A stretch of DNA of 64,000 bases, taken from a virus. The stretch is taken from the IMG/VR virus record IMGVR_UViG_3300044716_000732, positions 23,023-87,022 of that record; one strand, 5' to 3'. The position numbers and the translations under genes are program-made. Positions 1 to 64,000 of this stretch are shown here, in pieces. The notes under the pieces were generated by a model. It saw only the letters and a list, made by a program, of their open reading frames with translations, was not told the DNA's origin and searched no databases. Within the stretch, counting starts at the first letter, position 1, and each line of letters opens with the position of its first letter.

Positions 1-1
1 G

Positions 2-1621
2 GACAACTTCACGATCACTTCGATTCACAATCAAGTCAAGCGTATCTACAATGCTTACTTCAATCAGACTGGTATGCCCACAATCTCTCTGGCATCACAG
101 GAGAATACGAAGGATGCAAACGGAGTCGCAATTCAGATTCCAATTAAGAACTCTGACATTGGAAACTTCCACGCTGCTGTCTTCAAGGCATTCCGTTTCT
201 TTGATGTCAAGCCAATCATCACAGGTGATTCTATTAACTGGACAGACAAGGCAAACTTTGAGGGAACATTCTGGAAAAGCTATTCCAATCTCAATAGTTC
301 TTATGCTGTCATGGGGGGAGTCACATATCCTATCGACATATACAAAGTCGATGCTGACCACTACGACATCGTTCGCAAAGCAGGACTGGTGATTCACTTC
401 AACATTGGGGAACTCGATGTCACTCCTTCCCGCGAATCCCTCATGTATCACGATTGGGTTGTCAAGGCAATCAACGACAAAATTGCTCTTGTCAAGAAGG
501 ATTTCGTTACCAAGGTTGAAGATCAAATCAAGAACTCACCGAACCTTCTGGATGCGGTGAAGGCACTCTACCTCTTGAGCAACCAATGGAGTTTCCTCAA
601 TTCCACTTTGATTAACGGAAAGGTATTGTGGAACAAGGTCGAGATCACCGATCCTCGAAAATCAATCAAAGCTATCTGTCAAGATACATTCCAATCTCTT
701 TCTAAAACAAGATGGGGAAGGTCAAAAATCGCTGTATCTGGATATGCGGATTTGAGCAACAATGCTCTCTGGTATTACGATGACCTCAAACGAGGATCAC
801 ATAAACGAGTGACAACCTTCATTCGTGGACATTCCAATTCGGATATTTCAATCAATCTGGTGGATGAAAAGTCGATGAAGGATTTGATCAAATCTGGATT
901 CCCTGCATCCACATTCATTCCAACTTCCACTCTCCCTGCCATTGCAAGTGGTAGCAGAAAAGGAAGCATCAAGAACAGCAAGCCAAAAGGATTTATCAAT
1001 CTCTACTCTATGGGTTCTACATATCAGTCCTCTTGGGAATCCAATAGCTTCGACCTCGCTACTGGCACAGCACCCAAGTATTATGTTGTCAAGGATGTTT
1101 CTACTTGGAAGTTTGACCGCATGGAACTCAACACAACCGATGGTAAAAAACTGATGACGATTGAAAACAAGTCAACTCTAAATGATTTCTGTCAGTATGC
1201 AGGAATAAGCATTGACGATGTTCGCATGGTAGCAAAAAACAATGCGAAATTCCTTGACACACTTGGAAGCACCAACCTCGCAGATGTTGTCAAGAAAAAA
1301 CAACCCAAACTTTCTTGGGACACAATTCAGATTGCAAAGCATATCGAATTTAGAACAGCACTCAATGTATCGAAGAATAGTTTGTATTCCAAAATCTCCG
1401 ACACAAATCCATTCAAGATTTTTGTTGACAGCATTCTTGAAATCAAGAAGGAGATCGGAAAACTGGAAAATGTCCTCCGACATATTTCTTCCGAGGAACG
1501 AAAAAATGTTTTGACATATCCTTCAAAGATGGTAGAGTTATTTTATCTCTCCTGTGAAAGTTGGCAGGTGGGAGTCGAGATGACGCTTAATGCGATTCTC
1601 GAAACAGAGAAAACCAACTAA
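2..1621 (+). CDS. rIIA: rIIA-like protein, 5' end outside window
   Basis: The frame is open to the window edge, so the N-terminus (the GHKL ATPase part in rIIA proteins) is missing; an internal ATG lies at 74. The visible part contains IGELDVTPSRESLMY, the characteristic GxLxVxxSREsLxY signature of rIIA homologues, followed by a long poorly conserved C-terminal half. In T4, rIIA and rIIB are membrane-associated proteins needed for lysis inhibition and for growth on lambda lysogens. The next gene is a clear rIIB homologue, the same order as in T4, which supports the call. The 32-bp spacer to rIIB suggests one operon. Confidence 0.85.
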   Translation, partial: DNFTITSIHNQVKRIYNAYFNQTGMPTISLASQENTKDANGVAIQIPIKNSDIGNFHAAVFKAFRFFDVKPIITGDSINWTDKANFEGTFWKSYSNLNSSYAVMGGVTYPIDIYKVDADHYDIVRKAGLVIHFNIGELDVTPSRESLMYHDWVVKAINDKIALVKKDFVTKVEDQIKNSPNLLDAVKALYLLSNQWSFLNSTLINGKVLWNKVEITDPRKSIKAICQDTFQSLSKTRWGRSKIAVSGYADLSNNALWYYDDLKRGSHKRVTTFIRGHSNSDISINLVDEKSMKDLIKSGFPASTFIPTSTLPAIASGSRKGSIKNSKPKGFINLYSMGSTYQSSWESNSFDLATGTAPKYYVVKDVSTWKFDRMELNTTDGKKLMTIENKSTLNDFCQYAGISIDDVRMVAKNNAKFLDTLGSTNLADVVKKKQPKLSWDTIQIAKHIEFRTALNVSKNSLYSKISDTNPFKIFVDSILEIKKEIGKLENVLRHISSEERKNVLTYPSKMVELFYLSCESWQVGVEMTLNAILETEKTN

Positions 1622-1653
1622 AACAAACCAAGTAGTAAATAGAAAATAATAGT

Positions 1654-2628
1654 ATGGACAATACAACCACACAAGCAGCAGTCATCATCACAGGTAGCGG
1701 CAAGATCGCCGCTACCATCAACGGACAATCCTACACGATTGACACCGATCACCCGAAATACCAACTGGCACTCGATTCGGTTCGTAACAAGAAATGGAAT
1801 CGTTTTGTCGATCTGGTCAACATCAGCAAGCAGGTTCAAGAATACTTTGAGGGAACGGATGCAGAGATCAAAGATGGTTCAATCAACTATCATGGTCAGA
1901 TCATTCACAACACTCTCACAAAGCGCATTCTCTCCTTCATGCGTGAGGGTCTTCCCCATGAACCACTCTTGAACTTCTTCAAGAACCTCATGGACAATCC
2001 AAGCAAGCGAGCAGTAGATGAACTCTACGACTTCCTTGAAGCAGGAGAACTCCCAATCACCGAGGATGGTCACTTCCTCGCCTTCAAGAATGTTCGATCC
2101 AATTACTTCGACATTCATTCTGGCAAGTTCGACAACTCTGTGGGCAAGGTATGCGAGATGCCTCGCAATGGAGTTGACGAGGACAAGGAACGCACCTGTT
2201 CCTATGGACTCCACTTCTGTTCGATCAAGTATCTTCCTCACTTCTCCGATGGGGAGAATGGCAAGACAATGATCGTCAAGATCAATCCCCGCGATGTAGT
2301 GGCGATTCCAGCAGACTACGAGAACACCAAGGGTCGCACTTGCCGATACGAAGTAATTGCAGAATACAAAGATGACTGGCGTTCTAAACTCAATCGGAAT
2401 GAATCTGGTTGGGACTCCGAACTCTATTCCTCCGATGGTGGAGACTATGAGATTGACGAACTGGATGAGCTTGACGAGAACGAGAACGAGAACGATTGCT
2501 CCTTCTCCAACGATTGCGATGAGAACCATTGCTTCTGTCAAGACAAAGGTTATGGCTACAAACCAAGTGGTCACAAGTTCCACAATGTTCGTGGACAAGA
2601 CGGAAAGTTTGTCAAGAAAAATTGGTAA
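1654..2628 (+). CDS. rIIB: rIIB-like protein
   Basis: A 324-residue protein, close to T4 rIIB in length. It has the rIIB core: PSKRAVDELYDFLE, then LPITEDGHFLAFKNV, then CSYGLHFCS, then VKINPRDVVAIPADY. The C-terminal 70 residues add an acidic run (ELDELDENENEND) and a Cys/His-rich patch (NDCDENHCFC) that may bind metal. No Shine-Dalgarno precedes the ATG. It follows rIIA directly and is followed by a strong hairpin. It probably acts with rIIA at the inner membrane; this role is from T4, not seen here. Confidence 0.92.
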   Translation: MDNTTTQAAVIITGSGKIAATINGQSYTIDTDHPKYQLALDSVRNKKWNRFVDLVNISKQVQEYFEGTDAEIKDGSINYHGQIIHNTLTKRILSFMREGLPHEPLLNFFKNLMDNPSKRAVDELYDFLEAGELPITEDGHFLAFKNVRSNYFDIHSGKFDNSVGKVCEMPRNGVDEDKERTCSYGLHFCSIKYLPHFSDGENGKTMIVKINPRDVVAIPADYENTKGRTCRYEVIAEYKDDWRSKLNRNESGWDSELYSSDGGDYEIDELDELDENENENDCSFSNDCDENHCFCQDKGYGYKPSGHKFHNVRGQDGKFVKKNW

Positions 2629-2641
2629 GGTGGTTGGTCAA

Positions 2642-2667
2642 GGCGAGAGGGGTGGTTCCCTCTCGCC
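2642..2667 (+). terminator. GC-rich hairpin after rIIB
   Basis: A perfect 10-bp stem (GGCGAGAGGG with CCCTCTCGCC) closes the rII operon. No T-run follows, so it may slow polymerase or protect mRNA ends rather than terminate strongly. Confidence 0.6.
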
Positions 2668-2689
2668 AAACCACATAAGAAATATCAAT

Positions 2690-3157
2690 ATGGAAAACGA
2701 AGAAACACCGAAACCTATTTCCATGAAGAGTGCTCTTGTAGTGGTGGTATCTCTTCATGCCGTTGCCTTATTCGGAATAATATATTTTTCTTCTATCAAG
2801 TCATCACAAGCAGAGAGTGATAAAAAATTCTTGACAGAGGACAAGTATGCAGGGGTTGAAGCAACACCGACACCATTGCCAACACCTGATCCTTCTCCGA
2901 TAGATCAGATACCACCAAAGCAAGCATGGCCTACTGAAAATGTAAAACAAGAACTCAAGACATGGCCGAACACCAAGAAGGCAATACCTGTTGTTCAAAG
3001 TAATTCTCACTACACAAAAGAATATGTCGTCAAACGGGGAGACACATTCAATAGTATAGTGAGGAAATACAAACTCAATGCAGATAAACTAAAACAAATA
3101 AATAAAATCAAAAACGAAAACACAATCCAAGTAGGACAAAAACTAAAACTAATGTAA
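2690..3157 (+). CDS. Membrane-anchored LysM-domain protein
   Basis: A 155-residue protein starting at the ATG after the rII hairpin. Residues about 13-33 form one hydrophobic segment, followed by a proline-rich linker (TPTPLPTPDPSP) and a C-terminal LysM domain (YVVKRGDTFNSIVRKY ... IQVGQKLKLM). The layout is N-in with the LysM outside the inner membrane, where it could hold peptidoglycan. LysM proteins of this type occur among phage lysis or envelope proteins. No catalytic domain is visible. Confidence 0.8.
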   Translation: MENEETPKPISMKSALVVVVSLHAVALFGIIYFSSIKSSQAESDKKFLTEDKYAGVEATPTPLPTPDPSPIDQIPPKQAWPTENVKQELKTWPNTKKAIPVVQSNSHYTKEYVVKRGDTFNSIVRKYKLNADKLKQINKIKNENTIQVGQKLKLM

Positions 3158-3159
3158 TT

Positions 3160-3345
3160 ATGAAACATATCGCAACACTCACTCTCATCCTCTTCAAAGA
3201 ACAAAACCTCTACGCATATGAGTATGATGACCAGAACGGGAATATGCAGATCGAATATGGATTCACATCAGTAGGGGATGCTCTCAACGGAGCATTCAAA
3301 AGGCTAAAGACTTTCACGGTCTTGCCTGATGTAGAGTCAAGGTAA
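3160..3345 (+). CDS. Small hypothetical protein
   Basis: 61 residues, two bases after the LysM gene, so likely co-transcribed. It has one short hydrophobic N-terminal stretch and no motif I recognise. Confidence 0.55.
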   Translation: MKHIATLTLILFKEQNLYAYEYDDQNGNMQIEYGFTSVGDALNGAFKRLKTFTVLPDVESR

Positions 3346-3367
3346 TTTTCTTTTGTCATACAAAACT

Positions 3368-3631
3368 ATGGCTACAAAGAAACGGTTGACTCGAAAAAAG
3401 CCAACCAATATGGTAGTGGTTCAAACTAAAACGAAACCTCAACTTATTATAAATGCAATGAGTTTAAAACAGAAAGTCACGATACATGTAAGCGGTGGAA
3501 GGGTCGAGGATATTGTCAAGGAGAATTGTCCAGAATTGAACATAGAGGTTCATGACTACGATATAGGAGACACTGAAGATAACCTGCACCAAGACGAGAA
3601 AGGAAAAAACTTTCTATGTTTCGAGTTCTAA
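3368..3631 (+). CDS. Hypothetical protein, basic N-terminus
   Basis: 87 residues from the ATG at 3368, chosen over an upstream TTG that lies inside a GTCATACAAAAC repeat. The N-terminus is lysine/arginine-rich and the C-terminal half acidic. The end overlaps the next lipoprotein gene by 16 bp. Confidence 0.6.
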   Translation: MATKKRLTRKKPTNMVVVQTKTKPQLIINAMSLKQKVTIHVSGGRVEDIVKENCPELNIEVHDYDIGDTEDNLHQDEKGKNFLCFEF

Positions 3632-3870
3632 CAATTGGAATATCCTTGACATTGATTGGATGCACCACAGGAAGCAAGTATAGGTATATTGAAAACCATT
3701 ATACGAATGTTCAATCCCCTGTTGAATATCCAGTATATGTGGAAACACCAGTCTATAGAGAAAGACCAGTATATCACTACGATTCCCGAAGAGCAACCAT
3801 GGCGGATCTTGGAAAAGCAATGGGAGAAAAAATGCTAAGAAAAATGAGAGCCGCATACAATGAAAATTAA
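3616..3870 (+). CDS. Small lipoprotein
   Basis: 84 residues with an N-terminal signal peptide and lipobox (LTLIGC, Cys at about 16). The mature part is tyrosine/valine-rich with a repeat-like PVEYPVYVETPVYRERPVY stretch. It is predicted to be lipid-anchored at the cell envelope. It overlaps the genes on both sides and is one of two adjacent lipoprotein genes. Confidence 0.75.
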   Translation: MFRVLTIGISLTLIGCTTGSKYRYIENHYTNVQSPVEYPVYVETPVYRERPVYHYDSRRATMADLGKAMGEKMLRKMRAAYNEN

Positions 3871-4030
3871 TCCATATAAAATAGGAATGAACTTCTATAT
3901 TATTCTAATTGTATTTGTTTTCACATTTTTCGGATGCAAAACATTTGAGAAATATGATGAACGAATGAAGATGAAAAAAATTGCAGAGAGTATCTGGAAC
4001 ACTCCAGACTTGACAAAGAACAAAAAATAA
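3860..4030 (+). CDS. Small lipoprotein
   Basis: 56 residues; a hydrophobic N-terminus ends in a lipobox-like TFFGC (Cys at about 29), followed by a charged tail. It overlaps the preceding lipoprotein by 11 bp, so the two are probably co-translated. The long n-region makes processing less certain. Confidence 0.6.
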   Translation: MKINPYKIGMNFYIILIVFVFTFFGCKTFEKYDERMKMKKIAESIWNTPDLTKNKK

Positions 4031-4044
4031 TAGACAATAGTAAT

Positions 4045-4338
4045 ATGACACAAAATATAAAAACCAGATGGAATCATTTTGGAGCATCTATTATCTCTGC
4101 TTGTGAAGCAGGACATGATATGAGTATTCCATCTTTCCTATTTTTGGGAATCAAATCTTTCATCTTTAATAAGACATATCAGTTTAATAGAACATCGTGT
4201 CGTAATAGAACATCGTGTTGCAATACCGCGCATGACACATATACACGCGAAGGAATGCCCATTGCAAAGAGGAAACCACTAAAGAAGAAACCACTAAAGA
4301 AGAAACCACTAAAGAAAGTAAAGACAAAAATCAATTAG
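4045..4338 (+). CDS. Doubtful basic protein spanning a repeat
   Basis: 97 residues ending in three KPLKK repeats. The middle is encoded by an AATAGAACATCGTGTTGC-type repeat that also occurs in the spacer near 7.6 kb. The reading frame through the repeat may be accidental; a shorter product from the internal ATG at 4255 (MPIAKRKPLKK...) is an alternative. Confidence 0.4.
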   Translation: MTQNIKTRWNHFGASIISACEAGHDMSIPSFLFLGIKSFIFNKTYQFNRTSCRNRTSCCNTAHDTYTREGMPIAKRKPLKKKPLKKKPLKKVKTKIN

Positions 4339-4348
4339 ATTATTTTAT

Positions 4349-4603
4349 ATGATGAATACAATAGCACAACTACGACGAAGCGGATACAAGGTAAGGGTTC
4401 TACACTCTCGACCAAAGATGTCCATCCAAAAGATCGGTGGAGTAATGACCGAATACAATCCAAAGGGTGGGAATACAATCATCGAGGTGACATCACCAGA
4501 TGGTAGGAATGCAATAGGAGCCTCACAATGCTCCGAGAAAGAATCTTGGAACAGGAAGATGGGAAATCAAATTGCATTGGGCAGAGCAATGGCACAACTA
4601 TAA
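4349..4603 (+). CDS. Conserved phage-type hypothetical protein
   Basis: 84 residues. The C-terminal half contains GGNTIIEVTSPDG ... CSEKESWNRKMGNQIALGR, a pattern I associate with small phage proteins of unknown role. TAGATT lies 7 nt before the ATG, so the message may be leaderless. A terminator follows. Confidence 0.65.
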   Translation: MMNTIAQLRRSGYKVRVLHSRPKMSIQKIGGVMTEYNPKGGNTIIEVTSPDGRNAIGASQCSEKESWNRKMGNQIALGRAMAQL

Positions 4604-4618
4604 AATAGAAACAGAATA

Positions 4619-4654
4619 AAAAGCGGTTGTATGTTTTGTCATACAACCGCTTTT
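4619..4654 (+). terminator. Rho-independent terminator built from the spacer repeat
   Basis: A perfect 15-bp stem (AAAAGCGGTTGTATG with its complement at 4640-4654) followed by T-rich DNA. The 3' arm includes GTCATACAA, so one copy of the regional repeat has been used in, or derived from, a terminator. Confidence 0.85.
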
Positions 4655-4656
4655 TT

Positions 4657-4747
4657 GTCATACAAAACTTGTATTGTCATACAAAACCCTCCCTGATAAC
4701 AGAATACCTTTTGTATGACAAGAGAAAATTGTATTGTCATACAAAAC
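4657..4747. repeat. GTCATACAAAAC repeat cluster 1
   Basis: Forward copies at 4657, 4676 and 4736 and an inverted degenerate copy at 4708-4720. A single forward copy also sits at 3355. Forward copies 19 bp apart follow the terminator; the inverted copy faces them. Confidence 0.85.
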
Positions 4748-4817
4748 CCAACCCCAAAAAAAATTTGAAAAAGTTCTGGACACTATTGGAGATTTGGTGT
4801 AGATTGGATTCTCAATT

Positions 4818-5015
4818 ATGAAAAAAGTAGAAACAGCAAAACAAATCCTAAAGGAAATCAATTCATACTCTGTCGAAATTCGTTGCGGTTTCAAAGATGA
4901 AGTCAATAGGATGATGCAACATATTAAAACCAAATCATTTTTAAAACGATTGGAAGAATATATGAAGACATCTGATTATGATGAATTGATTGCATGGGCA
5001 AGGAACTATCAATAA
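4818..5015 (+). CDS. Small hypothetical protein
   Basis: 65 residues, largely helical and charged, with no recognised motif. A TAGATT box sits about 12 nt upstream of the ATG. First gene of a short run to 5752. Confidence 0.6.
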   Translation: MKKVETAKQILKEINSYSVEIRCGFKDEVNRMMQHIKTKSFLKRLEEYMKTSDYDELIAWARNYQ

Positions 5016-5023
5016 GTCCCACT

Positions 5024-5230
5024 ATGAGCGAAAACGACAACTCACAAATCGTATTGGGTATCGGAGTTATTCTATTTGCAATAGGATTGATTCTGATTAC
5101 ACCTTTTCTTCTCATCTGGTCTGTCAATGGATTGTTTGCTTTGGCAATTCAATACACATGGACGAACTGGTTCTATGCTCTGGTCATCATGCTTCTTGTT
5201 AGGGGAAGCGCATCATATACAAAAAAATGA
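5024..5230 (+). CDS. Small two-helix membrane protein
   Basis: 68 residues from the ATG at 5024. Two hydrophobic segments (about residues 9-30 and 38-60) predict an inner-membrane hairpin. The stop overlaps the next start by four bases, indicating translational coupling. Confidence 0.65.
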   Translation: MSENDNSQIVLGIGVILFAIGLILITPFLLIWSVNGLFALAIQYTWTNWFYALVIMLLVRGSASYTKK

Positions 5231-5379
5231 AATCATTCATGGTCTATTGCACTCTGGAAACAGAGGAACCCTTCATGGTGGAAGCAGAAACATTAGAGGA
5301 AGCAAAGGATGAAGCACTCAAGGAACTCGGTTGGCACTTGATCGAAAGCGAAGACGATGAAGAAGAAGATTCAATTTGA
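5227..5379 (+). CDS. Small acidic protein
   Basis: 50 residues ending in a strongly acidic tail (ESEDDEEEDSI). It starts inside the previous stop (ATGA) and overlaps the next gene by 23 bp. The form is typical of small phage proteins; function unknown. Confidence 0.6.
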   Translation: MKSFMVYCTLETEEPFMVEAETLEEAKDEALKELGWHLIESEDDEEEDSI

Positions 5380-5752
5380 ATATAATGATGGGGGAAGACA
5401 TCGAGCAGGATTTAGTGACAAGGTTGGTGATTGCGTAACAAGATCAATTTCCATTCTATTTGGATTTGATTACTTGGATGCTCACCAACAAGTCAACATT
5501 CTTTTGAAAAGATTCAGCGATGGAAACTCTCTGGTTCCAAATGGAATTACCAACTCGTCAACAAAAAAGTTGATGAAACATTTCGGACTTGTTTGGAATC
5601 CCACGAATAGTTTTCTGGACATTCCAAGAAAAGGAAAAGTCATTTTGAATTTCCCTCATCATGTGTGTGCAGTCATTGATGGAACAATCCATGACACGCA
5701 TGACAACAGAAATAATTCAAATAGAATTTATGGGTTTTGGAAATTCAAATGA
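5357..5752 (+). CDS. Conserved phage protein, possible cysteine-peptidase fold
   Basis: 131 residues. It opens with FEYNDGGRHRAGF, followed by GDCVTRS and later HHVCAVIDG ... DTHDN. This arrangement (Cys in GDC, later His before a hydrophobic strand, then Asp/Asn) resembles papain-like or C39-like phage proteins of unknown function. The catalytic assignment is inference. Confidence 0.6.
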   Translation: MKKKIQFEYNDGGRHRAGFSDKVGDCVTRSISILFGFDYLDAHQQVNILLKRFSDGNSLVPNGITNSSTKKLMKHFGLVWNPTNSFLDIPRKGKVILNFPHHVCAVIDGTIHDTHDNRNNSNRIYGFWKFK

Positions 5753-5768
5753 ATTTTCAAAGCGGATG

Positions 5769-5836
5769 GGTTTTGTATGACAGAAGAAAAACCTGTTGAC
5801 AGAAACAAAAAAGTTGATCTCAGAGTTTTGTATGAC
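5769..5836. repeat. GTTTTGTATGAC repeat pair upstream of promoter
   Basis: Two inverted-orientation copies 56 bp apart, with a conserved stretch between them (TTGACAGAAACAAAAAAG then TTGATCTC). The same module recurs near 9387-9453 and 10360-10426, each time 25-50 bp upstream of a promoter. Confidence 0.85.
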
Positions 5837-5871
5837 AGGAGAAAAAAATAAAACTATTTCATTTTTTTCTA

Positions 5872-5900
5872 TTGACTCTGAAACGAATTGGATTTAGAGT
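5872..5900 (+). promoter_or_regulatory. Promoter of the DUF932 gene
   Basis: TTGACT, a 17-bp spacer and TAGAGT. It lies 62 bp before the ATG at 5963, so this transcript has a real leader, unlike many others in the window. Confidence 0.7.
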
Positions 5901-5962
5901 AGGGATAGTTAGATGAATGGTTCATCTGACGAAACAAACCACATAAAAGAAAGACTACTACT

Positions 5963-6997
5963 ATGGCACATATGATTGAAGAAAACATCGACCTCGTTTA
6001 TTCCGTTGAAGGAACCGAATGGCATGGACTGGCACAAGTCCGCGAGGAGATCACCGAAACTGAGTTCGCTACTCTCTCCCATGAGATCATCGAATCACCT
6101 GTCACTTGTCAAGTTGAGGGACAAACTATCGCACTTCCCAACCACAAAATCCTTGTGGCAGATATGCGCCAGTCTCGTCCTGACTTGGAAGCGGACAAGC
6201 AGTTCGTTCCACTTCATGTTCCCAAGACTGGTTACAAGGTCATCAATAATCGTGAGGTGATCGAGTGCATGAAGGAATCATTTGCTGGATTGGATGTTAA
6301 AATCACTACCGCTGGCACTCTGGAAGGTGCGAAGAAGTTCTTCGTATCGGTTGACATTGGTGACTCTGACCTCATCATCAACAAGGACAGCTTCAAGGCT
6401 TATGTGAACTTCATCACTGGTCATGATGGCACTCTGGCGATGACTGCTTATGATAGTGTAATCCGAATCGTCTGCATGAACACGCTGATGGCAAGCCGTC
6501 AAGCCGCTGGCGAGGTTGGATTCTCGGTCTATCATACCAAGAATGCAGACTTGGCAATGAAGAACCTTCCCGAATTGTTCAACGCTATTCTCAAAGGACG
6601 CGCTAACTTGAAGGAAGTGATGGAGTATCTGGAGAGCAACAAGTGCGACCACAATGATGCTCTGGCAATGGCAGCAGGTTACTTCTGCTTAGAGACAGAC
6701 AAAGCGGAACTCTCCACTCGCGCCATGAATGCCGCCCAAGGTATCGCAACCTTGTTCAGCAGGGGCATTGGTAACAAAGGCGAGACTCTGTATGATCTGG
6801 CTAACGGAGCAACAGAATACTATACCAGCGGAGAAGGAACGGGCAAGGGTAAGACTTCTCTCGCGGATCGAACATATCGTTCAGTCATGGGTAGTGCAGC
6901 AACTCACAAAGAAGCGTTTGTGGCAATGCTGGCAAATGAAGATCGTAGGAAAGATGCCCTGCGACTTGGCAAGCAAGCTCTCGCACTTGCAAGCTAA
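5963..6997 (+). CDS. DUF932 phage/plasmid-like protein
   Basis: 344 residues; the N-terminal GTEWHGL and overall layout match the DUF932 family (phage/plasmid-like protein), usually 300-350 residues. The family is widespread in large phages and plasmids and its biochemical role is not established. It is a single-gene unit with its own promoter and a strong terminator, in a GC-richer stretch, which suggests high expression. Confidence 0.85.
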   Translation: MAHMIEENIDLVYSVEGTEWHGLAQVREEITETEFATLSHEIIESPVTCQVEGQTIALPNHKILVADMRQSRPDLEADKQFVPLHVPKTGYKVINNREVIECMKESFAGLDVKITTAGTLEGAKKFFVSVDIGDSDLIINKDSFKAYVNFITGHDGTLAMTAYDSVIRIVCMNTLMASRQAAGEVGFSVYHTKNADLAMKNLPELFNAILKGRANLKEVMEYLESNKCDHNDALAMAAGYFCLETDKAELSTRAMNAAQGIATLFSRGIGNKGETLYDLANGATEYYTSGEGTGKGKTSLADRTYRSVMGSAATHKEAFVAMLANEDRRKDALRLGKQALALAS

Positions 6998-7009
6998 AGA
7001 GGTATAAAC

Positions 7010-7039
7010 AAAACCCCCACTCGAAAGAGTGGGGGTTTT
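7010..7039. terminator. Strong terminator after the DUF932 gene
   Basis: 13-bp stem with a GAAA loop (AAAACCCCCACTC / GAGTGGGGGTTTT). It can work in both directions and separates this gene from the convergent HNH gene. Confidence 0.9.
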
Positions 7040-7047
7040 GTTATCTA

Positions 7048-7533
7048 TTACTTTGTATTGTATTGTTTTACTTTATTTCCTTTAGATAAATTTTCTTTCC
7101 ACCATAAAGGCTGTAGATTTTTATAGTGAAAGCATTTTTTTTGTTGTTCTGGATCGGTAAGATCAAAAGAAGAACAAGGTATAATATGATCTATATGCCA
7201 TCCATGATTTCCATGATTTTCCCATGACATTCCTTCTTTGAATTGAGACTCTATGTGTGATCTTGCGTCTTCTAAAGTTCCACCCAAAAGATCCATCGTG
7301 TTACATGATTTGATCGACTTTTGTTCTTTCAAAACTCTTAACATTCTATGTCTTAATAATTCTCTCATTTTGAAGTCTGGATCGTTCCTTTTTCTGTTTC
7401 TTTGATATGCGTTTATTTTGTCTCTATTATTATCTCTATATCGTTTTGCTCTAATTAGAATTTTCTCTTTATTGTTTTCGTAGTTTTTATAGTAAGATTT
7501 CAATCTTTGTTGTTTTCTTTTTTCGGTGTCCAT
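7048..7533 (-). CDS. HNH homing-type endonuclease
   Basis: 161 residues from an ATG at 7533. After a lysine-rich DNA-binding-like N-terminus it has the HNH core: WHIDHIIPCSSFDLTDPEQ followed by CFHYKNLQPLWW and N-KGNK. This belongs to a phage HNH type also seen at 12.4 and 14.1 kb. It is much more AT-rich than its neighbours and lies on the opposite strand between two spacers, as expected for a recent insertion. Confidence 0.85.
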   Translation of the reverse strand: MDTEKRKQQRLKSYYKNYENNKEKILIRAKRYRDNNRDKINAYQRNRKRNDPDFKMRELLRHRMLRVLKEQKSIKSCNTMDLLGGTLEDARSHIESQFKEGMSWENHGNHGWHIDHIIPCSSFDLTDPEQQKKCFHYKNLQPLWWKENLSKGNKVKQYNTK

Positions 7534-7587
7534 ATATGTCCAATACTTATTATAGTATATTACAATATCACATAATTTATTTCTTTT

Positions 7588-7706
7588 GTCATACAAAACC
7601 TGTTGCAATAGAACATCGTGTAAAAATAGAACATGGTGTTGCAATACCGCGAGTGCGTATGTGCGTATTGTCATACAAAACCATGAATTGTAGAGTTTTG
7701 TATGAC
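7588..7706. repeat. Repeat cluster with AATAGAACATCGTG units
   Basis: Forward GTCATACAAAAC at 7588 and 7670 and inverted GTTTTGTATGAC at 7695. Between them lie two AATAGAACAT(C/G)GTG units and a GCAATACCGCG block like that at 4.2 kb. Confidence 0.8.
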
Positions 7707-7730
7707 GGAAAAAATAGTTGAAAATAGATA

Positions 7731-7758
7731 TTGCAATAAAATCAAAATCAATTAGATT
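7731..7758 (+). promoter_or_regulatory. TTGC-type promoter
   Basis: TTGCAA, 16-bp spacer, TAGATT, then 9 nt to the ATG at 7768. The inverted repeat copy ends 25 bp upstream of the -35. Confidence 0.6.
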
Positions 7759-7767
7759 GAAAGTCCA

Positions 7768-7959
7768 ATGAAAGCAATACACTTCACAGCTAACAGCAAT
7801 TGCCAAACCTATCCAACATCTCAAAGCAACCAAATCACGAAAGATTATTATCATTTTTTGGTTGGTGAAATCAATCGCAATGTTATTAAAAAAGTAGTTT
7901 GCAGAGTCGAAGATGATCGGTTTGGAAAAATTTCCCATTACTTGGTGTCCGAAAGATAA
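7768..7959 (+). CDS. Small hypothetical protein
   Basis: 63 residues, single-gene unit between a promoter and a GAAA-loop terminator. No motif recognised. The short promoter-to-ATG distance allows a near-leaderless message. Confidence 0.6.
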   Translation: MKAIHFTANSNCQTYPTSQSNQITKDYYHFLVGEINRNVIKKVVCRVEDDRFGKISHYLVSER

Positions 7960-8021
7960 TCAACCTTTACAATAATCTCCCCACAGAATTATTCCAATAT
8001 AATTATTGACTTGTAAAACAA

Positions 8022-8049
8022 AAAGAGGGAGTCGAAAGACTCCCTCTTT
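8022..8049 (+). terminator. GAAA-loop terminator
   Basis: 12-bp stem AAAGAGGGAGTC / GACTCCCTCTTT closed by GAAA, followed by a run of T. The same stem sequence recurs at 9272 and 11692. Confidence 0.9.
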
Positions 8050-8053
8050 TTTT

Positions 8054-8206
8054 GTCATACAAAACTGGTAGAATTGTATTGTCATACAAAACCCTCTATC
8101 ACAGCACATTGCATTTCGTATGACAAGACAAACTTGTATTGTCATACAAAACCTCCTCCCCCCCCATAACCCCCTGTTCTTGAGTTCTTTGGGTTTTGTA
8201 TGACAG
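8054..8206. repeat. GTCATACAAAAC repeat cluster in a 317-bp gene-free stretch
   Basis: Forward copies at 8054, 8081 and 8141, inverted copies at 8114 (degenerate) and 8195. They fill most of the gap between genes ending at 7959 and starting at 8276. The only other elements there are the terminator and an unassigned AT-rich promoter region. Confidence 0.85.
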
Positions 8207-8275
8207 GAAAAATAGTTGAAAATTTCTCTTCCAAAATAATCCAAATGGAATAACTTGGTTTCAGTCGAAAGCACG

Positions 8276-9262
8276 ATGCCGACGATGACCAAACCAAAAA
8301 CCACTACTACCATGTTTAATAAAAATACAGAGTTCAATATCAGCAAAGCACATTCCCGTTTCAAAGTAGCTCGCTCTATCAAAGCGGATGGAAACCACAA
8401 CAAAGTAATTCACTATCTTGGAGGGGTTTCTACCAAAACCCATTTCGAGGATTACTTCTCTAAAGAGAACACCACATTCGTTCGATATGAGATGGATAAA
8501 TGTGATCGTCCTAATAATTATTGCCATGCTTGGAATATGGTTCTTTCTCCTGCTGATGCTCGTTACACATTCCACATGGAATTAACTAAAAAGACACCAG
8601 AGCAATATGGTTATTTTGTGAACGAAAATTTTTACACCGAGGTTCAAAAGTTCATGCAAGTCGAAGAAATAATTTGCAAAAAGAATTATTTCTGGATTGA
8701 TTTGTGCGGAATGCCAAGTGATTCAAATATCTCCGAAATCAATGATTTTGTTAAATCTTACAATAATTTTGCGGAGGAAATCTATGTGACTTTTTTCTTG
8801 AATCCCAGAAAAGAAAAGGATGCTGCACAAGCAGTCAACCGATATGGCAAATCTCTCAAAGATAGAGCACGATCAGCTTGTGACACGCTCAAAGAAAAAA
8901 TTTCTGTTGACATATATTCTTTCTCCGTGTTAGATATATACACCAACGGAAAAGCACCGATGGCAGTAATCAAAATGAAAAAGAAAATGAAAAAGACAAA
9001 AACCAAAATCAGCAAAAACCCAATCTGCAACTCTGAGAACTATGCTCTGATGCGCGACAAGGGATTCACCAACCTCGAAATCCAGACCATGTGGGGAGTG
9101 CCACAAATGGCAGTAGCCGCATATCAAGCATGGAACACGATGGGAGGGAAGACATGGAATGACCAGCAACGCGAACTCGAAACGATTCGCCTTGGCCGTC
9201 GAGTCTGCAAGAACACCATCACTCTGGACGATGAACACGATCCAGAAAATGGAATGATCTAA
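8276..9262 (+). CDS. Hypothetical protein, possible Rossmann-like core
   Basis: 328 residues from ATG 8276 (a TTG at 8255 is less likely). The central part alternates hydrophobic strands and helices (YFWIDLCGMPSD, later IYVTFFLNPR), loosely like a phage methyltransferase, but no SAM-binding motif is clear. A lysine-rich linker (KMKKKMKKTKTK) separates a C-terminal helical domain with NLEIQTMWGVPQMAV, resembling a helix-turn-helix. Function is not assigned. Confidence 0.65.
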   Translation: MPTMTKPKTTTTMFNKNTEFNISKAHSRFKVARSIKADGNHNKVIHYLGGVSTKTHFEDYFSKENTTFVRYEMDKCDRPNNYCHAWNMVLSPADARYTFHMELTKKTPEQYGYFVNENFYTEVQKFMQVEEIICKKNYFWIDLCGMPSDSNISEINDFVKSYNNFAEEIYVTFFLNPRKEKDAAQAVNRYGKSLKDRARSACDTLKEKISVDIYSFSVLDIYTNGKAPMAVIKMKKKMKKTKTKISKNPICNSENYALMRDKGFTNLEIQTMWGVPQMAVAAYQAWNTMGGKTWNDQQRELETIRLGRRVCKNTITLDDEHDPENGMI

Positions 9263-9271
9263 ACCTCAACC

Positions 9272-9302
9272 GAGGGGAGTCGAAAGACTCCCCTCTTTTT
9301 TT
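9272..9302 (+). terminator. GAAA-loop terminator
   Basis: 10-bp stem GAGGGGAGTC / GACTCCCCTC with GAAA loop and seven T residues after it. Confidence 0.92.
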
Positions 9303-9321
9303 GTCAACAGATATTTCTCTT

Positions 9322-9453
9322 GTCATACAAAACCCTCCATATTGTTTTGTCATACGAAACCATCCCAACTCCAAGAGCCAGAAATAGTTTTGTATGACAG
9401 AAGAAAAAAACCTTGACAGAAACAAAAAAGTTGATCTCCGAGTTTTGTATGAC
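9322..9453. repeat. Repeat cluster in a 318-bp gene-free stretch
   Basis: Forward copies at 9322 and 9349 (27 bp apart), inverted copies at 9387 and 9442 (55 bp apart). With the terminator upstream and the promoter downstream this accounts for most of the gap 9262-9581. Confidence 0.87.
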
Positions 9454-9477
9454 AGGAGAAAAAAATAAAAATTTTTG

Positions 9478-9505
9478 TTGCGGTGTTCGGTGATTGTGGT
9501 AGAGT
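9478..9505 (+). promoter_or_regulatory. TTGC-type promoter with GC-rich leader
   Basis: TTGCGG, 16-bp spacer beginning TGTTCGG, then TAGAGT. The 75-nt leader contains a GGGG-CGGAAAT-CCCC hairpin just before the ATG; I could not match it to a known riboswitch. Confidence 0.6.
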
Positions 9506-9580
9506 GAATACATCTTCAAACGAGGATACGGAGCAAAGCCAGCCGATCAAGTGGCAAGGGGCGGAAATCCCCAAAACAAA

Positions 9581-10036
9581 ATGAACATCGCAGAAATCAA
9601 AAACATCCTGTCAACTCGCAAAGGTTCCAACCTCTCTGCCATCTTTGGCAAGGAACTCAAGACTCGCAAAGGAGTCACCGATTGCGTGGAGAAAGTCACC
9701 TCCATCGTTGTGCGTGGTGGAATCGAATACGACAACCAGAAGGTTGTCATCGAAGGCAGGGAAGATGGCACATTGCCATCGGAGAATGCAGGTCTTCCTT
9801 GGGGACAATGGGCTGAATATCCTTTCCACATTGAACACAAGGGGACTGATTATGTCCGCTTCTACTCTGCCAGCGGAATCGCTTTTGAGCCAAAGGTGGA
9901 ATACTACCTCAACGGAATCCTTGTGGATAAGGCACAAGTTCAACCACTCTGCCTCGCCAGCGAGTTTCCTAATCGTCAAGACGCACCTCTGGCGATGACG
10001 GTGAAAGCCGAGAATGTCAAGGCAATTATTATCTGA
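9581..10036 (+). CDS. Conserved phage hypothetical protein
   Basis: 151 residues from ATG 9581. Two TRKG motifs (STRKGSN and KTRKGVT) precede a segment with GLPWGQWAEYP and HKGTDYVRFY. The pattern looks conserved among phages but I know no function. GC-richer codons and flanking strong signals suggest high expression. Confidence 0.7.
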   Translation: MNIAEIKNILSTRKGSNLSAIFGKELKTRKGVTDCVEKVTSIVVRGGIEYDNQKVVIEGREDGTLPSENAGLPWGQWAEYPFHIEHKGTDYVRFYSASGIAFEPKVEYYLNGILVDKAQVQPLCLASEFPNRQDAPLAMTVKAENVKAIII

Positions 10037-10043
10037 TTCAATC

Positions 10044-10071
10044 GGGGGAGGGAAAATCGGTTCCCTCCCCC
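10044..10071 (+). terminator. GC-rich hairpin
   Basis: 11-bp stem GGGGGAGGGAA / TTCCCTCCCCC without a T-run; partial terminator or mRNA-stabilising hairpin between two co-directional genes. Confidence 0.65.
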
Positions 10072-10088
10072 ACAACCAAAAAATCAAA

Positions 10089-10238
10089 ATGAAAGCAATC
10101 ACAAAAATCCTCTCGATCCTTTTTCCCTTCAAAGAACTCAACGGAAAGCCAAGCGTGTTCATTCAAGACACATGGCTGGAAAAGAATACTCGCCCATTGC
10201 AAGTCAAGGAATATCTCTGGCATCCTTCAAGAATTTAG
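10089..10238 (+). CDS. Small hypothetical protein
   Basis: 49 residues beginning MKAITKILSILFPFKELNG. No family recognised. It lies between two GC-rich hairpins. Confidence 0.55.
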   Translation: MKAITKILSILFPFKELNGKPSVFIQDTWLEKNTRPLQVKEYLWHPSRI

Positions 10239-10256
10239 GTGGTGGTCGTCATAGCC

Positions 10257-10290
10257 GAGGGGGAGGTGTGGTAGCCTCCCCCTCATTTTT
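10257..10290 (+). terminator. Rho-independent terminator
   Basis: 10-bp stem GAGGGGGAGG / CCTCCCCCTC followed by ATTTTT. Confidence 0.88.
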
Positions 10291-10311
10291 CTGTCAATAA
10301 AAAATTGTATT

Positions 10312-10426
10312 GTCATACGAAACTATTCTGATTGACATCGCAATTTGCGATACCAAAAGGTTTTGTATGACAGAAGAAAAAAAACTTGACAGAATCTTTT
10401 TTGTTGATCTCAGAGTTTTGTATGAC
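10312..10426. repeat. Repeat cluster upstream of GP88-like gene
   Basis: One forward copy (GTCATACGAAAC at 10312) and inverted copies at 10360 and 10415, 55 bp apart, with the same internal module as at 5769 and 9387. Confidence 0.85.
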
Positions 10427-10450
10427 AGGAGAAAAAGATAAAAATTTTTA

Positions 10451-10478
10451 TTGCCATGTTCAATCGGTGTGATAAATT
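10451..10478 (+). promoter_or_regulatory. TTGC-type promoter
   Basis: TTGCCA, 16-bp spacer TGTTCAATCGGTGTGA, TAAATT, then 9 nt to ATG 10488. TTGATTGCCTTATGACC around the start is identical at the 11407 gene. Confidence 0.65.
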
Positions 10479-10487
10479 GATTGCCTT

Positions 10488-11132
10488 ATGACCGCACCTT
10501 ACAAAACTGCCAAGCAAGCCGAAGCAATCACTCACTCTCTTTCGTCACCCTCGAAAATGCCTTGTCATGGATATTCAACTCCAGCTTCTCGCTGTATTAC
10601 TGGTGGCAAATTACGCAAGGTGGCAAATTCAATTTGCTCCGTGTGCTATGCCATGAAGGGTCGATATGTTTTTGACAATGTTCTAAACGCAATGGAAAAA
10701 CGATTCCAGTCTCTTTTCAATTCCAAGTGGGAAGACGCAATCGTTTTTCTGATTGGAAAGAAAGAGAAAAGCGGATTTTTTCGCTGGCATGATTCTGGCG
10801 ATTTACAAGGCACTTGGCATTTGCAGAAAATTGTCAATGTTGCCAATCGTTTGCCAATGATCAAATTCTGGCTTCCAACTCGTGAGATTTCAATCGTGAG
10901 CGATTGGGTGAATGCTGGCAATAAGATTCCCGACAATCTCACGATTCGCTTATCCGCTTTCATGCTGGATGGCCAGCCTCCGATTGCTGCTGCTAATCGC
11001 CTTGGCTTGTGCGTGAGCGGTGCAAGTGATACAGATTACAATTGTCCTTCGTCCAAGCAAGAGGGAAAATGCGGTGATTGTCGCAATTGCTGGAACAAGG
11101 AAATCTTTCAGGTGAATTACAAAAAGCATTAA
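10488..11132 (+). CDS. GP88-like protein (untagged paralogue)
   Basis: 214 residues. Cys-rich ICSVCYAMKGRYVF, then RWHDSGDLQG, then PTREISIV match the phage 'gene product 88' family (typical core CxxCYA-GRY ... RxHDSGDF). A second Cys cluster (NCPSSKQEGKCGDCRNC) near the C-terminus could bind metal. The family function is unproven. A tagged paralogue lies at 18811. Confidence 0.8.
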   Translation: MTAPYKTAKQAEAITHSLSSPSKMPCHGYSTPASRCITGGKLRKVANSICSVCYAMKGRYVFDNVLNAMEKRFQSLFNSKWEDAIVFLIGKKEKSGFFRWHDSGDLQGTWHLQKIVNVANRLPMIKFWLPTREISIVSDWVNAGNKIPDNLTIRLSAFMLDGQPPIAAANRLGLCVSGASDTDYNCPSSKQEGKCGDCRNCWNKEIFQVNYKKH

Positions 11133-11144
11133 GTGGTGACATAG

Positions 11145-11181
11145 GCAGAAGCGGACATCCAAAAGGGTGTCCGCTTTCTGC
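11145..11181 (+). terminator. Terminator hairpin
   Basis: Long stem with one wobble: GCAGAAGCGGACATCC pairs with GGGTGTCCGCTTTCTGC; loop AAAA. Confidence 0.8.
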
Positions 11182-11201
11182 TGTCAAGAATTATTTGTAT
11201 T

Positions 11202-11346
11202 GTCATACAAAACCAACCCCCTGTTTCCACAGCACTCCCTGTTTCCCTGCAACATCGTGTTGCAATGACACACGCACAGGCGCACACGCTCGCATTACAC
11301 GCACAGGAGAAGGCGTGTGCTCATGTGTAGGCGTGTTTTGTATGAC
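11202..11346. repeat. Repeat cluster with CGTG/CACA-rich core
   Basis: Forward copy at 11202 and inverted copy at 11335 flank a segment with CCCTGTTTCC repeats and alternating CACACGCAC blocks, including an ACATCGTGTTGCAATG unit like those at 4.2 and 7.6 kb. Confidence 0.8.
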
Positions 11347-11369
11347 AGGAGAAATAGTTAAAATAGTTC

Positions 11370-11397
11370 TTGCGATTAGATTCTCCTGTGGTATCTT
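11370..11397 (+). promoter_or_regulatory. TTGC-type promoter
   Basis: TTGCGA, 16-bp spacer, TATCTT, 9 nt to ATG 11407. Confidence 0.6.
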
Positions 11398-11406
11398 GAT
11401 TGCCTT

Positions 11407-11679
11407 ATGACCACACTACAAGCACCACACCACACAGTCCTATTCAACATCGCTGGCTTGACTCTTATCAAGATGACCATCGAAGACCTCGACGAAGTCT
11501 ACTCGGTTATCGAATGCACCATGAACGGCGATGGACTCTACGAGGGAGCTAACAAGGAGACGATTCTTGAGGCTTACTACGATCAGGAATTGGCTGAAGT
11601 CTACGGACTGAACTGGGTCAACCTCATCTCTGGCATCATGCAAGAGACAGGCATGATTGAGAAGTATATCAAAAGCTAA
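11407..11679 (+). CDS. Hypothetical acidic protein
   Basis: 90 residues, acidic, probably alpha/beta, no recognised motif. It is a single-gene unit with its own promoter and terminator. Its start region is identical to that of the GP88-like gene. Confidence 0.6.
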   Translation: MTTLQAPHHTVLFNIAGLTLIKMTIEDLDEVYSVIECTMNGDGLYEGANKETILEAYYDQELAEVYGLNWVNLISGIMQETGMIEKYIKS

Positions 11680-11691
11680 CATCAACCAGAG

Positions 11692-11720
11692 GGAGGGAGT
11701 CGAAAGACTCCCTCCTTTCT
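11692..11720 (+). terminator. GAAA-loop terminator
   Basis: 10-bp stem GGAGGGAGTC / GACTCCCTCC, GAAA loop, T-rich tail. Confidence 0.9.
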
Positions 11721-11723
11721 TTT

Positions 11724-11754
11724 GTCATACGAAACTTGTATTGTCATACAAAAC
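11724..11754. repeat. Forward repeat pair
   Basis: GTCATACGAAAC at 11724 and GTCATACAAAAC at 11743, 19 bp apart, followed by CCCTGTTTCC repeats. Confidence 0.8.
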
Positions 11755-11846
11755 CCAATCCCTGTTTCCATGCCACTCCCTGTTTCCCTGCCATATCGTG
11801 TATGGATTCAGCACCAATTGTCTGACATTCTTTTTTAAAGTTTTTG

Positions 11847-11874
11847 TTGCCATGTTCGGCGTTTGTGTTATTCT
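11847..11874 (+). promoter_or_regulatory. TTGC-type promoter
   Basis: TTGCCA, 16-bp spacer TGTTCGGCGTTTGTGT, TATTCT; about 64 nt upstream of the ATG at 11939. Confidence 0.65.
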
Positions 11875-11938
11875 GTTTGCAGATCGAAGGCAATCACGCC
11901 GACGACAAAAAAAATCCACTACCACTACTACTACTACT

Positions 11939-12166
11939 ATGGCTCGACCACTCAAAACCAAATCACCACTCGGCGCAATGAACTCGGTGCGCTTCGCATT
12001 GTCCCTCGACTCAATGCTTTGCAAAGATTCAGAGGCTCGCGGCATCAGCAAGAGCGACATCATTCGGGCAGCTCTCGAAGCGTATTATGCTCCTGCTGTG
12101 AAGGTTGCGCAAGTGACCGTACCAGCTAAGGCAAAGGCTAAAGCCAAGGCAAAGGCAAAAGCTTAA
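11939..12166 (+). CDS. Ribbon-helix-helix-like regulator candidate
   Basis: 75 residues. MNSVRFALSLDSMLCKDSEARGISKSDIIRAALEAYY has the RHH layout: a short beta strand with alternating residues, helix, G-hSxSDhhR turn, second helix. It ends in an alanine/lysine tail of repeated AK units, likely to bind DNA non-specifically. It lies in the block with dense inverted repeats, so it is a candidate to bind them; that link is inference. Confidence 0.65.
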   Translation: MARPLKTKSPLGAMNSVRFALSLDSMLCKDSEARGISKSDIIRAALEAYYAPAVKVAQVTVPAKAKAKAKAKAKA

Positions 12167-12182
12167 CAGCCAAGGGTTTACG

Positions 12183-12216
12183 AAGACCACCTCGAAAGAG
12201 GTGGTCTTTTTTTTAT
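12183..12216 (+). terminator. GAAA-loop terminator
   Basis: 11-bp stem AAGACCACCTC / GAGGTGGTCTT, GAAA loop, run of eight T. Confidence 0.92.
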
Positions 12217-12341
12217 TGGCATGGAATTTGATCCAAGCAGTTTTTGTGCCAAGTGTCCAGAAAAAAAGTTTTATTTTAAGACCCACCCTGCGAAAATTGT
12301 CTGACAAAAAAAGACTTGACAGAAAAAAGTTTCTGGGCAAT

Positions 12342-12428
12342 GCCCCCCCTACCTATATATGGGGGGGTACTCCCTATATATAGGGGGTAAGCCATATAAG
12401 GGGGTACTCTGTATATACAGGGTACTAC
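12342..12428. repeat. Short GGGGGTACTC palindromic repeats
   Basis: Consecutive small hairpins of the form GGGGGTACTCCCTATATA with TATAGGGGGTA, repeated about three times with changes, ending next to the HNH gene's stop. A related CCCCCCC run follows the HNH start at 13040. Confidence 0.7.
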
Positions 12429-13030
12429 TCTTCCAATAGATTGGGTTTTGTAAAAATATTTTTAAACTCTATAGATTTTTTAAGATGAGAAATCATTTCA
12501 TTCTTTGAAAGATTCTCCCACCACCATAGAGGTTGCAAGTTTGTGTAGTGAAAACATTCCTCTTGTTGTTTGGGATCTGATAGATCAAAAGCTATGCAAG
12601 GTTTGATGTGGTCCAAATGCCAACCATATTGACCATAATTCATCCACACCATTCCTTGTTTAAATCTACTTTCCATATAATCCATAAAGTATTCTATAGA
12701 ACATCCTAATAATTCTAAATACTTTTCACTTTTTTTCGCTTTTTGAGCTTTTAATGCCAGAACGTATCTCCCATTAAGATTACGCATCATTTGATATTTT
12801 ATACCTGTGCCTTTACCATATTTTCTTTTATTTTTGTAACCTGTCTTTTTTCTCCATTTTTTACATATTTGAGAATGTTTTTTTTTATCTTCCAATGTTC
12901 TATTTTGTTGTATTCTTTTGGAAATGTTTCTGGCATTTTGTTTTTGACATTCTTTGCCACAAAGTTTTGATTTCCAGACACCCAAGAATTCTTTATTACA
13001 TATAATACAATTTTTACTATAAGTCTTCAT
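12425..13030 (-). CDS. HNH endonuclease
   Basis: 201 residues. The N-terminus has CIICNKEFLGVWKSKLCGKEC, a likely zinc-binding knuckle. The core WHLDHIKPCIAFDLSDPKQ, then CFHYTNLQPLWWWEN, is the HNH motif. Same family as the genes at 7048 and 14102. AT-rich and on the minus strand beside a nuclease gene. Confidence 0.85.
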   Translation of the reverse strand: MKTYSKNCIICNKEFLGVWKSKLCGKECQKQNARNISKRIQQNRTLEDKKKHSQICKKWRKKTGYKNKRKYGKGTGIKYQMMRNLNGRYVLALKAQKAKKSEKYLELLGCSIEYFMDYMESRFKQGMVWMNYGQYGWHLDHIKPCIAFDLSDPKQQEECFHYTNLQPLWWWENLSKNEMISHLKKSIEFKNIFTKPNLLEE

Positions 13031-13053
13031 ATCTCTATATACCCCCCCCTTCC

Positions 13054-13554
13054 TTAAACTTCTCTCTTGTTTTCCAAAAGTATTTTAAAATCTATTAGAT
13101 CTTTAATTTTTGTATTATATGTATCTTCCTTAAATGTCATCATGTTTGATGTATCCGTATAACCTTTTTTATATAGTGTGGCATTTTCGAAAAACTTTTT
13201 CTTATTGATTATTCCGCATATCCATCCTGTTTCCAAATTATCCAATATTCTTACAAAAACATAAAAGTCACACTTTTGTCTTGTATTATATGCCGCAACC
13301 GAGCATTCATAATAATCTTTTGGTTTACTGGTACATTTTTTAGATTTTACATCAATTTTTACATTTCCCTTTACTAAATCATAATCATAGGTATTTTCTA
13401 TTTTTGCCTTTAAAAAATCGGCAACCATAATTTCTCCCAAGAATCCTATAATATTCCCCTGCCCTTTCATGAAGGAATGTTTTAATACTCCCAATTCTTT
13501 GGATTTTTTCTCTGCTTCTTTAATCCATTCCTTTTCTATTCTAACTTCTACCAT
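13054..13554 (-). CDS. PD-(D/E)XK-type nuclease candidate
   Basis: 166 residues. GEIMVADFLKAK, then YDYDLVKGNVKIDVKSKK gives the Glu, Asp and D-x-K elements of a PD-(D/E)XK active site (D in YDYDLV, then IDVKSK), with a following strand CDFYVFVRI. This matches a restriction-like phage nuclease of unknown specificity. Located beside an HNH gene, in a mobile-gene-rich stretch. Confidence 0.6.
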   Translation of the reverse strand: MVEVRIEKEWIKEAEKKSKELGVLKHSFMKGQGNIIGFLGEIMVADFLKAKIENTYDYDLVKGNVKIDVKSKKCTSKPKDYYECSVAAYNTRQKCDFYVFVRILDNLETGWICGIINKKKFFENATLYKKGYTDTSNMMTFKEDTYNTKIKDLIDFKILLENKREV

Positions 13555-13598
13555 TTACATATGGTAAAAGAAAATAATAAAAAAATCAAATATTATTT

Positions 13599-13946
13599 TT
13601 AAATATTTGGGTTTCTCAAAAGATCAAAAAGTTGTAGAATAAGATTATCCTTTAATACCCAATTCTCTTCGTTTTCTTCTCCCTTTTGATTTAGATGGTT
13701 TAATAGTTCTCTGGCATCATTCTCTGATAAGCCCTGTAATAAATCTCCCTGTTCTACCGAAGGATTTGGTCTTCCTAATCCTATTTCCAATTGTGAAAAC
13801 TTATTATTTGATGTTTCTTCTGATTCTACGGAATTGTCTTCCAAACCTAGTTGATCATTTTCACCAGATGCAACATATTCGGATTGGTTTTCTTTTAAAA
13901 TATTGGAATATGCTTCTACAAGCATCAAGGTATCTTTGTTCTTCAT
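13599..13946 (-). CDS. Tagged acidic protein (type-2 N-terminal tag)
   Basis: 115 residues beginning MKNKDTLMLVEAYSNILKEN, a member of the six-protein tag family described in the findings. The rest is acidic and low in structure. A late-type promoter (GATAAATA) ends 6 nt before its ATG. Probably packaged or scaffold-associated; function unknown. Confidence 0.7.
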   Translation of the reverse strand: MKNKDTLMLVEAYSNILKENQSEYVASGENDQLGLEDNSVESEETSNNKFSQLEIGLGRPNPSVEQGDLLQGLSENDARELLNHLNQKGEENEENWVLKDNLILQLFDLLRNPNI

Positions 13947-13950
13947 TTTA

Positions 13951-13960
13951 TATATTTATC
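13951..13960 (-). promoter_or_regulatory. Late-type promoter
   Basis: On the minus strand GATAAATATA; 6 nt from the box GATAAATA to the ATG. T4 late promoters have TATAAATA at this place. Confidence 0.65.
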
Positions 13961-14098
13961 TAAACAATAAACCAATCTGGAGTATTTCCCATCTTCCATT
14001 TGGAAAATTCCTTTTTGTCCTTGATATAATAGGTTCGATATGCCTTGACCGGATCAGCGTCTTTGTATTCTTCTGGCATTGCTTGTGAGGTAAATATT
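13960..14098 (-). pseudogene. C-terminal remnant of a pyrimidine-dimer-glycosylase-like gene
   Basis: Frame encodes FTSQAMPEEYKDADP, then AYRTYYIKDKKEFSKW, then GNTPDWFIV and a stop. It aligns with residues near the C-terminus of the intact gene at 14625-15173 (FTDQPCAMPDQYK, SYRTYYIKEKSNFAKW, TPSWF). The upstream part is replaced by an HNH gene. The remnant probably preserves the original 3' end. Confidence 0.8.
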
Positions 14099-14101
14099 AT
14101 T

Positions 14102-14686
14102 ATGAATAATAAAAGACAATGTACTATATGTCAAAATATATTTCCAGCAACTACTGAATATTTTCATAAATCTAATACCTCCAAATGCGGACTTCATAGT
14201 AGATGTAAATCATGTAAGAAATTATTAGAAACGGAAAGAAGAAAGAAAAATCCAGAAAAAGCATTATTGAAAGACAAATTTTTTAGAGAAAAATATAAAG
14301 ACAAAAGAGTATCTTATATAAAAGATTACGCTCAAAAAAATAAAAAAAGATTAAACGAAAAAAGAAAAAAAAGATACCATAATGATCCAAAATATAAAAT
14401 GAAACAAATATTGAGAGGTAGATTTTATGGCGTTATTATTAAAAAATACCAATCTTCTATGGAATTTGGATGTTCTATTGAAGAGTTATGTTTATACATA
14501 GAATCAAAATTTTCAAATGGAATGTCGTGGGAAAACCATGGAGAATGGCATATAGACCATATCAAACCCTGTTGTGCTTTTGATCTTACTGATCCAGAAC
14601 AACAAAGAGAGTGTTTTCATTATTCTAATCTTCAACCATTGTGGGCTGTTGATAATTTGAAGAAAAACGGTAAATACCCTCAATAA
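14102..14686 (+). CDS. HNH homing-type endonuclease
   Basis: 194 residues. N-terminal Cys pairs (CTICQNIF ... CGLHSRCKSCKK) suggest a zinc finger; the HNH core is WHIDHIKPCCAFDLTDPEQ then CFHYSNLQPLW. It sits between a remnant and the intact copy of a DNA-repair-like gene and overlaps the intact gene's 3' end by 62 bp. A GGTAAATA box lies 5 nt before the ATG. Confidence 0.85.
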   Translation: MNNKRQCTICQNIFPATTEYFHKSNTSKCGLHSRCKSCKKLLETERRKKNPEKALLKDKFFREKYKDKRVSYIKDYAQKNKKRLNEKRKKRYHNDPKYKMKQILRGRFYGVIIKKYQSSMEFGCSIEELCLYIESKFSNGMSWENHGEWHIDHIKPCCAFDLTDPEQQRECFHYSNLQPLWAVDNLKKNGKYPQ

Positions 14687-15173
14687 ACCAAGATGGTGTG
14701 GGTCGTCCTTTTTCCCATTTTGCAAAATTTGATTTTTCTTTAATATAATAAGTTCTATATGACTCTACTATATTTTTTGATTTATATTGATCAGGCATAG
14801 CACAAGGTTGATCTGTAAACTTCCCATCTGGAATAAGATAATCCATATTACATAATTTTTCAATTCCCTTCTGACATGAATGAATTTTACAATACCTTCT
14901 TGTGTATTCATTACAAAGCTCAAGAGCATGAATAGACGCCCAATTAAAATTTTCTCTTGAATCTCCACACCATCTTGTACATGGATGATTGTGATATCCC
15001 CCTTTTAGTGGTGTTCCTTTTGCTGTTAATGGCATCATATCACTTGTTGCCCCATGTCTAATTACAGCACTTCCAAGTTGTTGAAAAAGTTCAACTACCA
15101 TTTTTGAAGAATGTTTATCACAATGATATTGAGCAGCTTTGATTGGGCAGTTATCAAGAATAAAAATATTCAT
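14625..15173 (-). CDS. Pyrimidine-dimer DNA glycosylase-like protein
   Basis: 182 residues. MNIFILDNCPIKAAQYHCDK, HSSKMVVELFQQLG and YHNHPCTRWCG match a phage family related to pyrimidine-dimer DNA glycosylases. After TPSWF the last 20 residues are encoded inside the HNH 3' end and probably replace the native FIV terminus. DNA repair is the likely role but activity is not proven. Confidence 0.7.
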   Translation of the reverse strand: MNIFILDNCPIKAAQYHCDKHSSKMVVELFQQLGSAVIRHGATSDMMPLTAKGTPLKGGYHNHPCTRWCGDSRENFNWASIHALELCNEYTRRYCKIHSCQKGIEKLCNMDYLIPDGKFTDQPCAMPDQYKSKNIVESYRTYYIKEKSNFAKWEKGRPTPSWFIEGIYRFSSNYQQPTMVED

Positions 15174-15225
15174 ATGATGAGATTACATTGAGAAAACTTT
15201 CCAGTCAAGCATAAATATTCTTTAT

Positions 15226-15459
15226 ATGAATTTTGATTACATGGTGGAAAAATATAAAAGAATGTCCGCTGGAATGGACGAGGAAGATATTGCAAAAAAA
15301 GACATGGTTCCGGTTTCAACTATTAAGAAACAAATAAAGATGGGAAAGAAAGTTGAAACAGAACATGGAGTAAACATGAAAAAAGCCAAAAAAATTGCAA
15401 TGGATCATCTTGCAGAAAATCCTAAGTATTATACAAAGTTAAAGAAAGCAAAATTATAA
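15226..15459 (+). CDS. DUF5661-like small protein
   Basis: 77 residues. VETEHG, then KKAKKIAMDHLAENPKYYTK matches the DUF5661 pattern (ExEH ... AxxIAxDHLxExPxYYxxL). Function unknown. It has a CATAAATA late-type box 8 nt upstream, and its stop overlaps the start of the ADP-ribosyltransferase-like gene, so it leads the tagged-protein operon. Confidence 0.8.
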   Translation: MNFDYMVEKYKRMSAGMDEEDIAKKDMVPVSTIKKQIKMGKKVETEHGVNMKKAKKIAMDHLAENPKYYTKLKKAKL

Positions 15460-15929
15460 TGAGAAGCAAGGATCAAATATTACTGGAGAATTTATATGAT
15501 TCCATATCAAATGATAAATTCTCTTATCCTTTGATTGTTTTTCACGGAACCGATTTAAATTCCGCAAAAGATATTAAACAAAACGGTTTAGATTTAAGTA
15601 AATGTGATAGAGGATATTTCGGAAAAGCCTTTTATGTTACTACTGATGAACAATTAGCAATGAGTAATTATGCCGATTTTTCTGGAGACGAAGAAGGTGG
15701 TGTTGTTTTAAAATTTGAAATGAATCCGGATAATAGGATATTGGATTTAAGAAATTCTGATGATTGGAATTTTTATACAAATTTAAAATATAAAGGAAGA
15801 GAGATAAGAATTTTTATGGGGTTTGATGAATTTCCATCGATTATGAAATTTCTTGGTGTTGATGCATTATATGATAGATCTAATGATGCTTTTGCAGTTT
15901 ATAATGTAAATATATTAAAAATATTATGA
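15459..15929 (+). CDS. Tagged ADP-ribosyltransferase-like protein
   Basis: 156 residues. Starts with type-2 tag MRSKDQILLENLY. The body has VFHGTDLNSAKDIKQNGLDL (His29 in HGT), then GYFGKAFYVTTDEQLA (Tyr59), the order of the H-Y-E class of ADP-ribosyltransferases and of DUF3990-like proteins. The third catalytic residue is not certain. T4 packages its ADP-ribosyltransferase Alt in the head with a cleavable tag, so the same role is plausible here. Same operon as four further tagged genes. Confidence 0.65.
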   Translation: MRSKDQILLENLYDSISNDKFSYPLIVFHGTDLNSAKDIKQNGLDLSKCDRGYFGKAFYVTTDEQLAMSNYADFSGDEEGGVVLKFEMNPDNRILDLRNSDDWNFYTNLKYKGREIRIFMGFDEFPSIMKFLGVDALYDRSNDAFAVYNVNILKIL

Positions 15930-16048
15930 AATCATTTGAAAAATTTTTTACAGAAGCATGTTGGAAAAATTACAAACAAGAAGGGATGAAGAAAAAAGGA
16001 AAAAGAATGGTTCCTAATTGTGTTCCAAAAAAGAAAAAGAAAAAATGA
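15926..16048 (+). CDS. Tiny tagged basic protein
   Basis: 40 residues, overlapping its neighbours by four bases each. MKSFEKFFTEA is a type-1 tag like the T4 internal-protein targeting peptide. The remainder, GMKKKGKRMVPNCVPKKKKK, carries the GKRVPNCVP-like motif known from small phage proteins and ends in a lysine run suited to DNA binding within the head. Confidence 0.75.
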   Translation: MKSFEKFFTEACWKNYKQEGMKKKGKRMVPNCVPKKKKKK

Positions 16049-16521
16049 TTTGTTTTAAAAAATATTTTCTTCTAGAATCGCCAGAATATATTGATGGTGT
16101 TTATGATAGAACGATGTATGATTTTATATATTTTATAGGAGATTCAGAAGGAGTTTTTTTAGCACCATATAATACTGGAAGAGAATCACATTCATATGTT
16201 TTTAGAGAGCTTAGACAAAGAGGAATTATAAATAAAAATTATAATGTTGTGTACCCAATAGAAAACAATGATGATATTAAAGTTTTGGGAAATCCCAAAA
16301 AAATAGATTTTAATTATTCTGGTGTCATTTTACCAAAACAAGAAGATATCGATTCCACATATATATCGTATTGGACAAAGGAATCTTTTTTAAAATTGAA
16401 TGATATAATTTTACCTTATGTTAAAAAGAATATGCCATCTCCATATGCTATGGAATATGTAAAAAAAGAAATTCAATTAGATGATGGTGGTCCAAAAACA
16501 GAAGTTATAAGAATTAAATAA
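16045..16521 (+). CDS. Tagged hypothetical protein
   Basis: 158 residues from ATG 16045 (an upstream ATG would remove the tag from the N-terminus and overlap more). MICFKKYFLLES fits the type-1 tag. The body is alpha/beta with no recognised motif. The ATG overlaps the preceding stop, indicating coupled translation. Confidence 0.7.
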   Translation: MICFKKYFLLESPEYIDGVYDRTMYDFIYFIGDSEGVFLAPYNTGRESHSYVFRELRQRGIINKNYNVVYPIENNDDIKVLGNPKKIDFNYSGVILPKQEDIDSTYISYWTKESFLKLNDIILPYVKKNMPSPYAMEYVKKEIQLDDGGPKTEVIRIK

Positions 16522-16522
16522 T

Positions 16523-17869
16523 ATGAAAACCTTTAAAAAATATTTTCTAGAAGCTATTTCTCTTTCTGTTGCAAAAGAGAAAAATATGACCCGAAAAAAA
16601 AGCGGGGCATATATAAACAAACAGGTAAATGATGTTTTTGGTAATAAGGATAGACTCATATATGATTTTGATTTAGATGTAGAAAAAGACTATTCAAATA
16701 TTAAGACCGATCCAACAAGTACTTTTTATAAAATAAATGAATTATTAGAACAGTATAACTTTTATATTAAAAATATATCCGATTATATAAAAGGAATATG
16801 TTATAAACAAAATGATAAAAATGTATATAACATAGGAAAAATATTAAATAAATTTGGACAAGAGACGGAACTGATTACAAAAAAGGGTGGTAAAATAAAA
16901 ACCACCGAAGAAGTAGAAATGTATAAATCAGATCCAATAAAAAACATAACATCAAACGAAATGGTTGTTGTAGTTTCTCGTCATCCATATGATATATATG
17001 GAGCATCTACTGATAGAAGTTGGACATCTTGTATGAATTTAGAAGGTGGTGAAATGAAGTGTGCATTAAGTGCGGATGTTTCTAAAGGTTCTATTGTATT
17101 ATATTTGGTTCCTAAATCTGAATTAAGAGAAAACGGTAAGATAGCATTGAAAAAACCACTATCTAGAATTTTATTAAGACCAATGGTTAATAAAGAGCAA
17201 GAGTTGGCATATGCAGTTGGACCAAATAAATATGGCGCAAAAATAGAAAAATTTAAAACCTTTGCTACTGATTGGGCTACCGAAAACTTCAATTCAAAAG
17301 TAAAAAATAAAAAAGGATTTGTTTATTTAAAAGGTTTATATACTGGAGATTATTCCGAATATCCAAATTTAGATAGAACCCAAGAAGATTTGTTAAAGGA
17401 TAGAAGATTGGAGTTTTTAGATAAAGCAAGAGAAGTAACGGATAAATTTAAAACGTTTCTAAGAAGAGCAACAATATCAGATAATTTTACAAGTTTATCA
17501 TATAGTGCGCAGGTTAAAAACAATATATTAATTTTTAATTCAACAGTAAACATTAAAATACCAGTCGATGCATTAGGGAATATATTTGAAGATAAATTAT
17601 ATTTCAATAGTATTAATAAAGAACAAATAAGAAAGGAATTGAATAATAAAAATAGCGATATATCAAAATTTTTCAATGCTGTTTCAAATACTTCGGTTTT
17701 AACCGATAAATTAAATGAGATAGATATGACAGCAAATAAATTAATTTTAAGTTATTCTTCCGATAGTGAAAACGATAATGTTCATGATGAATTATTAAGA
17801 GAAATGTTTCCTATAATACAAATATATTATTATTTTTACGAAAGAAACAAACCAAAAACTTCTATATGA
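16523..17869 (+). CDS. Tagged large protein of unknown function
   Basis: 448 residues starting MKTFKKYFLEAISLS (type-1 tag). The centre contains SRHPYDIYGASTDRSWTSC followed by MNLEGG, a conserved-looking block I have seen in phage proteins without known function. It overlaps the kinase-like gene by four bases. The largest candidate for head-packaged cargo in the cluster. Confidence 0.7.
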   Translation: MKTFKKYFLEAISLSVAKEKNMTRKKSGAYINKQVNDVFGNKDRLIYDFDLDVEKDYSNIKTDPTSTFYKINELLEQYNFYIKNISDYIKGICYKQNDKNVYNIGKILNKFGQETELITKKGGKIKTTEEVEMYKSDPIKNITSNEMVVVVSRHPYDIYGASTDRSWTSCMNLEGGEMKCALSADVSKGSIVLYLVPKSELRENGKIALKKPLSRILLRPMVNKEQELAYAVGPNKYGAKIEKFKTFATDWATENFNSKVKNKKGFVYLKGLYTGDYSEYPNLDRTQEDLLKDRRLEFLDKAREVTDKFKTFLRRATISDNFTSLSYSAQVKNNILIFNSTVNIKIPVDALGNIFEDKLYFNSINKEQIRKELNNKNSDISKFFNAVSNTSVLTDKLNEIDMTANKLILSYSSDSENDNVHDELLREMFPIIQIYYYFYERNKPKTSI

Positions 17870-18522
17870 AATCTTTTAAACAATATATAAAGGAAATGGC
17901 TTATCCTGTAAGTTTTTCTTTTGAAGAATTTAATAACATTAAATCATATAATGGTAAATTGAAATATGCTAATGAAAGATTGCAGAAAATATCTTCCGGT
18001 AGTGCCAGAGTTGTATATAAGGTTGATGAAGAAAAAGTTTTAAAGATAGCCAAGAATAAAAAGGGAATCGGTCAAAATTCAATAGAATCTGATTGGGGAT
18101 TGCAAAGAATGTCTGATATAGTTGCAAAAATATTTGATACAAATGATGATCACTTTTGGGTTGAAATGGAATTGGCTAAAAAATTAACACCAAATAGATT
18201 TAAACAATTAACCGGAATGAGTTTAAATGAAGTTCAAGATATGCTTCGTTTAATGGAAACACTGAATAATAGTTCCAGAAGAAAATATTTAAAACCCGAA
18301 CAATTAAAGGAATTACACGACGAATTTAGTCAGAAAGTAAACGACAATGAATTTTTAACATCACTCACGGATATGATTATGAATTTTGGAATGAAGTATC
18401 CGGGTGACTTCGGGAGGGTAAATTCCTACGGTGAAGTTCTTAGAGAAGGTGTTCCAACAGTAGTATTGGTTGATTTTGGTCTTAGTGAGTCAGTTTGGGA
18501 TGATTTTTATAAAGTAAATTAA
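17866..18522 (+). CDS. Tagged kinase-like protein
   Basis: 218 residues. MKSFKQYIKEM is the type-1 tag. SSGSARVVYKVDEEKVLKIA (residues 43-62) resembles a glycine-rich loop plus lysine strand (Lys60), and VVLVDFGLSES places a DFG motif at 203-205. This supports a protein-kinase-like fold, short and lacking a clear HRD loop, so activity may be altered or lost. A packaged kinase-like protein would be delivered with the DNA. Confidence 0.6.
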   Translation: MKSFKQYIKEMAYPVSFSFEEFNNIKSYNGKLKYANERLQKISSGSARVVYKVDEEKVLKIAKNKKGIGQNSIESDWGLQRMSDIVAKIFDTNDDHFWVEMELAKKLTPNRFKQLTGMSLNEVQDMLRLMETLNNSSRRKYLKPEQLKELHDEFSQKVNDNEFLTSLTDMIMNFGMKYPGDFGRVNSYGEVLREGVPTVVLVDFGLSESVWDDFYKVN

Positions 18523-18543
18523 CTTATTTTTAAATAAGTATTA

Positions 18544-18798
18544 ATGTGTTTTATGTCTAGTAAAAAACCAAATTGGAACAAAAGATTGAAGTCGGAAGAA
18601 ACCCGAAACCGTAGAAAAAAAGGAGAAGGGTTTATTACAACTTCGTTTTCAATTGAAGAGGTTTTGGATGAATCCGGTGAAGTATTGGATGATACTCTTA
18701 TAAAGTTTTCATTTGGTGGTATATTGATATATTTGAGTGTGGCAAATTCTATGAAATTAAATAAATTATTGACTGACATTTTAAATTTAAAAAGGTAA
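18544..18798 (+). CDS. Small hypothetical protein
   Basis: 84 residues (alternative ATG 18553). Basic N-terminus, then a beta-rich C-terminal part. AATAAGTA, a late-box variant, is immediately upstream. No motif recognised. Confidence 0.55.
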   Translation: MCFMSSKKPNWNKRLKSEETRNRRKKGEGFITTSFSIEEVLDESGEVLDDTLIKFSFGGILIYLSVANSMKLNKLLTDILNLKR

Positions 18799-18810
18799 AT
18801 ATATAAAATC

Positions 18811-19947
18811 ATGAGAAGTAAAGATCAAATATTATTGGAAAATTTATATAGTAAAATGCTTATTTCAAAAGAGGCATTTGATCCGGAAATGGGACAAACC
18901 AAACCAGTTGATTCTGAAAAATTAGTAGAATATATTAATAGAATAGTTGATAAAAAGAAAACAGGTAGAGTAGATCCTAAAACAAAAATAAAAGATTATT
19001 TACAAATGCCGCATATTCATGCATCTATTGCAAATAAAATTTTAATTAAAACACCAGAAAATGAAACAATTGATTTAGAAGCATTTAAAAATTTATTAAT
19101 ACAAAGACCCGATTCATTATTAAGACAAAATGATAAGATGAAAAAAAGTACAACTGATGATATAGAGTTTTATAACACATCTTTACCTGCATTAAAGGGA
19201 TTGGTTATAGATGAATCAACAGGAGATTTTAAAATTGTTGATACCTGTCCTTCTGCTGGTTCTTGTCAATTAGTTTGTTATGCGAAACACGGATCATATG
19301 TATTATTTCCCACCGTTTCATTATCACAAAATAAAGCATTAAATTATTTATTTAATGATTCAGAAGGATTTAAAAATCAATTAGAAGCAGAAATAAAATT
19401 AGCAGCTATTAAGAATAGAAAAAAGAAAGTTCAAATTCGTTGGAATGATTCCGGTGATTTATTGTCTCCTAAATTTTTTGGTATTGTTATGGATATAGTT
19501 AATAATACACCAATGGTAGATCATTACATATATACAAAAGAAGTTGCAATGATTAAATCATACCCCAATCCACCAGAAAATGTAATTTTTAATTTTTCAT
19601 ATGGTGCAAGAAAAGATCAAGAAAAATTAATCGATCCACAAAAAGATAAGGTTTCTTTTATAGTTAATGTTAAAGATGCAGCTAAAGAACCTATATTAAA
19701 TACTATATCAAAATTTAAATATATAGAAATTAAAGATAAAAAATGGCAATATAACAATGTAGATGCTACTAAACAAGTTATATCACAAAGATACAAAATT
19801 GATACAAAAACACTTCTAACAATAGATGAATTAAAAAATACACCACAAGGAGAAGTGGGAGAATATAACGTAATAGTATTACCCGGTGAGTCCGATCTAT
19901 CTGCATCTAGAAGAGATGTTAAAGGAACATATTTAATAATTCATTAA
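18811..19947 (+). CDS. Tagged GP88-like protein
   Basis: 378 residues. MRSKDQILLENLYSKM is the type-2 tag, almost identical at DNA level to that of the ADP-ribosyltransferase-like gene. After about 130 residues comes the GP88 core: TCPSAGSCQLVCYAKHGSYV, then RWNDSGDLLSP, then YTKEVAMIKSYP. It is a longer, tagged paralogue of the protein at 10488. GP88 function is unknown; the tag suggests virion packaging. A GGTAAATA box lies 9 nt upstream. Confidence 0.75.
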   Translation: MRSKDQILLENLYSKMLISKEAFDPEMGQTKPVDSEKLVEYINRIVDKKKTGRVDPKTKIKDYLQMPHIHASIANKILIKTPENETIDLEAFKNLLIQRPDSLLRQNDKMKKSTTDDIEFYNTSLPALKGLVIDESTGDFKIVDTCPSAGSCQLVCYAKHGSYVLFPTVSLSQNKALNYLFNDSEGFKNQLEAEIKLAAIKNRKKKVQIRWNDSGDLLSPKFFGIVMDIVNNTPMVDHYIYTKEVAMIKSYPNPPENVIFNFSYGARKDQEKLIDPQKDKVSFIVNVKDAAKEPILNTISKFKYIEIKDKKWQYNNVDATKQVISQRYKIDTKTLLTIDELKNTPQGEVGEYNVIVLPGESDLSASRRDVKGTYLIIH

Positions 19948-19952
19948 TTTGA

Positions 19953-19980
19953 TTGACATATTATTATTTTAGTATATTAT
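19953..19980 (+). promoter_or_regulatory. Early-type promoter
   Basis: TTGACA, 16-bp spacer, TATTAT, 6 nt to ATG 19987; predicted leaderless. Confidence 0.65.
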
Positions 19981-19986
19981 ACTAAT

Positions 19987-20130
19987 ATGAGCGCAGGAAA
20001 AGGTGATAAACCAAGACCAGTAAATAAAAAAAATTTTAATAAAAATTTCGATGATATTCTTTGGAAAAAAGAAAACGATAAAAAAGAAGTGAAAAATAAA
20101 AACGGAAAAAAGATTTATCTATACAAATAA
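19987..20130 (+). CDS. MSxGKGDKPRP small phage protein
   Basis: 47 residues; MSAGKGDKPRPVNKKNF, then NFDDILW matches a widespread tiny phage protein family of unknown function. Its end overlaps the convergent nucleotidyltransferase gene by 16 bp. Confidence 0.75.
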   Translation: MSAGKGDKPRPVNKKNFNKNFDDILWKKENDKKEVKNKNGKKIYLYK

Positions 20131-20801
20131 TTCTTAAAACTTTCCAATGAAAGTATATCATCTTGTATTTCTTTATTGTGATCCATTAATCTTTTAATAT
20201 ATCCACTATTTCTTAAATTTTTAAATGTAAGATTACCAACAGAATATTCTCCTTCTTCTTTTAATCCATCGACTCTAATTTTTTTAATTTTTTTTCTTAA
20301 ATCCTTTAATACATCTATATCTCTTTTGTTATTTATAGCATCTTCTATTTCATATTGGATTCTGGAAACCAATGTTAAAACTTCATGATCATCCATTGAT
20401 CTGGTCGGTTTAATTGGTTTTATATACCATTCATCTTTTATTAAATCGTAAATAGCTTTTCCGGTTAGTTCGGTTTCTTCTGTTTTAATATTCACCTCAA
20501 CCTTATAACCTCTAATAAAAATATCGTGTTCTTTATTAAAAATTTTACTTCTAGTATCAAAATAATCCGAAACCGTATCCATACATTTTTCATCTAATAC
20601 ATCAACTATTATGTGTAAATCTATGTCACTTAAATTATTCCAAACATAAGTTGCGAGAGAACCAGTGAAAAATATATTTTTAATTTCTATAGGAGTTTCT
20701 ATATTTTTTAAAAATATTTTAGCTACATTTAAAAGTTTCTCTTTAACATCGGAATCTAATCTTTTGCTATTTTTCCAAATGTTTTCATTTAATTTATTCA
20801 T
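20115..20801 (-). CDS. Nucleotidyltransferase-fold protein
   Basis: 228 residues. FFTGSLATYVWNNLSDIDLH is the GS ... DxD signature of the DNA polymerase beta-like nucleotidyltransferase superfamily, as found in many large phages. The substrate is unknown; toxin-like or tRNA-modifying roles exist in this superfamily. A helical C-terminal domain follows. Confidence 0.75.
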   Translation of the reverse strand: MNKLNENIWKNSKRLDSDVKEKLLNVAKIFLKNIETPIEIKNIFFTGSLATYVWNNLSDIDLHIIVDVLDEKCMDTVSDYFDTRSKIFNKEHDIFIRGYKVEVNIKTEETELTGKAIYDLIKDEWYIKPIKPTRSMDDHEVLTLVSRIQYEIEDAINNKRDIDVLKDLRKKIKKIRVDGLKEEGEYSVGNLTFKNLRNSGYIKRLMDHNKEIQDDILSLESFKNYLYR

Positions 20802-20848
20802 TTATTTGTGTTGTGATTGTAAATATTAAAAAATATTTATTCCATGAG

Positions 20849-21046
20849 ATGAAATATATACTACTAATATTAATGATATTTTTTTTATCTCTTATTTCTA
20901 CTATAGTTTTATGTTTAGTTACATCTTTTTCAAATTTCACATTTTTAGTTTTTAATTTTTTTTTATGTTTATGTTTTGGTATTATTTTTTACAATATTGT
21001 AGTGTTCTCTGTTTGCAAAATTTTAGAAAAAAAATATGATGTTTGA
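20849..21046 (+). CDS. Small membrane protein
   Basis: 65 residues from ATG 20849, almost entirely two hydrophobic helices with a basic C-terminus. A GTAAATATT late-like box lies at 20818-20826. Confidence 0.55.
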   Translation: MKYILLILMIFFLSLISTIVLCLVTSFSNFTFLVFNFFLCLCFGIIFYNIVVFSVCKILEKKYDV

Positions 21047-21215
21047 TAATTTAATTTTTAAAGAAAATGGTAAATTTTATATAAATTTAAACAATTCCAA
21101 TTTAGAGGTGGTTTTATATAAAGGAGATAATATAAAATTTTCTCATAATGGTCAAAAATACTTTGCTAAAGTTATAAAGATTGTTGATAATGTTTGTGAG
21201 TTGTGTATAATATAA
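21036..21215 (+). CDS. Small hypothetical protein
   Basis: 59 residues, starts MMFDNLIFKENG, beta-rich, overlaps the membrane protein gene by 11 bp. No motif recognised. Confidence 0.55.
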   Translation: MMFDNLIFKENGKFYINLNNSNLEVVLYKGDNIKFSHNGQKYFAKVIKIVDNVCELCII

Positions 21216-21217
21216 AT

Positions 21218-21421
21218 ATGTCATTGAGAATTGATAATCCTATACCAAAAGAAGAGTTTTTATATCTAGTAGAGACTAGTGAAAAAGATAAAGATGGAAA
21301 TAACCATTTAGAAATAGCACAATATAGAAAAGAAAAATTTTGGTTTTTTGGTTGGGATAAGCCAGAAGATTTGGAAAATTTTCTTTCTTGGAAAGAACTT
21401 GTTGTTGGGATTAAAGAATAA
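21218..21421 (+). CDS. Small hypothetical protein
   Basis: 67 residues from ATG 21218. Contains EIAQYRKEKFWFFGWDKPEDL. Two bases after the previous stop; function unknown. Confidence 0.55.
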   Translation: MSLRIDNPIPKEEFLYLVETSEKDKDGNNHLEIAQYRKEKFWFFGWDKPEDLENFLSWKELVVGIKE

Positions 21422-21440
21422 TTTTTTGTAAGTATATGAA

Positions 21441-23372
21441 ATGTCATATACTTTAAAAAACGATGTTTCTTCTGCTCCACTTAATTGTAATGTAGGTTAC
21501 AATAATAGCTGGATTCATGTTGATAATAATGCTGGTAGAGAGCTTTTTGCGCAAGCATCTTACATAACTAATTTTTCAGATATAAACATTAGTTTATCTG
21601 CCAGTGACCTAGACATAGGTTCGGTACATATATTAGATCCCGATAGCGGATTAAAAGCTGATGTTGTGCCAGTTGGAATTGGAATTGGTGCATTAAGAGT
21701 TATAAGTCAAGATTTAGAATCTTTCGAAGATGATGTAACTATTGGTGATAGATTAGGAAATTTTGCATCGGTATATGCTCCTTTAAGCGCACTTAAAGTT
21801 TATAATACAAATCCTATATCTTCTGTAGATATAACAAATATTGTTACAGTAAAGGCATCTAATACATTTCCAATATCTGGATCTGTAACCGTTTTAAATC
21901 CAGTAACTTCTGTTAATGTTTTAAATTTTCCAACACAATTAACTGCTATTAGTATTACTAATCAATTGACAGGAATAACCATTTTAAATCCAATAACATC
22001 GGTTAATGTTTTAAATTTTCCAACACAATTAAGTTCTGTTAGTATTTTAAATCCAGTAACATCGGTTAATGTTTTAAATTTTCCAACACAATTAAGTTCT
22101 GTTAGTATTACTAATCAGTTAACAGGAATAACCGTTTTAAATCCTGTTACTCAAGTTACTACATTACCACAACCAACTCAACTTGATGCATTTGGTAGAT
22201 TAAGAATATCTTCCCCTATGACTTTGTTTGATTCTTCACATCGTTACAAGGATAATAATTTATGGTCTACACTATCCGCAAATGGAGGTTCGGTTTCATT
22301 TAATGCATCACAGGGATTAATGAATTTAAACGTTACTAATACAGCAGGAGCAAGCGCAATAAGAGAAACAACAAAGGTATTTTCCTATCAACCCGGTAAA
22401 TCCTTGCTTGTCATGAATACATTTGTCATGGCTTCTTCTGCTACCAATTTAAGACAGAGGGTAGGATATTTCGGAGATCAGAATGGAATATACTTTCAGT
22501 TAGATGATGGTAATATTAGTATAGTTAAAAGATCCATTGTCACTGGTTCTATTGTAGAAAGTGTAATTTCTCGTTCTAATTGGAACGGTGATAAGCTAGA
22601 TGGAACTGGCTCTTCTGGTATAGTTTTAGATATAACCAAAGCTCAAATTTTTTGGATGGATATTGAATGGTTGGGAGTAGGAACAGTAAGAGTTGGTTTT
22701 TGTATTAACGGGCAGTTTATTGTTTGTCACTCATTCCATCATGCTAATATTATAGATTCAACTTATATTACTACAGCTTCCTTGCCTTTAAGATATGAGA
22801 TTATTAATAAAGCAGCTACAACAGGTGGATCTAAAACACTAAAACAAATATGTTCTACTGTTATTTCCGAAGGTGGTTATGAATTAAGAGGCTTACAACA
22901 AGCAGTCTCTATTCCAATAACTTCACCAAGAACGTTTGCGGTAGCTGGTACGTTTTATCCAATCATTTCAATTCGATTAAAAACAACTCCAGACAGACTC
23001 GATGCAATTATTATTTTAACTGCTTTATCAATACTTGGACAAGGAAATGGCATAAATTATAACTGGCAGGTTAAAGCAAGTGGAGTCACAACAGGAGGAG
23101 ACTGGGTTGATGCTGGGGTTGACAGTGCCGTTCAATATAATATTACAGGAACAAGCTATGCAGGAGGAAGAATTTTAGCAAGTGGATTTTTAAATGCTTC
23201 TAATCAAGCTTCTCCAAATTTGGATATTCTTAAAGAAGCTTTGTTTAAGTTTCAATTAGAACGAAACAATTTAACAAAAACTCCTTTTGAATTAACTTTG
23301 GTTGCTGCATCAGATACCACTAATGGTTCTGGTATGTTTGCTTCTATGGATTGGGAAGAAGTTAGTCGTTGA
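21441..23372 (+). CDS. Virion structural protein with beta repeats
   Basis: 643 residues. Residues about 125-240 repeat VNVLNFPTQL, SSVSITNQLT and GITILNPVTS units of about ten residues, likely a fibrous beta stem. The C-terminal body contains AFGRLRISSPMTLFDSSHR and YQPGKSLLVMNTFVM, conserved in large-phage structural proteins. Likely a fibre, neck or baseplate component. A GTAAGTA late box lies 6 nt before the ATG. Confidence 0.75.
   Translation: MSYTLKNDVSSAPLNCNVGYNNSWIHVDNNAGRELFAQASYITNFSDINISLSASDLDIGSVHILDPDSGLKADVVPVGIGIGALRVISQDLESFEDDVTIGDRLGNFASVYAPLSALKVYNTNPISSVDITNIVTVKASNTFPISGSVTVLNPVTSVNVLNFPTQLTAISITNQLTGITILNPITSVNVLNFPTQLSSVSILNPVTSVNVLNFPTQLSSVSITNQLTGITVLNPVTQVTTLPQPTQLDAFGRLRISSPMTLFDSSHRYKDNNLWSTLSANGGSVSFNASQGLMNLNVTNTAGASAIRETTKVFSYQPGKSLLVMNTFVMASSATNLRQRVGYFGDQNGIYFQLDDGNISIVKRSIVTGSIVESVISRSNWNGDKLDGTGSSGIVLDITKAQIFWMDIEWLGVGTVRVGFCINGQFIVCHSFHHANIIDSTYITTASLPLRYEIINKAATTGGSKTLKQICSTVISEGGYELRGLQQAVSIPITSPRTFAVAGTFYPIISIRLKTTPDRLDAIIILTALSILGQGNGINYNWQVKASGVTTGGDWVDAGVDSAVQYNITGTSYAGGRILASGFLNASNQASPNLDILKEALFKFQLERNNLTKTPFELTLVAASDTTNGSGMFASMDWEEVSR
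21899..22150 (+). repeat. In-frame tandem repeats in structural gene
   Basis: Near-identical DNA units encoding SVNVLNFPTQL modules occur three times, joined by TNQLTGIT units. Copy-number change stays in frame. Confidence 0.85.
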
Positions 23373-23385
23373 TACATTAAAAAAA

Positions 23386-23395
23386 CTAAATATAA
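23386..23395 (+). promoter_or_regulatory. Late-type promoter
   Basis: CTAAATATAA; the CTAAATA core ends 6 nt before ATG 23399. Confidence 0.55.
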
Positions 23396-23398
23396 TAT

Positions 23399-24247
23399 AT
23401 GTTTAAATATATTGTAGGATTTGCTGCTTTAGTTGTTGCTGGTTGTGCTGCTTTTTTTTCAGTACAAGGACTTGCAACATTATATGCTGGACAATTTATA
23501 GCTGTTTGTGTAATGGCTGGTGGTTTAGAATTTGGTAAATTAGTTGCTGCTAGTTACTTGCATCGTTACTGGAAAGAAACTAATTTTCTATTAAAATCAT
23601 ATTTAATAATTGCTGTAATATCTTTGATGGCAATAACATCTCTTGGTATATTTGGTTTTTTAACATCTGCCTATCAAGAAAGTCATGTAAAAATTGAAAT
23701 GGTAGATTCCAAAAAACAAATGCTGGAAACTAAAAAAACATCAATTACAGAACAAATCGATGTAAACAAAAAAAGAATAGATGTTTTAAACGATATAAGA
23801 ATCTCTCAAGAACAAAGAGTTAAAGAAGCAGGGAATTATAAATTACCAAGAGAGCAAGCATATGCCGCAATAGAAAAAGCAAATTCTGAATTAAATGAAT
23901 TACAAGAAAAAAATAAAAATTATTTTTTAGAAATAAACAATATAGAAACAAATCTATTGGAATTAAAAGCAGAAGAATCTAAATCAACCGATATAGGAAC
24001 TTTGAAATTTGTTTCTGAACTTTTCAATTTAGATATTCAAACTATTGTTAAATGGTTTACTATTATAATAGTTTTAGTTTTCGATCCATTAGCGGTTTCT
24101 TTGGTTCTTGCTTATAATAATATAGTGGAAAGAAAATACAAAAAAGAAGAACCTATCGAAGAAAATAAAGAAGAAGAACCAAAACAAAAATTTAATTTGT
24201 TTAAAAGAAAAAGCACACCTCTTAATGTAAAGTATAAAGATAAATAA
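23399..24247 (+). CDS. Membrane protein with central coiled coil
   Basis: 282 residues. Three hydrophobic segments in the first 90 residues (with GGLEFGKLVAASYLHRYW between), a coiled coil about 100-200, a fourth membrane segment about 216-240, and a charged tail. This layout matches a conserved large-phage membrane protein of unknown role. Late-type promoter upstream. Confidence 0.7.
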   Translation: MFKYIVGFAALVVAGCAAFFSVQGLATLYAGQFIAVCVMAGGLEFGKLVAASYLHRYWKETNFLLKSYLIIAVISLMAITSLGIFGFLTSAYQESHVKIEMVDSKKQMLETKKTSITEQIDVNKKRIDVLNDIRISQEQRVKEAGNYKLPREQAYAAIEKANSELNELQEKNKNYFLEINNIETNLLELKAEESKSTDIGTLKFVSELFNLDIQTIVKWFTIIIVLVFDPLAVSLVLAYNNIVERKYKKEEPIEENKEEEPKQKFNLFKRKSTPLNVKYKDK

Positions 24248-24254
24248 TATATCT

Positions 24255-24413
24255 ATGCGCTATTCTTCAAACAGATCTTATAGGGATACTATAAATGAAG
24301 AAGTTGAAAAGCTAATGCAAAAAATAGATAAAAAACCAAAAAAGAAAAATTGGTTAGTTAGATTTTGGGAATGGTTGATTTGTATGTATAAAAAAATTGC
24401 GAAGAAATTATAA
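24255..24413 (+). CDS. Small basic phage protein
   Basis: 52 residues: MRYSSNRSYRDTINEEVEKL, then KKPKKKNW and a Trp-rich amphipathic end. GATAAATA late box 8 nt upstream. Function unknown. Confidence 0.65.
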   Translation: MRYSSNRSYRDTINEEVEKLMQKIDKKPKKKNWLVRFWEWLICMYKKIAKKL

Positions 24414-24429
24414 TTTCTTCGCAATTTTT
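24392..24429. terminator. Bidirectional terminator
   Basis: 19-bp perfect inverted repeat (AAAAATTGCGAAGAAATTA and complement) overlapping the end of the small gene and facing the convergent phosphoesterase gene. Confidence 0.85.
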
Positions 24430-24447
24430 AAAACAATTTTGTAAAAA

Positions 24448-25626
24448 TTAACTTACTCTAATCGTCTTGTTCAAAGAACAAACTGTTGCTCTTTTGTTAT
24501 GAACAACAACTGTTTCCACCCCTGTTACATCTTCTGTGTAATTAACAATAGAAAAACCATTTTGCCAATTTGCACCTGATACATAAGTAGGGTTCAATTT
24601 ACAAGCACAACCATTTTCATAGTTCTTAATAATTTGATCTGGACGAGATCCAATACGAGGAATTCTTTGGCAAGTAGAACCAATTCTGTGAGTATGATTT
24701 GTGATAGTTGAAGCATATCGTTTTTCGAATGTTCCTCTCGCAGAAAATCCACCATTTTTTCTCACCACATCTCCATGAAGAACAAACAAATCATCTGGAA
24801 GCTCAACGATGGATTCTTCATCTTCATTAGAGTCAATCAATTTAATTCGTGACCAACTTTCATGTGGATGGAATACTTTCGAATATGAAAGATTGTTCGC
24901 AATAGTAGGAATACACAAGAGTTGTTTAATATCGTCACTAGAAGAGATATAACGCCACCAGCGACCTTCTACGCCATTTCCTGAATGGTTTCCATTAGTT
25001 TCTAAGATCTCTGTTTGATATGGTTCTGTAATATCATGTAAAAGCTTTAGAAATTTATGATATGCCAAAATCTCATCGTTCAAAGTATGCGTGTGACGAG
25101 GATCTTTTGAATAACGACTGATCGATAACATATCAACCGTATCACCATTTAGAATAACCTTCTGCGGTTTAAGCTCATCTACAACTTGTAGGAAAATATC
25201 TAGAGTATTCCAGCACTCTACACCAAAATGAGTGTCGCCAATAACAAGAGCTATTTTATTTGGTTCGTAGTATGTTCTCGGCCTTGGTGGTGCAGGATAT
25301 TGAACAGCTTTGATATTCATCAAAATTTCTTTGATTTTTTGCTCATCATATTTAGAAAAATTAGAAACGAACATAGAAGGATCTAATTGATCAGACTCTT
25401 GTTCGGTGATAATATCTACTCTATTATCATTCTCATCATAAGAAGATTCTTCTTCGATTATAGTAGTTTTTACTTTGGTGGTTCGTTTCCTACCAGTAAT
25501 CCAATCGAAAACGGTTGACCTTGGTACACCTAAAATTTCTGAGATTTCGGTGTTAGATTTTCCCTTTTTGTGTAGGGACAATACTTGTTCTTGTTTTGTT
25601 TGTTTTGAGTTTGTATTAATGCTCAT
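24448..25626 (-). CDS. HTH plus metallophosphoesterase protein
   Basis: 392 residues. N-terminal helix-turn-helix (NTEISEILGVPRSTVFDWIT) is fused to a calcineurin-like phosphoesterase: GDTHFG, LNGDTVDM, ETNGNHSG, LHGDV and NHTHRIG supply the metal ligands. Phages carry such fusions; a DNA-directed nuclease or phosphatase role is possible but not shown. It is one of three intact phosphoesterase genes here. Confidence 0.8.
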   Translation of the reverse strand: MSINTNSKQTKQEQVLSLHKKGKSNTEISEILGVPRSTVFDWITGRKRTTKVKTTIIEEESSYDENDNRVDIITEQESDQLDPSMFVSNFSKYDEQKIKEILMNIKAVQYPAPPRPRTYYEPNKIALVIGDTHFGVECWNTLDIFLQVVDELKPQKVILNGDTVDMLSISRYSKDPRHTHTLNDEILAYHKFLKLLHDITEPYQTEILETNGNHSGNGVEGRWWRYISSSDDIKQLLCIPTIANNLSYSKVFHPHESWSRIKLIDSNEDEESIVELPDDLFVLHGDVVRKNGGFSARGTFEKRYASTITNHTHRIGSTCQRIPRIGSRPDQIIKNYENGCACKLNPTYVSGANWQNGFSIVNYTEDVTGVETVVVHNKRATVCSLNKTIRVS

Positions 25627-25698
25627 CTACTTCAGATTACTACACAAAAAAAAATTGTCAAATATAATTTTTTAAAGGTAAATATTTGATACTAGAAT

Positions 25699-26070
25699 AT
25701 GCCAAATTCGATGGATAAATTTAATGAGTTTGAAAACAAACATAGAGCATTTATAAATTTAGTAATAAAACCACTATTAACATTAATTGCTTTTTTAAGT
25801 ATGGGATATTATACTATGTGGTTATCTACTAACTATGTACGTCAAGACAAATTTAGTTCATATGTAGAAAAACAAATATCATTTGATAAACAACAAGACG
25901 AATTGATGAAATCTAGATTTGATATAACACAAACAAAATTAGAAACTATAATAAATCAACAAACAATTTTTAACGAACAACTTAAAACATTTAACACTTT
26001 AACAGCATCTTATCAAAAACAAATTGATTCATTAAATGATAGAATAATATATTTGGAAAGAAAAAAATGA
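25699..26070 (+). CDS. Membrane coiled-coil protein
   Basis: 123 residues; one membrane helix about residues 23-45, then a long coiled coil. Its stop overlaps the next start. A GGTAAATA late-like box lies 14 nt upstream. Confidence 0.65.
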   Translation: MPNSMDKFNEFENKHRAFINLVIKPLLTLIAFLSMGYYTMWLSTNYVRQDKFSSYVEKQISFDKQQDELMKSRFDITQTKLETIINQQTIFNEQLKTFNTLTASYQKQIDSLNDRIIYLERKK

Positions 26071-26237
26071 ACAAAATGTCTTATCGTCAAGGTATAATAA
26101 TAAAAGATATCAACAATGGGATAAAAGAAGGAGATTTGATACAGATAGTATCGGAAGATAGAGAAAATTTTTTAATCAGAAGATGTTATGCTTCACCAGT
26201 AGAAAAAGTTTCTAAAAATTTTATAAGAATTGTATAA
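26067..26237 (+). CDS. Small hypothetical protein
   Basis: 56 residues, ATGA-overlapped with the coiled-coil gene, beta-rich and basic. No motif recognised. Confidence 0.55.
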   Translation: MNKMSYRQGIIIKDINNGIKEGDLIQIVSEDRENFLIRRCYASPVEKVSKNFIRIV

Positions 26238-26258
26238 AAGGTAAAAATATAGAGTAAG

Positions 26259-26266
26259 TATAAATA
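26259..26266 (+). promoter_or_regulatory. Late promoter, exact T4 consensus
   Basis: TATAAATA, 6 nt before ATG 26273; identical to the T4 late -10 element. Confidence 0.8.
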
Positions 26267-26272
26267 CATACT

Positions 26273-26788
26273 ATGAAAAAAGATGATATTTTATTGAACG
26301 AAGCCTATAACAAAGTAATTGAACAACAATTAGATGAAGATTTAGGTTCTTTTTTAAAAACAGTAGGTGGCGATGTGGTTAGAGGAATTGGTGGTGCTGC
26401 AAAGAAAGCAGTTTTGGGTACACAAAAAGCATATGCTGGTGCTAAACAAGCTGGTATTGGCGCACTTGCTGGCGCACAAGGTAAAGATCCTCGTTCTTTA
26501 GCGAACTATAACAAGCAATCACAAATTAAAGGTGAACTTACAAAAAAACAAAATGAAATAGATAGTCAATACACAGCACAAAGATTGACACAATATTTAA
26601 ATAGTATGTTAACTGGTGTTGTAAGAGACGTTAAAAATTTAGGATTAGGTGTTGAAGATCTAGATGGTTTGAAGCAAGATTTATTCGCTACTTTTAAAAA
26701 ACATTTACAACAATCAGGAACAATTCAATCAGCAGGAACAGGATTGGTTCGTTCTGGAAGTAAGGGTGCAGTAAAATTAAATAAATAA
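26273..26788 (+). CDS. Tagged Gly/Ala-rich protein
   Basis: 171 residues beginning MKKDDILLNEAYNKVIEQ (type-2 tag). Next comes a Gly/Ala/Lys-rich stretch (GGAAKKAVLGTQKAYAGAK), then a helical C-terminal region. It looks like an internal head or scaffold-associated protein. Late promoter with exact consensus. Confidence 0.7.
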   Translation: MKKDDILLNEAYNKVIEQQLDEDLGSFLKTVGGDVVRGIGGAAKKAVLGTQKAYAGAKQAGIGALAGAQGKDPRSLANYNKQSQIKGELTKKQNEIDSQYTAQRLTQYLNSMLTGVVRDVKNLGLGVEDLDGLKQDLFATFKKHLQQSGTIQSAGTGLVRSGSKGAVKLNK

Positions 26789-26790
26789 TA

Positions 26791-26820
26791 TTGACAAAAA
26801 AACATAGTTGTAGTTAGAAT
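26791..26820 (+). promoter_or_regulatory. Early-type promoter
   Basis: TTGACA, 18-bp spacer, TAGAAT, 6 nt to ATG 26827; predicted leaderless. Confidence 0.7.
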
Positions 26821-26826
26821 ACTACT

Positions 26827-27234
26827 ATGTTTTCTAGATTAGAAGAAATTGCAAAATCTCTAATAGACGAGACTTCTTTTAAAACCAGATGTCGTCATTT
26901 TTCTTTTATTTTATACAAAAGAAAAATAATATCTATTGGTATGAATTGTAAAAAAACTCATCCAATAAATTTATTAAATCCAAAATTTTGTAAAGAGAAT
27001 GGATTAAATGTTTCCGATCAAAAACAAATATGTTCCGAATTGAATTCTATTTTGAAGTTGAAAAGAATGACAAATATAGATACCAATAAATGTATATTGG
27101 TAAATTTGAGATATGATAAAAATGGAAACTTGGCATTATCAAAACCTTGTTCATCGTGTGAAAATTTATTGAAATATCATAATTTCAAAAAAATAATATG
27201 GACTAATGATAATGGAGAATATGTTTCTCTGTAA
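26827..27234 (+). CDS. Cytidine/dCMP-deaminase-like protein
   Basis: 135 residues. CSELNSIL supplies (C/H)xE and SKPCSSCENLL the PCxxC zinc site of the cytidine deaminase fold. It is shorter than typical dCMP deaminases, so the substrate (nucleotide, base or nucleic acid) is open. Confidence 0.65.
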   Translation: MFSRLEEIAKSLIDETSFKTRCRHFSFILYKRKIISIGMNCKKTHPINLLNPKFCKENGLNVSDQKQICSELNSILKLKRMTNIDTNKCILVNLRYDKNGNLALSKPCSSCENLLKYHNFKKIIWTNDNGEYVSL

Positions 27235-27241
27235 AAAAATT

Positions 27242-27270
27242 TTGACATTTTTTAAAAATGTGAGTAAATT
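27242..27270 (+). promoter_or_regulatory. Early-type promoter
   Basis: TTGACA, 17-bp spacer, TAAATT, 6 nt to ATG 27277; predicted leaderless. Confidence 0.7.
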
Positions 27271-27276
27271 TGTTTT

Positions 27277-28287
27277 ATGAAACTCGCATCAATTGAAATC
27301 ATAAAAAATATAAAAATTCACCCTAATGCGGATTCTTTAGAAATCGCAGAAGTTTTGGGCTGGCAGACAGTGGTAAAAAAAGGAATCCACAAAGAGGGAG
27401 ATAAGGTTGTTTTTATTACGATTGATACTATTGTTCCTCGTCGGGAATGGTCTGAATTTTTGGTAGATCAAAAAAATCCAGATAAGCCTATTAGATTAAA
27501 AAACATAAAGCTTCGTGGAGAATATAGTTCTGGTTTGGTTATTCCTTTGATTGAATTTCCTTTACAATTCGAATCTCTAGATGTTGGTGATGATGTAACA
27601 GAAATACTTGGTATTCAAAAGTATGTAAAGGAAATCCCTGCTAATCTTTCTGGTGAAACATTAGGAGATTTTCCCACAAATATCATCTCAAAAACAGATG
27701 AAGACAATGGTTTGAATGATCCCAAGTTGGTTGATGAAGTGTTTAAAGTTGATAAAGAACTTACGATAAGTCTAAAAATAGATGGATCTTCTTGTACTTT
27801 AATAGTAGAAGATGGAAAATTGATACAAGTTTGTAGTAGAAATCTTTCTAAAAAAGAAACTGAAAATTCTACATTTTGGAATGCAGCAAAAAAATTAAAT
27901 ATACCAGAAAATTGGACGGGCGTCATACAATCGGAAATGGCGGGTAATGGAATACAATGTAACAATTTAAAAATCAACGAGATAAAATTATTTGTATTTC
28001 AAATTTATACTGATAATAAATATATGACATATGATGAAATGAAGCAATTTTGTGATAATCATTTAAAATGCGATGTTGTTCCATTGATTTGTAAACTTAA
28101 AATAGAAGATACAATAAATCTTTGGACGGATCCTTTAAAGAAATTACAAGAATTGGCAGATAAACAAAAATATTCAAGCGGACTTGATGCGGAGGGAATT
28201 GTTGTAAGACCCTCTAGTTATATCAAATCTAGAAATTCTAGAAGACCATTAGGATTCAAATTGATAAACAGAAATTATAAAGATTAA
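27277..28287 (+). CDS. RNA ligase, DRB0094-like
   Basis: 336 residues. An N-terminal OB-like domain (VVKKGIHKEGDKVVFI ... RGEYSSGLVIP) is followed by the nucleotidyltransferase core: KIDGSS (Lys167 as adenylate acceptor), EGIVVRP and FKLINRNY. The order matches the Deinococcus DRB0094 type of RNA ligase. It could reseal RNA cut by host anticodon nucleases. Convergent overlap with the HNH gene. Confidence 0.8.
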   Translation: MKLASIEIIKNIKIHPNADSLEIAEVLGWQTVVKKGIHKEGDKVVFITIDTIVPRREWSEFLVDQKNPDKPIRLKNIKLRGEYSSGLVIPLIEFPLQFESLDVGDDVTEILGIQKYVKEIPANLSGETLGDFPTNIISKTDEDNGLNDPKLVDEVFKVDKELTISLKIDGSSCTLIVEDGKLIQVCSRNLSKKETENSTFWNAAKKLNIPENWTGVIQSEMAGNGIQCNNLKINEIKLFVFQIYTDNKYMTYDEMKQFCDNHLKCDVVPLICKLKIEDTINLWTDPLKKLQELADKQKYSSGLDAEGIVVRPSSYIKSRNSRRPLGFKLINRNYKD

Positions 28288-29204
28288 TCCTTTATACATT
28301 TTTCAACTACACATCTAGAAATATTTAATTTTTTAGATATTTTATTTATTGTAATATTATTATTATATTCTTTTAAACAAAAGTCACATAACTCTTTATA
28401 TGTTTTGAATTGAAAATTAGGTATTCTTTTTAAAATTTTAGACATAGTTTGATTTTTATTTTCTCCCACATTAAATCTTTTTAATATATTACGAATAACA
28501 ACACCACTTAAATTAATTTTAGATCCAATGCTCCAAATACCCAATCCCTTTTTACTTTCTTCTAAACAAAAATTTTCAAGTTCTTCATAACTATTAAAAA
28601 TAAAATTTTTATGATGTTTTTTAATTTGTCTCCAAGAATTTTCTTTACATGTTTTTTTAGCATGTTCCCTTAATGCTTTTAATCTTTCAACACTTAATTT
28701 TCTTCCAATTGATTTTTCTCTTATTTTATTTTTTGTAATATCAGTATGTTTTTTTCCATACATTCCATTTTTAATACCTTTTCTTGCAAAAAAATTTGAA
28801 TAATTCTTCTTGAAAAATAAAATTTCTCTACTATTCATTATTCTATATTTTTGATTATCTTCTCTTTTTTTAAACATAGCATAAAATGCTTGCATAATAG
28901 AGTTATTATTCGTTATCATTCTCAATGCTAAAATTTTATGACAAATTAAATGTTCTTTCAGAGTTAAAAAAACAATGTTATTTATATCATTTTTTGAATA
29001 TTCATCTGAAATACATTTTGGTAAAATATGATGAGCTTCATAGTTATATTTTCCATATTTTTTATTGACATATTTTTTTGCTGAATATATCTTTTCATAA
29101 GAAAAAACTATTCTATTACTTGCTCTTTTTATTATTTTTTCATATATACGATAATACTTTTGTGAATTCGATAAATTTTTTATTTTTTCTAAATAAATGT
29201 TCAT
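28284..29204 (-). CDS. Homing endonuclease with HNH and NUMOD-like repeats
   Basis: 306 residues from ATG 29204 (15 bases longer possible). YEAHHILPKC with a later H (HLICHKILA) is an HNH core; GMYGKKHTDITKNKIREKS is a NUMOD3-type DNA-binding motif; two C-terminal helix-turn-helix units (KINLSGVVIRNILKRF, KLNISRCVVEKCI) follow. Free-standing homing endonuclease next to the RNA ligase gene. Confidence 0.8.
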   Translation of the reverse strand: MNIYLEKIKNLSNSQKYYRIYEKIIKRASNRIVFSYEKIYSAKKYVNKKYGKYNYEAHHILPKCISDEYSKNDINNIVFLTLKEHLICHKILALRMITNNNSIMQAFYAMFKKREDNQKYRIMNSREILFFKKNYSNFFARKGIKNGMYGKKHTDITKNKIREKSIGRKLSVERLKALREHAKKTCKENSWRQIKKHHKNFIFNSYEELENFCLEESKKGLGIWSIGSKINLSGVVIRNILKRFNVGENKNQTMSKILKRIPNFQFKTYKELCDFCLKEYNNNITINKISKKLNISRCVVEKCIKD

Positions 29205-29256
29205 AAAACTACTTATCAAATTTAGATGTTTTTGGAATAGGTATTCAACATAATTA

Positions 29257-29284
29257 TTGACATTTTTAAAATTTAATGTATTGT
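29257..29284 (+). promoter_or_regulatory. Early-type promoter
   Basis: TTGACA, 16-bp spacer, TATTGT; an overlapping TATAAA ends 7 nt before ATG 29297. Confidence 0.5.
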
Positions 29285-29296
29285 ATAAAGACTAAT

Positions 29297-29476
29297 ATGT
29301 ATAAACTGGAAAGAAAAGAAAACGAAGGTGTGTGGTATGAAGTAATGCTTTCTCCATTTAAAACAAGGGAAGAAATTAAAGTATATCATGCAAAGTACAG
29401 CAAATATTATCCTAATACAAAAACAACTTATAGAGTTACAAATCTTGAAACAGGAGGAATGAAAGTAATACGATGA
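29297..29476 (+). CDS. Small hypothetical protein
   Basis: 59 residues; start placed at 29297 because the upstream ATG lies inside the promoter. Contains YKLERKENEGVWYEV and SPFKTREEI, like phage proteins that wrap a short beta domain. Overlaps the next gene. Confidence 0.6.
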   Translation: MYKLERKENEGVWYEVMLSPFKTREEIKVYHAKYSKYYPNTKTTYRVTNLETGGMKVIR

Positions 29477-29655
29477 ATGTTTTTAAAGAATTGGAAGAGG
29501 TAGGATACACTCAAGTCAAATTAAAAAATATGACCGATAATATTTTGGATGCATATAAAAAAAATCCAAAAGAATGTGAAAGACTTTTGAAAGAATTAGC
29601 AAAGATAGATCACGAATTAGAAGAATTGGATAAAGAATTTTCAAAATATCTATGA
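29473..29655 (+). CDS. Small helical protein
   Basis: 60 residues, charged and predicted helical throughout; four-base overlaps with both neighbours. Confidence 0.55.
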   Translation: MNVFKELEEVGYTQVKLKNMTDNILDAYKKNPKECERLLKELAKIDHELEELDKEFSKYL

Positions 29656-30131
29656 AATTTATAGAAGTAATTTTAGAAAATAGTAAACTTAAAGAAGCAA
29701 AACTATTTGCTCCTGCTAAAAAAGCTGCTAATAATCCAGAAACAGGTATTACGATTCAAAATAAATCTGCTTATCATGTTATTAAAGATTGTGCAAATAT
29801 AACAATCAAGTATCTTCCTCTTTATGTATTTGCACATTATGAATGTTTTTTTACAGAATTGTCTGGAAAATTTAAAAGAAAAGATATAGAAGAATTTGTT
29901 TCTGGTGCAGAGAAAGATATTGTTTTAAATCAACTTCTTATTCTTATATTGGAACTAAATGGTGGATTGGTAGGAGAGACTCCAAAGATTTCTGTTTCGG
30001 ATAATAGCGATTTCGAAATTAATGATCCTTATGGTGAATATGGAGTTGGGTTTGAAGAAATACCAAATAAAAATGAAAATAATAATATGTCTGTTGTAGA
30101 TAGTTTATGTAAACTTTTTGATGTGAAGTAA
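29652..30131 (+). CDS. Possible tagged protein
   Basis: 159 residues. The start MKFIEVILENSKLKEAK has an ILE site similar to the tags but is a weaker match. The remainder is mixed helical with an acidic end. Possibly packaged. Confidence 0.55.
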   Translation: MKFIEVILENSKLKEAKLFAPAKKAANNPETGITIQNKSAYHVIKDCANITIKYLPLYVFAHYECFFTELSGKFKRKDIEEFVSGAEKDIVLNQLLILILELNGGLVGETPKISVSDNSDFEINDPYGEYGVGFEEIPNKNENNNMSVVDSLCKLFDVK

Positions 30132-30146
30132 GATAAGTAAATTAGT

Positions 30147-30521
30147 ATGAAAAACAAAGATCAAATATTACTGGAACAAGCATATTCAAAAATTTTAAAT
30201 GAAAATTTAGATAAATTTCAACCACATGATCCGGAAATGCAAGAATTATCTAAAGTAGGTCTTGGTGAAGAATATCCAGAAGATGAGAACGTTTCCTCTG
30301 ATGATAGAAATTGGTATTTCGATGAAGATGGACAACCACCATATAATGTAAAATATTCTAATAGAACGTTTAATATTAGAGGTAAAGAAGTATTGATCAA
30401 ACAAGAAATGGATCAAGACGATGATAGTAGGTGGTATTATATTTCTCTTGTTGATCCAGAAACAAAAGAACGTGTTTTTAATGATGTTACAGAAGATCAA
30501 ATCAAAAAAATGTTTTTTTGA
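30147..30521 (+). CDS. Tagged acidic protein
   Basis: 124 residues starting MKNKDQILLEQAYSKILNEN (type-2 tag). The body is acidic with DDRNWYFDEDGQPPYNV and a beta-rich end. Likely virion-packaged by analogy; function unknown. It is the last gene before the RNA block. Confidence 0.7.
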   Translation: MKNKDQILLEQAYSKILNENLDKFQPHDPEMQELSKVGLGEEYPEDENVSSDDRNWYFDEDGQPPYNVKYSNRTFNIRGKEVLIKQEMDQDDDSRWYYISLVDPETKERVFNDVTEDQIKKMFF

Positions 30522-30524
30522 TTG

Positions 30525-30553
30525 TTGACATTTTTGAAAAAATAATATATAGT
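30525..30553 (+). promoter_or_regulatory. Promoter of the RNA block
   Basis: TTGACA, 17-bp spacer, TATAGT; start expected near 30560, just before the foldable RNA region. Confidence 0.7.
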
Positions 30554-30559
30554 CTTTAT

Positions 30560-31250
30560 TAGATAGTTGGTTCCCGATGAGCCAATGGGACTGAGAATAC
30601 TCGGTCGAATACAAAATCGGAAATTGATATTTGACATTTTAATTTTAGTAGACCCGCCATGCCTCTCACTTGACATGAGTAGTTTCTAAAGTACACGGCA
30701 ACTAAGTAAGTTGATGCACACTTTGGCGGGTGTTTCTTTTACCAAGCGCAGATGCTCGCAAAGCTCTACCGCGATGGGTGACAATGCAATGTTTCCGGAA
30801 ACAACATTTAACCCATAGGGAACTTCTTCGATTATTATGTATGCGTCCATAAGATACTTGGAGGACTAATGATTAGAATGAGAGGTCTTGGTAATGATTT
30901 TAAAAACTGGAATGTTGGTTTAGAAAACCATCATCTAAGGAGTGGGAGATTGGACGTGGAGAACTGGTAATTAGTATGGACACAATTCAAATAAGCCATA
31001 CATCCTATTTATAGGTACGGAGATGACCGTGAATTGCGTTTCACAGGACGAAGAAATTCGTAACCCCTTTAGCTTTAAAAGGCACACCAGTAAAATTTTG
31101 ATAAGTCGGACGGGAATAGTGTGCTGTGCTGTTCTTAAAAAGCTCACCGTTGCAGACTGTCACCAGACTCGATTAGGCAGAGGGTAACAAGTAATCTTCG
31201 TCCAACGTGAGAAAAACACGGTAGCCAATGAAGAACTTTCTGGTAATGAT
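30560..31250 (+). ncRNA. Large structured non-coding RNA candidate
   Basis: About 690 nt without a credible ORF, GC-richer than its surroundings, between a promoter and the tmRNA. Many helices are visible: CCGAT/ATCGG enclosing ACTGAG-AATA-CTCGGT; an 8-bp stem ACCCGCCA (30652) / TGGCGGGT (30724) enclosing smaller hairpins; ATGGGT/ACCCAT enclosing a 14-nt palindrome at 30790; TGGTTT/AAACCA near 30916; GTGAA/TTCAC; CCTTT/AAAGG; GCACAC/GTGTGC. It lacks RNase P signatures. Size and position beside phage tRNAs suggest the GOLLD/ROOL class of giant phage RNAs, but I cannot match it to their consensus. Confidence 0.6.
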
Positions 31251-31263
31251 CTTTGAAATTTAT

Positions 31264-31674
31264 GGGGGTGAAAGGATTCGACATTGGATTCTAACTTCTC
31301 AGTGCATGTAGAGGATGATAGTTGGCCTCTTTAATAATCTATCAAAAACTAAATGCAGAAGACAATACTTCTGATCTTTTAGACGAAGCTGAATACATCT
31401 TCAACAATGCTGACGAGTTCCTCGCTGGCGTTGAAGACTACGCACTCGCCGCCTAAGAGCCTAACGGTAATCCTCTAAATCCGTTTTGAATTGCAGAGGT
31501 TTTGACGATCTGTTAGAAATCATGTAAAAAATATTACGGAGTTTGTTGTAACTTTAAAACATCAAGGTTGGTTAATGTGCCAAGATACCTTATAAATCAA
31601 ATACATTAAAGCATGTGTAGATCTGAAAGTAAACGTTTAATGGACACGACTATCGTATGTCGTCACCTCCACCA
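31264..31674 (+). ncRNA. ssrA: tmRNA (ssrA), long tag
   Basis: 411 nt. The 5' end GGGGGTG pairs over 7 bp with CACCTCC before the encoded ACCA, giving the tRNA-like acceptor. AGGATTCGAC and GTTGGCCTCT match conserved tmRNA blocks. The tag frame starts at GCA 31355 and stops at TAA 31454: 33 residues, AEDNTSDLLDEAEYIF... ending EDYALAA. The ALAA end is the normal protease signal. It rescues stalled ribosomes and marks the product for degradation. Most tags are nearer ten residues. Confidence 0.93.
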
Positions 31675-31679
31675 TTTTT

Positions 31680-31767
31680 GGGTAGATAGACTCGTAAGGG
31701 GCGAGAATTGGCTGTAGACCAATTGTTATTTTTAACCCTGTCCGTTCGAATCGGACTCTGCCCACCA
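31680..31767 (+). tRNA. tRNA-Tyr (GUA)
   Basis: Acceptor GGGTAGA/TCTGCCC with encoded ACCA, anticodon stem ATTGG/CCAAT with loop CTGTAGA (anticodon GTA), a class II variable arm GTTA-TTTT-TAAC, and T arm GTCCG-TTCGAAT-CGGAC. A long variable arm is normal for bacterial tRNA-Tyr. Confidence 0.93.
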
Positions 31768-31774
31768 TTTATAA

Positions 31775-31849
31775 GTCTCTATAGTGTAACGGTTAGCACA
31801 GTACCCTTTCACGGTATTAGTATCGGTTCAAATCCGTTTAGAGATGCCA
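31775..31849 (+). tRNA. tRNA-Glu (UUC)
   Basis: Acceptor GTCTCTA/TAGAGAT with G discriminator and encoded CCA; D arm TAGTGTAACGGTTAGCAC typical of Glu/Gln; anticodon stem GTACC/GGTAT with loop CTTTCAC (anticodon TTC). The T stem has one mismatch. Confidence 0.92.
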
Positions 31850-31868
31850 AATTTTGCGGAGTCGAACC

Positions 31869-31901
31869 AAACCCCTTTGGGCTACCAACCTAGAGGGGTT
31901 T
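31869..31901 (+). terminator. Terminator of the RNA block
   Basis: Stem AAACCCCT / AGGGGTTT with a TATTTATTT tail, directly after the tRNAs. Confidence 0.8.
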
Positions 31902-31917
31902 ATTTATTTAAAATAAA

Positions 31918-31927
31918 GATAAATATT
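31918..31927 (+). promoter_or_regulatory. Late-type promoter
   Basis: GATAAATATT; 6 nt from the box GATAAATA to ATG 31932. Confidence 0.65.
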
Positions 31928-31931
31928 TTAT

Positions 31932-32531
31932 ATGAAAAAGTTATTTTTATTTTGTTCTATTTTATTATTTTTAAACAGCTGTACTGTTTATACAGAAAAA
32001 CAATCTGAAGCATTATCTCGTTCCGTTTATGCTACCAAAGATTCTTTAGACAACGCAAGATTAGACTTAGCCGATACCTATGCTAATGAATCAACAAGAA
32101 TAGTAAAACCACCTAAACAAAGAATAGATATTAAACCTGTTTATAAAAAGAATATTGATAATATTTCAAGTCAAAGCAAAGTAAAACCAACAATTATAAA
32201 CAAACAAAGAGTTTTAATAATACCCGAAAAATATAAAAACGATACGGTTGTTGTTGTAAGCTCCGAAGAATATCAACAACTCTTAAAAGATAAAGAAACA
32301 TACGAACAAATAGAAAAAGATATTGCAAATATAACAGAAACAAAAATAGCAGTAGATCAGGAATTGATTCGTCAAATGGAATATAATGATAAAATGGTTA
32401 GAGATTTGAATATAATGCAGAAAAAATTGATAGAAAAAGATCTTGCGATTTTACAAAGAAATATTGCAATAATATTTTTACTTGTTATAATGGGTGGAGC
32501 AACTTATCTAAGAATAAAAGGAATACTCTAA
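31932..32531 (+). CDS. Lipoprotein with C-terminal membrane helix
   Basis: 199 residues. Signal peptide and lipobox FLNSC (Cys about 17), long coiled middle region, and a second hydrophobic helix about 178-195. It could span the periplasm between the membranes, like a spanin. That role is only suggested by the layout, and no lysis genes are adjacent. One-base overlap with the next gene. Confidence 0.65.
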   Translation: MKKLFLFCSILLFLNSCTVYTEKQSEALSRSVYATKDSLDNARLDLADTYANESTRIVKPPKQRIDIKPVYKKNIDNISSQSKVKPTIINKQRVLIIPEKYKNDTVVVVSSEEYQQLLKDKETYEQIEKDIANITETKIAVDQELIRQMEYNDKMVRDLNIMQKKLIEKDLAILQRNIAIIFLLVIMGGATYLRIKGIL

Positions 32532-32824
32532 TGGATGAAATTATAAAAAATTTATCAAAACTATATCCAGAATTTGAATTTAAATCAAATTTATATTCTA
32601 ATGCAACCCAAAGACCAGTTGTTCAGATATATAATGTATTAAGTTGGCTGAATCAAAACCCAACAGAATTAGAAGAATTAACCGATCAACAATGGGATAA
32701 TATAGAAGTAAATGAAGTTAATATTGGAAAGTTATGGGATTGTTTAATAATGAATAGTGGGGAAATTTCATTTGATGGTGATATAAATTTCGATGCTTCT
32801 TTAGACAAGTATAATAATTTTTAA
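32531..32824 (+). CDS. Hypothetical acidic protein
   Basis: 97 residues, acidic, starts at the final base of the preceding stop. No family recognised. Confidence 0.6.
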   Translation: MDEIIKNLSKLYPEFEFKSNLYSNATQRPVVQIYNVLSWLNQNPTELEELTDQQWDNIEVNEVNIGKLWDCLIMNSGEISFDGDINFDASLDKYNNF

Positions 32825-32867
32825 AAAAACTTGCATAAAATTTTAAACATGTTAAAATTTTTATCTT

Positions 32868-33176
32868 ATGAAAAAAGATGAAAAAATTCTTTCACAAGAA
32901 ATGATAGATTATTGTGAAAGAGCTATTGAAGAGTCTAAAAAATTGTGTGATGAAATTTTAGACTCTTATAAAGGAAACTTAGAACAAAAAGAATTTCTAA
33001 AAGAATTATCAAAAATGATGGAAATTGATAATATGATTAAAGAAAAAATAAACAATTTATCTTTTTCTGATATTAAAAATGATAATAATATTTTAGATGA
33101 AATAGATGAAATGTTAAAACGGAAATTTAATATTTTAGATTTTTTAAATTTTACAGATGAAAAACAATTGGTTTGA
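32868..33176 (+). CDS. Hypothetical helical protein
   Basis: 102 residues, charged helices. It overlaps the next small membrane-protein gene by 20 bp. No motif recognised. Confidence 0.6.
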   Translation: MKKDEKILSQEMIDYCERAIEESKKLCDEILDSYKGNLEQKEFLKELSKMMEIDNMIKEKINNLSFSDIKNDNNILDEIDEMLKRKFNILDFLNFTDEKQLV

Positions 33177-33264
33177 TATTTTTTGTTGGGTTACACTAAC
33201 GGTAGCAGCATTATATACTACCTTATATGCAACATATGTAATGTTAGAAGTTTTATTAAAATGA
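33157..33264 (+). CDS. Tiny membrane protein
   Basis: 35 residues with one membrane helix (WVTLTVAALYTTLYATYVML). Both ends overlap neighbouring genes, supporting coupled translation. Confidence 0.55.
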   Translation: MKNNWFDIFCWVTLTVAALYTTLYATYVMLEVLLK

Positions 33265-33521
33265 AAACACTAAAAGAAAAAATTATAGATATATTAAATG
33301 AAGATGAAAATTTTTTATTAGCAGATGGATTTGATGATGCATTTGTTGGTATAGGTAGACAATTCGGTAGACCTATTGCTGTATATGATAGATTTGAATG
33401 TATAGAATTATTGATAAAAGAAGGAATGTCCGAAGAAGAAGCCGAAGAGTATTTTCAATTTAATGTAGAAGGTGCATGGGTTGGTGAAAATACTCCTATA
33501 TTTTTAGAAAAATTATATTGA
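33261..33521 (+). CDS. Conserved small phage protein
   Basis: 86 residues from ATG 33261. EEEAEEYFQFNVEGAWVGEN followed by TPIF is a pattern found in many large phages; function unknown. Confidence 0.7.
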   Translation: MKTLKEKIIDILNEDENFLLADGFDDAFVGIGRQFGRPIAVYDRFECIELLIKEGMSEEEAEEYFQFNVEGAWVGENTPIFLEKLY

Positions 33522-33546
33522 CAGTATGATAATTTTAATTTATAGT
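33518..33546 (+). promoter_or_regulatory. Early-type promoter
   Basis: TTGACA (overlapping the previous stop), 17-bp spacer, TATAGT, 9 nt to ATG 33556. Confidence 0.65.
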
Positions 33547-33555
33547 AGATAAAAA

Positions 33556-34203
33556 ATGAAAAAGAAAACCAAACCATCTAAAAAAGTATCCATAGAGTTT
33601 GATGAAAGACATCTTGGTACTCTCACAACTGCACTAGAAGTTTATTCTCGTCTTCGTTCTGGTCAAATCAAAATCGCAATGGATACTGCTTTTTGGGATA
33701 AGGAATTGTCTTATGAGGATGGAGAAGTTCTTGAAAGCATGGTAAGAACTATTGTTTTCCATAAAGAAGAAGAATTGATGGAACACAGAAATGCTTACTA
33801 TGGTGTTGGTTGCGAGAAAATGAAAGATGGCACAGTAGCATGGGAGATTAAAAAGACCATTGATCAATATCTACACTATCAAAGGAATGATGGTTATAGA
33901 AGTATTTGTAATGTTTCTGGTGATGGGGCTTTTCAAATTTCTGATGTTCCTATTCCAAAAATCATAGAACCTTCTCGTATGTTGTCGGAATTTGCTTATT
34001 GGAAACCACAAAAAGAATTCAGAATTCCGCAAAGATATCAAGATCGGGTTGATAAAGCAATGAAGAATAAAGACTTTAATTTAGTTTGGGAACTAGTAGA
34101 TAAGGCGTTTAAGAATAGTTTACCGAAAGGTTCTAGTTCTAGTGTAAAAGAAGTTGCTGGAACTTACTATGTAGTAATTACAGAACCGTATAAAATGGAT
34201 TGA
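33556..34203 (+). CDS. Conserved phage hypothetical protein
   Basis: 215 residues. EFDERHLGTLTTALEVYSRL and RSGQIKIA form a helical N-terminal domain I associate with large phages; the C-terminal third has RYQDRVDKAMKNKDFNL. Function unknown. Confidence 0.65.
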   Translation: MKKKTKPSKKVSIEFDERHLGTLTTALEVYSRLRSGQIKIAMDTAFWDKELSYEDGEVLESMVRTIVFHKEEELMEHRNAYYGVGCEKMKDGTVAWEIKKTIDQYLHYQRNDGYRSICNVSGDGAFQISDVPIPKIIEPSRMLSEFAYWKPQKEFRIPQRYQDRVDKAMKNKDFNLVWELVDKAFKNSLPKGSSSSVKEVAGTYYVVITEPYKMD

Positions 34204-34787
34204 TGATGAATTATATCAATAAACATAATGTTTTAATTTTAAATAAACACTGGATACCCATTAACACAACTACAGCTAGACATTCTTTTTCTTTAATGTA
34301 TTCGGAAAATGCGAAAGGAATAATGATAGAAGAAGATAAGGTAGTTCCGCTAGAGTGGAATGAATGGGTCAGTTTAAATATTAATGAAACGGATAGGAAG
34401 ATAAAAACAGTAAAAGGATTTGTAAAAATTCCTACTGTTATTGTTTTAAATCATTATGATAAAATTCCAAGACAAACTATAAAATTTACACAAAAAAATT
34501 TATGGGAAAGAGATAATTTTACTTGTCAATATACTGGTAAAAAATTAACTAGATTGACAGGTAATATCGACCATGTTATTCCTAAATCACAAGGAGGAAA
34601 AACATCATGGGAAAATTGTGTATTGGCGCATAAAGAAATAAACGCAAGAAAAGCCGATAAGACACCAGAACAAGCAGGTTTGAAATTAATAAAAAAACCA
34701 TCTGCGCCTAGATTTATGCCAGTTTCTTTCTATATTAGAAATAAAGATGAAATAGAGGATTGGAATCTATTTTTAAATGTAATTTAA
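34203..34787 (+). CDS. HNH endonuclease with degenerate zinc site
   Basis: 194 residues. VLILNKHWIPINT and RDNFTCQYTGKKL ... NIDHVIPKSQGGKTSWENC, then INARKADKTPEQAG match the phage HNH family of about 190 residues. The usual CxxC pairs are changed (CQYTGK, CVLAHKEIN), so structural zinc binding is probably lost while DHVIPKS catalytic residues remain. Confidence 0.8.
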   Translation: MMNYINKHNVLILNKHWIPINTTTARHSFSLMYSENAKGIMIEEDKVVPLEWNEWVSLNINETDRKIKTVKGFVKIPTVIVLNHYDKIPRQTIKFTQKNLWERDNFTCQYTGKKLTRLTGNIDHVIPKSQGGKTSWENCVLAHKEINARKADKTPEQAGLKLIKKPSAPRFMPVSFYIRNKDEIEDWNLFLNVI

Positions 34788-34790
34788 TTT

Positions 34791-35078
34791 ATGGAAAATA
34801 TTATTGAAGAAATTACAAAATTGACTGTTGAGTGGAGGTCTTTGAGTGGGAAAGGTCATTGTAAAGATAAAGATTTTCATTGGTATATAGAAACCAAATG
34901 GAGTTATGGTCAACCTCCAAAATATAGTGTGCAACATCACGGTTACATTTTACACGATTTTGAGGAAATAGAATGTAGTTCTTATGAAGAAGCATTGACT
35001 GTTTTGAGAGATACTTTAAAAGAAAAAATAGAAGAAGAAAAGAAATTACAAAAAGAAAACGAAGAAAATGAATGGTAA
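34791..35078 (+). CDS. Hypothetical protein
   Basis: 95 residues; KDFHWYIETKWSYGQPPKYS then a charged coiled tail. It overlaps the phosphoesterase gene by 11 bp. Confidence 0.6.
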   Translation: MENIIEEITKLTVEWRSLSGKGHCKDKDFHWYIETKWSYGQPPKYSVQHHGYILHDFEEIECSSYEEALTVLRDTLKEKIEEEKKLQKENEENEW

Positions 35079-35784
35079 TATGAAAACATTAAACAAAAAC
35101 AAACCTTTATTATTTTTAGGAGATCATCATGGAGATTGGCGATTTCTTTTTGATATCATCAGAGAAAAGAATATTGAAAATTGCAATATTATTTCTGTTG
35201 GAGATCTTGGTATAGGGTTTAAATATAAAAAAGAATCCGAATATTCTCAATCAGAGAAACTTAGCAACATGTTCAAAGAAAAAAACATCAATTTTTATGG
35301 TATTCCGGGGAATCATGATAATAGATTCTTTTTTGAAGGAAAAAATAGAATTGTCTATGAAAATTTTGAACTAATTGAAGATTATACTGTTGCAGAATAT
35401 GATGGCAAATCTATTCAATTTATTGGCGGTGCTGTTTCTATTGATAGAACTTCTCGTAAAGAAGGTGTTTCATATTGGGAAGACGAAGCTGTTAAATTAG
35501 ATAGAGATAAATGCAAAGAAGTTGATATTCTTGTAACCCATACTGCTCCGTCTTGGTGTTTTCCACAACAGTTTAATGAAATGGTTTATGGTTGGGCATT
35601 AGAGGACGCATATCTTATAGGAGATCTTAGTAATGAAAGAGCAATAATGGATGAGATTTTTAAACTATGTAAACCAAAACTTCATTTATATGGTCATTTC
35701 CATAGTTCTTGGACTGAAGAGATTAATGAATGTAAACACAAACTATTGAATATTAATGAAATTTGGGAGATGCGTAATGATTAG
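35068..35784 (+). CDS. Metallophosphoesterase
   Basis: 238 residues (ATG 35080 also possible). Motifs GDHHGD, ISVGDLGIG, GIPGNHDNR, THTAPSW and LYGHFH give a complete calcineurin-like metal site. Such proteins act on phosphomonoesters, nucleotides or nucleic-acid ends; substrate unknown. Overlaps the next gene. Confidence 0.85.
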   Translation: MNGNMKTLNKNKPLLFLGDHHGDWRFLFDIIREKNIENCNIISVGDLGIGFKYKKESEYSQSEKLSNMFKEKNINFYGIPGNHDNRFFFEGKNRIVYENFELIEDYTVAEYDGKSIQFIGGAVSIDRTSRKEGVSYWEDEAVKLDRDKCKEVDILVTHTAPSWCFPQQFNEMVYGWALEDAYLIGDLSNERAIMDEIFKLCKPKLHLYGHFHSSWTEEINECKHKLLNINEIWEMRND

Positions 35785-36013
35785 TTTAAAAAAGATAAGT
35801 AGTATTATGACAGATGCATTATCGGCAACGGAATGTTTTTTTTATAATTCTTCCGTTTATAGAGAATTTTTAGAAGAAAGAGAAGAAATTCTAAAACATA
35901 AATGGCTGGAAAGTGAAAAGAAAGGCTATGATATCGGTTATAGTTCTGCTTTAATCGATTGGGTTTTAAAACATAGAACTAAATGGAGAAAACGTAAAAA
36001 CCATGAAATCTAG
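35777..36013 (+). CDS. Conserved small phage protein
   Basis: 78 residues from ATG 35777. KKGYDIGYSSALIDWVLKHR followed by RKRK is a pattern I associate with T4-like phages. Function unknown. Confidence 0.7.
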   Translation: MISLKKISSIMTDALSATECFFYNSSVYREFLEEREEILKHKWLESEKKGYDIGYSSALIDWVLKHRTKWRKRKNHEI

Positions 36014-36092
36014 TACAAAAACAATTTTAGCTGGAATAACATTCTTTTTAGTATCTTTCTTTTATTTTTGGTTGATGTTTCTTCAAAAATAG
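36003..36092 (+). CDS. Tiny membrane protein
   Basis: 29 residues, one hydrophobic helix (ILAGITFFLVSFFYFWLMF). Overlaps the preceding gene by 11 bp. Confidence 0.5.
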   Translation: MKSSTKTILAGITFFLVSFFYFWLMFLQK

Positions 36093-36106
36093 TATATCAT
36101 CATATA

Positions 36107-37192
36107 ATGAAAGTTAATCTTCCTATAGAAGAGGGTTATTTTAATATTACTCCAGATGAATTCTGTGGATTATATTGTTGGTTAATAACTCCGGAGAGAG
36201 ATGCGAAATGGAATAAAAACAACCTTTTTTATAGATCTTTAATTGTTGATAGAGAAGGAAACGTGTTGTCTTCTGGTTGGCCTAAGTTTTTTAATTACGA
36301 AGAGAAACCAGATTGTTATCCGGATCCTAAAAACTTTAATGATTTGAAATATGAGGAAAAAAAGGATGGTTCTCTTTTAATTGCTGATTATGTAAATGGT
36401 CAATTCTCTATGAGAACCAGAGGAACTGTTTCTTATAGAACTCAAGAAAATGCAAAAGATTTTGAATTACTTCCGGAACGATACCCTAAAGTTGTTGAGT
36501 TCTTAAAAGAAAATCAACACCTCACTTTATTGTTTGAAATAGTAACTCCGAGTAATGTTATTGTAATAAGACCACAACAGTTAGAGTTTTATCTTATTGG
36601 AGCAATAAACAAAAATGGAATGGTAGTAGTTTCCTCTGCTGATTTAACCGACATCTGGAGAAAAATCGGGCCGATTCCAATGCCACAGTCTTACAATTTT
36701 CTAGATACTAATGATATTTCTAAAATCGCAGAAACCATTAAACATTGGAAGGGGAAAGAAGGAATTGTTGTTTCTTACAATAATGGACAGAGTAGAATAA
36801 AATTAAAGTCGGATTGGTATCTTTTTATTCATAAAGTTAAATCCAAACTAAATTCTACTAAGAATCTTATTGAATTTTATATAGAAAAAGAAATGCCATC
36901 ATATGAAGATTTTTATAAAATAATTGAAACGGATTTTGATTATGAGATTGCAATTCAATTAAAACGAGAAATAGAAAAAATTTGTGAAGCAGGAGAAAAA
37001 TCAAAAAAATATATTGACTATATCCTAGAAGTGGTGCATGATATAAGAAAGGTAGAAACGAGAAAAGAACAAGCCGAAATGATAAAAAGAAATTTCCAAG
37101 AAAATTCTTCATTCGTATTTTGCGTTTTAGATGGTAGAATAATAACAAAAGAACAATGGACGAAACTTATAAATCAAAATTATGAAAGTTAA
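36107..37192 (+). CDS. RNA ligase, T4 Rnl1-like
   Basis: 361 residues from ATG 36107. KYEEKKDGSLL carries the adenylated lysine (Lys86 in KKDGS). LLFEIV, GKEGIVV and RIKLKSDWYLF match later nucleotidyltransferase motifs in the order of T4 RNA ligase 1, and the C-terminal helical domain is present. It can join RNA 3'-OH and 5'-P ends, repairing cleaved tRNA. A second ligase lies at 27277. Confidence 0.85.
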   Translation: MKVNLPIEEGYFNITPDEFCGLYCWLITPERDAKWNKNNLFYRSLIVDREGNVLSSGWPKFFNYEEKPDCYPDPKNFNDLKYEEKKDGSLLIADYVNGQFSMRTRGTVSYRTQENAKDFELLPERYPKVVEFLKENQHLTLLFEIVTPSNVIVIRPQQLEFYLIGAINKNGMVVVSSADLTDIWRKIGPIPMPQSYNFLDTNDISKIAETIKHWKGKEGIVVSYNNGQSRIKLKSDWYLFIHKVKSKLNSTKNLIEFYIEKEMPSYEDFYKIIETDFDYEIAIQLKREIEKICEAGEKSKKYIDYILEVVHDIRKVETRKEQAEMIKRNFQENSSFVFCVLDGRIITKEQWTKLINQNYES

Positions 37193-37391
37193 AGAATTAA
37201 TAGAAATATTGCAAAAAGAAGATCCAGAAACACTAGTGGTTGTTGATGGTTATGAAGGAGATTATACAACTCCAAGAAATACACATCAGTTTCATGTAAA
37301 AGAACAGGAAGCAGAATGGTATTATGGTGAATATGAACCCTGTTTTAAAGAAGATCCAGACGCAATAAAAGCAATTTTACTACCGAGATAA
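37182..37391 (+). CDS. Small acidic protein
   Basis: 69 residues, KVKELIEILQKEDPETLVVV then GYEGDY, a pattern shared by short phage and bacterial proteins of unknown function. Overlaps the ligase by 11 bp. Confidence 0.65.
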   Translation: MKVKELIEILQKEDPETLVVVDGYEGDYTTPRNTHQFHVKEQEAEWYYGEYEPCFKEDPDAIKAILLPR

Positions 37392-37392
37392 T

Positions 37393-37671
37393 ATGTATTT
37401 TAATATAACATTAAGAAACTTTTGCAAACCAAGAAAAGAGTTTAAAAAATATTTTTCATTTTATAAACAACTTTCCAAATATAAAAATGTAGAATTCGAA
37501 ATATTTTATGCAGGAGATAACATTTTTCAATTTCAATTAGATTTTTCTCCAATTACAAGAGATCATGGTGGATTGAGTATAAATTTAACTTTTTTGGGGT
37601 TTGACGCAGGATTTATAATTTATGATTCTCGACATTGGGATAATGAGAATTGGTGTTGGGAAGAAAAATAA
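37393..37671 (+). CDS. Hypothetical protein
   Basis: 92 residues; C-terminal FLGFDAGFIIYDSRHWD then NENWCW. Likely co-transcribed with the gene before. No function known. Confidence 0.6.
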   Translation: MYFNITLRNFCKPRKEFKKYFSFYKQLSKYKNVEFEIFYAGDNIFQFQLDFSPITRDHGGLSINLTFLGFDAGFIIYDSRHWDNENWCWEEK

Positions 37672-37673
37672 TC

Positions 37674-37778
37674 ATGAAAATAAAAAAACAAAGAGTAACA
37701 GAAAGAAAAATTGGTTCTACTAAAATTCGAAAAACTGTAACTGTTAGTATTTCTAGACCTTCTAGGAAAAAGAAATAA
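37674..37778 (+). CDS. Tiny basic protein
   Basis: 34 residues, nearly one third Lys/Arg, ending SISRPSRKKK. May bind nucleic acid; low certainty. Confidence 0.5.
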   Translation: MKIKKQRVTERKIGSTKIRKTVTVSISRPSRKKK

Positions 37779-37779
37779 A

Positions 37780-37808
37780 TTGACATTTCTACAAAATATA
37801 TTATTATT
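37780..37808 (+). promoter_or_regulatory. Early-type promoter
   Basis: TTGACA, 17-bp spacer beginning TTTCT, ATTATT, 6 nt to ATG 37815; predicted leaderless. Confidence 0.65.
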
Positions 37809-37814
37809 AGATAT

Positions 37815-38324
37815 ATGGATCATGAATTAGAACTAAAACTATACAATAAATACCCCAAAATTTTACAAGACTGTGGAAAAAGTCCCATGGAATCTTGTAT
37901 GGCTTTTTGGATGGAAACGGATTCGGGCTGGTATAATCTTCTCGACAAATGCATGGAGAAACTTCAATACTTCTGCGATCTTTGTTCAAAGAATGGTGAA
38001 GAGGTACAAGTTGTTGCTAACCAAATTAAAGAAAAGTACAGCACCCTCCGTTTTTACGTAAGTGTCTATGGTGCAAATAGTATTGAAAATAATATCATAG
38101 ATGACATCATTAATCAAGCGGAAGCAGAGTCCGCTAGAACATGTGAAGTGTCAGGAAAATATGGTGAATCTTGCAAACGAGGTGGTTGGTATAAAACTCT
38201 CTGTTACGAAGAAGCAAGAAAGCTAGGTTATGTAGCTTGCGATGAATCGACCGAAGCATACTGGAAAGAAAAAGACGCAAAAGGAGAAAAAAATGACGAC
38301 CACGAAGAACTTGGAACAACTTGA
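37815..38324 (+). CDS. Conserved phage protein with Cys motif
   Basis: 169 residues. DSGWYNLLDKCMEKLQYFCD, then VVANQIKEKYSTLRFYV, then ARTCEVSGKYGESC and GGWYKTLC form the layout of a family frequent in phages. The second Cys group may hold zinc but is partly degraded. Function unknown. Confidence 0.7.
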   Translation: MDHELELKLYNKYPKILQDCGKSPMESCMAFWMETDSGWYNLLDKCMEKLQYFCDLCSKNGEEVQVVANQIKEKYSTLRFYVSVYGANSIENNIIDDIINQAEAESARTCEVSGKYGESCKRGGWYKTLCYEEARKLGYVACDESTEAYWKEKDAKGEKNDDHEELGTT

Positions 38325-38754
38325 AGAGTTTGCGTTTTATGAAAGCGGATTATCTGCCGATGGATGTTTAGAAAAATTAGATTATTATACAAACGAAGCC
38401 ATTAAAAGATACGGTAGAATTCTTGTAGAAAAACAAAAAGAAAACTTCATAAACGGATTTCAAGGATGTTGCTATACATGCGAACCTGTTGGAATGCTTA
38501 ATCAAAAGTTGGAAGAACAGCTTAGAGCAATCGAAGAAGATGGAACAGAAGAACATAACAATGCGGTAGAGCTTCGCATGAAACTTGCAGAATCTCTTGT
38601 TAAAAATGATGAACTTAAAAAAATAGCTAGAAAACTTTACGGTACAGTTCTTCATGTATATGAATTAGCCAAAGTAGATCCCTTGGTTGTAATCGGTCCC
38701 TCTCTATATAAAGAAGCGGCTGAAGGAGCAAAAGAATATGAAGATTTTGAATGA
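38293..38754 (+). CDS. Hypothetical helical protein
   Basis: 153 residues from ATG 38293, preceded by AAGGAG, one of the few clear Shine-Dalgarno sequences in the window, as expected for an internal overlapping gene. Helical, with GFQGCCYTCEPVG. Function unknown. Confidence 0.65.
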   Translation: MTTTKNLEQLEEFAFYESGLSADGCLEKLDYYTNEAIKRYGRILVEKQKENFINGFQGCCYTCEPVGMLNQKLEEQLRAIEEDGTEEHNNAVELRMKLAESLVKNDELKKIARKLYGTVLHVYELAKVDPLVVIGPSLYKEAAEGAKEYEDFE

Positions 38755-38905
38755 AATTCTTGAAAAAATTCTATTCTTTTCGGTTATTCTTTTATTGATA
38801 TTATCCGCTTTTGTTTTCAGTTATTATATACAAACACAGAGCAAATTAGACATGCAAGAATTGGAACAGATGGTAGAACAAGAAATTACTGCTGGAAAAC
38901 AATAG
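38738..38905 (+). CDS. Small membrane protein
   Basis: 55 residues with one membrane helix (about 10-32) and an acidic tail. Overlaps the preceding gene and, convergently, the LRR gene end by 20 bp. Confidence 0.55.
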   Translation: MKILNEILEKILFFSVILLLILSAFVFSYYIQTQSKLDMQELEQMVEQEITAGKQ

Positions 38906-41252
38906 TAACTGTCCACCCCAATCCGCCAAGAGTTGTTGGCAACGCTAAACGTTGATAGCTAGATAATGGAGTAGTGCTAGTTAATGTTTTGTAAATTCTT
39001 CCTGTAGTGCTTGCTGTGTTATTCAAAACAGTTGCAGCAGAAGTTGGAGATGTATAAGTGAATGTGTTTATATCTGGTACACTTAGTACTATAGAAGTCG
39101 CATTAAATCCAGTACCGATATTATTAACGGTAATAACATCATTTTGAAAGAGTCCATGACCCGATACCCTTGCAGTAACAGTATAAGAATTTGCAGGACG
39201 AGTAAAAGTAGCGGCTGGCCAATTTGTTATACCTACTCTTGCTGATGTTAATTTTACGCAATTTGTTGTAAAATCAGGAGCAGAATTACCAGTTCCAATG
39301 TTTAATACTCTTGTTCCAGAATTTCTTCCAGCAGCTGCAAAGGAAGATAGAATTCCATTCACGGTTGATTGAGATAAAATATTCGAACTAGCATTAAAAG
39401 TTGCAAAAGAACTTAATACAGGACCAATTGTTCCACCAGATAAACTATTTGTTTGAACTTGAAAGGTTACAAGTGCTGTGTTATTTCCAAGATACGGTAA
39501 GTCTCCTGATAATGCATTTATATGAGCATAAAAAGTTTGAAGATTTGTAGCACCACTTAATGAATTAATTTTGGTTAATCTATTTGAGTGAACCTGAAAA
39601 TTAGTTAAAGATTTGCAATCATCTAATGAAGGAATTTCGCCTGATAGGCTGTTTGAATAAACCTGAAAATCTTTCAAGGCACTTAATCCATTTAAAGAAG
39701 GAATTGTTCCTGATAATGCATTTATAAGAGCATAAAAAGTTTGAAGATTTGTAGCACCACTTAATGAATTAATTTTGGTTAATCTATTTGAGTGAACCTG
39801 AAAATTAGTTAAAGATTTGCAATCATCTAATGAAGGAATTTCACCCGATAAGCTGTTTGTATAAACCTGAAAATCTTTCAAGGCACTTAATCCATTTAAA
39901 GAAGGAATTGTTCCTGATAATGCATTTTTAAGAGCATAAAAAGTTTGAAGATTTGTAGCACCACTTAATGAATTAATTTTGGTTAATTTATTAGAATACG
40001 CCTGAAAAGTAACCAAAGATTTACAATCATCTAATGAAGGAATTTCACCCGATAAACTATTGTCATGTACTTGAAATAAAGATAATGCACTCAATCCATT
40101 TAAAGATGGAATTTCCCCAGATAAACTATTACTAAATGCAGTAAATCTTTGAAGACTTTTAGCTCCGCTTAAAGAATTAATTTTGGTTAAACCACCTTTA
40201 TTGGCAGAGTTTAATCCCTCTACTGCAAACTCTCGTAAGTTTGGATTAAAATCCAATGTCGGAATTTCTCCTGTAAATGCATTTTGTGAACCAACATATT
40301 GAATTAAATTTGGAAAAGCTGATAAACTAGGAATATTTCCAGTAAGTCTTTGTCTACTACCTCCTTGAATATTAATATCGGTTAATGCAGTCGAATATGG
40401 TGGAAGAATTGGATGTGGACCAGTTAATGCGTTTTGTTGTATGAATAATAGTCTTAAATTAGAACATGCGCTTAGGTTTACTGCGTTTGTTCCACTAAGA
40501 CTTGAATTGTTTAAATATAAAACTTCTAGGTTAGTTAAATTAGACAAATCAGGAAATTGTCCTGATAATGAAATGTATTTATTATTTGTACTAGCAGCAA
40601 AGTTTATAACTCTTATATTTGGTTTATTGTTAAGTGTTTCTAAACCAGTTATAAGAGTATCTCTTGCATTAATAACTTCAAGACCTGTTAAAGAACCATA
40701 ATTTGTTAGTCTTATATTGTAATCATATTGCACATCAATATTTTTAATATTGGGAATTAAACTCAAATCACAATCTCCAACAATTGGATTATAATACAAA
40801 TTTAAAGTCTCTATTTTATTTCCTACAGAAAACGTTGGAACTGCTGTTAGCCCATTCCAATATAAATCCAAGCTTGTTAAATTAGGAAATCGTGTCGCAT
40901 CGAAATTATTTTTATATAGAGAATATCTAGCTTTTAAATCAACCAAAGAATTTAGATTTGATGTCGAATCAATAGCCGACAATGAATTATTTGAAATATC
41001 TAAAAATACAATGTTTGGTATATTGTTTGCATCAAAATTACCAGAAAGTTTATTTCCTGACAATGTAAGAACAGCTAGAGATGGGATTGAATTTGAAGCG
41101 GTAAAACTTTCGATATCATTATCTTTACAAACAAAACTTGTTAAATTTGGAAATGATGTAATATTTACAGAACCACTCAATTTAGGAACAGATGTTCCAC
41201 AATTTATTGAGTAAATATTGTTTGGATTTGATGTTTTGATAGATAAACTCAT
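38886..41252 (-). CDS. Leucine-rich-repeat fibre-like protein
   Basis: 788 residues. About 650 residues are LRRs, many with the LSGEIPSL form reminiscent of the LxGxIP of plant receptor repeats. The C-terminal 110 residues form a distinct beta domain (RPANSYTVTARVSGHGLFQ). No signal peptide. Likely a host-recognition fibre or decoration protein. It contains near-identical 180-bp repeats and lies one base after a PKD-like gene. Confidence 0.8.
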   Translation of the reverse strand: MSLSIKTSNPNNIYSINCGTSVPKLSGSVNITSFPNLTSFVCKDNDIESFTASNSIPSLAVLTLSGNKLSGNFDANNIPNIVFLDISNNSLSAIDSTSNLNSLVDLKARYSLYKNNFDATRFPNLTSLDLYWNGLTAVPTFSVGNKIETLNLYYNPIVGDCDLSLIPNIKNIDVQYDYNIRLTNYGSLTGLEVINARDTLITGLETLNNKPNIRVINFAASTNNKYISLSGQFPDLSNLTNLEVLYLNNSSLSGTNAVNLSACSNLRLLFIQQNALTGPHPILPPYSTALTDINIQGGSRQRLTGNIPSLSAFPNLIQYVGSQNAFTGEIPTLDFNPNLREFAVEGLNSANKGGLTKINSLSGAKSLQRFTAFSNSLSGEIPSLNGLSALSLFQVHDNSLSGEIPSLDDCKSLVTFQAYSNKLTKINSLSGATNLQTFYALKNALSGTIPSLNGLSALKDFQVYTNSLSGEIPSLDDCKSLTNFQVHSNRLTKINSLSGATNLQTFYALINALSGTIPSLNGLSALKDFQVYSNSLSGEIPSLDDCKSLTNFQVHSNRLTKINSLSGATNLQTFYAHINALSGDLPYLGNNTALVTFQVQTNSLSGGTIGPVLSSFATFNASSNILSQSTVNGILSSFAAAGRNSGTRVLNIGTGNSAPDFTTNCVKLTSARVGITNWPAATFTRPANSYTVTARVSGHGLFQNDVITVNNIGTGFNATSIVLSVPDINTFTYTSPTSAATVLNNTASTTGRIYKTLTSTTPLSSYQRLALPTTLGGLGWTVTIVFQQ
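39525..39930 (-). repeat. 180-bp tandem repeats in LRR gene
   Basis: Blocks starting near 39525 and 39705 are nearly identical, a third near 39885 diverges. Each codes for 60 residues (two to three LRRs), so gain or loss stays in frame. Confidence 0.85.
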
Positions 41253-41253
41253 A

Positions 41254-41499
41254 TTAATTGAATGTATGATTATAATTTACGCCGCTATTAATGTTTTGTG
41301 ATTGACTTCCGTCACCCCAATCTAATTGTACGTCATTTAAGGATGGATGATATATAACATTAACCCCATTTAATGTTGTTCCGTTAGAATTTGAAAATCC
41401 CCAAAATATATTATTTGAAATGGGAATAGATTGATAATCTCCATTACCAAATATGGTTTTTCCAAAAATTTTAGTTTTTCCTTTTATTTTTACTAACAT
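41254..41499 (-). CDS. PKD-like domain protein upstream of LRR gene
   Basis: 81 residues. The end LDWGDGSQSQNINSGVNYNH followed by TF is the WGDG ... H-T(Y/F) signature of PKD-type beta domains. TAATATG joins its stop to the LRR start in another frame. It may be an assembly partner or one half of an ancestral fused fibre gene. Late-type promoter upstream. Confidence 0.65.
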   Translation of the reverse strand: MLVKIKGKTKIFGKTIFGNGDYQSIPISNNIFWGFSNSNGTTLNGVNVIYHPSLNDVQLDWGDGSQSQNINSGVNYNHTFN

Positions 41500-41505
41500 A
41501 TATAA

Positions 41506-41513
41506 TACTTATA
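41506..41513 (-). promoter_or_regulatory. Late-type promoter
   Basis: TATAAGTA on the minus strand, 6 nt before the ATG at 41499. Confidence 0.65.
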
Positions 41514-41528
41514 CAAAAAACTTTTATT

Positions 41529-41556
41529 TTGACATTTTTAGAAAATATAGTACTAT
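41529..41556 (+). promoter_or_regulatory. Early-type promoter
   Basis: TTGACA, 16-bp spacer, TACTAT, 9 nt to ATG 41566. Confidence 0.6.
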
Positions 41557-41565
41557 TAAAAATTA

Positions 41566-41832
41566 ATGAATACTAAATATAAATTTGTCGAAACTACAGG
41601 TTGTACTGCATTTGATTTTGTAGTAAATGATACTTCATTATCTGTATTATCGAAAGAAGAAATTAATGAAATTCTAGATTACCTTTTTGTTAAAGTTAAA
41701 GAAGGTATTAACGATAATACAATACTCTTCCCTGATGTGGTGAAATTGTTCCAACCTGATGATTGGCATTATGGTACAGAAACTTGTGAAAGTTGCGGCG
41801 ACACTGTGGATGATATGACATGGAACATATGA
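41566..41832 (+). CDS. Hypothetical protein with CxxC
   Basis: 88 residues; C-terminal DDWHYGTETCESCGDTVDDM has one CxxC, not enough alone for a zinc site. Overlaps the SemiSWEET-like gene by four bases. Confidence 0.6.
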   Translation: MNTKYKFVETTGCTAFDFVVNDTSLSVLSKEEINEILDYLFVKVKEGINDNTILFPDVVKLFQPDDWHYGTETCESCGDTVDDMTWNI

Positions 41833-42101
41833 TTAAAGAACTAATATACCAAGTATCTGGATTGTTAATGACTTTTTGTTATTTGATTTGTACAGTACCA
41901 CAAATAATTAAAACATATAAAACCAAATCAGCTAAAGACATATCGGCTGGTTCTTTGGGTTTAGTAGTTTCAGGTCATATATTTTCTATAGTATATGCAA
42001 CATTTGGAAGCAATAACATTTGGGTTTTTGTTTGTGCATTGGGTGGTTTGTTATCGTCTGTCATCATGTTAATTCTTTGGAGCAAATACGGAAAACAATA
42101 A
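41829..42101 (+). CDS. SemiSWEET / PQ-loop-like membrane protein
   Basis: 90 residues from ATG 41829 (ATG 41820 also possible). Three hydrophobic helices and the PQ-loop VPQIIKTYKTKSAKDIS near residue 25 match SemiSWEET proteins (85-95 residues), which dimerise to carry sugars or small solutes across the inner membrane. Substrate unknown. Unusual in a phage. Confidence 0.75.
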   Translation: MIKELIYQVSGLLMTFCYLICTVPQIIKTYKTKSAKDISAGSLGLVVSGHIFSIVYATFGSNNIWVFVCALGGLLSSVIMLILWSKYGKQ

Positions 42102-42102
42102 T

Positions 42103-42245
42103 ATGATTTTAGCACTATCCGACATTCACTTGGGAAGTCCAATATGCCAAGCCGATTTGACCTTGGAAATTCTGGATGTGATTTGCCAATTACCTATGCT
42201 TTGATAGATGATAGAGGAAATATAGAATTAAAAAATTATGAATGA
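42103..42245 (+). pseudogene. Internally deleted metallophosphoesterase remnant
   Basis: The first frame encodes MILALSDIHLGSPICQA, the start of a phosphoesterase with its SDIHLG motif, then drifts and stops at 42204. Another frame from 42144 continues FDLGNSGCDLPITYALIDD then GNIELKNYE, like the C-terminal strand pair of such enzymes. The centre, with the remaining metal ligands, is missing. Alternatively a 33-residue protein is still made. Confidence 0.6.
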
Positions 42246-42504
42246 AACATTTGAAGAATATAAATACGCAATTCGTCACAAACCTACTCAAAAATGGGTT
42301 AATTTTAAAAACGATGATTTAGAATTAACTGCAACCGCTATAGAATTAGTAGATCTCAAGGACTCTTTAATTTTAGCAAATAGAGTTATTTTGGAAACAT
42401 TTTTAAAAATGAGCGCATTTAATAATATTCCAAATTATGGTAACGAAAATTTTTTGGAATTTGAGCTTGTCAAAATAAAAACAACCTATACTATAGAATC
42501 ATGA
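42238..42504 (+). CDS. Hypothetical protein
   Basis: 88 residues; starts MNETFEEYKYAIRHKPTQKW, alpha/beta. It overlaps the remnant before it and the next gene. Confidence 0.6.
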   Translation: MNETFEEYKYAIRHKPTQKWVNFKNDDLELTATAIELVDLKDSLILANRVILETFLKMSAFNNIPNYGNENFLEFELVKIKTTYTIES

Positions 42505-42767
42505 GCGATTTTACACAACCATACACCCCCGAAGGAAAACATCCAGAAGACGCAATCTATGAAGTTAAAGAATTCTTCATAAAACTCCTTGATGTTCAAG
42601 AAGATTATTTTCAAAGATTGTCTAATCAATTAAAATTGACCAAAGAAGGAGAAGAGTATCTTTTTGATTATATCTATAACGTAAATAACGAAAATCAGCA
42701 AATTGATGACTTTGCACATTATTTGGAAACTCTTAATAAAAAATACAAAGATTTAATTAAAAAATAA
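42501..42767 (+). CDS. Hypothetical helical protein
   Basis: 88 residues, charged helices, four-base overlap with the preceding gene. No motif recognised. Confidence 0.6.
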   Translation: MSDFTQPYTPEGKHPEDAIYEVKEFFIKLLDVQEDYFQRLSNQLKLTKEGEEYLFDYIYNVNNENQQIDDFAHYLETLNKKYKDLIKK

Positions 42768-42768
42768 T

Positions 42769-42948
42769 ATGAAAACACAAATTGATCCATTCAATGTAGC
42801 TTGCATGACTCTCGTTGCTTTTGGCATAATCTTTATAGGTTTTTTGACTTATAGTGAGGTAAAAGAAAGAGAAATCAAAGCCAATATAGTTAAAGAAGCA
42901 ATTCAAAAAGGTTGGACACCAGAACAAGTCAAAGGTATTTTAAAATGA
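42769..42948 (+). CDS. Small membrane protein
   Basis: 59 residues: one membrane helix (about 10-28), then a helix and GWTPEQVKGIL. ATGA overlap with the next gene. Confidence 0.6.
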   Translation: MKTQIDPFNVACMTLVAFGIIFIGFLTYSEVKEREIKANIVKEAIQKGWTPEQVKGILK

Positions 42949-43409
42949 ACAAAAACAAAAAATATGTATTTGAAATAATTGTCAGAGAGACAGAAAATCT
43001 AGAAAAGATCTGCTCAACAATTACAGCTTGCGATTATACTTTTGAAGAATTAAAAGGTAGAAAAGCTGATCACGAAATTTTAAATTGTAAGGACATTCTT
43101 CTAGACCATCTTCCTAAAAAAGAATTGGAGAAGCAATACAAAAAAGATATGGAAGAGGCTTGTAAGAATTACGAAAATCATTTTAAAAATCCAGATACAT
43201 ATGGAATTATTACTCCTCAAAAAGAAAATAATGTGGAAACATACTACGAGAGAGTTGAAGATGGGGAAATTTTTATTAAAGACAAAAACACAAATAGCTT
43301 CTACAATGTAAACATGCAAAAACTTAAAGATGAAGGATATTTCGTTTTTGCTTATACAGAAAAAATTATGAATAACCTTGTAAAAAAAGGATGTTTTAGA
43401 AAGATTTAA
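42945..43409 (+). CDS. Hypothetical protein
   Basis: 154 residues from ATG 42945, in the preceding stop. Contains ILLDHLPKKELEKQYKKDM and an alpha/beta C-terminal part. Unknown function. Confidence 0.6.
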   Translation: MNKNKKYVFEIIVRETENLEKICSTITACDYTFEELKGRKADHEILNCKDILLDHLPKKELEKQYKKDMEEACKNYENHFKNPDTYGIITPQKENNVETYYERVEDGEIFIKDKNTNSFYNVNMQKLKDEGYFVFAYTEKIMNNLVKKGCFRKI

Positions 43410-43414
43410 AAATA

Positions 43415-44164
43415 ATGAAACCAGAAGAATACAAAAACGGAACAACTGTTATCTACAGACTTTTTAGTAAAGTAGGTTCCTTATATGAAGGTGAAATTTT
43501 AGGTTATTCGGACTCTAAAAAATTTGTAAATATAAAAAATAAAAATAGTTTGTCTCAGTGGCACGAAATAGATTCTATATATGTTGTAGATACTGTTGAA
43601 AATCTTAAATCAGATTTTTTTACAAAAGAAGACATTGAACATGAGAATAAAAATATTGTCACAAAAGAAGATGTTCAAGATTATGAAAACATGATTAAAT
43701 GGCAAAAATTTAAAGAAAACTATTGGACTTATGGAACAAACGTAGAGACGGAAGATAAAGATGATCCGAAAATGACTGATGAAGATTGGGAAGATTTGAC
43801 CAAACAACTATATCCCGACGAATATTATCCTAAAAATTATGTAGAAAATAATTGCATGTATTATTTAGAATTCTTCAAAAATGATAGGTGGAAGTTATAT
43901 CTAAGACAAACTCTAAGCGTTCCTAAATTTAGCATATGTAGTGAACTTCCTTCTTATGTTCTTGGTGAAGGAAAAGTCGATATACCTGATATGTACAGTA
44001 TGTATAATTATAATAATCTTAAAAGAATTGTTGATGGTTTGAATTTACTTCCCAAACTAAATGAAGATTTAAATCCATATCCAAAAATGTCATCAGGAAC
44101 CTTTAATCCACCACAAGCAACTACAGATTATTTCGAGAAATATAAAAAAGAAAATAATTCTTGA
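43415..44164 (+). CDS. Hypothetical acidic protein
   Basis: 249 residues. The N-terminal part has a short beta barrel-like segment (GTTVIYRLFSKVGSLYEGEI), then an acidic middle and a proline-containing tail. No family recognised. An early promoter overlaps its stop codon. Confidence 0.6.
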   Translation: MKPEEYKNGTTVIYRLFSKVGSLYEGEILGYSDSKKFVNIKNKNSLSQWHEIDSIYVVDTVENLKSDFFTKEDIEHENKNIVTKEDVQDYENMIKWQKFKENYWTYGTNVETEDKDDPKMTDEDWEDLTKQLYPDEYYPKNYVENNCMYYLEFFKNDRWKLYLRQTLSVPKFSICSELPSYVLGEGKVDIPDMYSMYNYNNLKRIVDGLNLLPKLNEDLNPYPKMSSGTFNPPQATTDYFEKYKKENNS

Positions 44165-44189
44165 CTATTCCTCAAACAATCTCTACAAT
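44161..44189 (+). promoter_or_regulatory. Early-type promoter
   Basis: TTGACT, 17-bp spacer ATTCCTCAAACAATCTC, TACAAT, 10 nt to a mini-ORF ATG at 44200. Confidence 0.6.
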
Positions 44190-44199
44190 AATCTCTATT

Positions 44200-44235
44200 A
44201 TGAAGAAATGCTTTTTTAAAAATATCGGAGAATAA
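44200..44235 (+). CDS. 11-residue leader ORF
   Basis: ATG-AAG-AAA to TAA, encoding MKKCFFKNIGE. It begins 10 nt after the -10 box and ends 1 nt before the next ATG; its GGAG may serve the next gene. Possibly a leader that allows entry by coupling. Confidence 0.4.
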   Translation: MKKCFFKNIGE

Positions 44236-44236
44236 T

Positions 44237-44413
44237 ATGAAAGAAACACTATCAGCATTTTTTATCGGATTATTTTTAGGCGGTTACACTATGGGATTTT
44301 TAATCACGACTCATGTAACAAATCCTCGACAAGAAGAGGCAATCAAAAGGGGATATGCCGAAATGAAACTGCCCACACCAACTTCGAAGGAAGCAGTTTT
44401 TACTTGGAAATAA
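44237..44413 (+). CDS. Small membrane protein
   Basis: 58 residues: N-terminal membrane helix (AFFIGLFLGGYTMGF region), then a tail ending TSKEAVFTWK. A GGAG sequence lies 9 nt upstream. Confidence 0.6.
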   Translation: MKETLSAFFIGLFLGGYTMGFLITTHVTNPRQEEAIKRGYAEMKLPTPTSKEAVFTWK

Positions 44414-44414
44414 T

Positions 44415-44678
44415 ATGAAAAAACTAATACTAATAACAACAATTGCGTCTACAATTCTTCTTACAGGTTGTGGAGGATTTCAAAACAGTCTCAATAAAAC
44501 TTTGAATGGTCTTTCTAGTGGAACATATATTGTCACAGTTTGGTCCGGTGGACAAGCTGTAAGGACATATAAAGTTGAAGGGTTTGTAAATACAGAATCA
44601 AGTTCGGATGGTTGGTTCTTTGTGGTGAATGGAAAGCTGGTTAGAATTTCAGGAACTATAACAATCGAACAACAGTGA
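44415..44678 (+). CDS. Small lipoprotein
   Basis: 87 residues; signal peptide with lipobox LLTGCG (Cys about 19). The mature part has GTYIVTVWSGGQAVRTYKV, a beta-rich domain. Predicted lipid-anchored envelope protein; possible superinfection or envelope role is unproven. Confidence 0.75.
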   Translation: MKKLILITTIASTILLTGCGGFQNSLNKTLNGLSSGTYIVTVWSGGQAVRTYKVEGFVNTESSSDGWFFVVNGKLVRISGTITIEQQ

Positions 44679-44977
44679 AAGAATGTAATACAAAGGCTCA
44701 TCTTTATGGTTGTGGATGTTTTAAATGTTTTCAGAGTAGACAACAAACAATTCAATTAGAATCTGAAAAAAGACAGAAAGACACGATATATTCATGTATG
44801 TCGGATTTAATAATAGATCATCTATTAATTGCATCCAGAGTATTTGGGTACTTCTTTTTTTGTTTAATTGGTAGCGTAATGTTTCATAGTAAAGATATTA
44901 ATATGAATATTTTAATCAGTATTTTATTTCTTGCATTGGCTGGTCATCAACTAGTCAAAGTATCATTTAAAGAATGA
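44675..44977 (+). CDS. Membrane protein with N-terminal Cys cluster
   Basis: 100 residues from GTG in the overlap with the lipoprotein. HLYGCGCFKCF at the N-terminus, two hydrophobic helices in the second half. No family recognised. Confidence 0.6.
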   Translation: MKECNTKAHLYGCGCFKCFQSRQQTIQLESEKRQKDTIYSCMSDLIIDHLLIASRVFGYFFFCLIGSVMFHSKDINMNILISILFLALAGHQLVKVSFKE

Positions 44978-45303
44978 AACTCTATCTTCCAGAAATATTT
45001 CAAGAACTAGGTCATTTTACTTGCAAAAAGCCTATCTATTTTGATGTTTATTATGTTGATAGAAAAACAGGAGCAGTGCATTTTGTATGGGACTTTGGTA
45101 TGGAGTCTTCAATTAGTTTGAGAAGTTGTACTTGTAAACATTTAAAAAGATTAAAAGAAAAAATTTATAGAGAAGTAATTTTTGATCTTGGACATGCTTT
45201 CTTTCATTATGAAGGTGATCCAAATTATACATATTATCATTGGGCATTGAAGGCTTGGTTAAAAGATAGATTGGAGACTAAAGAGTATGACATCAGCTGT
45301 TAA
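44974..45303 (+). CDS. Hypothetical protein
   Basis: 109 residues; YFDVYYVDRKTGAVHFVWDF and SCTCKHLKRL. Overlaps the next gene by 17 bp. Unknown function. Confidence 0.6.
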   Translation: MKLYLPEIFQELGHFTCKKPIYFDVYYVDRKTGAVHFVWDFGMESSISLRSCTCKHLKRLKEKIYREVIFDLGHAFFHYEGDPNYTYYHWALKAWLKDRLETKEYDISC

Positions 45304-45574
45304 AAATCTGATAAAAGCGAACAATCTTTTGATTTGTCCTTCATGCAAAGGCGAAGGAGAGGTCGAGTATTTCTGTGGACATTATACTACAACTTCATGT
45401 AGTATGTGTGCAGGAAATGGAATTATAAAATCATTTAATAAACAAAAACATAAAAAAGTTTGCACTATATGTCAGGGACGAGGTGGTTTAGGGTGTTGTG
45501 ATAAAAAGGGATTTCTTGAATGGGAAAGCTATGAATTAATAAAAAAGATTGACTATTCCTCAAACAATCTCTAA
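45287..45574 (+). CDS. DnaJ-type zinc-finger protein
   Basis: 95 residues. LLICPSCKGEGEVEY, CSMCAGNG, VCTICQGRGG are three CxxCxGxG-like units as in the DnaJ central zinc domain, with no J domain. It could bind unfolded proteins or act as a small zinc scaffold. The next promoter overlaps its 3' end. Confidence 0.7.
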   Translation: MTSAVKNLIKANNLLICPSCKGEGEVEYFCGHYTTTSCSMCAGNGIIKSFNKQKHKKVCTICQGRGGLGCCDKKGFLEWESYELIKKIDYSSNNL

Positions 45575-45577
45575 TAT
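45549..45577 (+). promoter_or_regulatory. Early-type promoter, full consensus
   Basis: TTGACT, 17-bp spacer ATTCCTCAAACAATCTC, TAATAT, 7 nt to ATG 45585. Confidence 0.75.
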
Positions 45578-45584
45578 CTAAACC

Positions 45585-45971
45585 ATGACAAACAAAGAAA
45601 TCAATATCGCAATCGCAGAGGCGTGTGGATGGCTTAAATTCACGCAATTCACCACTTATCCTAAATCATGGGGGCGAACCCCAGCTAGGTATCATAAACC
45701 TATTTGGAGCTTAACGTCATTAACTGATATGACAGAGGACGAGTGTACTAAATACGGGTGGCACGGAGATGGGCATATCTGTATTGCTCATATTCCTGAC
45801 TACTGCAACGACCTCAACGCAATGCACGAAGCGGAGAAGACCCTTAACTCCGAGCAACTGCACGAATACTACGACAAATTGGAACTATTCAATGGTTGGG
45901 AATATCCATCATCTACCGCTCGTCAACGCGCCGAGGCTTTTCTGAAAACAATCGGAAAATGGGAAGAATAA
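45585..45971 (+). CDS. Phage ABA-sandwich protein, paralogue 1
   Basis: 128 residues. INIAIAEACGW, then PDYCNDLNAMHEAEKTL, then STARQRAEAFLKTIGKWEE match the phage ABA-sandwich domain family. Function unknown. Two paralogues at 46411 and 61170 share the same ends, showing recent duplication. Confidence 0.8.
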   Translation: MTNKEINIAIAEACGWLKFTQFTTYPKSWGRTPARYHKPIWSLTSLTDMTEDECTKYGWHGDGHICIAHIPDYCNDLNAMHEAEKTLNSEQLHEYYDKLELFNGWEYPSSTARQRAEAFLKTIGKWEE

Positions 45972-45974
45972 AAC

Positions 45975-46003
45975 TTGACATATCCATAAAGACATTATAC
46001 TAT
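45975..46003 (+). promoter_or_regulatory. Early-type promoter
   Basis: TTGACA, 17-bp spacer, TACTAT, 7 nt to ATG 46011 (an overlapping TATACT has 15-bp spacing). Confidence 0.65.
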
Positions 46004-46010
46004 TAAACGC

Positions 46011-46400
46011 ATGAAAATATTCACACAAAATTCTTACGTTTGGGGTGACAAAATAAACTTTGCTGACGAAAACAATGTTTCTCTAGGGTATAATTTGGGT
46101 CAAGACTGCTGCGAATATGCAGACTGGTTTATTGATGATACTCCATGGCAAACTCGCTTACCAAAAAATATTTCTAACTATCAAAAAACAGAAGGGTATG
46201 ATGGTTGGGTTTTTGATACTAATTTTCAAGTACTCATTGAAAGTCATAAAGATTTGGATGAGGGAGGAATAGCAATCTTTAAAATTACAAAAGATGGAGC
46301 CGAGAAATACATTCATATTTTTAATTCTCACAATGGTTATTATGGCCATGGATTTAATTTTACTATCGGAGAAACCGTTCTAGAAAAAGGCATTCTGTAA
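46011..46400 (+). CDS. DUF7448-like protein
   Basis: 129 residues. FADENNVSLGYNLGQDCCEY and a later FNSHNGYYGHGF match a phage family with the GQDCCE signature. Function unknown. Confidence 0.65.
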   Translation: MKIFTQNSYVWGDKINFADENNVSLGYNLGQDCCEYADWFIDDTPWQTRLPKNISNYQKTEGYDGWVFDTNFQVLIESHKDLDEGGIAIFKITKDGAEKYIHIFNSHNGYYGHGFNFTIGETVLEKGIL

Positions 46401-46410
46401 TCAATAACAT

Positions 46411-46752
46411 ATGACAGACGAACAAATCAATATCGCAATCGCTGAAGCACTTGGAAAAGCCGTCGAGTGGCACGATGAAGCTCCATACTGGCTCGGCATG
46501 TGGTCTTCTGTGGGCGAAGGAAATGAATCATTTGCTGAATTTAATCCAGCCTACGACCTCAACGCCATGCACGAAGCGGAGAAAGTGCTTAATGATGAAC
46601 AATGGCTTGAATATCGAGAGGAATTGCGGAATGTAGTCCTTGGAGGAATCAGAATGGTGTCGCAATGGTGCAAAGCTGACTTGCACGCAACCGCTCGCCA
46701 ACGCGCAGAGGCATTCTTGCGAACACTCGGAAAATGGGAGGAAGATCAATGA
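46411..46752 (+). CDS. Phage ABA-sandwich protein, paralogue 2
   Basis: 113 residues; INIAIAEALGKAV, DLNAMHEAEKVL, TARQRAEAFLRTLGKWEE. Paralogue of the genes at 45585 and 61170. Overlaps the next gene by four bases. Confidence 0.8.
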   Translation: MTDEQINIAIAEALGKAVEWHDEAPYWLGMWSSVGEGNESFAEFNPAYDLNAMHEAEKVLNDEQWLEYREELRNVVLGGIRMVSQWCKADLHATARQRAEAFLRTLGKWEEDQ

Positions 46753-47150
46753 ATTCTGATACAATAAGATATTTCAAAAAAGCAGAAAAGATTCAAGAAC
46801 AACTCAAAGAATTTGGTTTTCATGATTTTGTATATCTCTGGTATACTGACGGAAGATATTCTGGATATTGGAAAGATATGTCTGTTTCTATAGATGAACC
46901 AGAACAAGACTCTTATTGTCACTGGCAGTTTACTTTTAGAGGTAGATGCTCAACTAATAGGAGATTGCATCTGGAAGCAGTCATGCCAGTATTTGAAGAC
47001 TATTTTGTTATTGATTTGAGATACTATGAAGACATTGAACTCCATGGTAGAAAAGGATATAGCGGAGCAACTTCTGTTTTGTCTGTTGAAGGAATTTTAG
47101 AAGAAGACTTGAAGGACATGCAAAAGTATATAGACTATTTGGTGAAATAA
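46749..47150 (+). CDS. Hypothetical protein
   Basis: 133 residues from ATG 46749. YLWYTDGRYSGYWKDMSVSI and HWQFTFRGRC suggest a beta-rich fold. Function unknown. Confidence 0.6.
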   Translation: MNSDTIRYFKKAEKIQEQLKEFGFHDFVYLWYTDGRYSGYWKDMSVSIDEPEQDSYCHWQFTFRGRCSTNRRLHLEAVMPVFEDYFVIDLRYYEDIELHGRKGYSGATSVLSVEGILEEDLKDMQKYIDYLVK

Positions 47151-47154
47151 ATTT

Positions 47155-47382
47155 ATGAAAATACCAGTAACATTCGTAGGCGTAGATCCAATGACATTCG
47201 ACCTTGTAGGAAATAGATGGTTTATAGTTGGTTGCGATGAAGAAAAAAGAACAGTAACACTTTCAACTACGCAAGATCGAACAATAGAATATAGTTTTAC
47301 TGAATTAAACAAATTAAAAGGTTGTTTTTGGTTTGGACATATTTCCGATGAAGATCTCAGAACAGCTAAAGAAATTAAATGA
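47155..47382 (+). CDS. Small hypothetical protein
   Basis: 75 residues, beta-rich. DPMTFDLVGNRWFIVGCDEE. Overlaps the next gene by four bases. Confidence 0.55.
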   Translation: MKIPVTFVGVDPMTFDLVGNRWFIVGCDEEKRTVTLSTTQDRTIEYSFTELNKLKGCFWFGHISDEDLRTAKEIK

Positions 47383-47870
47383 AACAAGATTATAACAAAT
47401 CAGATTTTGGTTTTGGATCAGTTGTAGGAAATGATTTCACTTCATACCCATTTAACGCAATGAAATACGATTATAATGCAGCAGTTCCTAATCTTATAGG
47501 ATCAAACGGTTTAACAATTAACTCAGAAATTATTAATAATAGTCTAATTGATTGCGAACACATTCAGCGTATTAAAAAAGACATAGAACTATTAGCAAAC
47601 GATACAAGCAAAGATCTAAATGTAATGCAAGCTGAAATATACACAAATCAACAATTTGTTTATAAATTAAAGCAAGATGTAGATGTATTTGTGAACGAAT
47701 TGCAAACTGAAATAAACGGAACAGAAGCAATGTTAGAAAAACTCCAAAAAGAGTTACAAGAATTTAAAAAAGATACTAATAAATTTCTGAGACATTTAAT
47801 CGATACTTCAATTATTCTGTCTGTTGCTATTGTTTTTATTTTAATTTTAATTATTTTTTATTACAAATGA
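47379..47870 (+). CDS. Coiled-coil protein with C-terminal anchor
   Basis: 163 residues; a coiled coil about 60-135 and a C-terminal membrane helix (IILSVAIVFILILIIFYYK). Tail-anchored in the inner membrane with most of the protein in the cytoplasm. Confidence 0.65.
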   Translation: MKQDYNKSDFGFGSVVGNDFTSYPFNAMKYDYNAAVPNLIGSNGLTINSEIINNSLIDCEHIQRIKKDIELLANDTSKDLNVMQAEIYTNQQFVYKLKQDVDVFVNELQTEINGTEAMLEKLQKELQEFKKDTNKFLRHLIDTSIILSVAIVFILILIIFYYK

Positions 47871-48553
47871 GAGCAGATTATAAAAACACAAAAGTTGGAG
47901 ATAAAATAGTCTTCAAAAAAGCTGGAGAATGGCATTACTTTTTAAACCGAATTGAGAACGCAAAGAAATTAGAAGCTGGAAAAATTTATACTGTTAAAGA
48001 AATTTCAGTTGCATCTTCTTCAACTGGTGTTAAGCTAGAAGAAACTGGTGAATTGGAATATGAACTTTGCTGGTTTGATAAATTAGAAAATATGAATACA
48101 GAAATAGAAACATTAACAGAAGAATTTGAACAAATTCTTTCATTAAAAGAAGACACAAAATTAGAAGAAGCGGGATATACAAAAAATACAGAAGAATGGA
48201 TTGAACATCTTAAAACAAACTTAAATGATGAAGAAATATCAAATGGATTTATTTTTGATTATGAGATTATTAAAAACTCTGAAGCATTTGCTTTGGGTCC
48301 AGTATTTTCATATGAAGGTAAAGTAAAAGCATGTTTTTCAGCAAAATATAATTCTTTAGTAGATCTCAAAGAAGCATTAAAAGAGAAAAAATATATTTTG
48401 TATGTAGTTTTTTGTACAATTGCTTCCGAGCCTATTAGTCCAATTGAAACAAGAGATCTTCTTATTACATTTAAAGATAATTTTTCGCCAATAGATAGAA
48501 TTGGAAAAAATCCAAAAATACGTTATATGTTTAGAGGACATATTCTAGATTAA
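47867..48553 (+). CDS. Hypothetical protein
   Basis: 228 residues. The N-terminal KVGDKIVFKKAGEWHYF looks like a small beta barrel; the remainder is alpha/beta. Four-base overlap with the membrane gene. Unknown function. Confidence 0.6.
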   Translation: MRADYKNTKVGDKIVFKKAGEWHYFLNRIENAKKLEAGKIYTVKEISVASSSTGVKLEETGELEYELCWFDKLENMNTEIETLTEEFEQILSLKEDTKLEEAGYTKNTEEWIEHLKTNLNDEEISNGFIFDYEIIKNSEAFALGPVFSYEGKVKACFSAKYNSLVDLKEALKEKKYILYVVFCTIASEPISPIETRDLLITFKDNFSPIDRIGKNPKIRYMFRGHILD

Positions 48554-48558
48554 AAATT

Positions 48559-48924
48559 ATGAATCAAAACACACAAAACTGGATAATTGAACAAGCAAGC
48601 AATGTAACAAATTGGGCAAATGCAGAAGTTCCTTTGTTTATTCAAGAATTTTTGATTTGGAATTTTTATAGTGGACTAATTAACATTGTAGGGATTTTAA
48701 TTTCATTAGTAATTACTTTTGGTCTTTATATTAAATTTAAAAAGTACATCGTTGAATCTTTTAAAAACGGAGAACCGTTAATGGCTTTAAGTCTCGTTTT
48801 TATCATTCCTATTGTGGTGTTTTTAGTGATAGGTCTTTTTTGTAGTGTTAAAGATGTGATTCAAATTAAAGTCGCACCAAAAGTTTATCTGGTAGAAAAA
48901 GCAGCAGAAATGATTAAAAAATAA
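48559..48924 (+). CDS. Membrane protein
   Basis: 121 residues, two membrane helices (about 37-53 and 78-98) with basic linker. No family recognised. Confidence 0.6.
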   Translation: MNQNTQNWIIEQASNVTNWANAEVPLFIQEFLIWNFYSGLINIVGILISLVITFGLYIKFKKYIVESFKNGEPLMALSLVFIIPIVVFLVIGLFCSVKDVIQIKVAPKVYLVEKAAEMIKK

Positions 48925-48929
48925 AAAAT

Positions 48930-49052
48930 ATGCTACAAGTAATACAATTTATATTTTCCTCTTTTTGGATTTGGTTAGGAACTTTAATTTTAATAACTGC
49001 TCCTCTTGCTTACCTTTGTGATTTAGTGAGAACTCTTTTTAATAAACAATGA
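48930..49052 (+). CDS. Tiny membrane protein
   Basis: 40 residues, one long hydrophobic helix (FWIWLGTLILITAPLAYL). ATGA overlap with the next gene. Confidence 0.55.
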   Translation: MLQVIQFIFSSFWIWLGTLILITAPLAYLCDLVRTLFNKQ

Positions 49053-49381
49053 ATACAGAACAAATAGAAAAAATTGCAATTAATTGGGATGATTGGTATG
49101 ATTCAGAAAAACCAGAAAGCATTAAGTGGTCGCCAAGATATGCTGAGTATAAGATTAAAGATTTATTTTTAGAACTATTGGAAATTGAAAAACGAAGAGA
49201 ACTAACAGTAAAAACGGGTCTTAGAATGAGAAATTACTTAGAACAATTTTCAAATTACGGTTTTAGTTTTGATAGAGAAAAAAGCTTTCTTGATATAGCT
49301 GGTTGTAAAATTAATCTAGAATTAGATTTTAATGCACCTACTTGGGGAATAGAATATAATGGCATTCAATTAGTAAAATGA
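49049..49381 (+). CDS. Hypothetical protein
   Basis: 110 residues; EKIAINWDDWYDSEKPESIK at the start. Unknown function. Confidence 0.6.
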   Translation: MNTEQIEKIAINWDDWYDSEKPESIKWSPRYAEYKIKDLFLELLEIEKRRELTVKTGLRMRNYLEQFSNYGFSFDREKSFLDIAGCKINLELDFNAPTWGIEYNGIQLVK

Positions 49382-49385
49382 ATTT

Positions 49386-49541
49386 ATGCAAACAGAAATA
49401 GAAACACTAAAGCGACAATTAGAAGATTGGAAAAAATGTGCAGAAGATATGGCTAGTGTTCTTGAATCTTTTGGTTTTGATAAATATCATCCTTATGTAA
49501 TTGATTTTACAAAATTAAATGAAAAATATTTGGTAGAATAA
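49386..49541 (+). CDS. Small coiled-coil protein
   Basis: 51 residues: an N-terminal heptad region (IETLKRQLEDWKKCAEDMA) typical of small phage proteins. Confidence 0.55.
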   Translation: MQTEIETLKRQLEDWKKCAEDMASVLESFGFDKYHPYVIDFTKLNEKYLVE

Positions 49542-49545
49542 ATTC

Positions 49546-49749
49546 ATGAATAACGACGAACTAACAACAAAAATTTATAGAATGTTTCAAAATGAAACTA
49601 TATTCCATAAAATTGAAATAAAAGACTCTACTGGTAAGATTTGGTTTGAAGGAAAACTTTATACCGAAGAAAAACAAGGCGAAGCAAAAATTCCAAACCT
49701 GTATAAGAAGCTTGATCAAGCTATTAGAAACATTCCAGATCATTTTTAA
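49546..49749 (+). CDS. Small hypothetical protein
   Basis: 67 residues, no motif recognised, in a co-directional run of small genes. Confidence 0.5.
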   Translation: MNNDELTTKIYRMFQNETIFHKIEIKDSTGKIWFEGKLYTEEKQGEAKIPNLYKKLDQAIRNIPDHF

Positions 49750-49752
49750 ATT

Positions 49753-50079
49753 ATGAAAATAACATACGAACTAAAAAATATAATAGAAAATATATCTACA
49801 CTAACTCCTAGTGAAATTATTAAGAAACTTGATGATTTTTTGTATATCACAAACAGTTTTGATGAAAAGTATGGTGGAAATTTTAATACTCTATATTGTG
49901 GACTACATGTTTATACATATCTTCAATTGTCTTCAAAATATAAATTTGAACATAATGTAAACGATTTAGAATTTCCAGTTCTTTTTGGTAAGTGGACTAA
50001 TGAAGAACAAACAATTTCTTTATATCTTTCTCCAGATAGATGTAAAGATGATGAATTTATTATTGAAAACGGATTATGA
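49753..50079 (+). CDS. Hypothetical protein
   Basis: 108 residues, helical N-terminus and beta-rich C-terminal part. Overlaps the next ATG. Confidence 0.55.
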   Translation: MKITYELKNIIENISTLTPSEIIKKLDDFLYITNSFDEKYGGNFNTLYCGLHVYTYLQLSSKYKFEHNVNDLEFPVLFGKWTNEEQTISLYLSPDRCKDDEFIIENGL

Positions 50080-50255
50080 ATGACGCAGAATATTGGGAAA
50101 AACAAATTGTAGAAGTTTGTAAACAATACTTTTATCTTCGGGAAATATTAAATGAAATTGTTATTGCTCCCTTCGATAAGGAACCATTTAATAACATAGA
50201 ATGGTATAAAAATGTTGCAAAAAGAGCATTAGAAGAATCTTCATTAAATGAATAA
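50076..50255 (+). CDS. Small hypothetical protein
   Basis: 59 residues, starts MNDAEYWEKQIVEVCKQYF. Overlaps the truncated gene fragment that follows. Confidence 0.55.
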   Translation: MNDAEYWEKQIVEVCKQYFYLREILNEIVIAPFDKEPFNNIEWYKNVAKRALEESSLNE

Positions 50256-50337
50256 CGAATATACACCAGATAAATGGCTGGTTGTTAAAATTGAAGGAGA
50301 AGAATTTCCTTTGACCTGTGAACTACCAGTAGGCTAA
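50248..50337 (+). pseudogene. N-terminal fragment of a YTPDKWLV gene
   Basis: Encodes MNNEYTPDKWLVVKIEGEEF then PLTCE before running into the TnpB element end. It matches the first 24 residues of the intact gene at 51671 (YTPDKWLVIKIEGGDFPLT). The rest of this copy is cut off; a matching C-terminal fragment lies at 52859. Confidence 0.85.
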
Positions 50338-51660
50338 AGACCTACTGGCTTCAGGGTATAAATTCTACCCTTCTTTTTAAGAACTTCAACGCCAGTGCCT
50401 CTAGAAACCTTTGAGATCTCCTTTGGTCTTACCTTAGCTCCATTCCTGTTATCGACAGTTCCTGCCGATTGAATTGCTAATGCTCTTCTTAAAATATTCC
50501 TACTTGCATTAACATCTCTGTCATGTATTGTGTTGCATTTAGAACAAGTCCAAGTTCTTTCATCCAATGAAAGAGATTCTTTGGTGTGATCGCAGCAACT
50601 ACATGTTTTGGAAGACGGATAGAAACGATCAATTACAATCACTTCTTTATCATTCCATTCTGCTTTGTACTTTAATTTGGTCACAAAGCTCGACCATGCT
50701 ACGTCTGATATTGCCTTAGAAAGTTTATGATTCTTAACCATCCCTTTCACGTTCAGGTTTTCTATTGCAATCAGATCATAGTCTCTTACTAACTTAGAAG
50801 AAACTTTATGTTGCATATCATTACGAGAATTGGTTATCTTCTCGTGTACCTTTGCAACAGCTATTCTAGCTTTGTCTCTTCCTTTTGATCCTTTTTGTTT
50901 TCTACTTAAAATTCTTTGCTTTTTAGCTAACTTAGCTTCATACTTCTTAGTGAACTTCGGATTACAATATCTCTGTTCTTCAGAAGTAATAATGAAGTCT
51001 TTCAACCCCAAATCAATTCCAATGCTCTTTCCTGTTTTCTTGTGTTTAATTGGCTTTTCCGCAACGCACAGGAAGGAAATGTAGTATTTTCCTGTAGTTA
51101 ATTTGGAAATGGTTGCTGATTTAATTTCTCCTTTTAGTTCTCTATGTTTAACAAATTTTAATCCTTCTTTGAACTTTGGTATTTGAACTACATTTTCTTC
51201 TTTTAAAGAAATATGTTGAGGGATCTGAAACGAATTTTTATTCTTTTTTGATTTAAAACGAGGGAACTTAGATTTCTTTTTAAAAAAATTGCCATAAGCT
51301 GTTTCCAAATTCATTAGAGTGGATATAAGAACTTGCGAATTAACTTCTTTTAACCATTCATATCCTTCTTCTTTTTTCTTAGCTACTAAATTTCCTGCAC
51401 ATTGATTAAAATTCAACGTTGTTTTGTTTTCCAAATAATGTTTTTGCTTTTCAGATAAAAAGTGATTATAGATGAATCTAGAACATCCAAAGTGCTTTGC
51501 TAAAAGAACTTCTTGCTCCTTTGTAGGAAGCAAACGGAACTTAAATGCTTTATGCATTTCGTTCTCTTTTAGTTCTTGACATTTCCCGATCATTTATTAT
51601 ACTTATCTCAGATGAATGTATTTTTAGAGTAAAAATTAAAAATACTTTAAAATATTTTAA
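50325..51660 (-). mobile_element. IS200/IS605-type element with tnpB only
   Basis: Contains a full TnpB gene and no TnpA. The end next to the TnpB stop carries the hairpin CCAGTAGG-CTAAAGA-CCTACTGG (50326-50348), typical of these elements and of the omega-RNA end. The distal end is not precisely visible and is placed within the AT-rich stretch after 51593. Confidence 0.7.
50334..51593 (-). CDS. tnpB: TnpB RNA-guided nuclease of IS605 family
   Basis: Up to 419 residues (start possibly 51557, MHKAFKFRLLPTKEQ). N-terminal HTH_OrfB region, RuvC residues in SIGIDLGLKD, IAIENLN and HDRDVNASRN, and zinc ribbon TCSCCDHTKES ... TCSKCN. All three catalytic acidic residues are present, so it is probably active. 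TnpB proteins are guided by an omega-RNA from the element's 3' end and cut DNA at matching sites next to a short motif. Confidence 0.93.
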   Translation of the reverse strand: MIGKCQELKENEMHKAFKFRLLPTKEQEVLLAKHFGCSRFIYNHFLSEKQKHYLENKTTLNFNQCAGNLVAKKKEEGYEWLKEVNSQVLISTLMNLETAYGNFFKKKSKFPRFKSKKNKNSFQIPQHISLKEENVVQIPKFKEGLKFVKHRELKGEIKSATISKLTTGKYYISFLCVAEKPIKHKKTGKSIGIDLGLKDFIITSEEQRYCNPKFTKKYEAKLAKKQRILSRKQKGSKGRDKARIAVAKVHEKITNSRNDMQHKVSSKLVRDYDLIAIENLNVKGMVKNHKLSKAISDVAWSSFVTKLKYKAEWNDKEVIVIDRFYPSSKTCSCCDHTKESLSLDERTWTCSKCNTIHDRDVNASRNILRRALAIQSAGTVDNRNGAKVRPKEISKVSRGTGVEVLKKKGRIYTLKPVGL

Positions 51661-51670
51661 ATAGTAATTT

Positions 51671-52000
51671 ATGAAACAATACACACCGGACAAATGGCTG
51701 GTTATTAAAATAGAGGGCGGAGATTTCCCACTGACCTATAAAGTATTTGCTTGTTGGCATGGAGGATATTTGGACGGAGATTCTTGGAAACTAAACAGCG
51801 GAATTACAAAAGTTACAAAAGAAGGAAATTTCTATTTGTTTGAAGGTTATTCTGGTTCTGTTTATGCCTGTAACGAAAAACGTTATGGTTCCACTGCATA
51901 TGGTTATGGTGTTTTACATAACATTATAGAAAAATCCAAAGAAGCTGGAGTAAATGTAGAAAAAATGCCAGACGATACAAATTGGCTGGAGTTAGTATAA
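51671..52000 (+). CDS. Intact YTPDKWLV protein
   Basis: 109 residues; YTPDKWLVIKIEGGDFPLTY, then CWHGGYLDGDSWKLNSG. A phage family of unknown function. It is the whole version of the split gene fragments at 50248 and 52859, with clear sequence differences, so a diverged paralogue rather than a repeat. Confidence 0.7.
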   Translation: MKQYTPDKWLVIKIEGGDFPLTYKVFACWHGGYLDGDSWKLNSGITKVTKEGNFYLFEGYSGSVYACNEKRYGSTAYGYGVLHNIIEKSKEAGVNVEKMPDDTNWLELV

Positions 52001-52009
52001 TTATTTAAA

Positions 52010-52017
52010 ATAAATAT
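52010..52017 (+). promoter_or_regulatory. Late-type promoter
   Basis: ATAAATAT; 7-8 nt to ATG 52025. Confidence 0.55.
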
Positions 52018-52024
52018 CATATAT

Positions 52025-52858
52025 ATGAGCATAACAAACAACAATTATATTCTTCCTGAATCTGTCAATTTGGATGAAATGAGAGAATCATTTAAACGAC
52101 ACGGTTATGCTGTTGCTCGTGGTTTGTTTTCCAAAACAGAGGTAGAAGAAATTAAAAATACCTTTGATCAAATTGCAAAGAATGGTCCTATTGAAGATTC
52201 TTTTTATCCTGTATCTAAAGAAGAATCAAACGGAGATCCTTTAAAAGAATTTCCAAGAGTGATGCAACCGCACCGTTTCAACGCAGTATCTCGTAAGAAT
52301 CTTGTTCATGCGGGTGTTCTTTTTTGCTTGAAAGACCTCATGCAAGAAGATGTACTTGCCGCACAGAGTATGTTTTATTATAAACCACCTGGCTCTAAGG
52401 GACAAGCAATGCATCAAGACAATTTCTATCTTTTAGTTGAGCCGCAAACGTGTGTTGCAGCATGGACTGCTATTGATGATGCTGATCCCGATAACGGAGG
52501 AATGTATCTTGTGTCAGATACAGCAGAAGAGGCAATCATATGCCCTAAAGAAGCTAATGCTAATGAGTCATTCACAACTCATTTTGTACCAACTCCAAAA
52601 GGAAAAAAAGCTGTTCCTTGTATTATGAAGTCAGGAGATACATTGTTCTTTAACGGTTCTTCAATTCATGGTTCTGGACCAAATCGTTCTAAAGACAGAT
52701 TTCGTAGATCATTTATTTGTCATTATGTTCCAAAAACAACACAACGCATTAGCAAGCATTATCTTCCGTTAATAACACCTGAAGGAGAAGATGTTATGAT
52801 TGAAGCTAATCAGAGCGGAGGTCCATGTGGCAGCACATGGGAAGGTGGACAACATTAA
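52025..52858 (+). CDS. Phytanoyl-CoA dioxygenase-like protein
   Basis: 277 residues. AMHQDNFYLL gives the HxD iron ligands, SSIHGSGPNRSKDRFRRSF the distal His and the 2-oxoglutarate-binding Arg; double-stranded beta-helix order is complete. A non-haem Fe(II)/2-oxoglutarate oxygenase, substrate unknown. In phages such enzymes may alter nucleotides, DNA, or surface molecules. It lies between fragments of a split gene and behind a late-type box. Confidence 0.85.
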   Translation: MSITNNNYILPESVNLDEMRESFKRHGYAVARGLFSKTEVEEIKNTFDQIAKNGPIEDSFYPVSKEESNGDPLKEFPRVMQPHRFNAVSRKNLVHAGVLFCLKDLMQEDVLAAQSMFYYKPPGSKGQAMHQDNFYLLVEPQTCVAAWTAIDDADPDNGGMYLVSDTAEEAIICPKEANANESFTTHFVPTPKGKKAVPCIMKSGDTLFFNGSSIHGSGPNRSKDRFRRSFICHYVPKTTQRISKHYLPLITPEGEDVMIEANQSGGPCGSTWEGGQH

Positions 52859-52932
52859 ATCTTAAAGAAGCTGGAGTGAAGGTAGAAATAATGCCAGATG
52901 ATACAAATTGGCTTGACTTGTTCTACAATTGA
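52859..52932 (+). pseudogene. C-terminal fragment of the split YTPDKWLV gene
   Basis: Frame reads LKEAGVKVEIMPDDTNWLDL then FYN and stop, matching the end of the intact copy (KEAGVNVEKMPDDTNWLELV). No start is present. Confidence 0.85.
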
Positions 52933-52945
52933 TAATATTTTTTTG

Positions 52946-52953
52946 TATAAATA
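52946..52953 (+). promoter_or_regulatory. Late promoter, exact T4 consensus
   Basis: TATAAATA, 6 nt before ATG 52960. Confidence 0.8.
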
Positions 52954-52959
52954 GTTAAT

Positions 52960-53292
52960 ATGAAATCAAAAGATCAAACATTGTTAGAAGAAGCTTATAC
53001 CAAAATAACAGTCAATCCTGTTATGAATACTGCATTAAAGACCACTAACTCTTCTAAGAAAAACCCTACATTTGAAGAAGTAAAAGTAGGAGATCGGTAT
53101 ATTAGTACTTTGAAAATGCAAAATCAAAAGCCATGGTTTTATGTCAGTACAGTCCTATCTGTAGAGCCGATTAGTATGAGATTCGGAAAACCAGATAGAA
53201 TTGTAAGTGTGAAGATAGAGACAAACGAAGGAAAGGTCATTGATCAAGAAAAAAAGATTTGGGTTAGTCAATTACAAAAAGGATTAGTATAA
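52960..53292 (+). CDS. Tagged protein (type-2 tag)
   Basis: 110 residues starting MKSKDQTLLEEAYTKI. The body has a small beta-barrel-like domain (FEEVKVGDRYISTLKMQ). The only tagged gene in the right half; it has its own exact-consensus late promoter. Confidence 0.7.
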   Translation: MKSKDQTLLEEAYTKITVNPVMNTALKTTNSSKKNPTFEEVKVGDRYISTLKMQNQKPWFYVSTVLSVEPISMRFGKPDRIVSVKIETNEGKVIDQEKKIWVSQLQKGLV

Positions 53293-53298
53293 AAAAAC

Positions 53299-53326
53299 TT
53301 GACTTGTCCTTTGAATAATCTATACT
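53299..53326 (+). promoter_or_regulatory. Early-type promoter
   Basis: TTGACT, 16-bp spacer TGTCCTTTGAATAATC, TATACT, 6 nt to ATG 53333. Confidence 0.7.
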
Positions 53327-53332
53327 GGTTAT

Positions 53333-53695
53333 ATGAGAAATCCAGAAGATACAAAATTTGTTTGGGATGAAAAAAATTTTAATACTGTTAAAGAAACTCT
53401 TTGTTCCAAATCTTATACGGAAGAAGTATTAAAACTTCTTGTAGATGCATGTATAGAGTATGAAATAATTGATGTGAAAGCAACTGAAGGCAGTGCTATT
53501 AAGACCATAAATGAATATGAATTTTCTATTGGAGAAGATCATTTTGTTTTAACCGTGTTATATTATCACAACGGAAAAATAACCTTCAGCGGATTTGTGT
53601 CATATAGTAATGATGATTTCTTCTCATCGTTGGGAATTCAAGATTTTATTACTAGGATGAAAGATTCTTTAGAAAAAAATAATTTTTTATCTTGA
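53333..53695 (+). CDS. Hypothetical protein
   Basis: 120 residues, acidic, alpha/beta. First gene after a leaderless-type promoter; the next promoter overlaps its stop. Confidence 0.6.
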   Translation: MRNPEDTKFVWDEKNFNTVKETLCSKSYTEEVLKLLVDACIEYEIIDVKATEGSAIKTINEYEFSIGEDHFVLTVLYYHNGKITFSGFVSYSNDDFFSSLGIQDFITRMKDSLEKNNFLS

Positions 53696-53720
53696 CGTTT
53701 CCGAAAATATTCTCTAATAT
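53692..53720 (+). promoter_or_regulatory. Early-type promoter, full consensus
   Basis: TTGACG, 17-bp spacer TTTCCGAAAATATTCTC, TAATAT, 7 nt to ATG 53728. Confidence 0.75.
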
Positions 53721-53727
53721 CATCAAC

Positions 53728-53859
53728 ATGAGCAGAGAACCTAAAAAATTAAAAGGCGGAAAAGACTTGGCGTATAAAGTTTCAAATCATCCAAATTTTT
53801 TGAAACTCGGTGAACGAGGATTGAAGAAATTGGTTAAGAAAATTCAGAAAGAAAAATAA
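53728..53859 (+). CDS. Small basic protein
   Basis: 43 residues, one third Lys/Arg, helical; MSREPKKLKGGKDLAYKVS. Possibly nucleic-acid-binding. Confidence 0.5.
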   Translation: MSREPKKLKGGKDLAYKVSNHPNFLKLGERGLKKLVKKIQKEK

Positions 53860-53863
53860 AAAC

Positions 53864-54079
53864 ATGTTTAAAAAACTATTCAAAAAAATTCAAAGCAAGT
53901 GGGATTTTTGGATCTATTGTAGATTCTTTCATTCTATTAAAAGGATTTGCGAAGAGAAATCAGGTTGGAGTCATATCATGGAGCTTCATCTTAGGGATTA
54001 TAATCAGTCTCATCCTATTGATGAAAAACTGAAAGAATCCGCAGAGTTGTATTATAATTCAGTGTTTAAAACCAAATGA
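53864..54079 (+). CDS. Small hypothetical protein
   Basis: 71 residues, aromatic-rich helices; ATGA overlap with the next gene. Confidence 0.55.
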   Translation: MFKKLFKKIQSKWDFWIYCRFFHSIKRICEEKSGWSHIMELHLRDYNQSHPIDEKLKESAELYYNSVFKTK

Positions 54080-54300
54080 AAAAAAGCCTTTACAAAATTG
54101 AAAGACTTTGGGAATATCCTGATACACCCGAACATAATCGATGGTCACTTTTATATCCTTATGATTGTATGCAAAAATCATTTGCAGAAGGTGCTTGGTC
54201 TATGTTAAAAAGCTACTATAATCAGAACTACAAACATCGTTTGCTCAAAGATGGCGAAGTAATTGAAGAAATTGGTTATCAAAAAATTAAAGTGAATTAA
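54076..54300 (+). CDS. Small hypothetical protein
   Basis: 74 residues; SLYKIERLWEYPDTPEHNRW. Starts in the preceding stop. Confidence 0.55.
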   Translation: MKKSLYKIERLWEYPDTPEHNRWSLLYPYDCMQKSFAEGAWSMLKSYYNQNYKHRLLKDGEVIEEIGYQKIKVN

Positions 54301-54304
54301 CATT

Positions 54305-54544
54305 ATGAAAAATATTATGAGTGATACTACTGGTGATTCTAATTTTAAATATAAAGAACTATCGCCTACTGATTGGTTTGAAATTTATTCCAAAATAAAA
54401 AAAGAAAGAGATATGTATCGAGAGGCAATTTTGAATTGCTTGGATTGGTCTAATGGTAGAGAATATGAGTGGGGAGAAAGAGCAGAAAATGCTTTTGCTT
54501 TTCTGCACAATGCGATATACAAAGAACATGAAAACACATTTTGA
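54305..54544 (+). CDS. Small hypothetical protein
   Basis: 79 residues; contains PTDWFEIYSKIKKERDMYRE and CLDWSNGREYEWGERAENA, helical. Overlaps the next gene by 17 bp. Confidence 0.55.
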   Translation: MKNIMSDTTGDSNFKYKELSPTDWFEIYSKIKKERDMYREAILNCLDWSNGREYEWGERAENAFAFLHNAIYKEHENTF

Positions 54545-54734
54545 CAAACAAATAGAAAAGATTAAAGCAATGCTTAGTGATAAGATAGCTGATCTAAAAC
54601 TTAATCCTGATTCTTTTGAAGATGACAAACAAAATTATATTAATCATTTACACTATCAAATGAACAAAATAGAATTTGCTAGAGAAGTTCACAATCATTA
54701 TGTTCTTACAGGTGAAGTAAAAATTCCAGAATAA
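54528..54734 (+). CDS. Small helical protein
   Basis: 68 residues from ATG 54528. Charged helices, no motif recognised. Confidence 0.55.
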   Translation: MKTHFDKQIEKIKAMLSDKIADLKLNPDSFEDDKQNYINHLHYQMNKIEFAREVHNHYVLTGEVKIPE

Positions 54735-54737
54735 TTT

Positions 54738-55121
54738 ATGAAAACATACAACTACGAAGCGAGAAGCGAAGACAAACAAAATAACTATCTCGAACCTCAT
54801 CCAGATGATCCAAAATACTACAAACAAAACAACTATCCAAAACCTCATCCAGAGGAACCAAAACCAATTCCAGTCTATGAACAACTCGCAGAATTGGAAT
54901 ATGCAATCGAAAAACTCACAGAACTACAAAAAACTCTAATCAAAAGATTGCAATGGGTTTCTAATCCTTGTGAAAGACCTACACCAGAAATTTGTGGTGA
55001 AACTAAAGCAAATTCAGAACGTCCAGATTCTGAAATTGTTCAAAGAATTAATAGATCGGTAAGAAACATTAGAGAGTTGCAATTTAATCTTAGCATCCAA
55101 TTAGAAGACTTGGACGTGTGA
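54738..55121 (+). CDS. Hypothetical protein with proline repeats
   Basis: 127 residues. The N-terminal third repeats KQNNYLEPHPDDPK / KQNNYPKPHPEEPK, then a helical coil follows. Unknown function. Confidence 0.6.
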   Translation: MKTYNYEARSEDKQNNYLEPHPDDPKYYKQNNYPKPHPEEPKPIPVYEQLAELEYAIEKLTELQKTLIKRLQWVSNPCERPTPEICGETKANSERPDSEIVQRINRSVRNIRELQFNLSIQLEDLDV

Positions 55122-55336
55122 ACAAACCAAAAGACACAATAACTTTTGGAAAATATAAAGGCAAAACCTTTGATGAGATTGCTGATATTGATCCAGATTA
55201 TATTTTATGGCTTGACGAAAAAGTAAAAGATGTTAAACTTCCTAAGAAGTGGATAAAGGCTGTGGAAATGGATGTTAGAGAAAGAGATAGTGAATTACGT
55301 GATATTTTAGCAGAACACGCATTTGATATTTATTGA
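55118..55336 (+). CDS. ExoX C-terminal-like / DUF3820-type protein
   Basis: 72 residues from GTG 55118, overlapping the preceding stop. TITFGKYKGKTFDEIADIDP followed by YILWL is the FGKYKGK ... P-YILWL signature of the small domain found at the end of exonuclease-X-like proteins and in DUF3820. The nuclease part is absent. Confidence 0.75.
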   Translation: MNKPKDTITFGKYKGKTFDEIADIDPDYILWLDEKVKDVKLPKKWIKAVEMDVRERDSELRDILAEHAFDIY

Positions 55337-55602
55337 TGAAAATTTCGAAGAATAGTTTAGGTGGACAGAACAACCATGGACGCATGAGTAGCGCACGTTC
55401 GAGTCGTGCTTCTTCGACCATTTTTAAAAAATTACAAAAGTTAGATAGAGAGATTACAAAACTCTATAAAATGATAACTCCTTTTGGAGCTTATAGTTTT
55501 GATTTTGGAAAGCATAGATTCATGAAACTTGAAGAACAAATCAAAAAACTTGACTTGAAGAGAAAAGAAGTTAGACTTGAGAGAAAGAGATATAATTTAT
55601 GA
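55336..55602 (+). CDS. Small basic helical protein
   Basis: 88 residues from ATG 55336. Serine/arginine-rich start (RMSSARSSRASS), then charged helices. Overlaps both neighbours. Confidence 0.55.
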   Translation: MKISKNSLGGQNNHGRMSSARSSRASSTIFKKLQKLDREITKLYKMITPFGAYSFDFGKHRFMKLEEQIKKLDLKRKEVRLERKRYNL

Positions 55603-55814
55603 ACGACAATGATGTATTTTTATTTTACAAACACAAAGTAATTCGCTGGTTTCCTAATGTTAGTATTGATCAGGGATGTGCATTTATTAAGGAAAATGTT
55701 GATGCAGGTAATTTTAATATGATGCCAGATACTCCATATTTAAATGAAGAAATGGAAAAATATCCAAATGACGTTCATGTTTTCGGAAAATTAGAAGCAA
55801 TGAAAAAAGTTTAA
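55599..55814 (+). CDS. Small hypothetical protein
   Basis: 71 residues, no motif recognised; four-base overlap with the preceding gene. Confidence 0.5.
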   Translation: MNDNDVFLFYKHKVIRWFPNVSIDQGCAFIKENVDAGNFNMMPDTPYLNEEMEKYPNDVHVFGKLEAMKKV

Positions 55815-55833
55815 CTAGAAAGAAATATAATTT

Positions 55834-56028
55834 ATGACAATACATACAGCAAAAGTAAATGGTGAGCTTTTAAGAGCTGCGCGTGAAGAAAATTGGACTT
55901 GGGAAGAAGCACAAGAAAATTTAAAACAGACATATGGAGAAGATGCTGTTATAGAATTAGTTTCAAGTTTTTGTGGAAGTAGAAATAATCCTTTGGATGA
56001 AGTTGAAAAACATGAAAAACACAATTAA
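55834..56028 (+). CDS. Small acidic protein
   Basis: 64 residues; ARENWTWEEAQENLKQTYG is not from a family I know (written AREENWTWEEAQ in full). Overlaps the next gene by 17 bp. Confidence 0.5.
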   Translation: MTIHTAKVNGELLRAAREENWTWEEAQENLKQTYGEDAVIELVSSFCGSRNNPLDEVEKHEKHN

Positions 56029-56278
56029 TGCCATAAAACTTGATTATGAAAACCATTATGATCTTTCATTAAAGATATATGAATTTCTTAAAAATATAGT
56101 AGAAAATAAAAAAGATTGCGAAAGAAACACTTTCGTTGCAATTCCTAAGATTAGGAAACCTTATTTTTGGCAATTTAACAAAAAGAAAAAATATAAACAA
56201 GAATGCGATTCGATTTTTGAAGATTTTAAAAAATGGAATGAAGAATCAGAAAACTTGATTAAAAAGAAAGAAATATAA
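56012..56278 (+). CDS. Small hypothetical protein
   Basis: 88 residues from ATG 56012, lysine-rich and helical. No motif recognised. Confidence 0.55.
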   Translation: MKNTINAIKLDYENHYDLSLKIYEFLKNIVENKKDCERNTFVAIPKIRKPYFWQFNKKKKYKQECDSIFEDFKKWNEESENLIKKKEI

Positions 56279-56281
56279 TTT

Positions 56282-56491
56282 ATGAAAAATAAAATTACAG
56301 TAAATTTATACGCTAAAAAGTACGGTGAAAACGAACTAGCTAAAATGATTCTTAATAAAGAATTTGGCTTTGAATTTTCAATTGAAAGCGATACAGAAAG
56401 AAGCCGAAGAATTCTTTCTTTTGAAGAAGCACTATCTTTAAAGGATAGTTTAGATCAGGCTTTTAGTGATTACAAAAAATATAGTTTGTGA
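56282..56491 (+). CDS. Small hypothetical protein
   Basis: 69 residues, alpha/beta. Overlaps the next start. Confidence 0.5.
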   Translation: MKNKITVNLYAKKYGENELAKMILNKEFGFEFSIESDTERSRRILSFEEALSLKDSLDQAFSDYKKYSL

Positions 56492-56694
56492 AATTTATGA
56501 TCCGCGAATTTGACTACTACAGTAACGAATCCCACAATTGTCTTGTGATCTGTCCTTACTGTCATTCAGCATATCAAGCAGAAGCAGGAGATTATTCCGA
56601 AGAGGTGAGAGAAGAAAAATGCCAAAATTGCAGACACACATTTATTCGTTGGGACGAATTTGAGGTCACATATTATACTAAAAAGAAAAAATAA
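56488..56694 (+). CDS. Small zinc-ribbon protein
   Basis: 68 residues from GTG 56488 (ATG 56497 possible). CPYCHSAYQAEAG and EEKCQNCRHTF form two CxxC pairs, a typical zinc ribbon. Confidence 0.65.
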   Translation: MKFMIREFDYYSNESHNCLVICPYCHSAYQAEAGDYSEEVREEKCQNCRHTFIRWDEFEVTYYTKKKK

Positions 56695-56697
56695 ATT

Positions 56698-56928
56698 ATG
56701 GATGATAATTCAAAATATCTATTAGCTTCTGTTAAAGAAGATTTAACATATATACAGAACAATATTTTCAATAAACCAAAGAAAGTTGAATGCGAATGTA
56801 GACCATTTGGTAACGATTATATAATATTCTTTCTTACTAAAACGCCTAATGTCTTTCACAGAAAGATGATGGAATTGGTTTTTGGTTTTAAATTTAAAAA
56901 ATATGGACAACACAATAATAAACATTAG
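56698..56928 (+). CDS. Small hypothetical protein
   Basis: 76 residues, no motif recognised. Overlaps the next gene by 26 bp. Confidence 0.5.
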   Translation: MDDNSKYLLASVKEDLTYIQNNIFNKPKKVECECRPFGNDYIIFFLTKTPNVFHRKMMELVFGFKFKKYGQHNNKH

Positions 56929-57061
56929 ACTTTTTGCTTGGCATTTTCAAATTGAAAGAGGTTCATGGAAACCTAAAATTTCTTATAATTCATATCATAA
57001 ACAAAATAACTTTAGTGATGGTTATTTTAGAATTTATAACTTTTTTGGATACGGAAATTAA
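56903..57061 (+). CDS. Small aromatic-rich protein
   Basis: 52 residues with many Phe/Tyr/Trp, no membrane helix. It overlaps the preceding gene in a different frame. Confidence 0.45.
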   Translation: MDNTIINIRLFAWHFQIERGSWKPKISYNSYHKQNNFSDGYFRIYNFFGYGN

Positions 57062-57064
57062 AAC

Positions 57065-57748
57065 GTGAAGCTATCTAACTATTTTTGGGAACCTATTAAA
57101 ATTGAACATACCAATGTTTATTTTTGGTCTGATATGCATTTAGGTCATAAGTGCGAGCATTGGGAAACTCCTTTGTGGAAAAATAGAGGTTTTGATTGCG
57201 TAGAAGATCATGATGAAACCTTGATCAACAGATGGAACAACAAACTCAATCAAGAGTCTGAAATCTTTCATTTGGGCGATATAATGTTTGGTATCAACGG
57301 AGAAGAAAGACTGACAAATGCTCTTAATAGGTTGACATTCAAGATTCTGTATCTTTTTTCAGGCAACCATTCAGCTGGTTACAAACAATTGTTGAGTAAT
57401 TCATCAGAAGAAAACGGAATTAGGTATCTTGATTTTAATAATAAAAGAGTTTATTTTGTTCCAAATTATTTAGAAATTATGATTTGCGGTCAACCTATCG
57501 TGCTTTCTCATTATGCTTTAGCAGCATGGAACGGGCAGGGCAAGGGGTCATTTATGATTCACGGACACAGCCACTCGAATCTATACAAGAATGAACTTGG
57601 AAAACTTTTATACCAATGCAAAATTGTCGATGTTGGCGTAGAAAATTCACCAACCCCACTATCCTTTACGCAACTCAGAAGCAAATTTAAAGCTTTAGAA
57701 AACATAACATTTGACCATCATACTAAAGACACTTTAAATCCATTTTAA
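57065..57748 (+). CDS. Metallophosphoesterase coupled to kinase
   Basis: 227 residues from GTG. YFWSDMHLGHK, FHLGDIMFG, LFSGNHSAG, LSHYA and IHGHSHSN give the full calcineurin-like metal set, of the phage SD-HxGH type. It overlaps the kinase gene by one base (TAATG). The pairing suggests joint work on phosphorylated ends, as in bacterial Pnkp, where kinase and phosphoesterase are fused. Confidence 0.82.
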   Translation: MKLSNYFWEPIKIEHTNVYFWSDMHLGHKCEHWETPLWKNRGFDCVEDHDETLINRWNNKLNQESEIFHLGDIMFGINGEERLTNALNRLTFKILYLFSGNHSAGYKQLLSNSSEENGIRYLDFNNKRVYFVPNYLEIMICGQPIVLSHYALAAWNGQGKGSFMIHGHSHSNLYKNELGKLLYQCKIVDVGVENSPTPLSFTQLRSKFKALENITFDHHTKDTLNPF

Positions 57749-58158
57749 TGAAAACTCTTTATCTTATCTGTGGTCCGAGTGGCTCAGGAAAAACCACGTT
57801 CGCCAACAAGATTAAAAAAGAAAAAAATATCGCCAATCATTTTGAAGCAGATCAATGGATGGTCGATCAAGATGGCAACTATCTTTTTAATCCTAAAAGA
57901 CTTGGCTATTGTCATGCTGAGTGCCAAAAAAGTACAGAAGAGTCTATGCAAAGAGGAGAAGATGTTATTGTCTCTAATACCACTCTTACCAAAAAAGAAG
58001 CAAAACCTTATATTGACATGGCAAGAAATTATGGTTATACTGTAGCGATATTACATATGACTGGAGAATTTATAAACAAACACGGAGTTCCATATTGGAA
58101 GATTGAAGAAATGAGAAACAAAAGACAATGGTTTTCTTTAGCAGATTTTGAAGCTTGA
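57748..58158 (+). CDS. Polynucleotide-kinase-like P-loop kinase
   Basis: 136 residues. GPSGSGKTTFANKI is the P-loop, NTTLTKKEAKPYIDMARNYG the second conserved block of PNK/AAA_33 kinases. The length fits the 5'-kinase domain of T4 Pnkp without its 3'-phosphatase domain. It may phosphorylate RNA 5' ends for the two ligases. Confidence 0.78.
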   Translation: MKTLYLICGPSGSGKTTFANKIKKEKNIANHFEADQWMVDQDGNYLFNPKRLGYCHAECQKSTEESMQRGEDVIVSNTTLTKKEAKPYIDMARNYGYTVAILHMTGEFINKHGVPYWKIEEMRNKRQWFSLADFEA

Positions 58159-58189
58159 CTTTAAGATAGAAAAAGCATGGTAATTAAAA

Positions 58190-58417
58190 ATGAAACATAA
58201 TTTAACTTGCCCATTTTGCAGAACTTCTGACGAGCATAATTTTGTTCCTGTTCAGTTTGATTGCGAAGACAGAGAAGGAATACCGTCTGCAATATCCTGT
58301 GATTCATGCGGGTGTCGAAGCCCGTGGGTTTATGTTACCAAAAAAGAATGGGAGAATTCAAACGGAGAAATTCCAATAACTTTAATCAAAAATTGGAAAA
58401 AATATATACCAAATTAA
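58190..58417 (+). CDS. Lar-like zinc protein
   Basis: 75 residues. LTCPFCRTSDEHNF and ISCDSCGCRSPW pair CxxC motifs in the layout of the Lar/restriction-alleviation family and similar phage zinc proteins. An anti-restriction role is possible but not shown. Confidence 0.6.
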   Translation: MKHNLTCPFCRTSDEHNFVPVQFDCEDREGIPSAISCDSCGCRSPWVYVTKKEWENSNGEIPITLIKNWKKYIPN

Positions 58418-58421
58418 AAAT

Positions 58422-58910
58422 ATGAGTAACCTAATAACACACGCAAAAAAAGAGCTTGGTCTTATCTATTCAGAAGAAGATTTAAAAGAAGGATATAATA
58501 AATTAGCATATGATTGTATTCTGGAGCTTATTGAAGTATTTTCAAAACAAGGACATTCTGGTTTCAGTGCTCCTTATGTTGCAAATATGTTTAAAACTTT
58601 AGCAAATTTTGAAACATTAACTCCTCTCACTGGAGAAGATAATGAATGGGGAGATATTTCTAGTTTAGGAGATGATCCAAAATATCAAAACATAAGAAAT
58701 GGTGCAGTATTTAAAAATTCAGATGGGTCATCTTATTACATAGAAGCTGTAGTATGGAGAGATTCAGATGGAGATTGCTACACAAACGGAAAATCCAAAA
58801 TGAATGTCAAATTTCCTCTTATACCTAAAACTTTTTATGTTGACAGTTATGAAGATGGTTCGTATAATGAAAAGCAATATCAAGAAGCTTTAGATTATTA
58901 TGCAAAATAG
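58422..58910 (+). CDS. Hypothetical protein
   Basis: 162 residues. QGHSGFSAPYVANMFKTLA then an extended segment with YIEAVVWRDSDGDCYTNGK. It resembles phage proteins of unknown function. Overlaps the YopX-like gene by 11 bp. Confidence 0.65.
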   Translation: MSNLITHAKKELGLIYSEEDLKEGYNKLAYDCILELIEVFSKQGHSGFSAPYVANMFKTLANFETLTPLTGEDNEWGDISSLGDDPKYQNIRNGAVFKNSDGSSYYIEAVVWRDSDGDCYTNGKSKMNVKFPLIPKTFYVDSYEDGSYNEKQYQEALDYYAK

Positions 58911-59283
58911 AACCCTTAAATTTCGCGCTTGGGATACACTAGCAAAAAAGTTCACCTATCCAGACAAAGGTTATCAAGGACATTATGTTCTTACTTTGAA
59001 TGGAGAATTTTGGAACCTTCAGAATGGTTCTGGGGGAGATGAATATGTTGTTCAGCAATGGACTGGACTAAATGACTATGAAAACAATAATATTTATGAA
59101 GGTGATATAGTAAGATATGAGCTAGATGGTACTGTTTATATTCAAACCGTAGAGTGGGGTAATAATGGTTGGGAGATGATAGATACAAGATTATATAGTA
59201 CACCTCTAATAGTCAATTTGCCAAACTTTGAAGTAGTTGGAAATATTTTTGAATCTAGAGAACTTTTAAAAAATAAAGATTGA
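58900..59283 (+). CDS. YopX-like protein 1
   Basis: 127 residues. LKFRAWDTLAKKF, QQWTGLNDYENNNIYEGDIV and FEVVGNIFES are the YopX family hallmarks. Common in phages, function unknown. A second member lies at 59531. Confidence 0.85.
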   Translation: MQNRTLKFRAWDTLAKKFTYPDKGYQGHYVLTLNGEFWNLQNGSGGDEYVVQQWTGLNDYENNNIYEGDIVRYELDGTVYIQTVEWGNNGWEMIDTRLYSTPLIVNLPNFEVVGNIFESRELLKNKD

Positions 59284-59308
59284 CGTTTCCTAAAATATTG
59301 TCTATTAT
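59280..59308 (+). promoter_or_regulatory. Early-type promoter
   Basis: TTGACG, 17-bp spacer TTTCCTAAAATATTGTC, TATTAT, 7 nt to ATG 59316. Confidence 0.7.
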
Positions 59309-59315
59309 TTAAACT

Positions 59316-59510
59316 ATGAACGATATTAATTGGAGAGACATTAATGAGGATCATCACATCTTCTTGAAGGACTTAAAGCACAAAAGAGTTATACTGGAAA
59401 CTGATGTAGCATTTCGAATTGATTTTGCAGGCAATGTTGATCCGTATAACAATGTATTGCTCACATGGGAGGAGACTGTGTTGAGATATGCTTTTCTTGG
59501 AAATAACTGA
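59316..59510 (+). CDS. Small hypothetical protein
   Basis: 64 residues; first gene after a leaderless-type promoter. No motif recognised. Confidence 0.55.
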   Translation: MNDINWRDINEDHHIFLKDLKHKRVILETDVAFRIDFAGNVDPYNNVLLTWEETVLRYAFLGNN

Positions 59511-59530
59511 ACAAGTAGGTAAAAAAACTT

Positions 59531-59989
59531 ATGAATAGAATCCCAAATTATAGAGTCTGGCACAAAATTGAAAAACGTTTTGTGGATTTGAGAAACATTG
59601 ATTTTGAGTTTGAGAAAATTGGTTATGATGCTTATAGAGAAGCTCATTATTATGATGTTGCTAAATTTGATGAGATAGTCTTTCAGCAATTTACTGAACT
59701 CTACGACAAGAATAAAAAACCAATCTATGAAGGCGACAGAGTAAGATTTGGATATACTGGAAATGTAGACTTCTTTGGGGAAGTTATATGGCTTGAAGAT
59801 AGAGCATCTTTTGGAGTTAGAACTAAGAATGCTTTTGAAACTTTTGAAGACTTAATGGATTATATGAAATACTTTGAAGTAGTTGGTAATATATTTCAAT
59901 TGCCTTGTAATCCAGATCATAATGGAGAATGTTTGGTTTGTGATTGTTGGTTGAGTGATTGTCCTTTTTTGAATAAAAATGAAAGCTAA
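59531..59989 (+). CDS. YopX-like protein 2 with Cys tail
   Basis: 152 residues; PNYRVWHKIEKRFVDL, QQFTELYDKNKKPIYEGDRV and FEVVGNIFQ show a YopX core. It adds a C-terminal Cys cluster (CLVCDCWLSDCPF) that may bind metal, absent from the first copy. Confidence 0.82.
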   Translation: MNRIPNYRVWHKIEKRFVDLRNIDFEFEKIGYDAYREAHYYDVAKFDEIVFQQFTELYDKNKKPIYEGDRVRFGYTGNVDFFGEVIWLEDRASFGVRTKNAFETFEDLMDYMKYFEVVGNIFQLPCNPDHNGECLVCDCWLSDCPFLNKNES

Positions 59990-60296
59990 ATTAAAACCAT
60001 TAAAAGGAATATATTACGGTACAGAGATTGAAATTACCGAAGGTCCATTAAAAAACCTTTATTTCAAACTTTGGAAGTCTACTGGAAATCCAAGTGATAG
60101 AGAATTAGAGGGATACAATTATACTAGAGAACAATGGAACGACAATGAAATGGTTGATGGTGGTTGGGGCGAAAAAGTTCCAATTCAACAATTAGATATT
60201 ACTTGTGACGGTCATTATGAATCTCAAGAAGTTTATCAGTTAGCCAAAATACTTATTGAATTTTTGAACATTGTAGCCGACGAAAAATTGAAATAA
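59979..60296 (+). CDS. Hypothetical protein
   Basis: 105 residues; KGIYYGTEIEITEGPLKNLY then beta-rich. Overlaps neighbours on both sides. Confidence 0.6.
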   Translation: MKAKLKPLKGIYYGTEIEITEGPLKNLYFKLWKSTGNPSDRELEGYNYTREQWNDNEMVDGGWGEKVPIQQLDITCDGHYESQEVYQLAKILIEFLNIVADEKLK

Positions 60297-60487
60297 TGAT
60301 CAAGACGTATAAATTCACATTTAAGCTTGTTAGAAATTTTGGACTAGGGTTTGAGATACATTCACCAAAATTAAATGGATGTTGTTTTATTATTATGGTT
60401 GGTTGTTTACAATTTCAATTTTGGAACAGAGGAAAATATCTTATAGGTTTCGAAAGTTATTGGGATATTTCTGATTGGATTAGATAA
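60296..60487 (+). CDS. Small beta-rich protein
   Basis: 63 residues; start shares its A with the previous stop. Aromatic-rich, no motif recognised. Confidence 0.5.
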   Translation: MIKTYKFTFKLVRNFGLGFEIHSPKLNGCCFIIMVGCLQFQFWNRGKYLIGFESYWDISDWIR

Positions 60488-60492
60488 GCAAA

Positions 60493-60699
60493 ATGGAAAA
60501 AATTATTACAGAACAACAAGATGTTATTGTTAATCGAAATAATGATTTATATATGACTAAAGAATATAGAAAATATATTGGACAAGTTTGTACTGTACAG
60601 AAGCAATGCAAGAACGGAAAATTTTTAGTAAAACATTCTGATGGTTCTACTATGGCTTTTGCTAAGAAAAATCTTGACGTTTCATCAAACAATCTCTAA
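60493..60699 (+). CDS. Small hypothetical protein
   Basis: 68 residues; a compact beta domain (KYIGQVCTVQKQCKNGKFLV) like phage SH3-type barrels. The next promoter overlaps its end. Confidence 0.55.
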   Translation: MEKIITEQQDVIVNRNNDLYMTKEYRKYIGQVCTVQKQCKNGKFLVKHSDGSTMAFAKKNLDVSSNNL

Positions 60700-60702
60700 T
60701 AT
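60674..60702 (+). promoter_or_regulatory. Early-type promoter, full consensus
   Basis: TTGACG, 17-bp spacer TTTCATCAAACAATCTC, TAATAT. Here 16 nt separate the -10 from ATG 60719, an exception to the usual spacing. Confidence 0.7.
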
Positions 60703-60718
60703 CTAAGTTATAAAGAAT

Positions 60719-60856
60719 ATGAAATTTTCCCCGTGTCATGTGTTGGACCGAGATGTACGAACTGTACTCAAGCGCGAAGAAACACAAAGTAGTGCTACAA
60801 AGCATTATGATTGCCCATACGTTATGGACAGTCTTCGCGGCGGGGAAACATTTTAA
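60719..60856 (+). CDS. Small protein or structured RNA
   Basis: 45-residue frame starting MKFSPCHVLDRDVRTVL. The DNA is GC-richer than its surroundings, and CCCCG/CGGGG and CGCGAAG/CTTCGCG arms at its two ends would fold together. Either a coding gene with structure or an RNA element. Confidence 0.45.
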   Translation: MKFSPCHVLDRDVRTVLKREETQSSATKHYDCPYVMDSLRGGETF

Positions 60857-60872
60857 AATTATTATTTAAATT

Positions 60873-61139
60873 ATGACAACCGAAGAACTTGCTAGACACG
60901 AGACACTGAAATCAAAACAGAACTTTGATGACGGTTCGAAGATGCGAACCACGCGGCCATCTTCTGGGGGTTGCTGTCACTTCTGCGGACGATCAGGGAA
61001 ATATCTACTAGATGTCAATCTTAACGGGAATTGGTGGCACTTCAAGTGCGCTGAAACCAAAAAAGAAGCTGCAAAATGGGTTAAATGGCGATCAAAATTA
61101 GGAGCGGAATGCCGCATTCTGTCGAACTCGACCAACTAA
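60873..61139 (+). CDS. Zinc-binding-like protein
   Basis: 88 residues. CCHFCGRSGKYLL and WWHFKCAE give a CxxC ... HxxC zinc site of treble-clef type. Function unknown. Confidence 0.65.
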   Translation: MTTEELARHETLKSKQNFDDGSKMRTTRPSSGGCCHFCGRSGKYLLDVNLNGNWWHFKCAETKKEAAKWVKWRSKLGAECRILSNSTN

Positions 61140-61169
61140 AATCCTCAAACATTCTCTAATTTCTAAACT

Positions 61170-61511
61170 ATGACAAACGAACAAATCAATATTGCTATTG
61201 CGGAAGCGTGTGGGTGGAAACTCGTAAAAGATGACCCTAACCATGAGCCATATATGGAAGACCCTCTTGGCTATAAAATAGCGATTAACTCACTTCAGCA
61301 TAGGCTCCCAAATTACTGCAAAGACCTCAACGCAATTCAAGATGCGGTGATGACTCTACCAGAGAAAAAGCGAATATTATACGGAATGTATCTTGCTTCT
61401 ACATGTGGGCATATTAATAAAAATACCGTGGGGTTGTGGCACATATCCACAGCAACTGCTCGTCACCGCGCAGAGGCATTTCTAAAAACAATCGGTAAAT
61501 GGGAGGAATAA
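61170..61511 (+). CDS. Phage ABA-sandwich protein, paralogue 3
   Basis: 113 residues; INIAIAEACGWKLV, PNYCKDLNAIQDAV, TARHRAEAFLKTIGKWEE. Preceded by a promoter variant in which spacer and -10 (TAATTT, 7 nt before ATG) persist but the -35 is poor. Confidence 0.8.
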   Translation: MTNEQINIAIAEACGWKLVKDDPNHEPYMEDPLGYKIAINSLQHRLPNYCKDLNAIQDAVMTLPEKKRILYGMYLASTCGHINKNTVGLWHISTATARHRAEAFLKTIGKWEE

Positions 61512-61519
61512 TATAACAA

Positions 61520-62050
61520 ATGAATAACATTATTAAGCCATTAAACCCATCGAATGGAAGCTATGTTCCTCCTCCTAGTCCTATTCCACCTCCATGTCCT
61601 TTTATTACTGATATGAAACCTATACTAACAAAAGAAGAAAACGTGAATCTATATCTAAAAAACTTCATGCAACTTGGCGAAGCTCTTATGAATGCTGGTG
61701 GTAATTCATTCCTAATTCTTAAAAAATATGACGATTTTTTGAGAACACTTGCTGCTAATAATATCGAAGTTACTGCAAAATATAATCCTCCAGATGAAAC
61801 AATGCCTTTGAAAACTACAGGTGAAAATGAAATGATCTTCTTTGATGAAGTTGATCCAAGAATAACAGAAGAAGATTGGAATTCTTTTCAAGAATATTTA
61901 AAACAAGACATTAATGAACAGAAAAAATGGCTAATGCAGAAAAAATGGAGAGAAAAGAAAGCTAAGTTTGATGAAGATTTTGCAAAAATTGGTATAAGAA
62001 GAGATCCAATGTGGCAAAAACCTCTAAGCGTTGCTGATCCAAAACAATGA
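61520..62050 (+). CDS. Hypothetical protein, proline-rich start
   Basis: 176 residues. N-terminal PPPSPIPPPCPF, helical middle, and a charged coil near the end. Overlaps the next gene by four bases. Confidence 0.6.
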   Translation: MNNIIKPLNPSNGSYVPPPSPIPPPCPFITDMKPILTKEENVNLYLKNFMQLGEALMNAGGNSFLILKKYDDFLRTLAANNIEVTAKYNPPDETMPLKTTGENEMIFFDEVDPRITEEDWNSFQEYLKQDINEQKKWLMQKKWREKKAKFDEDFAKIGIRRDPMWQKPLSVADPKQ

Positions 62051-62271
62051 AAATAAAACAATCTGATATTATTACAGATAGACTTCCAGAAATAAGAACA
62101 GCAAATGGGTATACAAATGTTGTTCTTGCTCTTTGGAAAGAAGAAAATTACTGTGAATCAAATAGATATATTCCTATGTGGTCAATATGCAATACAGAAT
62201 ATTACAATGAAAATCCTGACGAATTTCAAGGTTGGATTGAATTAGAAGATAATTTTCCAATAAAAGAATAA
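62047..62271 (+). CDS. Small hypothetical protein
   Basis: 74 residues; DRLPEIRTANGYTNVVLALW, then an acidic FQGWIELED end, a layout seen in short phage proteins of unknown function. Confidence 0.6.
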   Translation: MKIKQSDIITDRLPEIRTANGYTNVVLALWKEENYCESNRYIPMWSICNTEYYNENPDEFQGWIELEDNFPIKE

Positions 62272-62272
62272 A

Positions 62273-62509
62273 ATGAATAACACACCTTCACAAACGGAAA
62301 TAGAAGAAGTGTTTTGTGCATTTTATGAATTATCCAACAGGTATAGAATGATATACGGGGTTGATTATAAATCACTCATAAAGGTATTGGAATTTTGGAA
62401 TGAATTAGGGGAGAAAGAAATAGAAAGACTTGACAGTTTACGATACGAACCAAGAATGAAAGCGCCGATGTATCCAACTTATGATAAAGATTGGAATATA
62501 ATAGGATGA
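62273..62509 (+). CDS. Small hypothetical protein
   Basis: 78 residues, helical, no motif recognised. One base after the preceding stop. Confidence 0.55.
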   Translation: MNNTPSQTEIEEVFCAFYELSNRYRMIYGVDYKSLIKVLEFWNELGEKEIERLDSLRYEPRMKAPMYPTYDKDWNIIG

Positions 62510-62527
62510 CAAACGATCAAACTTGAA

Positions 62528-62695
62528 ATGAACAGCAAAGAAATTGATAATTCAAATTATTATAAGAGGAAACTAAAAGAATCTTTAGAATCTTACGTGG
62601 GTAAAGAGAACACTCAAGAACTTCGAGATGAGATATGTATAGTTGTAGAAAAATTGCTTCCTGAGATAATTGAAGAATTGTATAGAAAAGTTTAA
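62528..62695 (+). CDS. Small helical protein
   Basis: 55 residues, charged helix throughout. No motif recognised. Confidence 0.5.
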   Translation: MNSKEIDNSNYYKRKLKESLESYVGKENTQELRDEICIVVEKLLPEIIEELYRKV

Positions 62696-62704
62696 CTTAA
62701 AAAC

Positions 62705-62950
62705 ATGAAAAACAATCAAACTTTTTTAGAATTTAAAATTTCTTTTTTAGAAGCAACTACCAGTATATTGTCTATCGAAGAACTCATCTTAATAAAATTA
62801 AGATCATTCGGCTACAAAATTAGACAGTTTATACAATTGTCTGTGGAGTTGTATGAAGACCTAATCAAACAAGCTGGTATCGAAGAACTTGAAGTATCAT
62901 TTTTAGAAGACGAGCAAAATTACAGAATTAGAGTTTTTAATAAAGTATGA
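62705..62950 (+). CDS. Small hypothetical protein
   Basis: 81 residues. Hydrophobic N-terminal helix, acidic C-terminus. ATGA overlap with the next gene. Confidence 0.55.
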   Translation: MKNNQTFLEFKISFLEATTSILSIEELILIKLRSFGYKIRQFIQLSVELYEDLIKQAGIEELEVSFLEDEQNYRIRVFNKV

Positions 62951-63042
62951 AATTTTTTGACTGGAGCTTCGTAGAAGTTTTTTGTTATTGTTTAGGATTT
63001 TTCTTTGGTTATTTTTTTAGAAAATTTCAAAAAAGAGATTGA
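62947..63042 (+). CDS. Tiny membrane protein
   Basis: 31 residues with one aromatic-rich membrane helix. The next promoter overlaps its stop. Confidence 0.45.
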   Translation: MKFFDWSFVEVFCYCLGFFFGYFFRKFQKRD

Positions 63043-63067
63043 CATTTCCAGAAACAATCTCTAATAT
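63039..63067 (+). promoter_or_regulatory. Early-type promoter, best consensus
   Basis: TTGACA, 17-bp spacer TTTCCAGAAACAATCTC, TAATAT, 7 nt to ATG 63075. Confidence 0.8.
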
Positions 63068-63074
63068 CTAAACC

Positions 63075-63353
63075 ATGACAAACGAACAAATCAATACACT
63101 TGTTAATTTACTGAAAGATTTGGATAACGCCATTCCAAAAGACGAAGGAGCTGTATCAATTCAACTATACTCAGACGGTAGCGGAAGAATAAATCTAGAA
63201 ATGTGGGGAGTTCTTGTGGCATATGGTTGTTTAGGAGAAGAAATGATTATAGATCACAGCTTAGTTAATGAGATGAATCCTGATTGGCTTCCTGATATCG
63301 AAGTATACGTCAAACGTCTTAATCAGATTCTACACAAAGAAAATAATTCTTGA
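63075..63353 (+). CDS. Hypothetical protein
   Basis: 92 residues. It shares the start MTNEQIN with the ABA-sandwich paralogues but diverges afterwards, suggesting exchange of the promoter-start module. Confidence 0.55.
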   Translation: MTNEQINTLVNLLKDLDNAIPKDEGAVSIQLYSDGSGRINLEMWGVLVAYGCLGEEMIIDHSLVNEMNPDWLPDIEVYVKRLNQILHKENNS

Positions 63354-63378
63354 CATTTCTGACAATATTCTCTAATAT
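63350..63378 (+). promoter_or_regulatory. Early-type promoter, full consensus
   Basis: TTGACA, 17-bp spacer TTTCTGACAATATTCTC, TAATAT, 7 nt to ATG 63386. Confidence 0.78.
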
Positions 63379-63385
63379 CAAATTT

Positions 63386-63559
63386 ATGAAAAACGAAAAC
63401 CTAACAAAATTAGAGTTAGAATTATCAAAACTTCTAAAAAAAGCAATAGATGCTTTATATGATGCAGGAGAAGATCAAATTTCAAATAGTCTCCAAAGTG
63501 ATATGGAGAAAGCTATACAAAAAAGAAATATGGTAAAAAGTTTGACGTTTCCAAAATAA
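63386..63559 (+). CDS. Small helical protein
   Basis: 57 residues from ATG 63386; charged helices. The next promoter overlaps its end. Confidence 0.55.
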   Translation: MKNENLTKLELELSKLLKKAIDALYDAGEDQISNSLQSDMEKAIQKRNMVKSLTFPK

Positions 63560-63569
63560 TCTCTAATAT
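63542..63569 (+). promoter_or_regulatory. Early-type promoter
   Basis: TTGACG, 16-bp spacer TTTCCAAAATAATCTC, TAATAT, 10 nt to ATG 63580. Confidence 0.7.
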
Positions 63570-63579
63570 CGTTTCTACC

Positions 63580-63861
63580 ATGAATAAAACATATAAACAA
63601 CCTAGTAAAATCAAAATTTCTTTTGAGATGAAAGAAGACATTCTTGACTTGCTTGATACAACTCTTCATGACATCGCAAACGACAACTATACCGAACCCA
63701 AGTCTTTTATTAGTACTTCTCATCATGAAAAAGTTTTAGACTTAAATGACTTGTATAGAGAAATTCTAGGCGCGGAATATCTTATTGAGCAACTACAAAA
63801 GATTAAGATTGAACGAACTAAGGAAGCTGACAAGTTGCTGAAAAAAATCAATAATATCTAA
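63580..63861 (+). CDS. Hypothetical helical protein
   Basis: 93 residues, acidic N-terminal half and C-terminal coil. No motif recognised. Confidence 0.55.
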   Translation: MNKTYKQPSKIKISFEMKEDILDLLDTTLHDIANDNYTEPKSFISTSHHEKVLDLNDLYREILGAEYLIEQLQKIKIERTKEADKLLKKINNI

Positions 63862-63862
63862 T

Positions 63863-64000
63863 ATGAAATATCCACACAATCCTTATTATAATCCCGATAA
63901 GCTCAATCTTACTCTTTATTCTCTAGATAAAGATGATACAGATTATGACTATGATACACTATGTTTTTGGGCTACTGAAGATGGAAGAGTCTATACTGCA
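63863..64000 (+). CDS. DUF7574-like protein, 3' end outside window
   Basis: The first 46 codons are visible: KYPHNPYYNPDKLNL, then YDYDTLCFWATEDGRVYTA. The DTLCFWAT-DG segment matches a small phage family (DUF7574-like). It runs off the window edge. Confidence 0.6.
   Translation, partial: MKYPHNPYYNPDKLNLTLYSLDKDDTDYDYDTLCFWATEDGRVYTA

What the first reader, a model, noticed from the sequence alone, without database searches (positions are those of the whole stretch)
57065..58158. Split end-healing pair: phosphoesterase overlapping a kinase
The two genes share one base and encode a metallophosphoesterase and a 5'-kinase-like P-loop protein. Bacterial Pnkp fuses a kinase, a metallophosphoesterase and a ligase. 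With two RNA ligases elsewhere, tRNAs and tmRNA, this phage may carry a dispersed RNA-repair system distinct from T4 Pnkp/Rnl1.
Basis: inference. Interest (0 to 1): 0.63.

Follow-up and report, generated by a model that had tools for sequence, protein, structure and literature searches.

The report
Phage RNA-repair gene pair, split cassette
Two touching phage genes, a metal-dependent phosphatase-like enzyme and a small kinase, very probably prepare broken RNA ends (likely cut tRNAs) for resealing; many phages keep relatives of both beside an RNA ligase, and the phosphatase-like enzyme may be the unidentified 3'-end cleaner of that repair kit.

Summary
MPE1 (57065-57748) and a P-loop kinase (57748-58158) overlap by one base (TAATG). 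Both are under purifying selection, and both keep the catalytic residues tested except the kinase's lid arginines. The kinase model is closest to polynucleotide kinases (C. thermocellum Pnkp, T4 PNK, PNKP). MPE1 belongs to phrog_547; its nearest structure, 1xm7, has no known function, so MPE1 is not a Pnkp phosphatase.

The RNA-end-healing reading is supported by genomic context. Among 81 dereplicated relatives of the kinase in viral contigs, 31 have this MPE family and 28 an Rnl1-type ligase within 3 kb, against 0 of 79 control loci. Aeromonas, Vibrio, E. coli and Pseudomonas phages carry MPE, Rnl1 and kinase as neighbouring genes.

In this phage the set is split. A second, unrelated metallophosphoesterase (MPE2, 35068-35784) lies 5' of the Rnl1-type ligase (36107-37192). 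In related contigs MPE1, MPE2, kinase and Rnl1 form one array. The record also has a DraRnl/Rnl5-like ligase, eight tRNAs and a tmRNA, and no T4-type HAD phosphatase.

New variant of a known kind. RNA activity of both enzymes is inferred. Published work notes the kinase and ligases and that a 3'-phosphatase domain is lacking; MPE1 is the best candidate.

The parts
57065..57748 (+). MPE1: metallophosphoesterase, phrog_547, 227 aa, GTG start; proposed RNA 3'-end healing enzyme
57748..58158 (+). KIN: short P-loop kinase, phrog_2071 / AAA_33, 136 aa; proposed RNA 5'-OH kinase
57746..57750 (+). TAATG stop-start overlap joining the two genes; kept in four of five close relatives
35068..35784 (+). 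MPE2: second metallophosphoesterase, phrog_1649 / PF00149, a different family from MPE1; lies 5' of the Rnl1-type ligase here and joins KIN in relatives L020, L021 and L023
36107..37192 (+). Rnl1-type ATP-dependent RNA ligase (phrog_562, TIGR02308) with KxDG motif; mechanical ORF starts at TTG 36068, but homologues suggest ATG 36107
27277..28287 (+). second RNA ligase, DraRnl/Rnl5-like (TIGR02306, PHA02142 OB-fold + RNA_ligase, phrog_968) with KxDG motif
31264..31674 (+). tmRNA
31680..31767 (+). tRNA-Tyr(GTA)
31775..31849 (+). tRNA-Glu(TTC)

Best explanation
The pair is the end-healing half of a phage RNA-repair set. A host nuclease, probably an anticodon nuclease or another tRNA-cutting defence, leaves 2',3'-cyclic-phosphate or 3'-phosphate ends and 5'-OH ends. 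MPE1 (with or without MPE2) clears the 3' end to 3'-OH. KIN phosphorylates the 5'-OH with ATP. The Rnl1-type ligase, and perhaps the Rnl5-like ligase, then reseals the RNA. In this phage the set is split: MPE2-Rnl1 at 35-37 kb and MPE1-KIN at 57-58 kb, both on the + strand. Shown here: the genes, motifs, folds, purifying selection, and genomic linkage of MPE1, KIN and Rnl1 families across many phages. Inferred: activity on RNA, tRNA as the substrate, the order of steps, and a role against host defence.
For: Kinase fold: AlphaFold2 model, pLDDT 91; the best Foldseek hits are C. thermocellum Pnkp kinase, T4 PNK and mammalian PNKP, and a family profile finds T4 PNK at 2e-8 over its first 117 residues. 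Catalytic K15 and D35, aligned with T4 K15 and D35, are invariant in 61 relatives. Linkage: named phages carry MPE, Rnl1 and kinase as consecutive or near genes, e.g. Aeromonas phiA009, Vibrio F88, E. coli ESCO9, Pseudomonas Ab1 and Pyxpy01, Vibrio pv27. An unbiased neighbour count around kinases ranks MPE1 first (45 loci), Rnl1 second (38), the phrog_968 ligase third (13) and cRec, predicted to process 2',3'-cyclic phosphates, fourth (12). After 80% dereplication (n=81), MPE1 lies within 3 kb in 31 and at 3-9 kb in 4; Rnl1 28 and 3; 14 gene orders with partners occur, and no MPE1 is on the opposite strand. ThyX control: 0 of 79 loci with any partner within 3 kb. At record level Rnl1 is found in 25 of 46 kinase records and 0 of 20 controls. 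No PNK3P or 2H match in this record.
Against: The MPE1 family is broader than RNA repair: only 16 of 64 MPE1 loci have any partner within 3 kb, and 7 of 20 control records carry MPE1 with no Rnl1 match. MPE1's nearest structure has no known function. The kinase family lacks the T4 lid arginines R122 and R126 (in a gap) and R38, and T4 D85 is N77. MPE2 could be the real 3'-healing enzyme. No biochemical data exist for either protein.
Confidence: 0.66

Rival explanations
1. Division of labour, or replacement: MPE2, 5' of Rnl1, is the enzyme that heals 3' ends (or opens the cyclic phosphate), and MPE1 plays a secondary, non-catalytic or different role.
For: MPE2 lies 5' of Rnl1 in the window and in L019, L022 and L116, and overlaps KIN in L020, L021 and L023. 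In L020, L022 and L034 MPE1 has lost the conserved first metal ligand D23 (to Cys) and the Gly of GHxH.
Against: In most phages of the cassette (Pakpunavirus, Vibrio, Aeromonas, Justusliebigvirus) MPE1 is the phosphoesterase annotated beside Rnl1 and kinase. MPE2 beside Rnl1 or KIN was seen only in the window's close kin, and in Streptomyces phage Evy it lies beside RIIA/RIIB. The window's MPE1 keeps all metal ligands and is under purifying selection.
Confidence: 0.2
2. MPE1 is a counter-signalling or general nucleotide phosphodiesterase, and the kinase acts on another small substrate; the two are neighbours only because accessory and anti-defence genes cluster. Tad3, an anti-Thoeris family, lies 264 bases downstream of the kinase gene.
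For: Tad3 at 58422-58910 (PF25185 E 2e-39). In Pakpunavirus the cassette adjoins ribose-phosphate pyrophosphokinase and nicotinamide phosphoribosyltransferase genes. MPE1 often occurs without kinase or ligase nearby. Calcineurin-like phosphodiesterases are predicted to counter nucleotide signals in jumbo phages (PMC7824862).
Against: The repeated, same-strand neighbours of the kinase are RNA ligases and MPE1, in many gene orders, not generic anti-defence genes; Rnl1 is absent from control records.
Confidence: 0.17
3. The pair works on DNA ends (3'-phosphate and 5'-OH DNA nicks), not RNA.
For: PNK-fold kinases and PNKP act on DNA as well as RNA (established knowledge). DNA ligase genes lie within about 5 kb of the cassette in phiA009, ESCO9, Ab1 and Pyxpy01.
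Against: The adjacent ligase is the Rnl1 RNA ligase; the next most frequent partners are a second RNA ligase family and cRec.
Confidence: 0.08

Closest known systems
T4 PseT (PNK with HAD 3'-phosphatase) plus RnlA (Rnl1) tRNA-repair system
   Same: 5'-kinase plus 3'-end healing plus Rnl1-type ligase; kinase fold and catalytic K15 and D35; pseT and rnlA lie near each other in T4
   Different: 3'-healing is by separate calcineurin-like phosphoesterase(s), not a fused HAD domain; the kinase is a 136-aa stand-alone protein without the T4 lid arginines; a second, Rnl5-like ligase and a second MPE are present
Bacterial Pnkp (kinase-MPE-ligase fusion, TIGR04075) with Hen1
   Same: kinase + metallophosphoesterase + ligase logic; the kinase is structurally closest to C. 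thermocellum Pnkp kinase
   Different: separate genes; MPE1 is of another MPE subfamily (1xm7-like); the separate ligases match the Rnl1 and DRB0094 families
Phage RNA-repair repertoire predicted by Iyer et al. 2021 (PMC7824862)
   Same: PNK, phosphoesterase and ATP-grasp ligase sets; [quoted passage not shown] cRec linked to RNA ligases
   Different: the passages read do not name this MPE1-KIN-Rnl1 cassette, its frequency, or the MPE1-MPE2-KIN-Rnl1 array
Pakpunavirus Adele repair proposal (PMC12846349)
   Same: putative 5'-kinase plus two RNA ligases proposed to restore cleaved tRNA; an Rnl1-kinase-phosphoesterase neighbourhood occurs in the related Pakpunavirus Ab1
   Different: the paper notes that its kinase lacks a 3'-phosphatase domain; the passages read name no replacement. 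The linked MPE1 is the candidate

Membership tests
T4-type Pnkp (PseT) | kinase fused to a HAD-type 3'-phosphatase (PNK3P) | tested here: not met
   kinase ORF is 136 aa; no PF08645 match in the 87-kb record; the record may be incomplete
Polynucleotide 5'-kinase (T4/Cth Pnkp fold) | fold and Walker A lysine | tested here: met
   Foldseek top hits are PNKs; K15 invariant in 61 of 61
Polynucleotide 5'-kinase (T4/Cth Pnkp fold) | general-base Asp (T4 D35) | tested here: met
   D35 invariant in 61 of 61 and aligned with T4 D35; its role is established knowledge
Polynucleotide 5'-kinase (T4/Cth Pnkp fold) | lid arginines (T4 R122, R126) and 3'-phosphate contact R38 | tested here: not met
   R122 and R126 fall in a gap, R38 aligns with Met; an invariant His112 lies in the short lid. 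The family is at best a divergent PNK
Polynucleotide 5'-kinase (T4/Cth Pnkp fold) | phosphorylation of 5'-OH RNA | not testable with these tools
   needs an assay
Bacterial Pnkp (TIGR04075) | single protein with kinase, MPE and ligase domains | tested here: not met
   separate genes; 19 bits against a cut-off of 750
Bacterial Pnkp (TIGR04075) | Pnkp-type phosphatase domain | tested here: not met
   MPE1 matches 1xm7, then LpxH and Mre11; no Pnkp phosphatase among the 50 best, none in the profile search
Calcineurin-like metallophosphoesterase superfamily | DxH, GD, GNH, H and GHxH metal-site motifs | tested here: met
   D23, H25, D72, N101, H102, H149, H168 and H170 conserved; fold match 1xm7
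Rnl1 RNA ligase | nucleotidyltransferase with KxDG, T4 RnlA similarity | tested here: met
   TIGR02308 E 6e-20 though below its cut-off; 27% identity to T4 RnlA over 226 columns, E 3e-13, KKDG motif
DraRnl/Rnl5 RNA ligase | N-terminal OB domain plus ligase domain, DRB0094 similarity | tested here: met
   PF21189 + PF09414; TIGR02306 124.7 bits, below its cut-off of 151

The most novel reading that the evidence does not exclude
A four-component, two-phosphoesterase RNA-end-healing system: MPE2 opens 2',3'-cyclic phosphates, MPE1 removes the remaining monophosphate, a lid-less kinase with an invariant lid histidine in place of the arginines phosphorylates 5' ends, and Rnl1 seals. It evolved as a mobile, reshuffling cassette that replaces T4 PseT in a large share of non-T4-like phages, and it is partly degenerate in some (MPE1 having lost a metal ligand).
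Probability: 0.22. Interest if true: 0.68.

Novelty: new variant of a known kind. Interest (0 to 1): 0.52.

Why it matters
tRNA-cutting defences (PrrC, RloC, PARIS, retron-Eco7 and others) are a front line against phages, and how non-T4 phages survive them is mostly unknown beyond decoy tRNAs. If right, a phage gene family annotated only as 'phosphoesterase', with matches in 1,098 of 50,697 phage records, would gain a testable function in RNA repair at least where it neighbours the kinase and Rnl1. It would also fill the 3'-phosphatase gap left in the Pakpunavirus repair proposal. Several lab-amenable phages of E. coli and Pseudomonas carry the compact version, so the test is practical.

Tried and rejected
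Near DNA search for the phage itself: no match in the named phage collection. MPE1 as a Pnkp-type phosphatase: rejected. Kinase-MPE or kinase-ligase fusions among fetched ORFs: none found; phrog_8238 is matched by the kinase at its N-terminus and by Rnl1 at its C-terminus, so a fused form may exist, but no member was read. cRec, PNK3P and 2H in this record: no match (the cRec control rang nowhere, so that negative is weak). MPE2 against PDB sequences: nothing, so its suggested cyclic-phosphodiesterase role is a guess. Single-linkage dereplication at 60% collapsed the data too far (39 loci; MPE1 within 3 kb in 8, Rnl1 in 10) and was replaced by greedy clustering at 80% and 65%, which gave the same direction with larger numbers. 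Record-level MPE1 presence was not clearly different from control (24 of 46 at E<1e-20 against 7 of 20), so only adjacency and the Rnl1 link are used. In one search a T4 kinase row was typed in; it was not relied on and was replaced by the fetched T4 gene.

Full report
OBSERVATION. Both ORFs are at the stated coordinates and share one base (TAATG). The upstream product (MPE1) belongs to phrog_547 and the downstream product (KIN) to phrog_2071/AAA_33. Both evolve under purifying selection and the overlap is kept in four of five close relatives. The window is bases 23023-87022 of an 87,022-base viral record. ARAGORN finds eight clear tRNAs in the record (two in the window, six in the first 23 kb) and Rfam a tmRNA.

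KINASE. A 61-sequence alignment gives a confident model (pLDDT 91) whose best structural matches are C. thermocellum Pnkp kinase, T4 PNK and mammalian PNKP; a profile search finds T4 PNK at 2e-8. K15 and D35 are invariant and align with T4 K15 and D35. The lid is shortened: T4 R122 and R126 fall in a gap, and the family has an invariant His112 and Pro115 in its short lid. It is therefore a divergent, stand-alone PNK-like kinase; its activity is inferred.

PHOSPHOESTERASE. MPE1 has all calcineurin-type metal-site residues and a confident model (pLDDT 92), but only one strong structural match, 1xm7 of unknown function (profile E 3e-22). It is not the phosphatase module of bacterial Pnkp.

LINKAGE. 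Homologues were first read in annotated phages. MPE, Rnl1 and kinase are consecutive in phiA009, F88 and ESCO9 and within about 3 kb in Ab1, Pyxpy01 and pv27. Nitrincola phage 1M3-16 has the MPE and kinase about 1.7 kb apart with an Rnl1-like ORF between them, annotated hypothetical and used here as a seed on the strength of alignment alone. Cellulophaga phi17:2 has the MPE with no kinase or ligase annotated within about 6 kb. Eighty kinase loci were then fetched by kinase sequence alone. Clustering their neighbours without preselection gives MPE1 (45 loci), Rnl1 (38), phrog_968 ligase (13) and cRec (12) as the top families; the next reaches 9. After 80% dereplication, MPE1 lies within 3 kb in 31 of 81 and Rnl1 in 28 of 81, against 4 and 3 at 3-9 kb; at 65% the figures are 19 and 20 of 57 against 4 and 2. 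Gene order varies widely. Loci fetched with an unrelated gene (ThyX) gave 0 of 79 for every partner within 3 kb. At record level Rnl1 was found in 25 of 46 kinase records against 0 of 20 controls. One of only two control records with the kinase has it overlapping an MPE1. The reverse link is weaker: 16 of 64 MPE1 loci have a partner within 3 kb, so the MPE1 family is not limited to this role.

A SPLIT SET. The window holds a second metallophosphoesterase, MPE2 (35068-35784, phrog_1649), 5' of the Rnl1-type ligase. Only the N-terminal part aligns with MPE1 in a profile comparison. In L020, L021 and L023 the order is MPE1-x-x-MPE2-KIN-Rnl1; in L019 MPE2-x-Rnl1-KIN; in L022 MPE1...MPE2-Rnl1...KIN; in L116 MPE2-Rnl1...MPE1. 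Four close relatives of the window also carry Rnl1 upstream of MPE1-KIN. I infer that the window's two pairs are halves of one reshuffled set; which arrangement is ancestral was not tested. In L020, L022 and L034 MPE1 has lost metal ligand D23, which hints that MPE2 can take over.

MECHANISM. Most likely: MPE1 (with or without MPE2) clears 3' ends, KIN phosphorylates 5' ends, Rnl1 and/or the Rnl5-like ligase seals, and cut tRNA is the substrate. No PNK3P or 2H match was found in the record, so these proteins are the best available candidates for end healing, with the caveat that the record may be incomplete. Fold, motifs, selection and linkage are shown; substrate, activity and the anti-defence role are inferred.

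PRIOR WORK. Iyer et al. 2021 (PMC7824862) predicted PNK, phosphoesterase and ligase sets in jumbo phages, with calcineurin-like phosphatases in a small number. The Pakpunavirus Adele paper (PMC12846349) proposed tRNA repair by a 5'-kinase and two ligases and noted that the kinase lacks a 3'-phosphatase domain. What is added here is the linked MPE1 as the candidate, with a count and control, and the four-gene array. The literature search covered open-licence papers only.

Noticed in passing
58422-58910 +: Homologue of Tad3, a Thoeris anti-defence family (PF25185 E 2e-39), 264 bases downstream of the kinase gene.
   Followed up: no
55346-55420 +: tRNA-like element with 7-bp acceptor, 5-bp T stem and encoded CCA but no normal anticodon arm (ARAGORN: 4-base anticodon gacg); ARAGORN also calls it in L002, L003, L004, L007 and L013, and it overlaps an ORF. 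It does not reach Rfam's tRNA threshold. Pseudo-tRNA or tRNA mimic, unexplained.
   Followed up: partly
31264-31674 +: Phage tmRNA; read by eye, the tag is unusually long (about 33 residues, ending ALAA).
   Followed up: no
24448-25626 -: Third metallophosphoesterase-type protein (phrog_221) with an N-terminal transposase-like HTH domain.
   Followed up: no
L020:1503-2216, L022:2101-2763, L034:5667-6356: MPE1 homologues that have lost the first metal ligand (DxH to CxH) and the Gly of GHxH; in L020 and L022 an intact MPE2 motif set is present nearby.
   Followed up: partly
kinase loci, e.g. L076:11426-11908: cRec (PF20274) genes recur near the kinase (12 loci), most often as KIN-Rnl1-cRec; CCA-adding enzyme and macro-domain genes recur more rarely.
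   Followed up: partly
50334-51593 -: Transposase (phrog_506, E 1e-135) inside the phage record.
   Followed up: no
38886-41252 -: 788-aa leucine-rich-repeat protein with a weak endosialidase beta-barrel match near its C-terminus.
   Followed up: no
58900-59283 and 59531-59989 +: Two YopX-family proteins close together.
   Followed up: no
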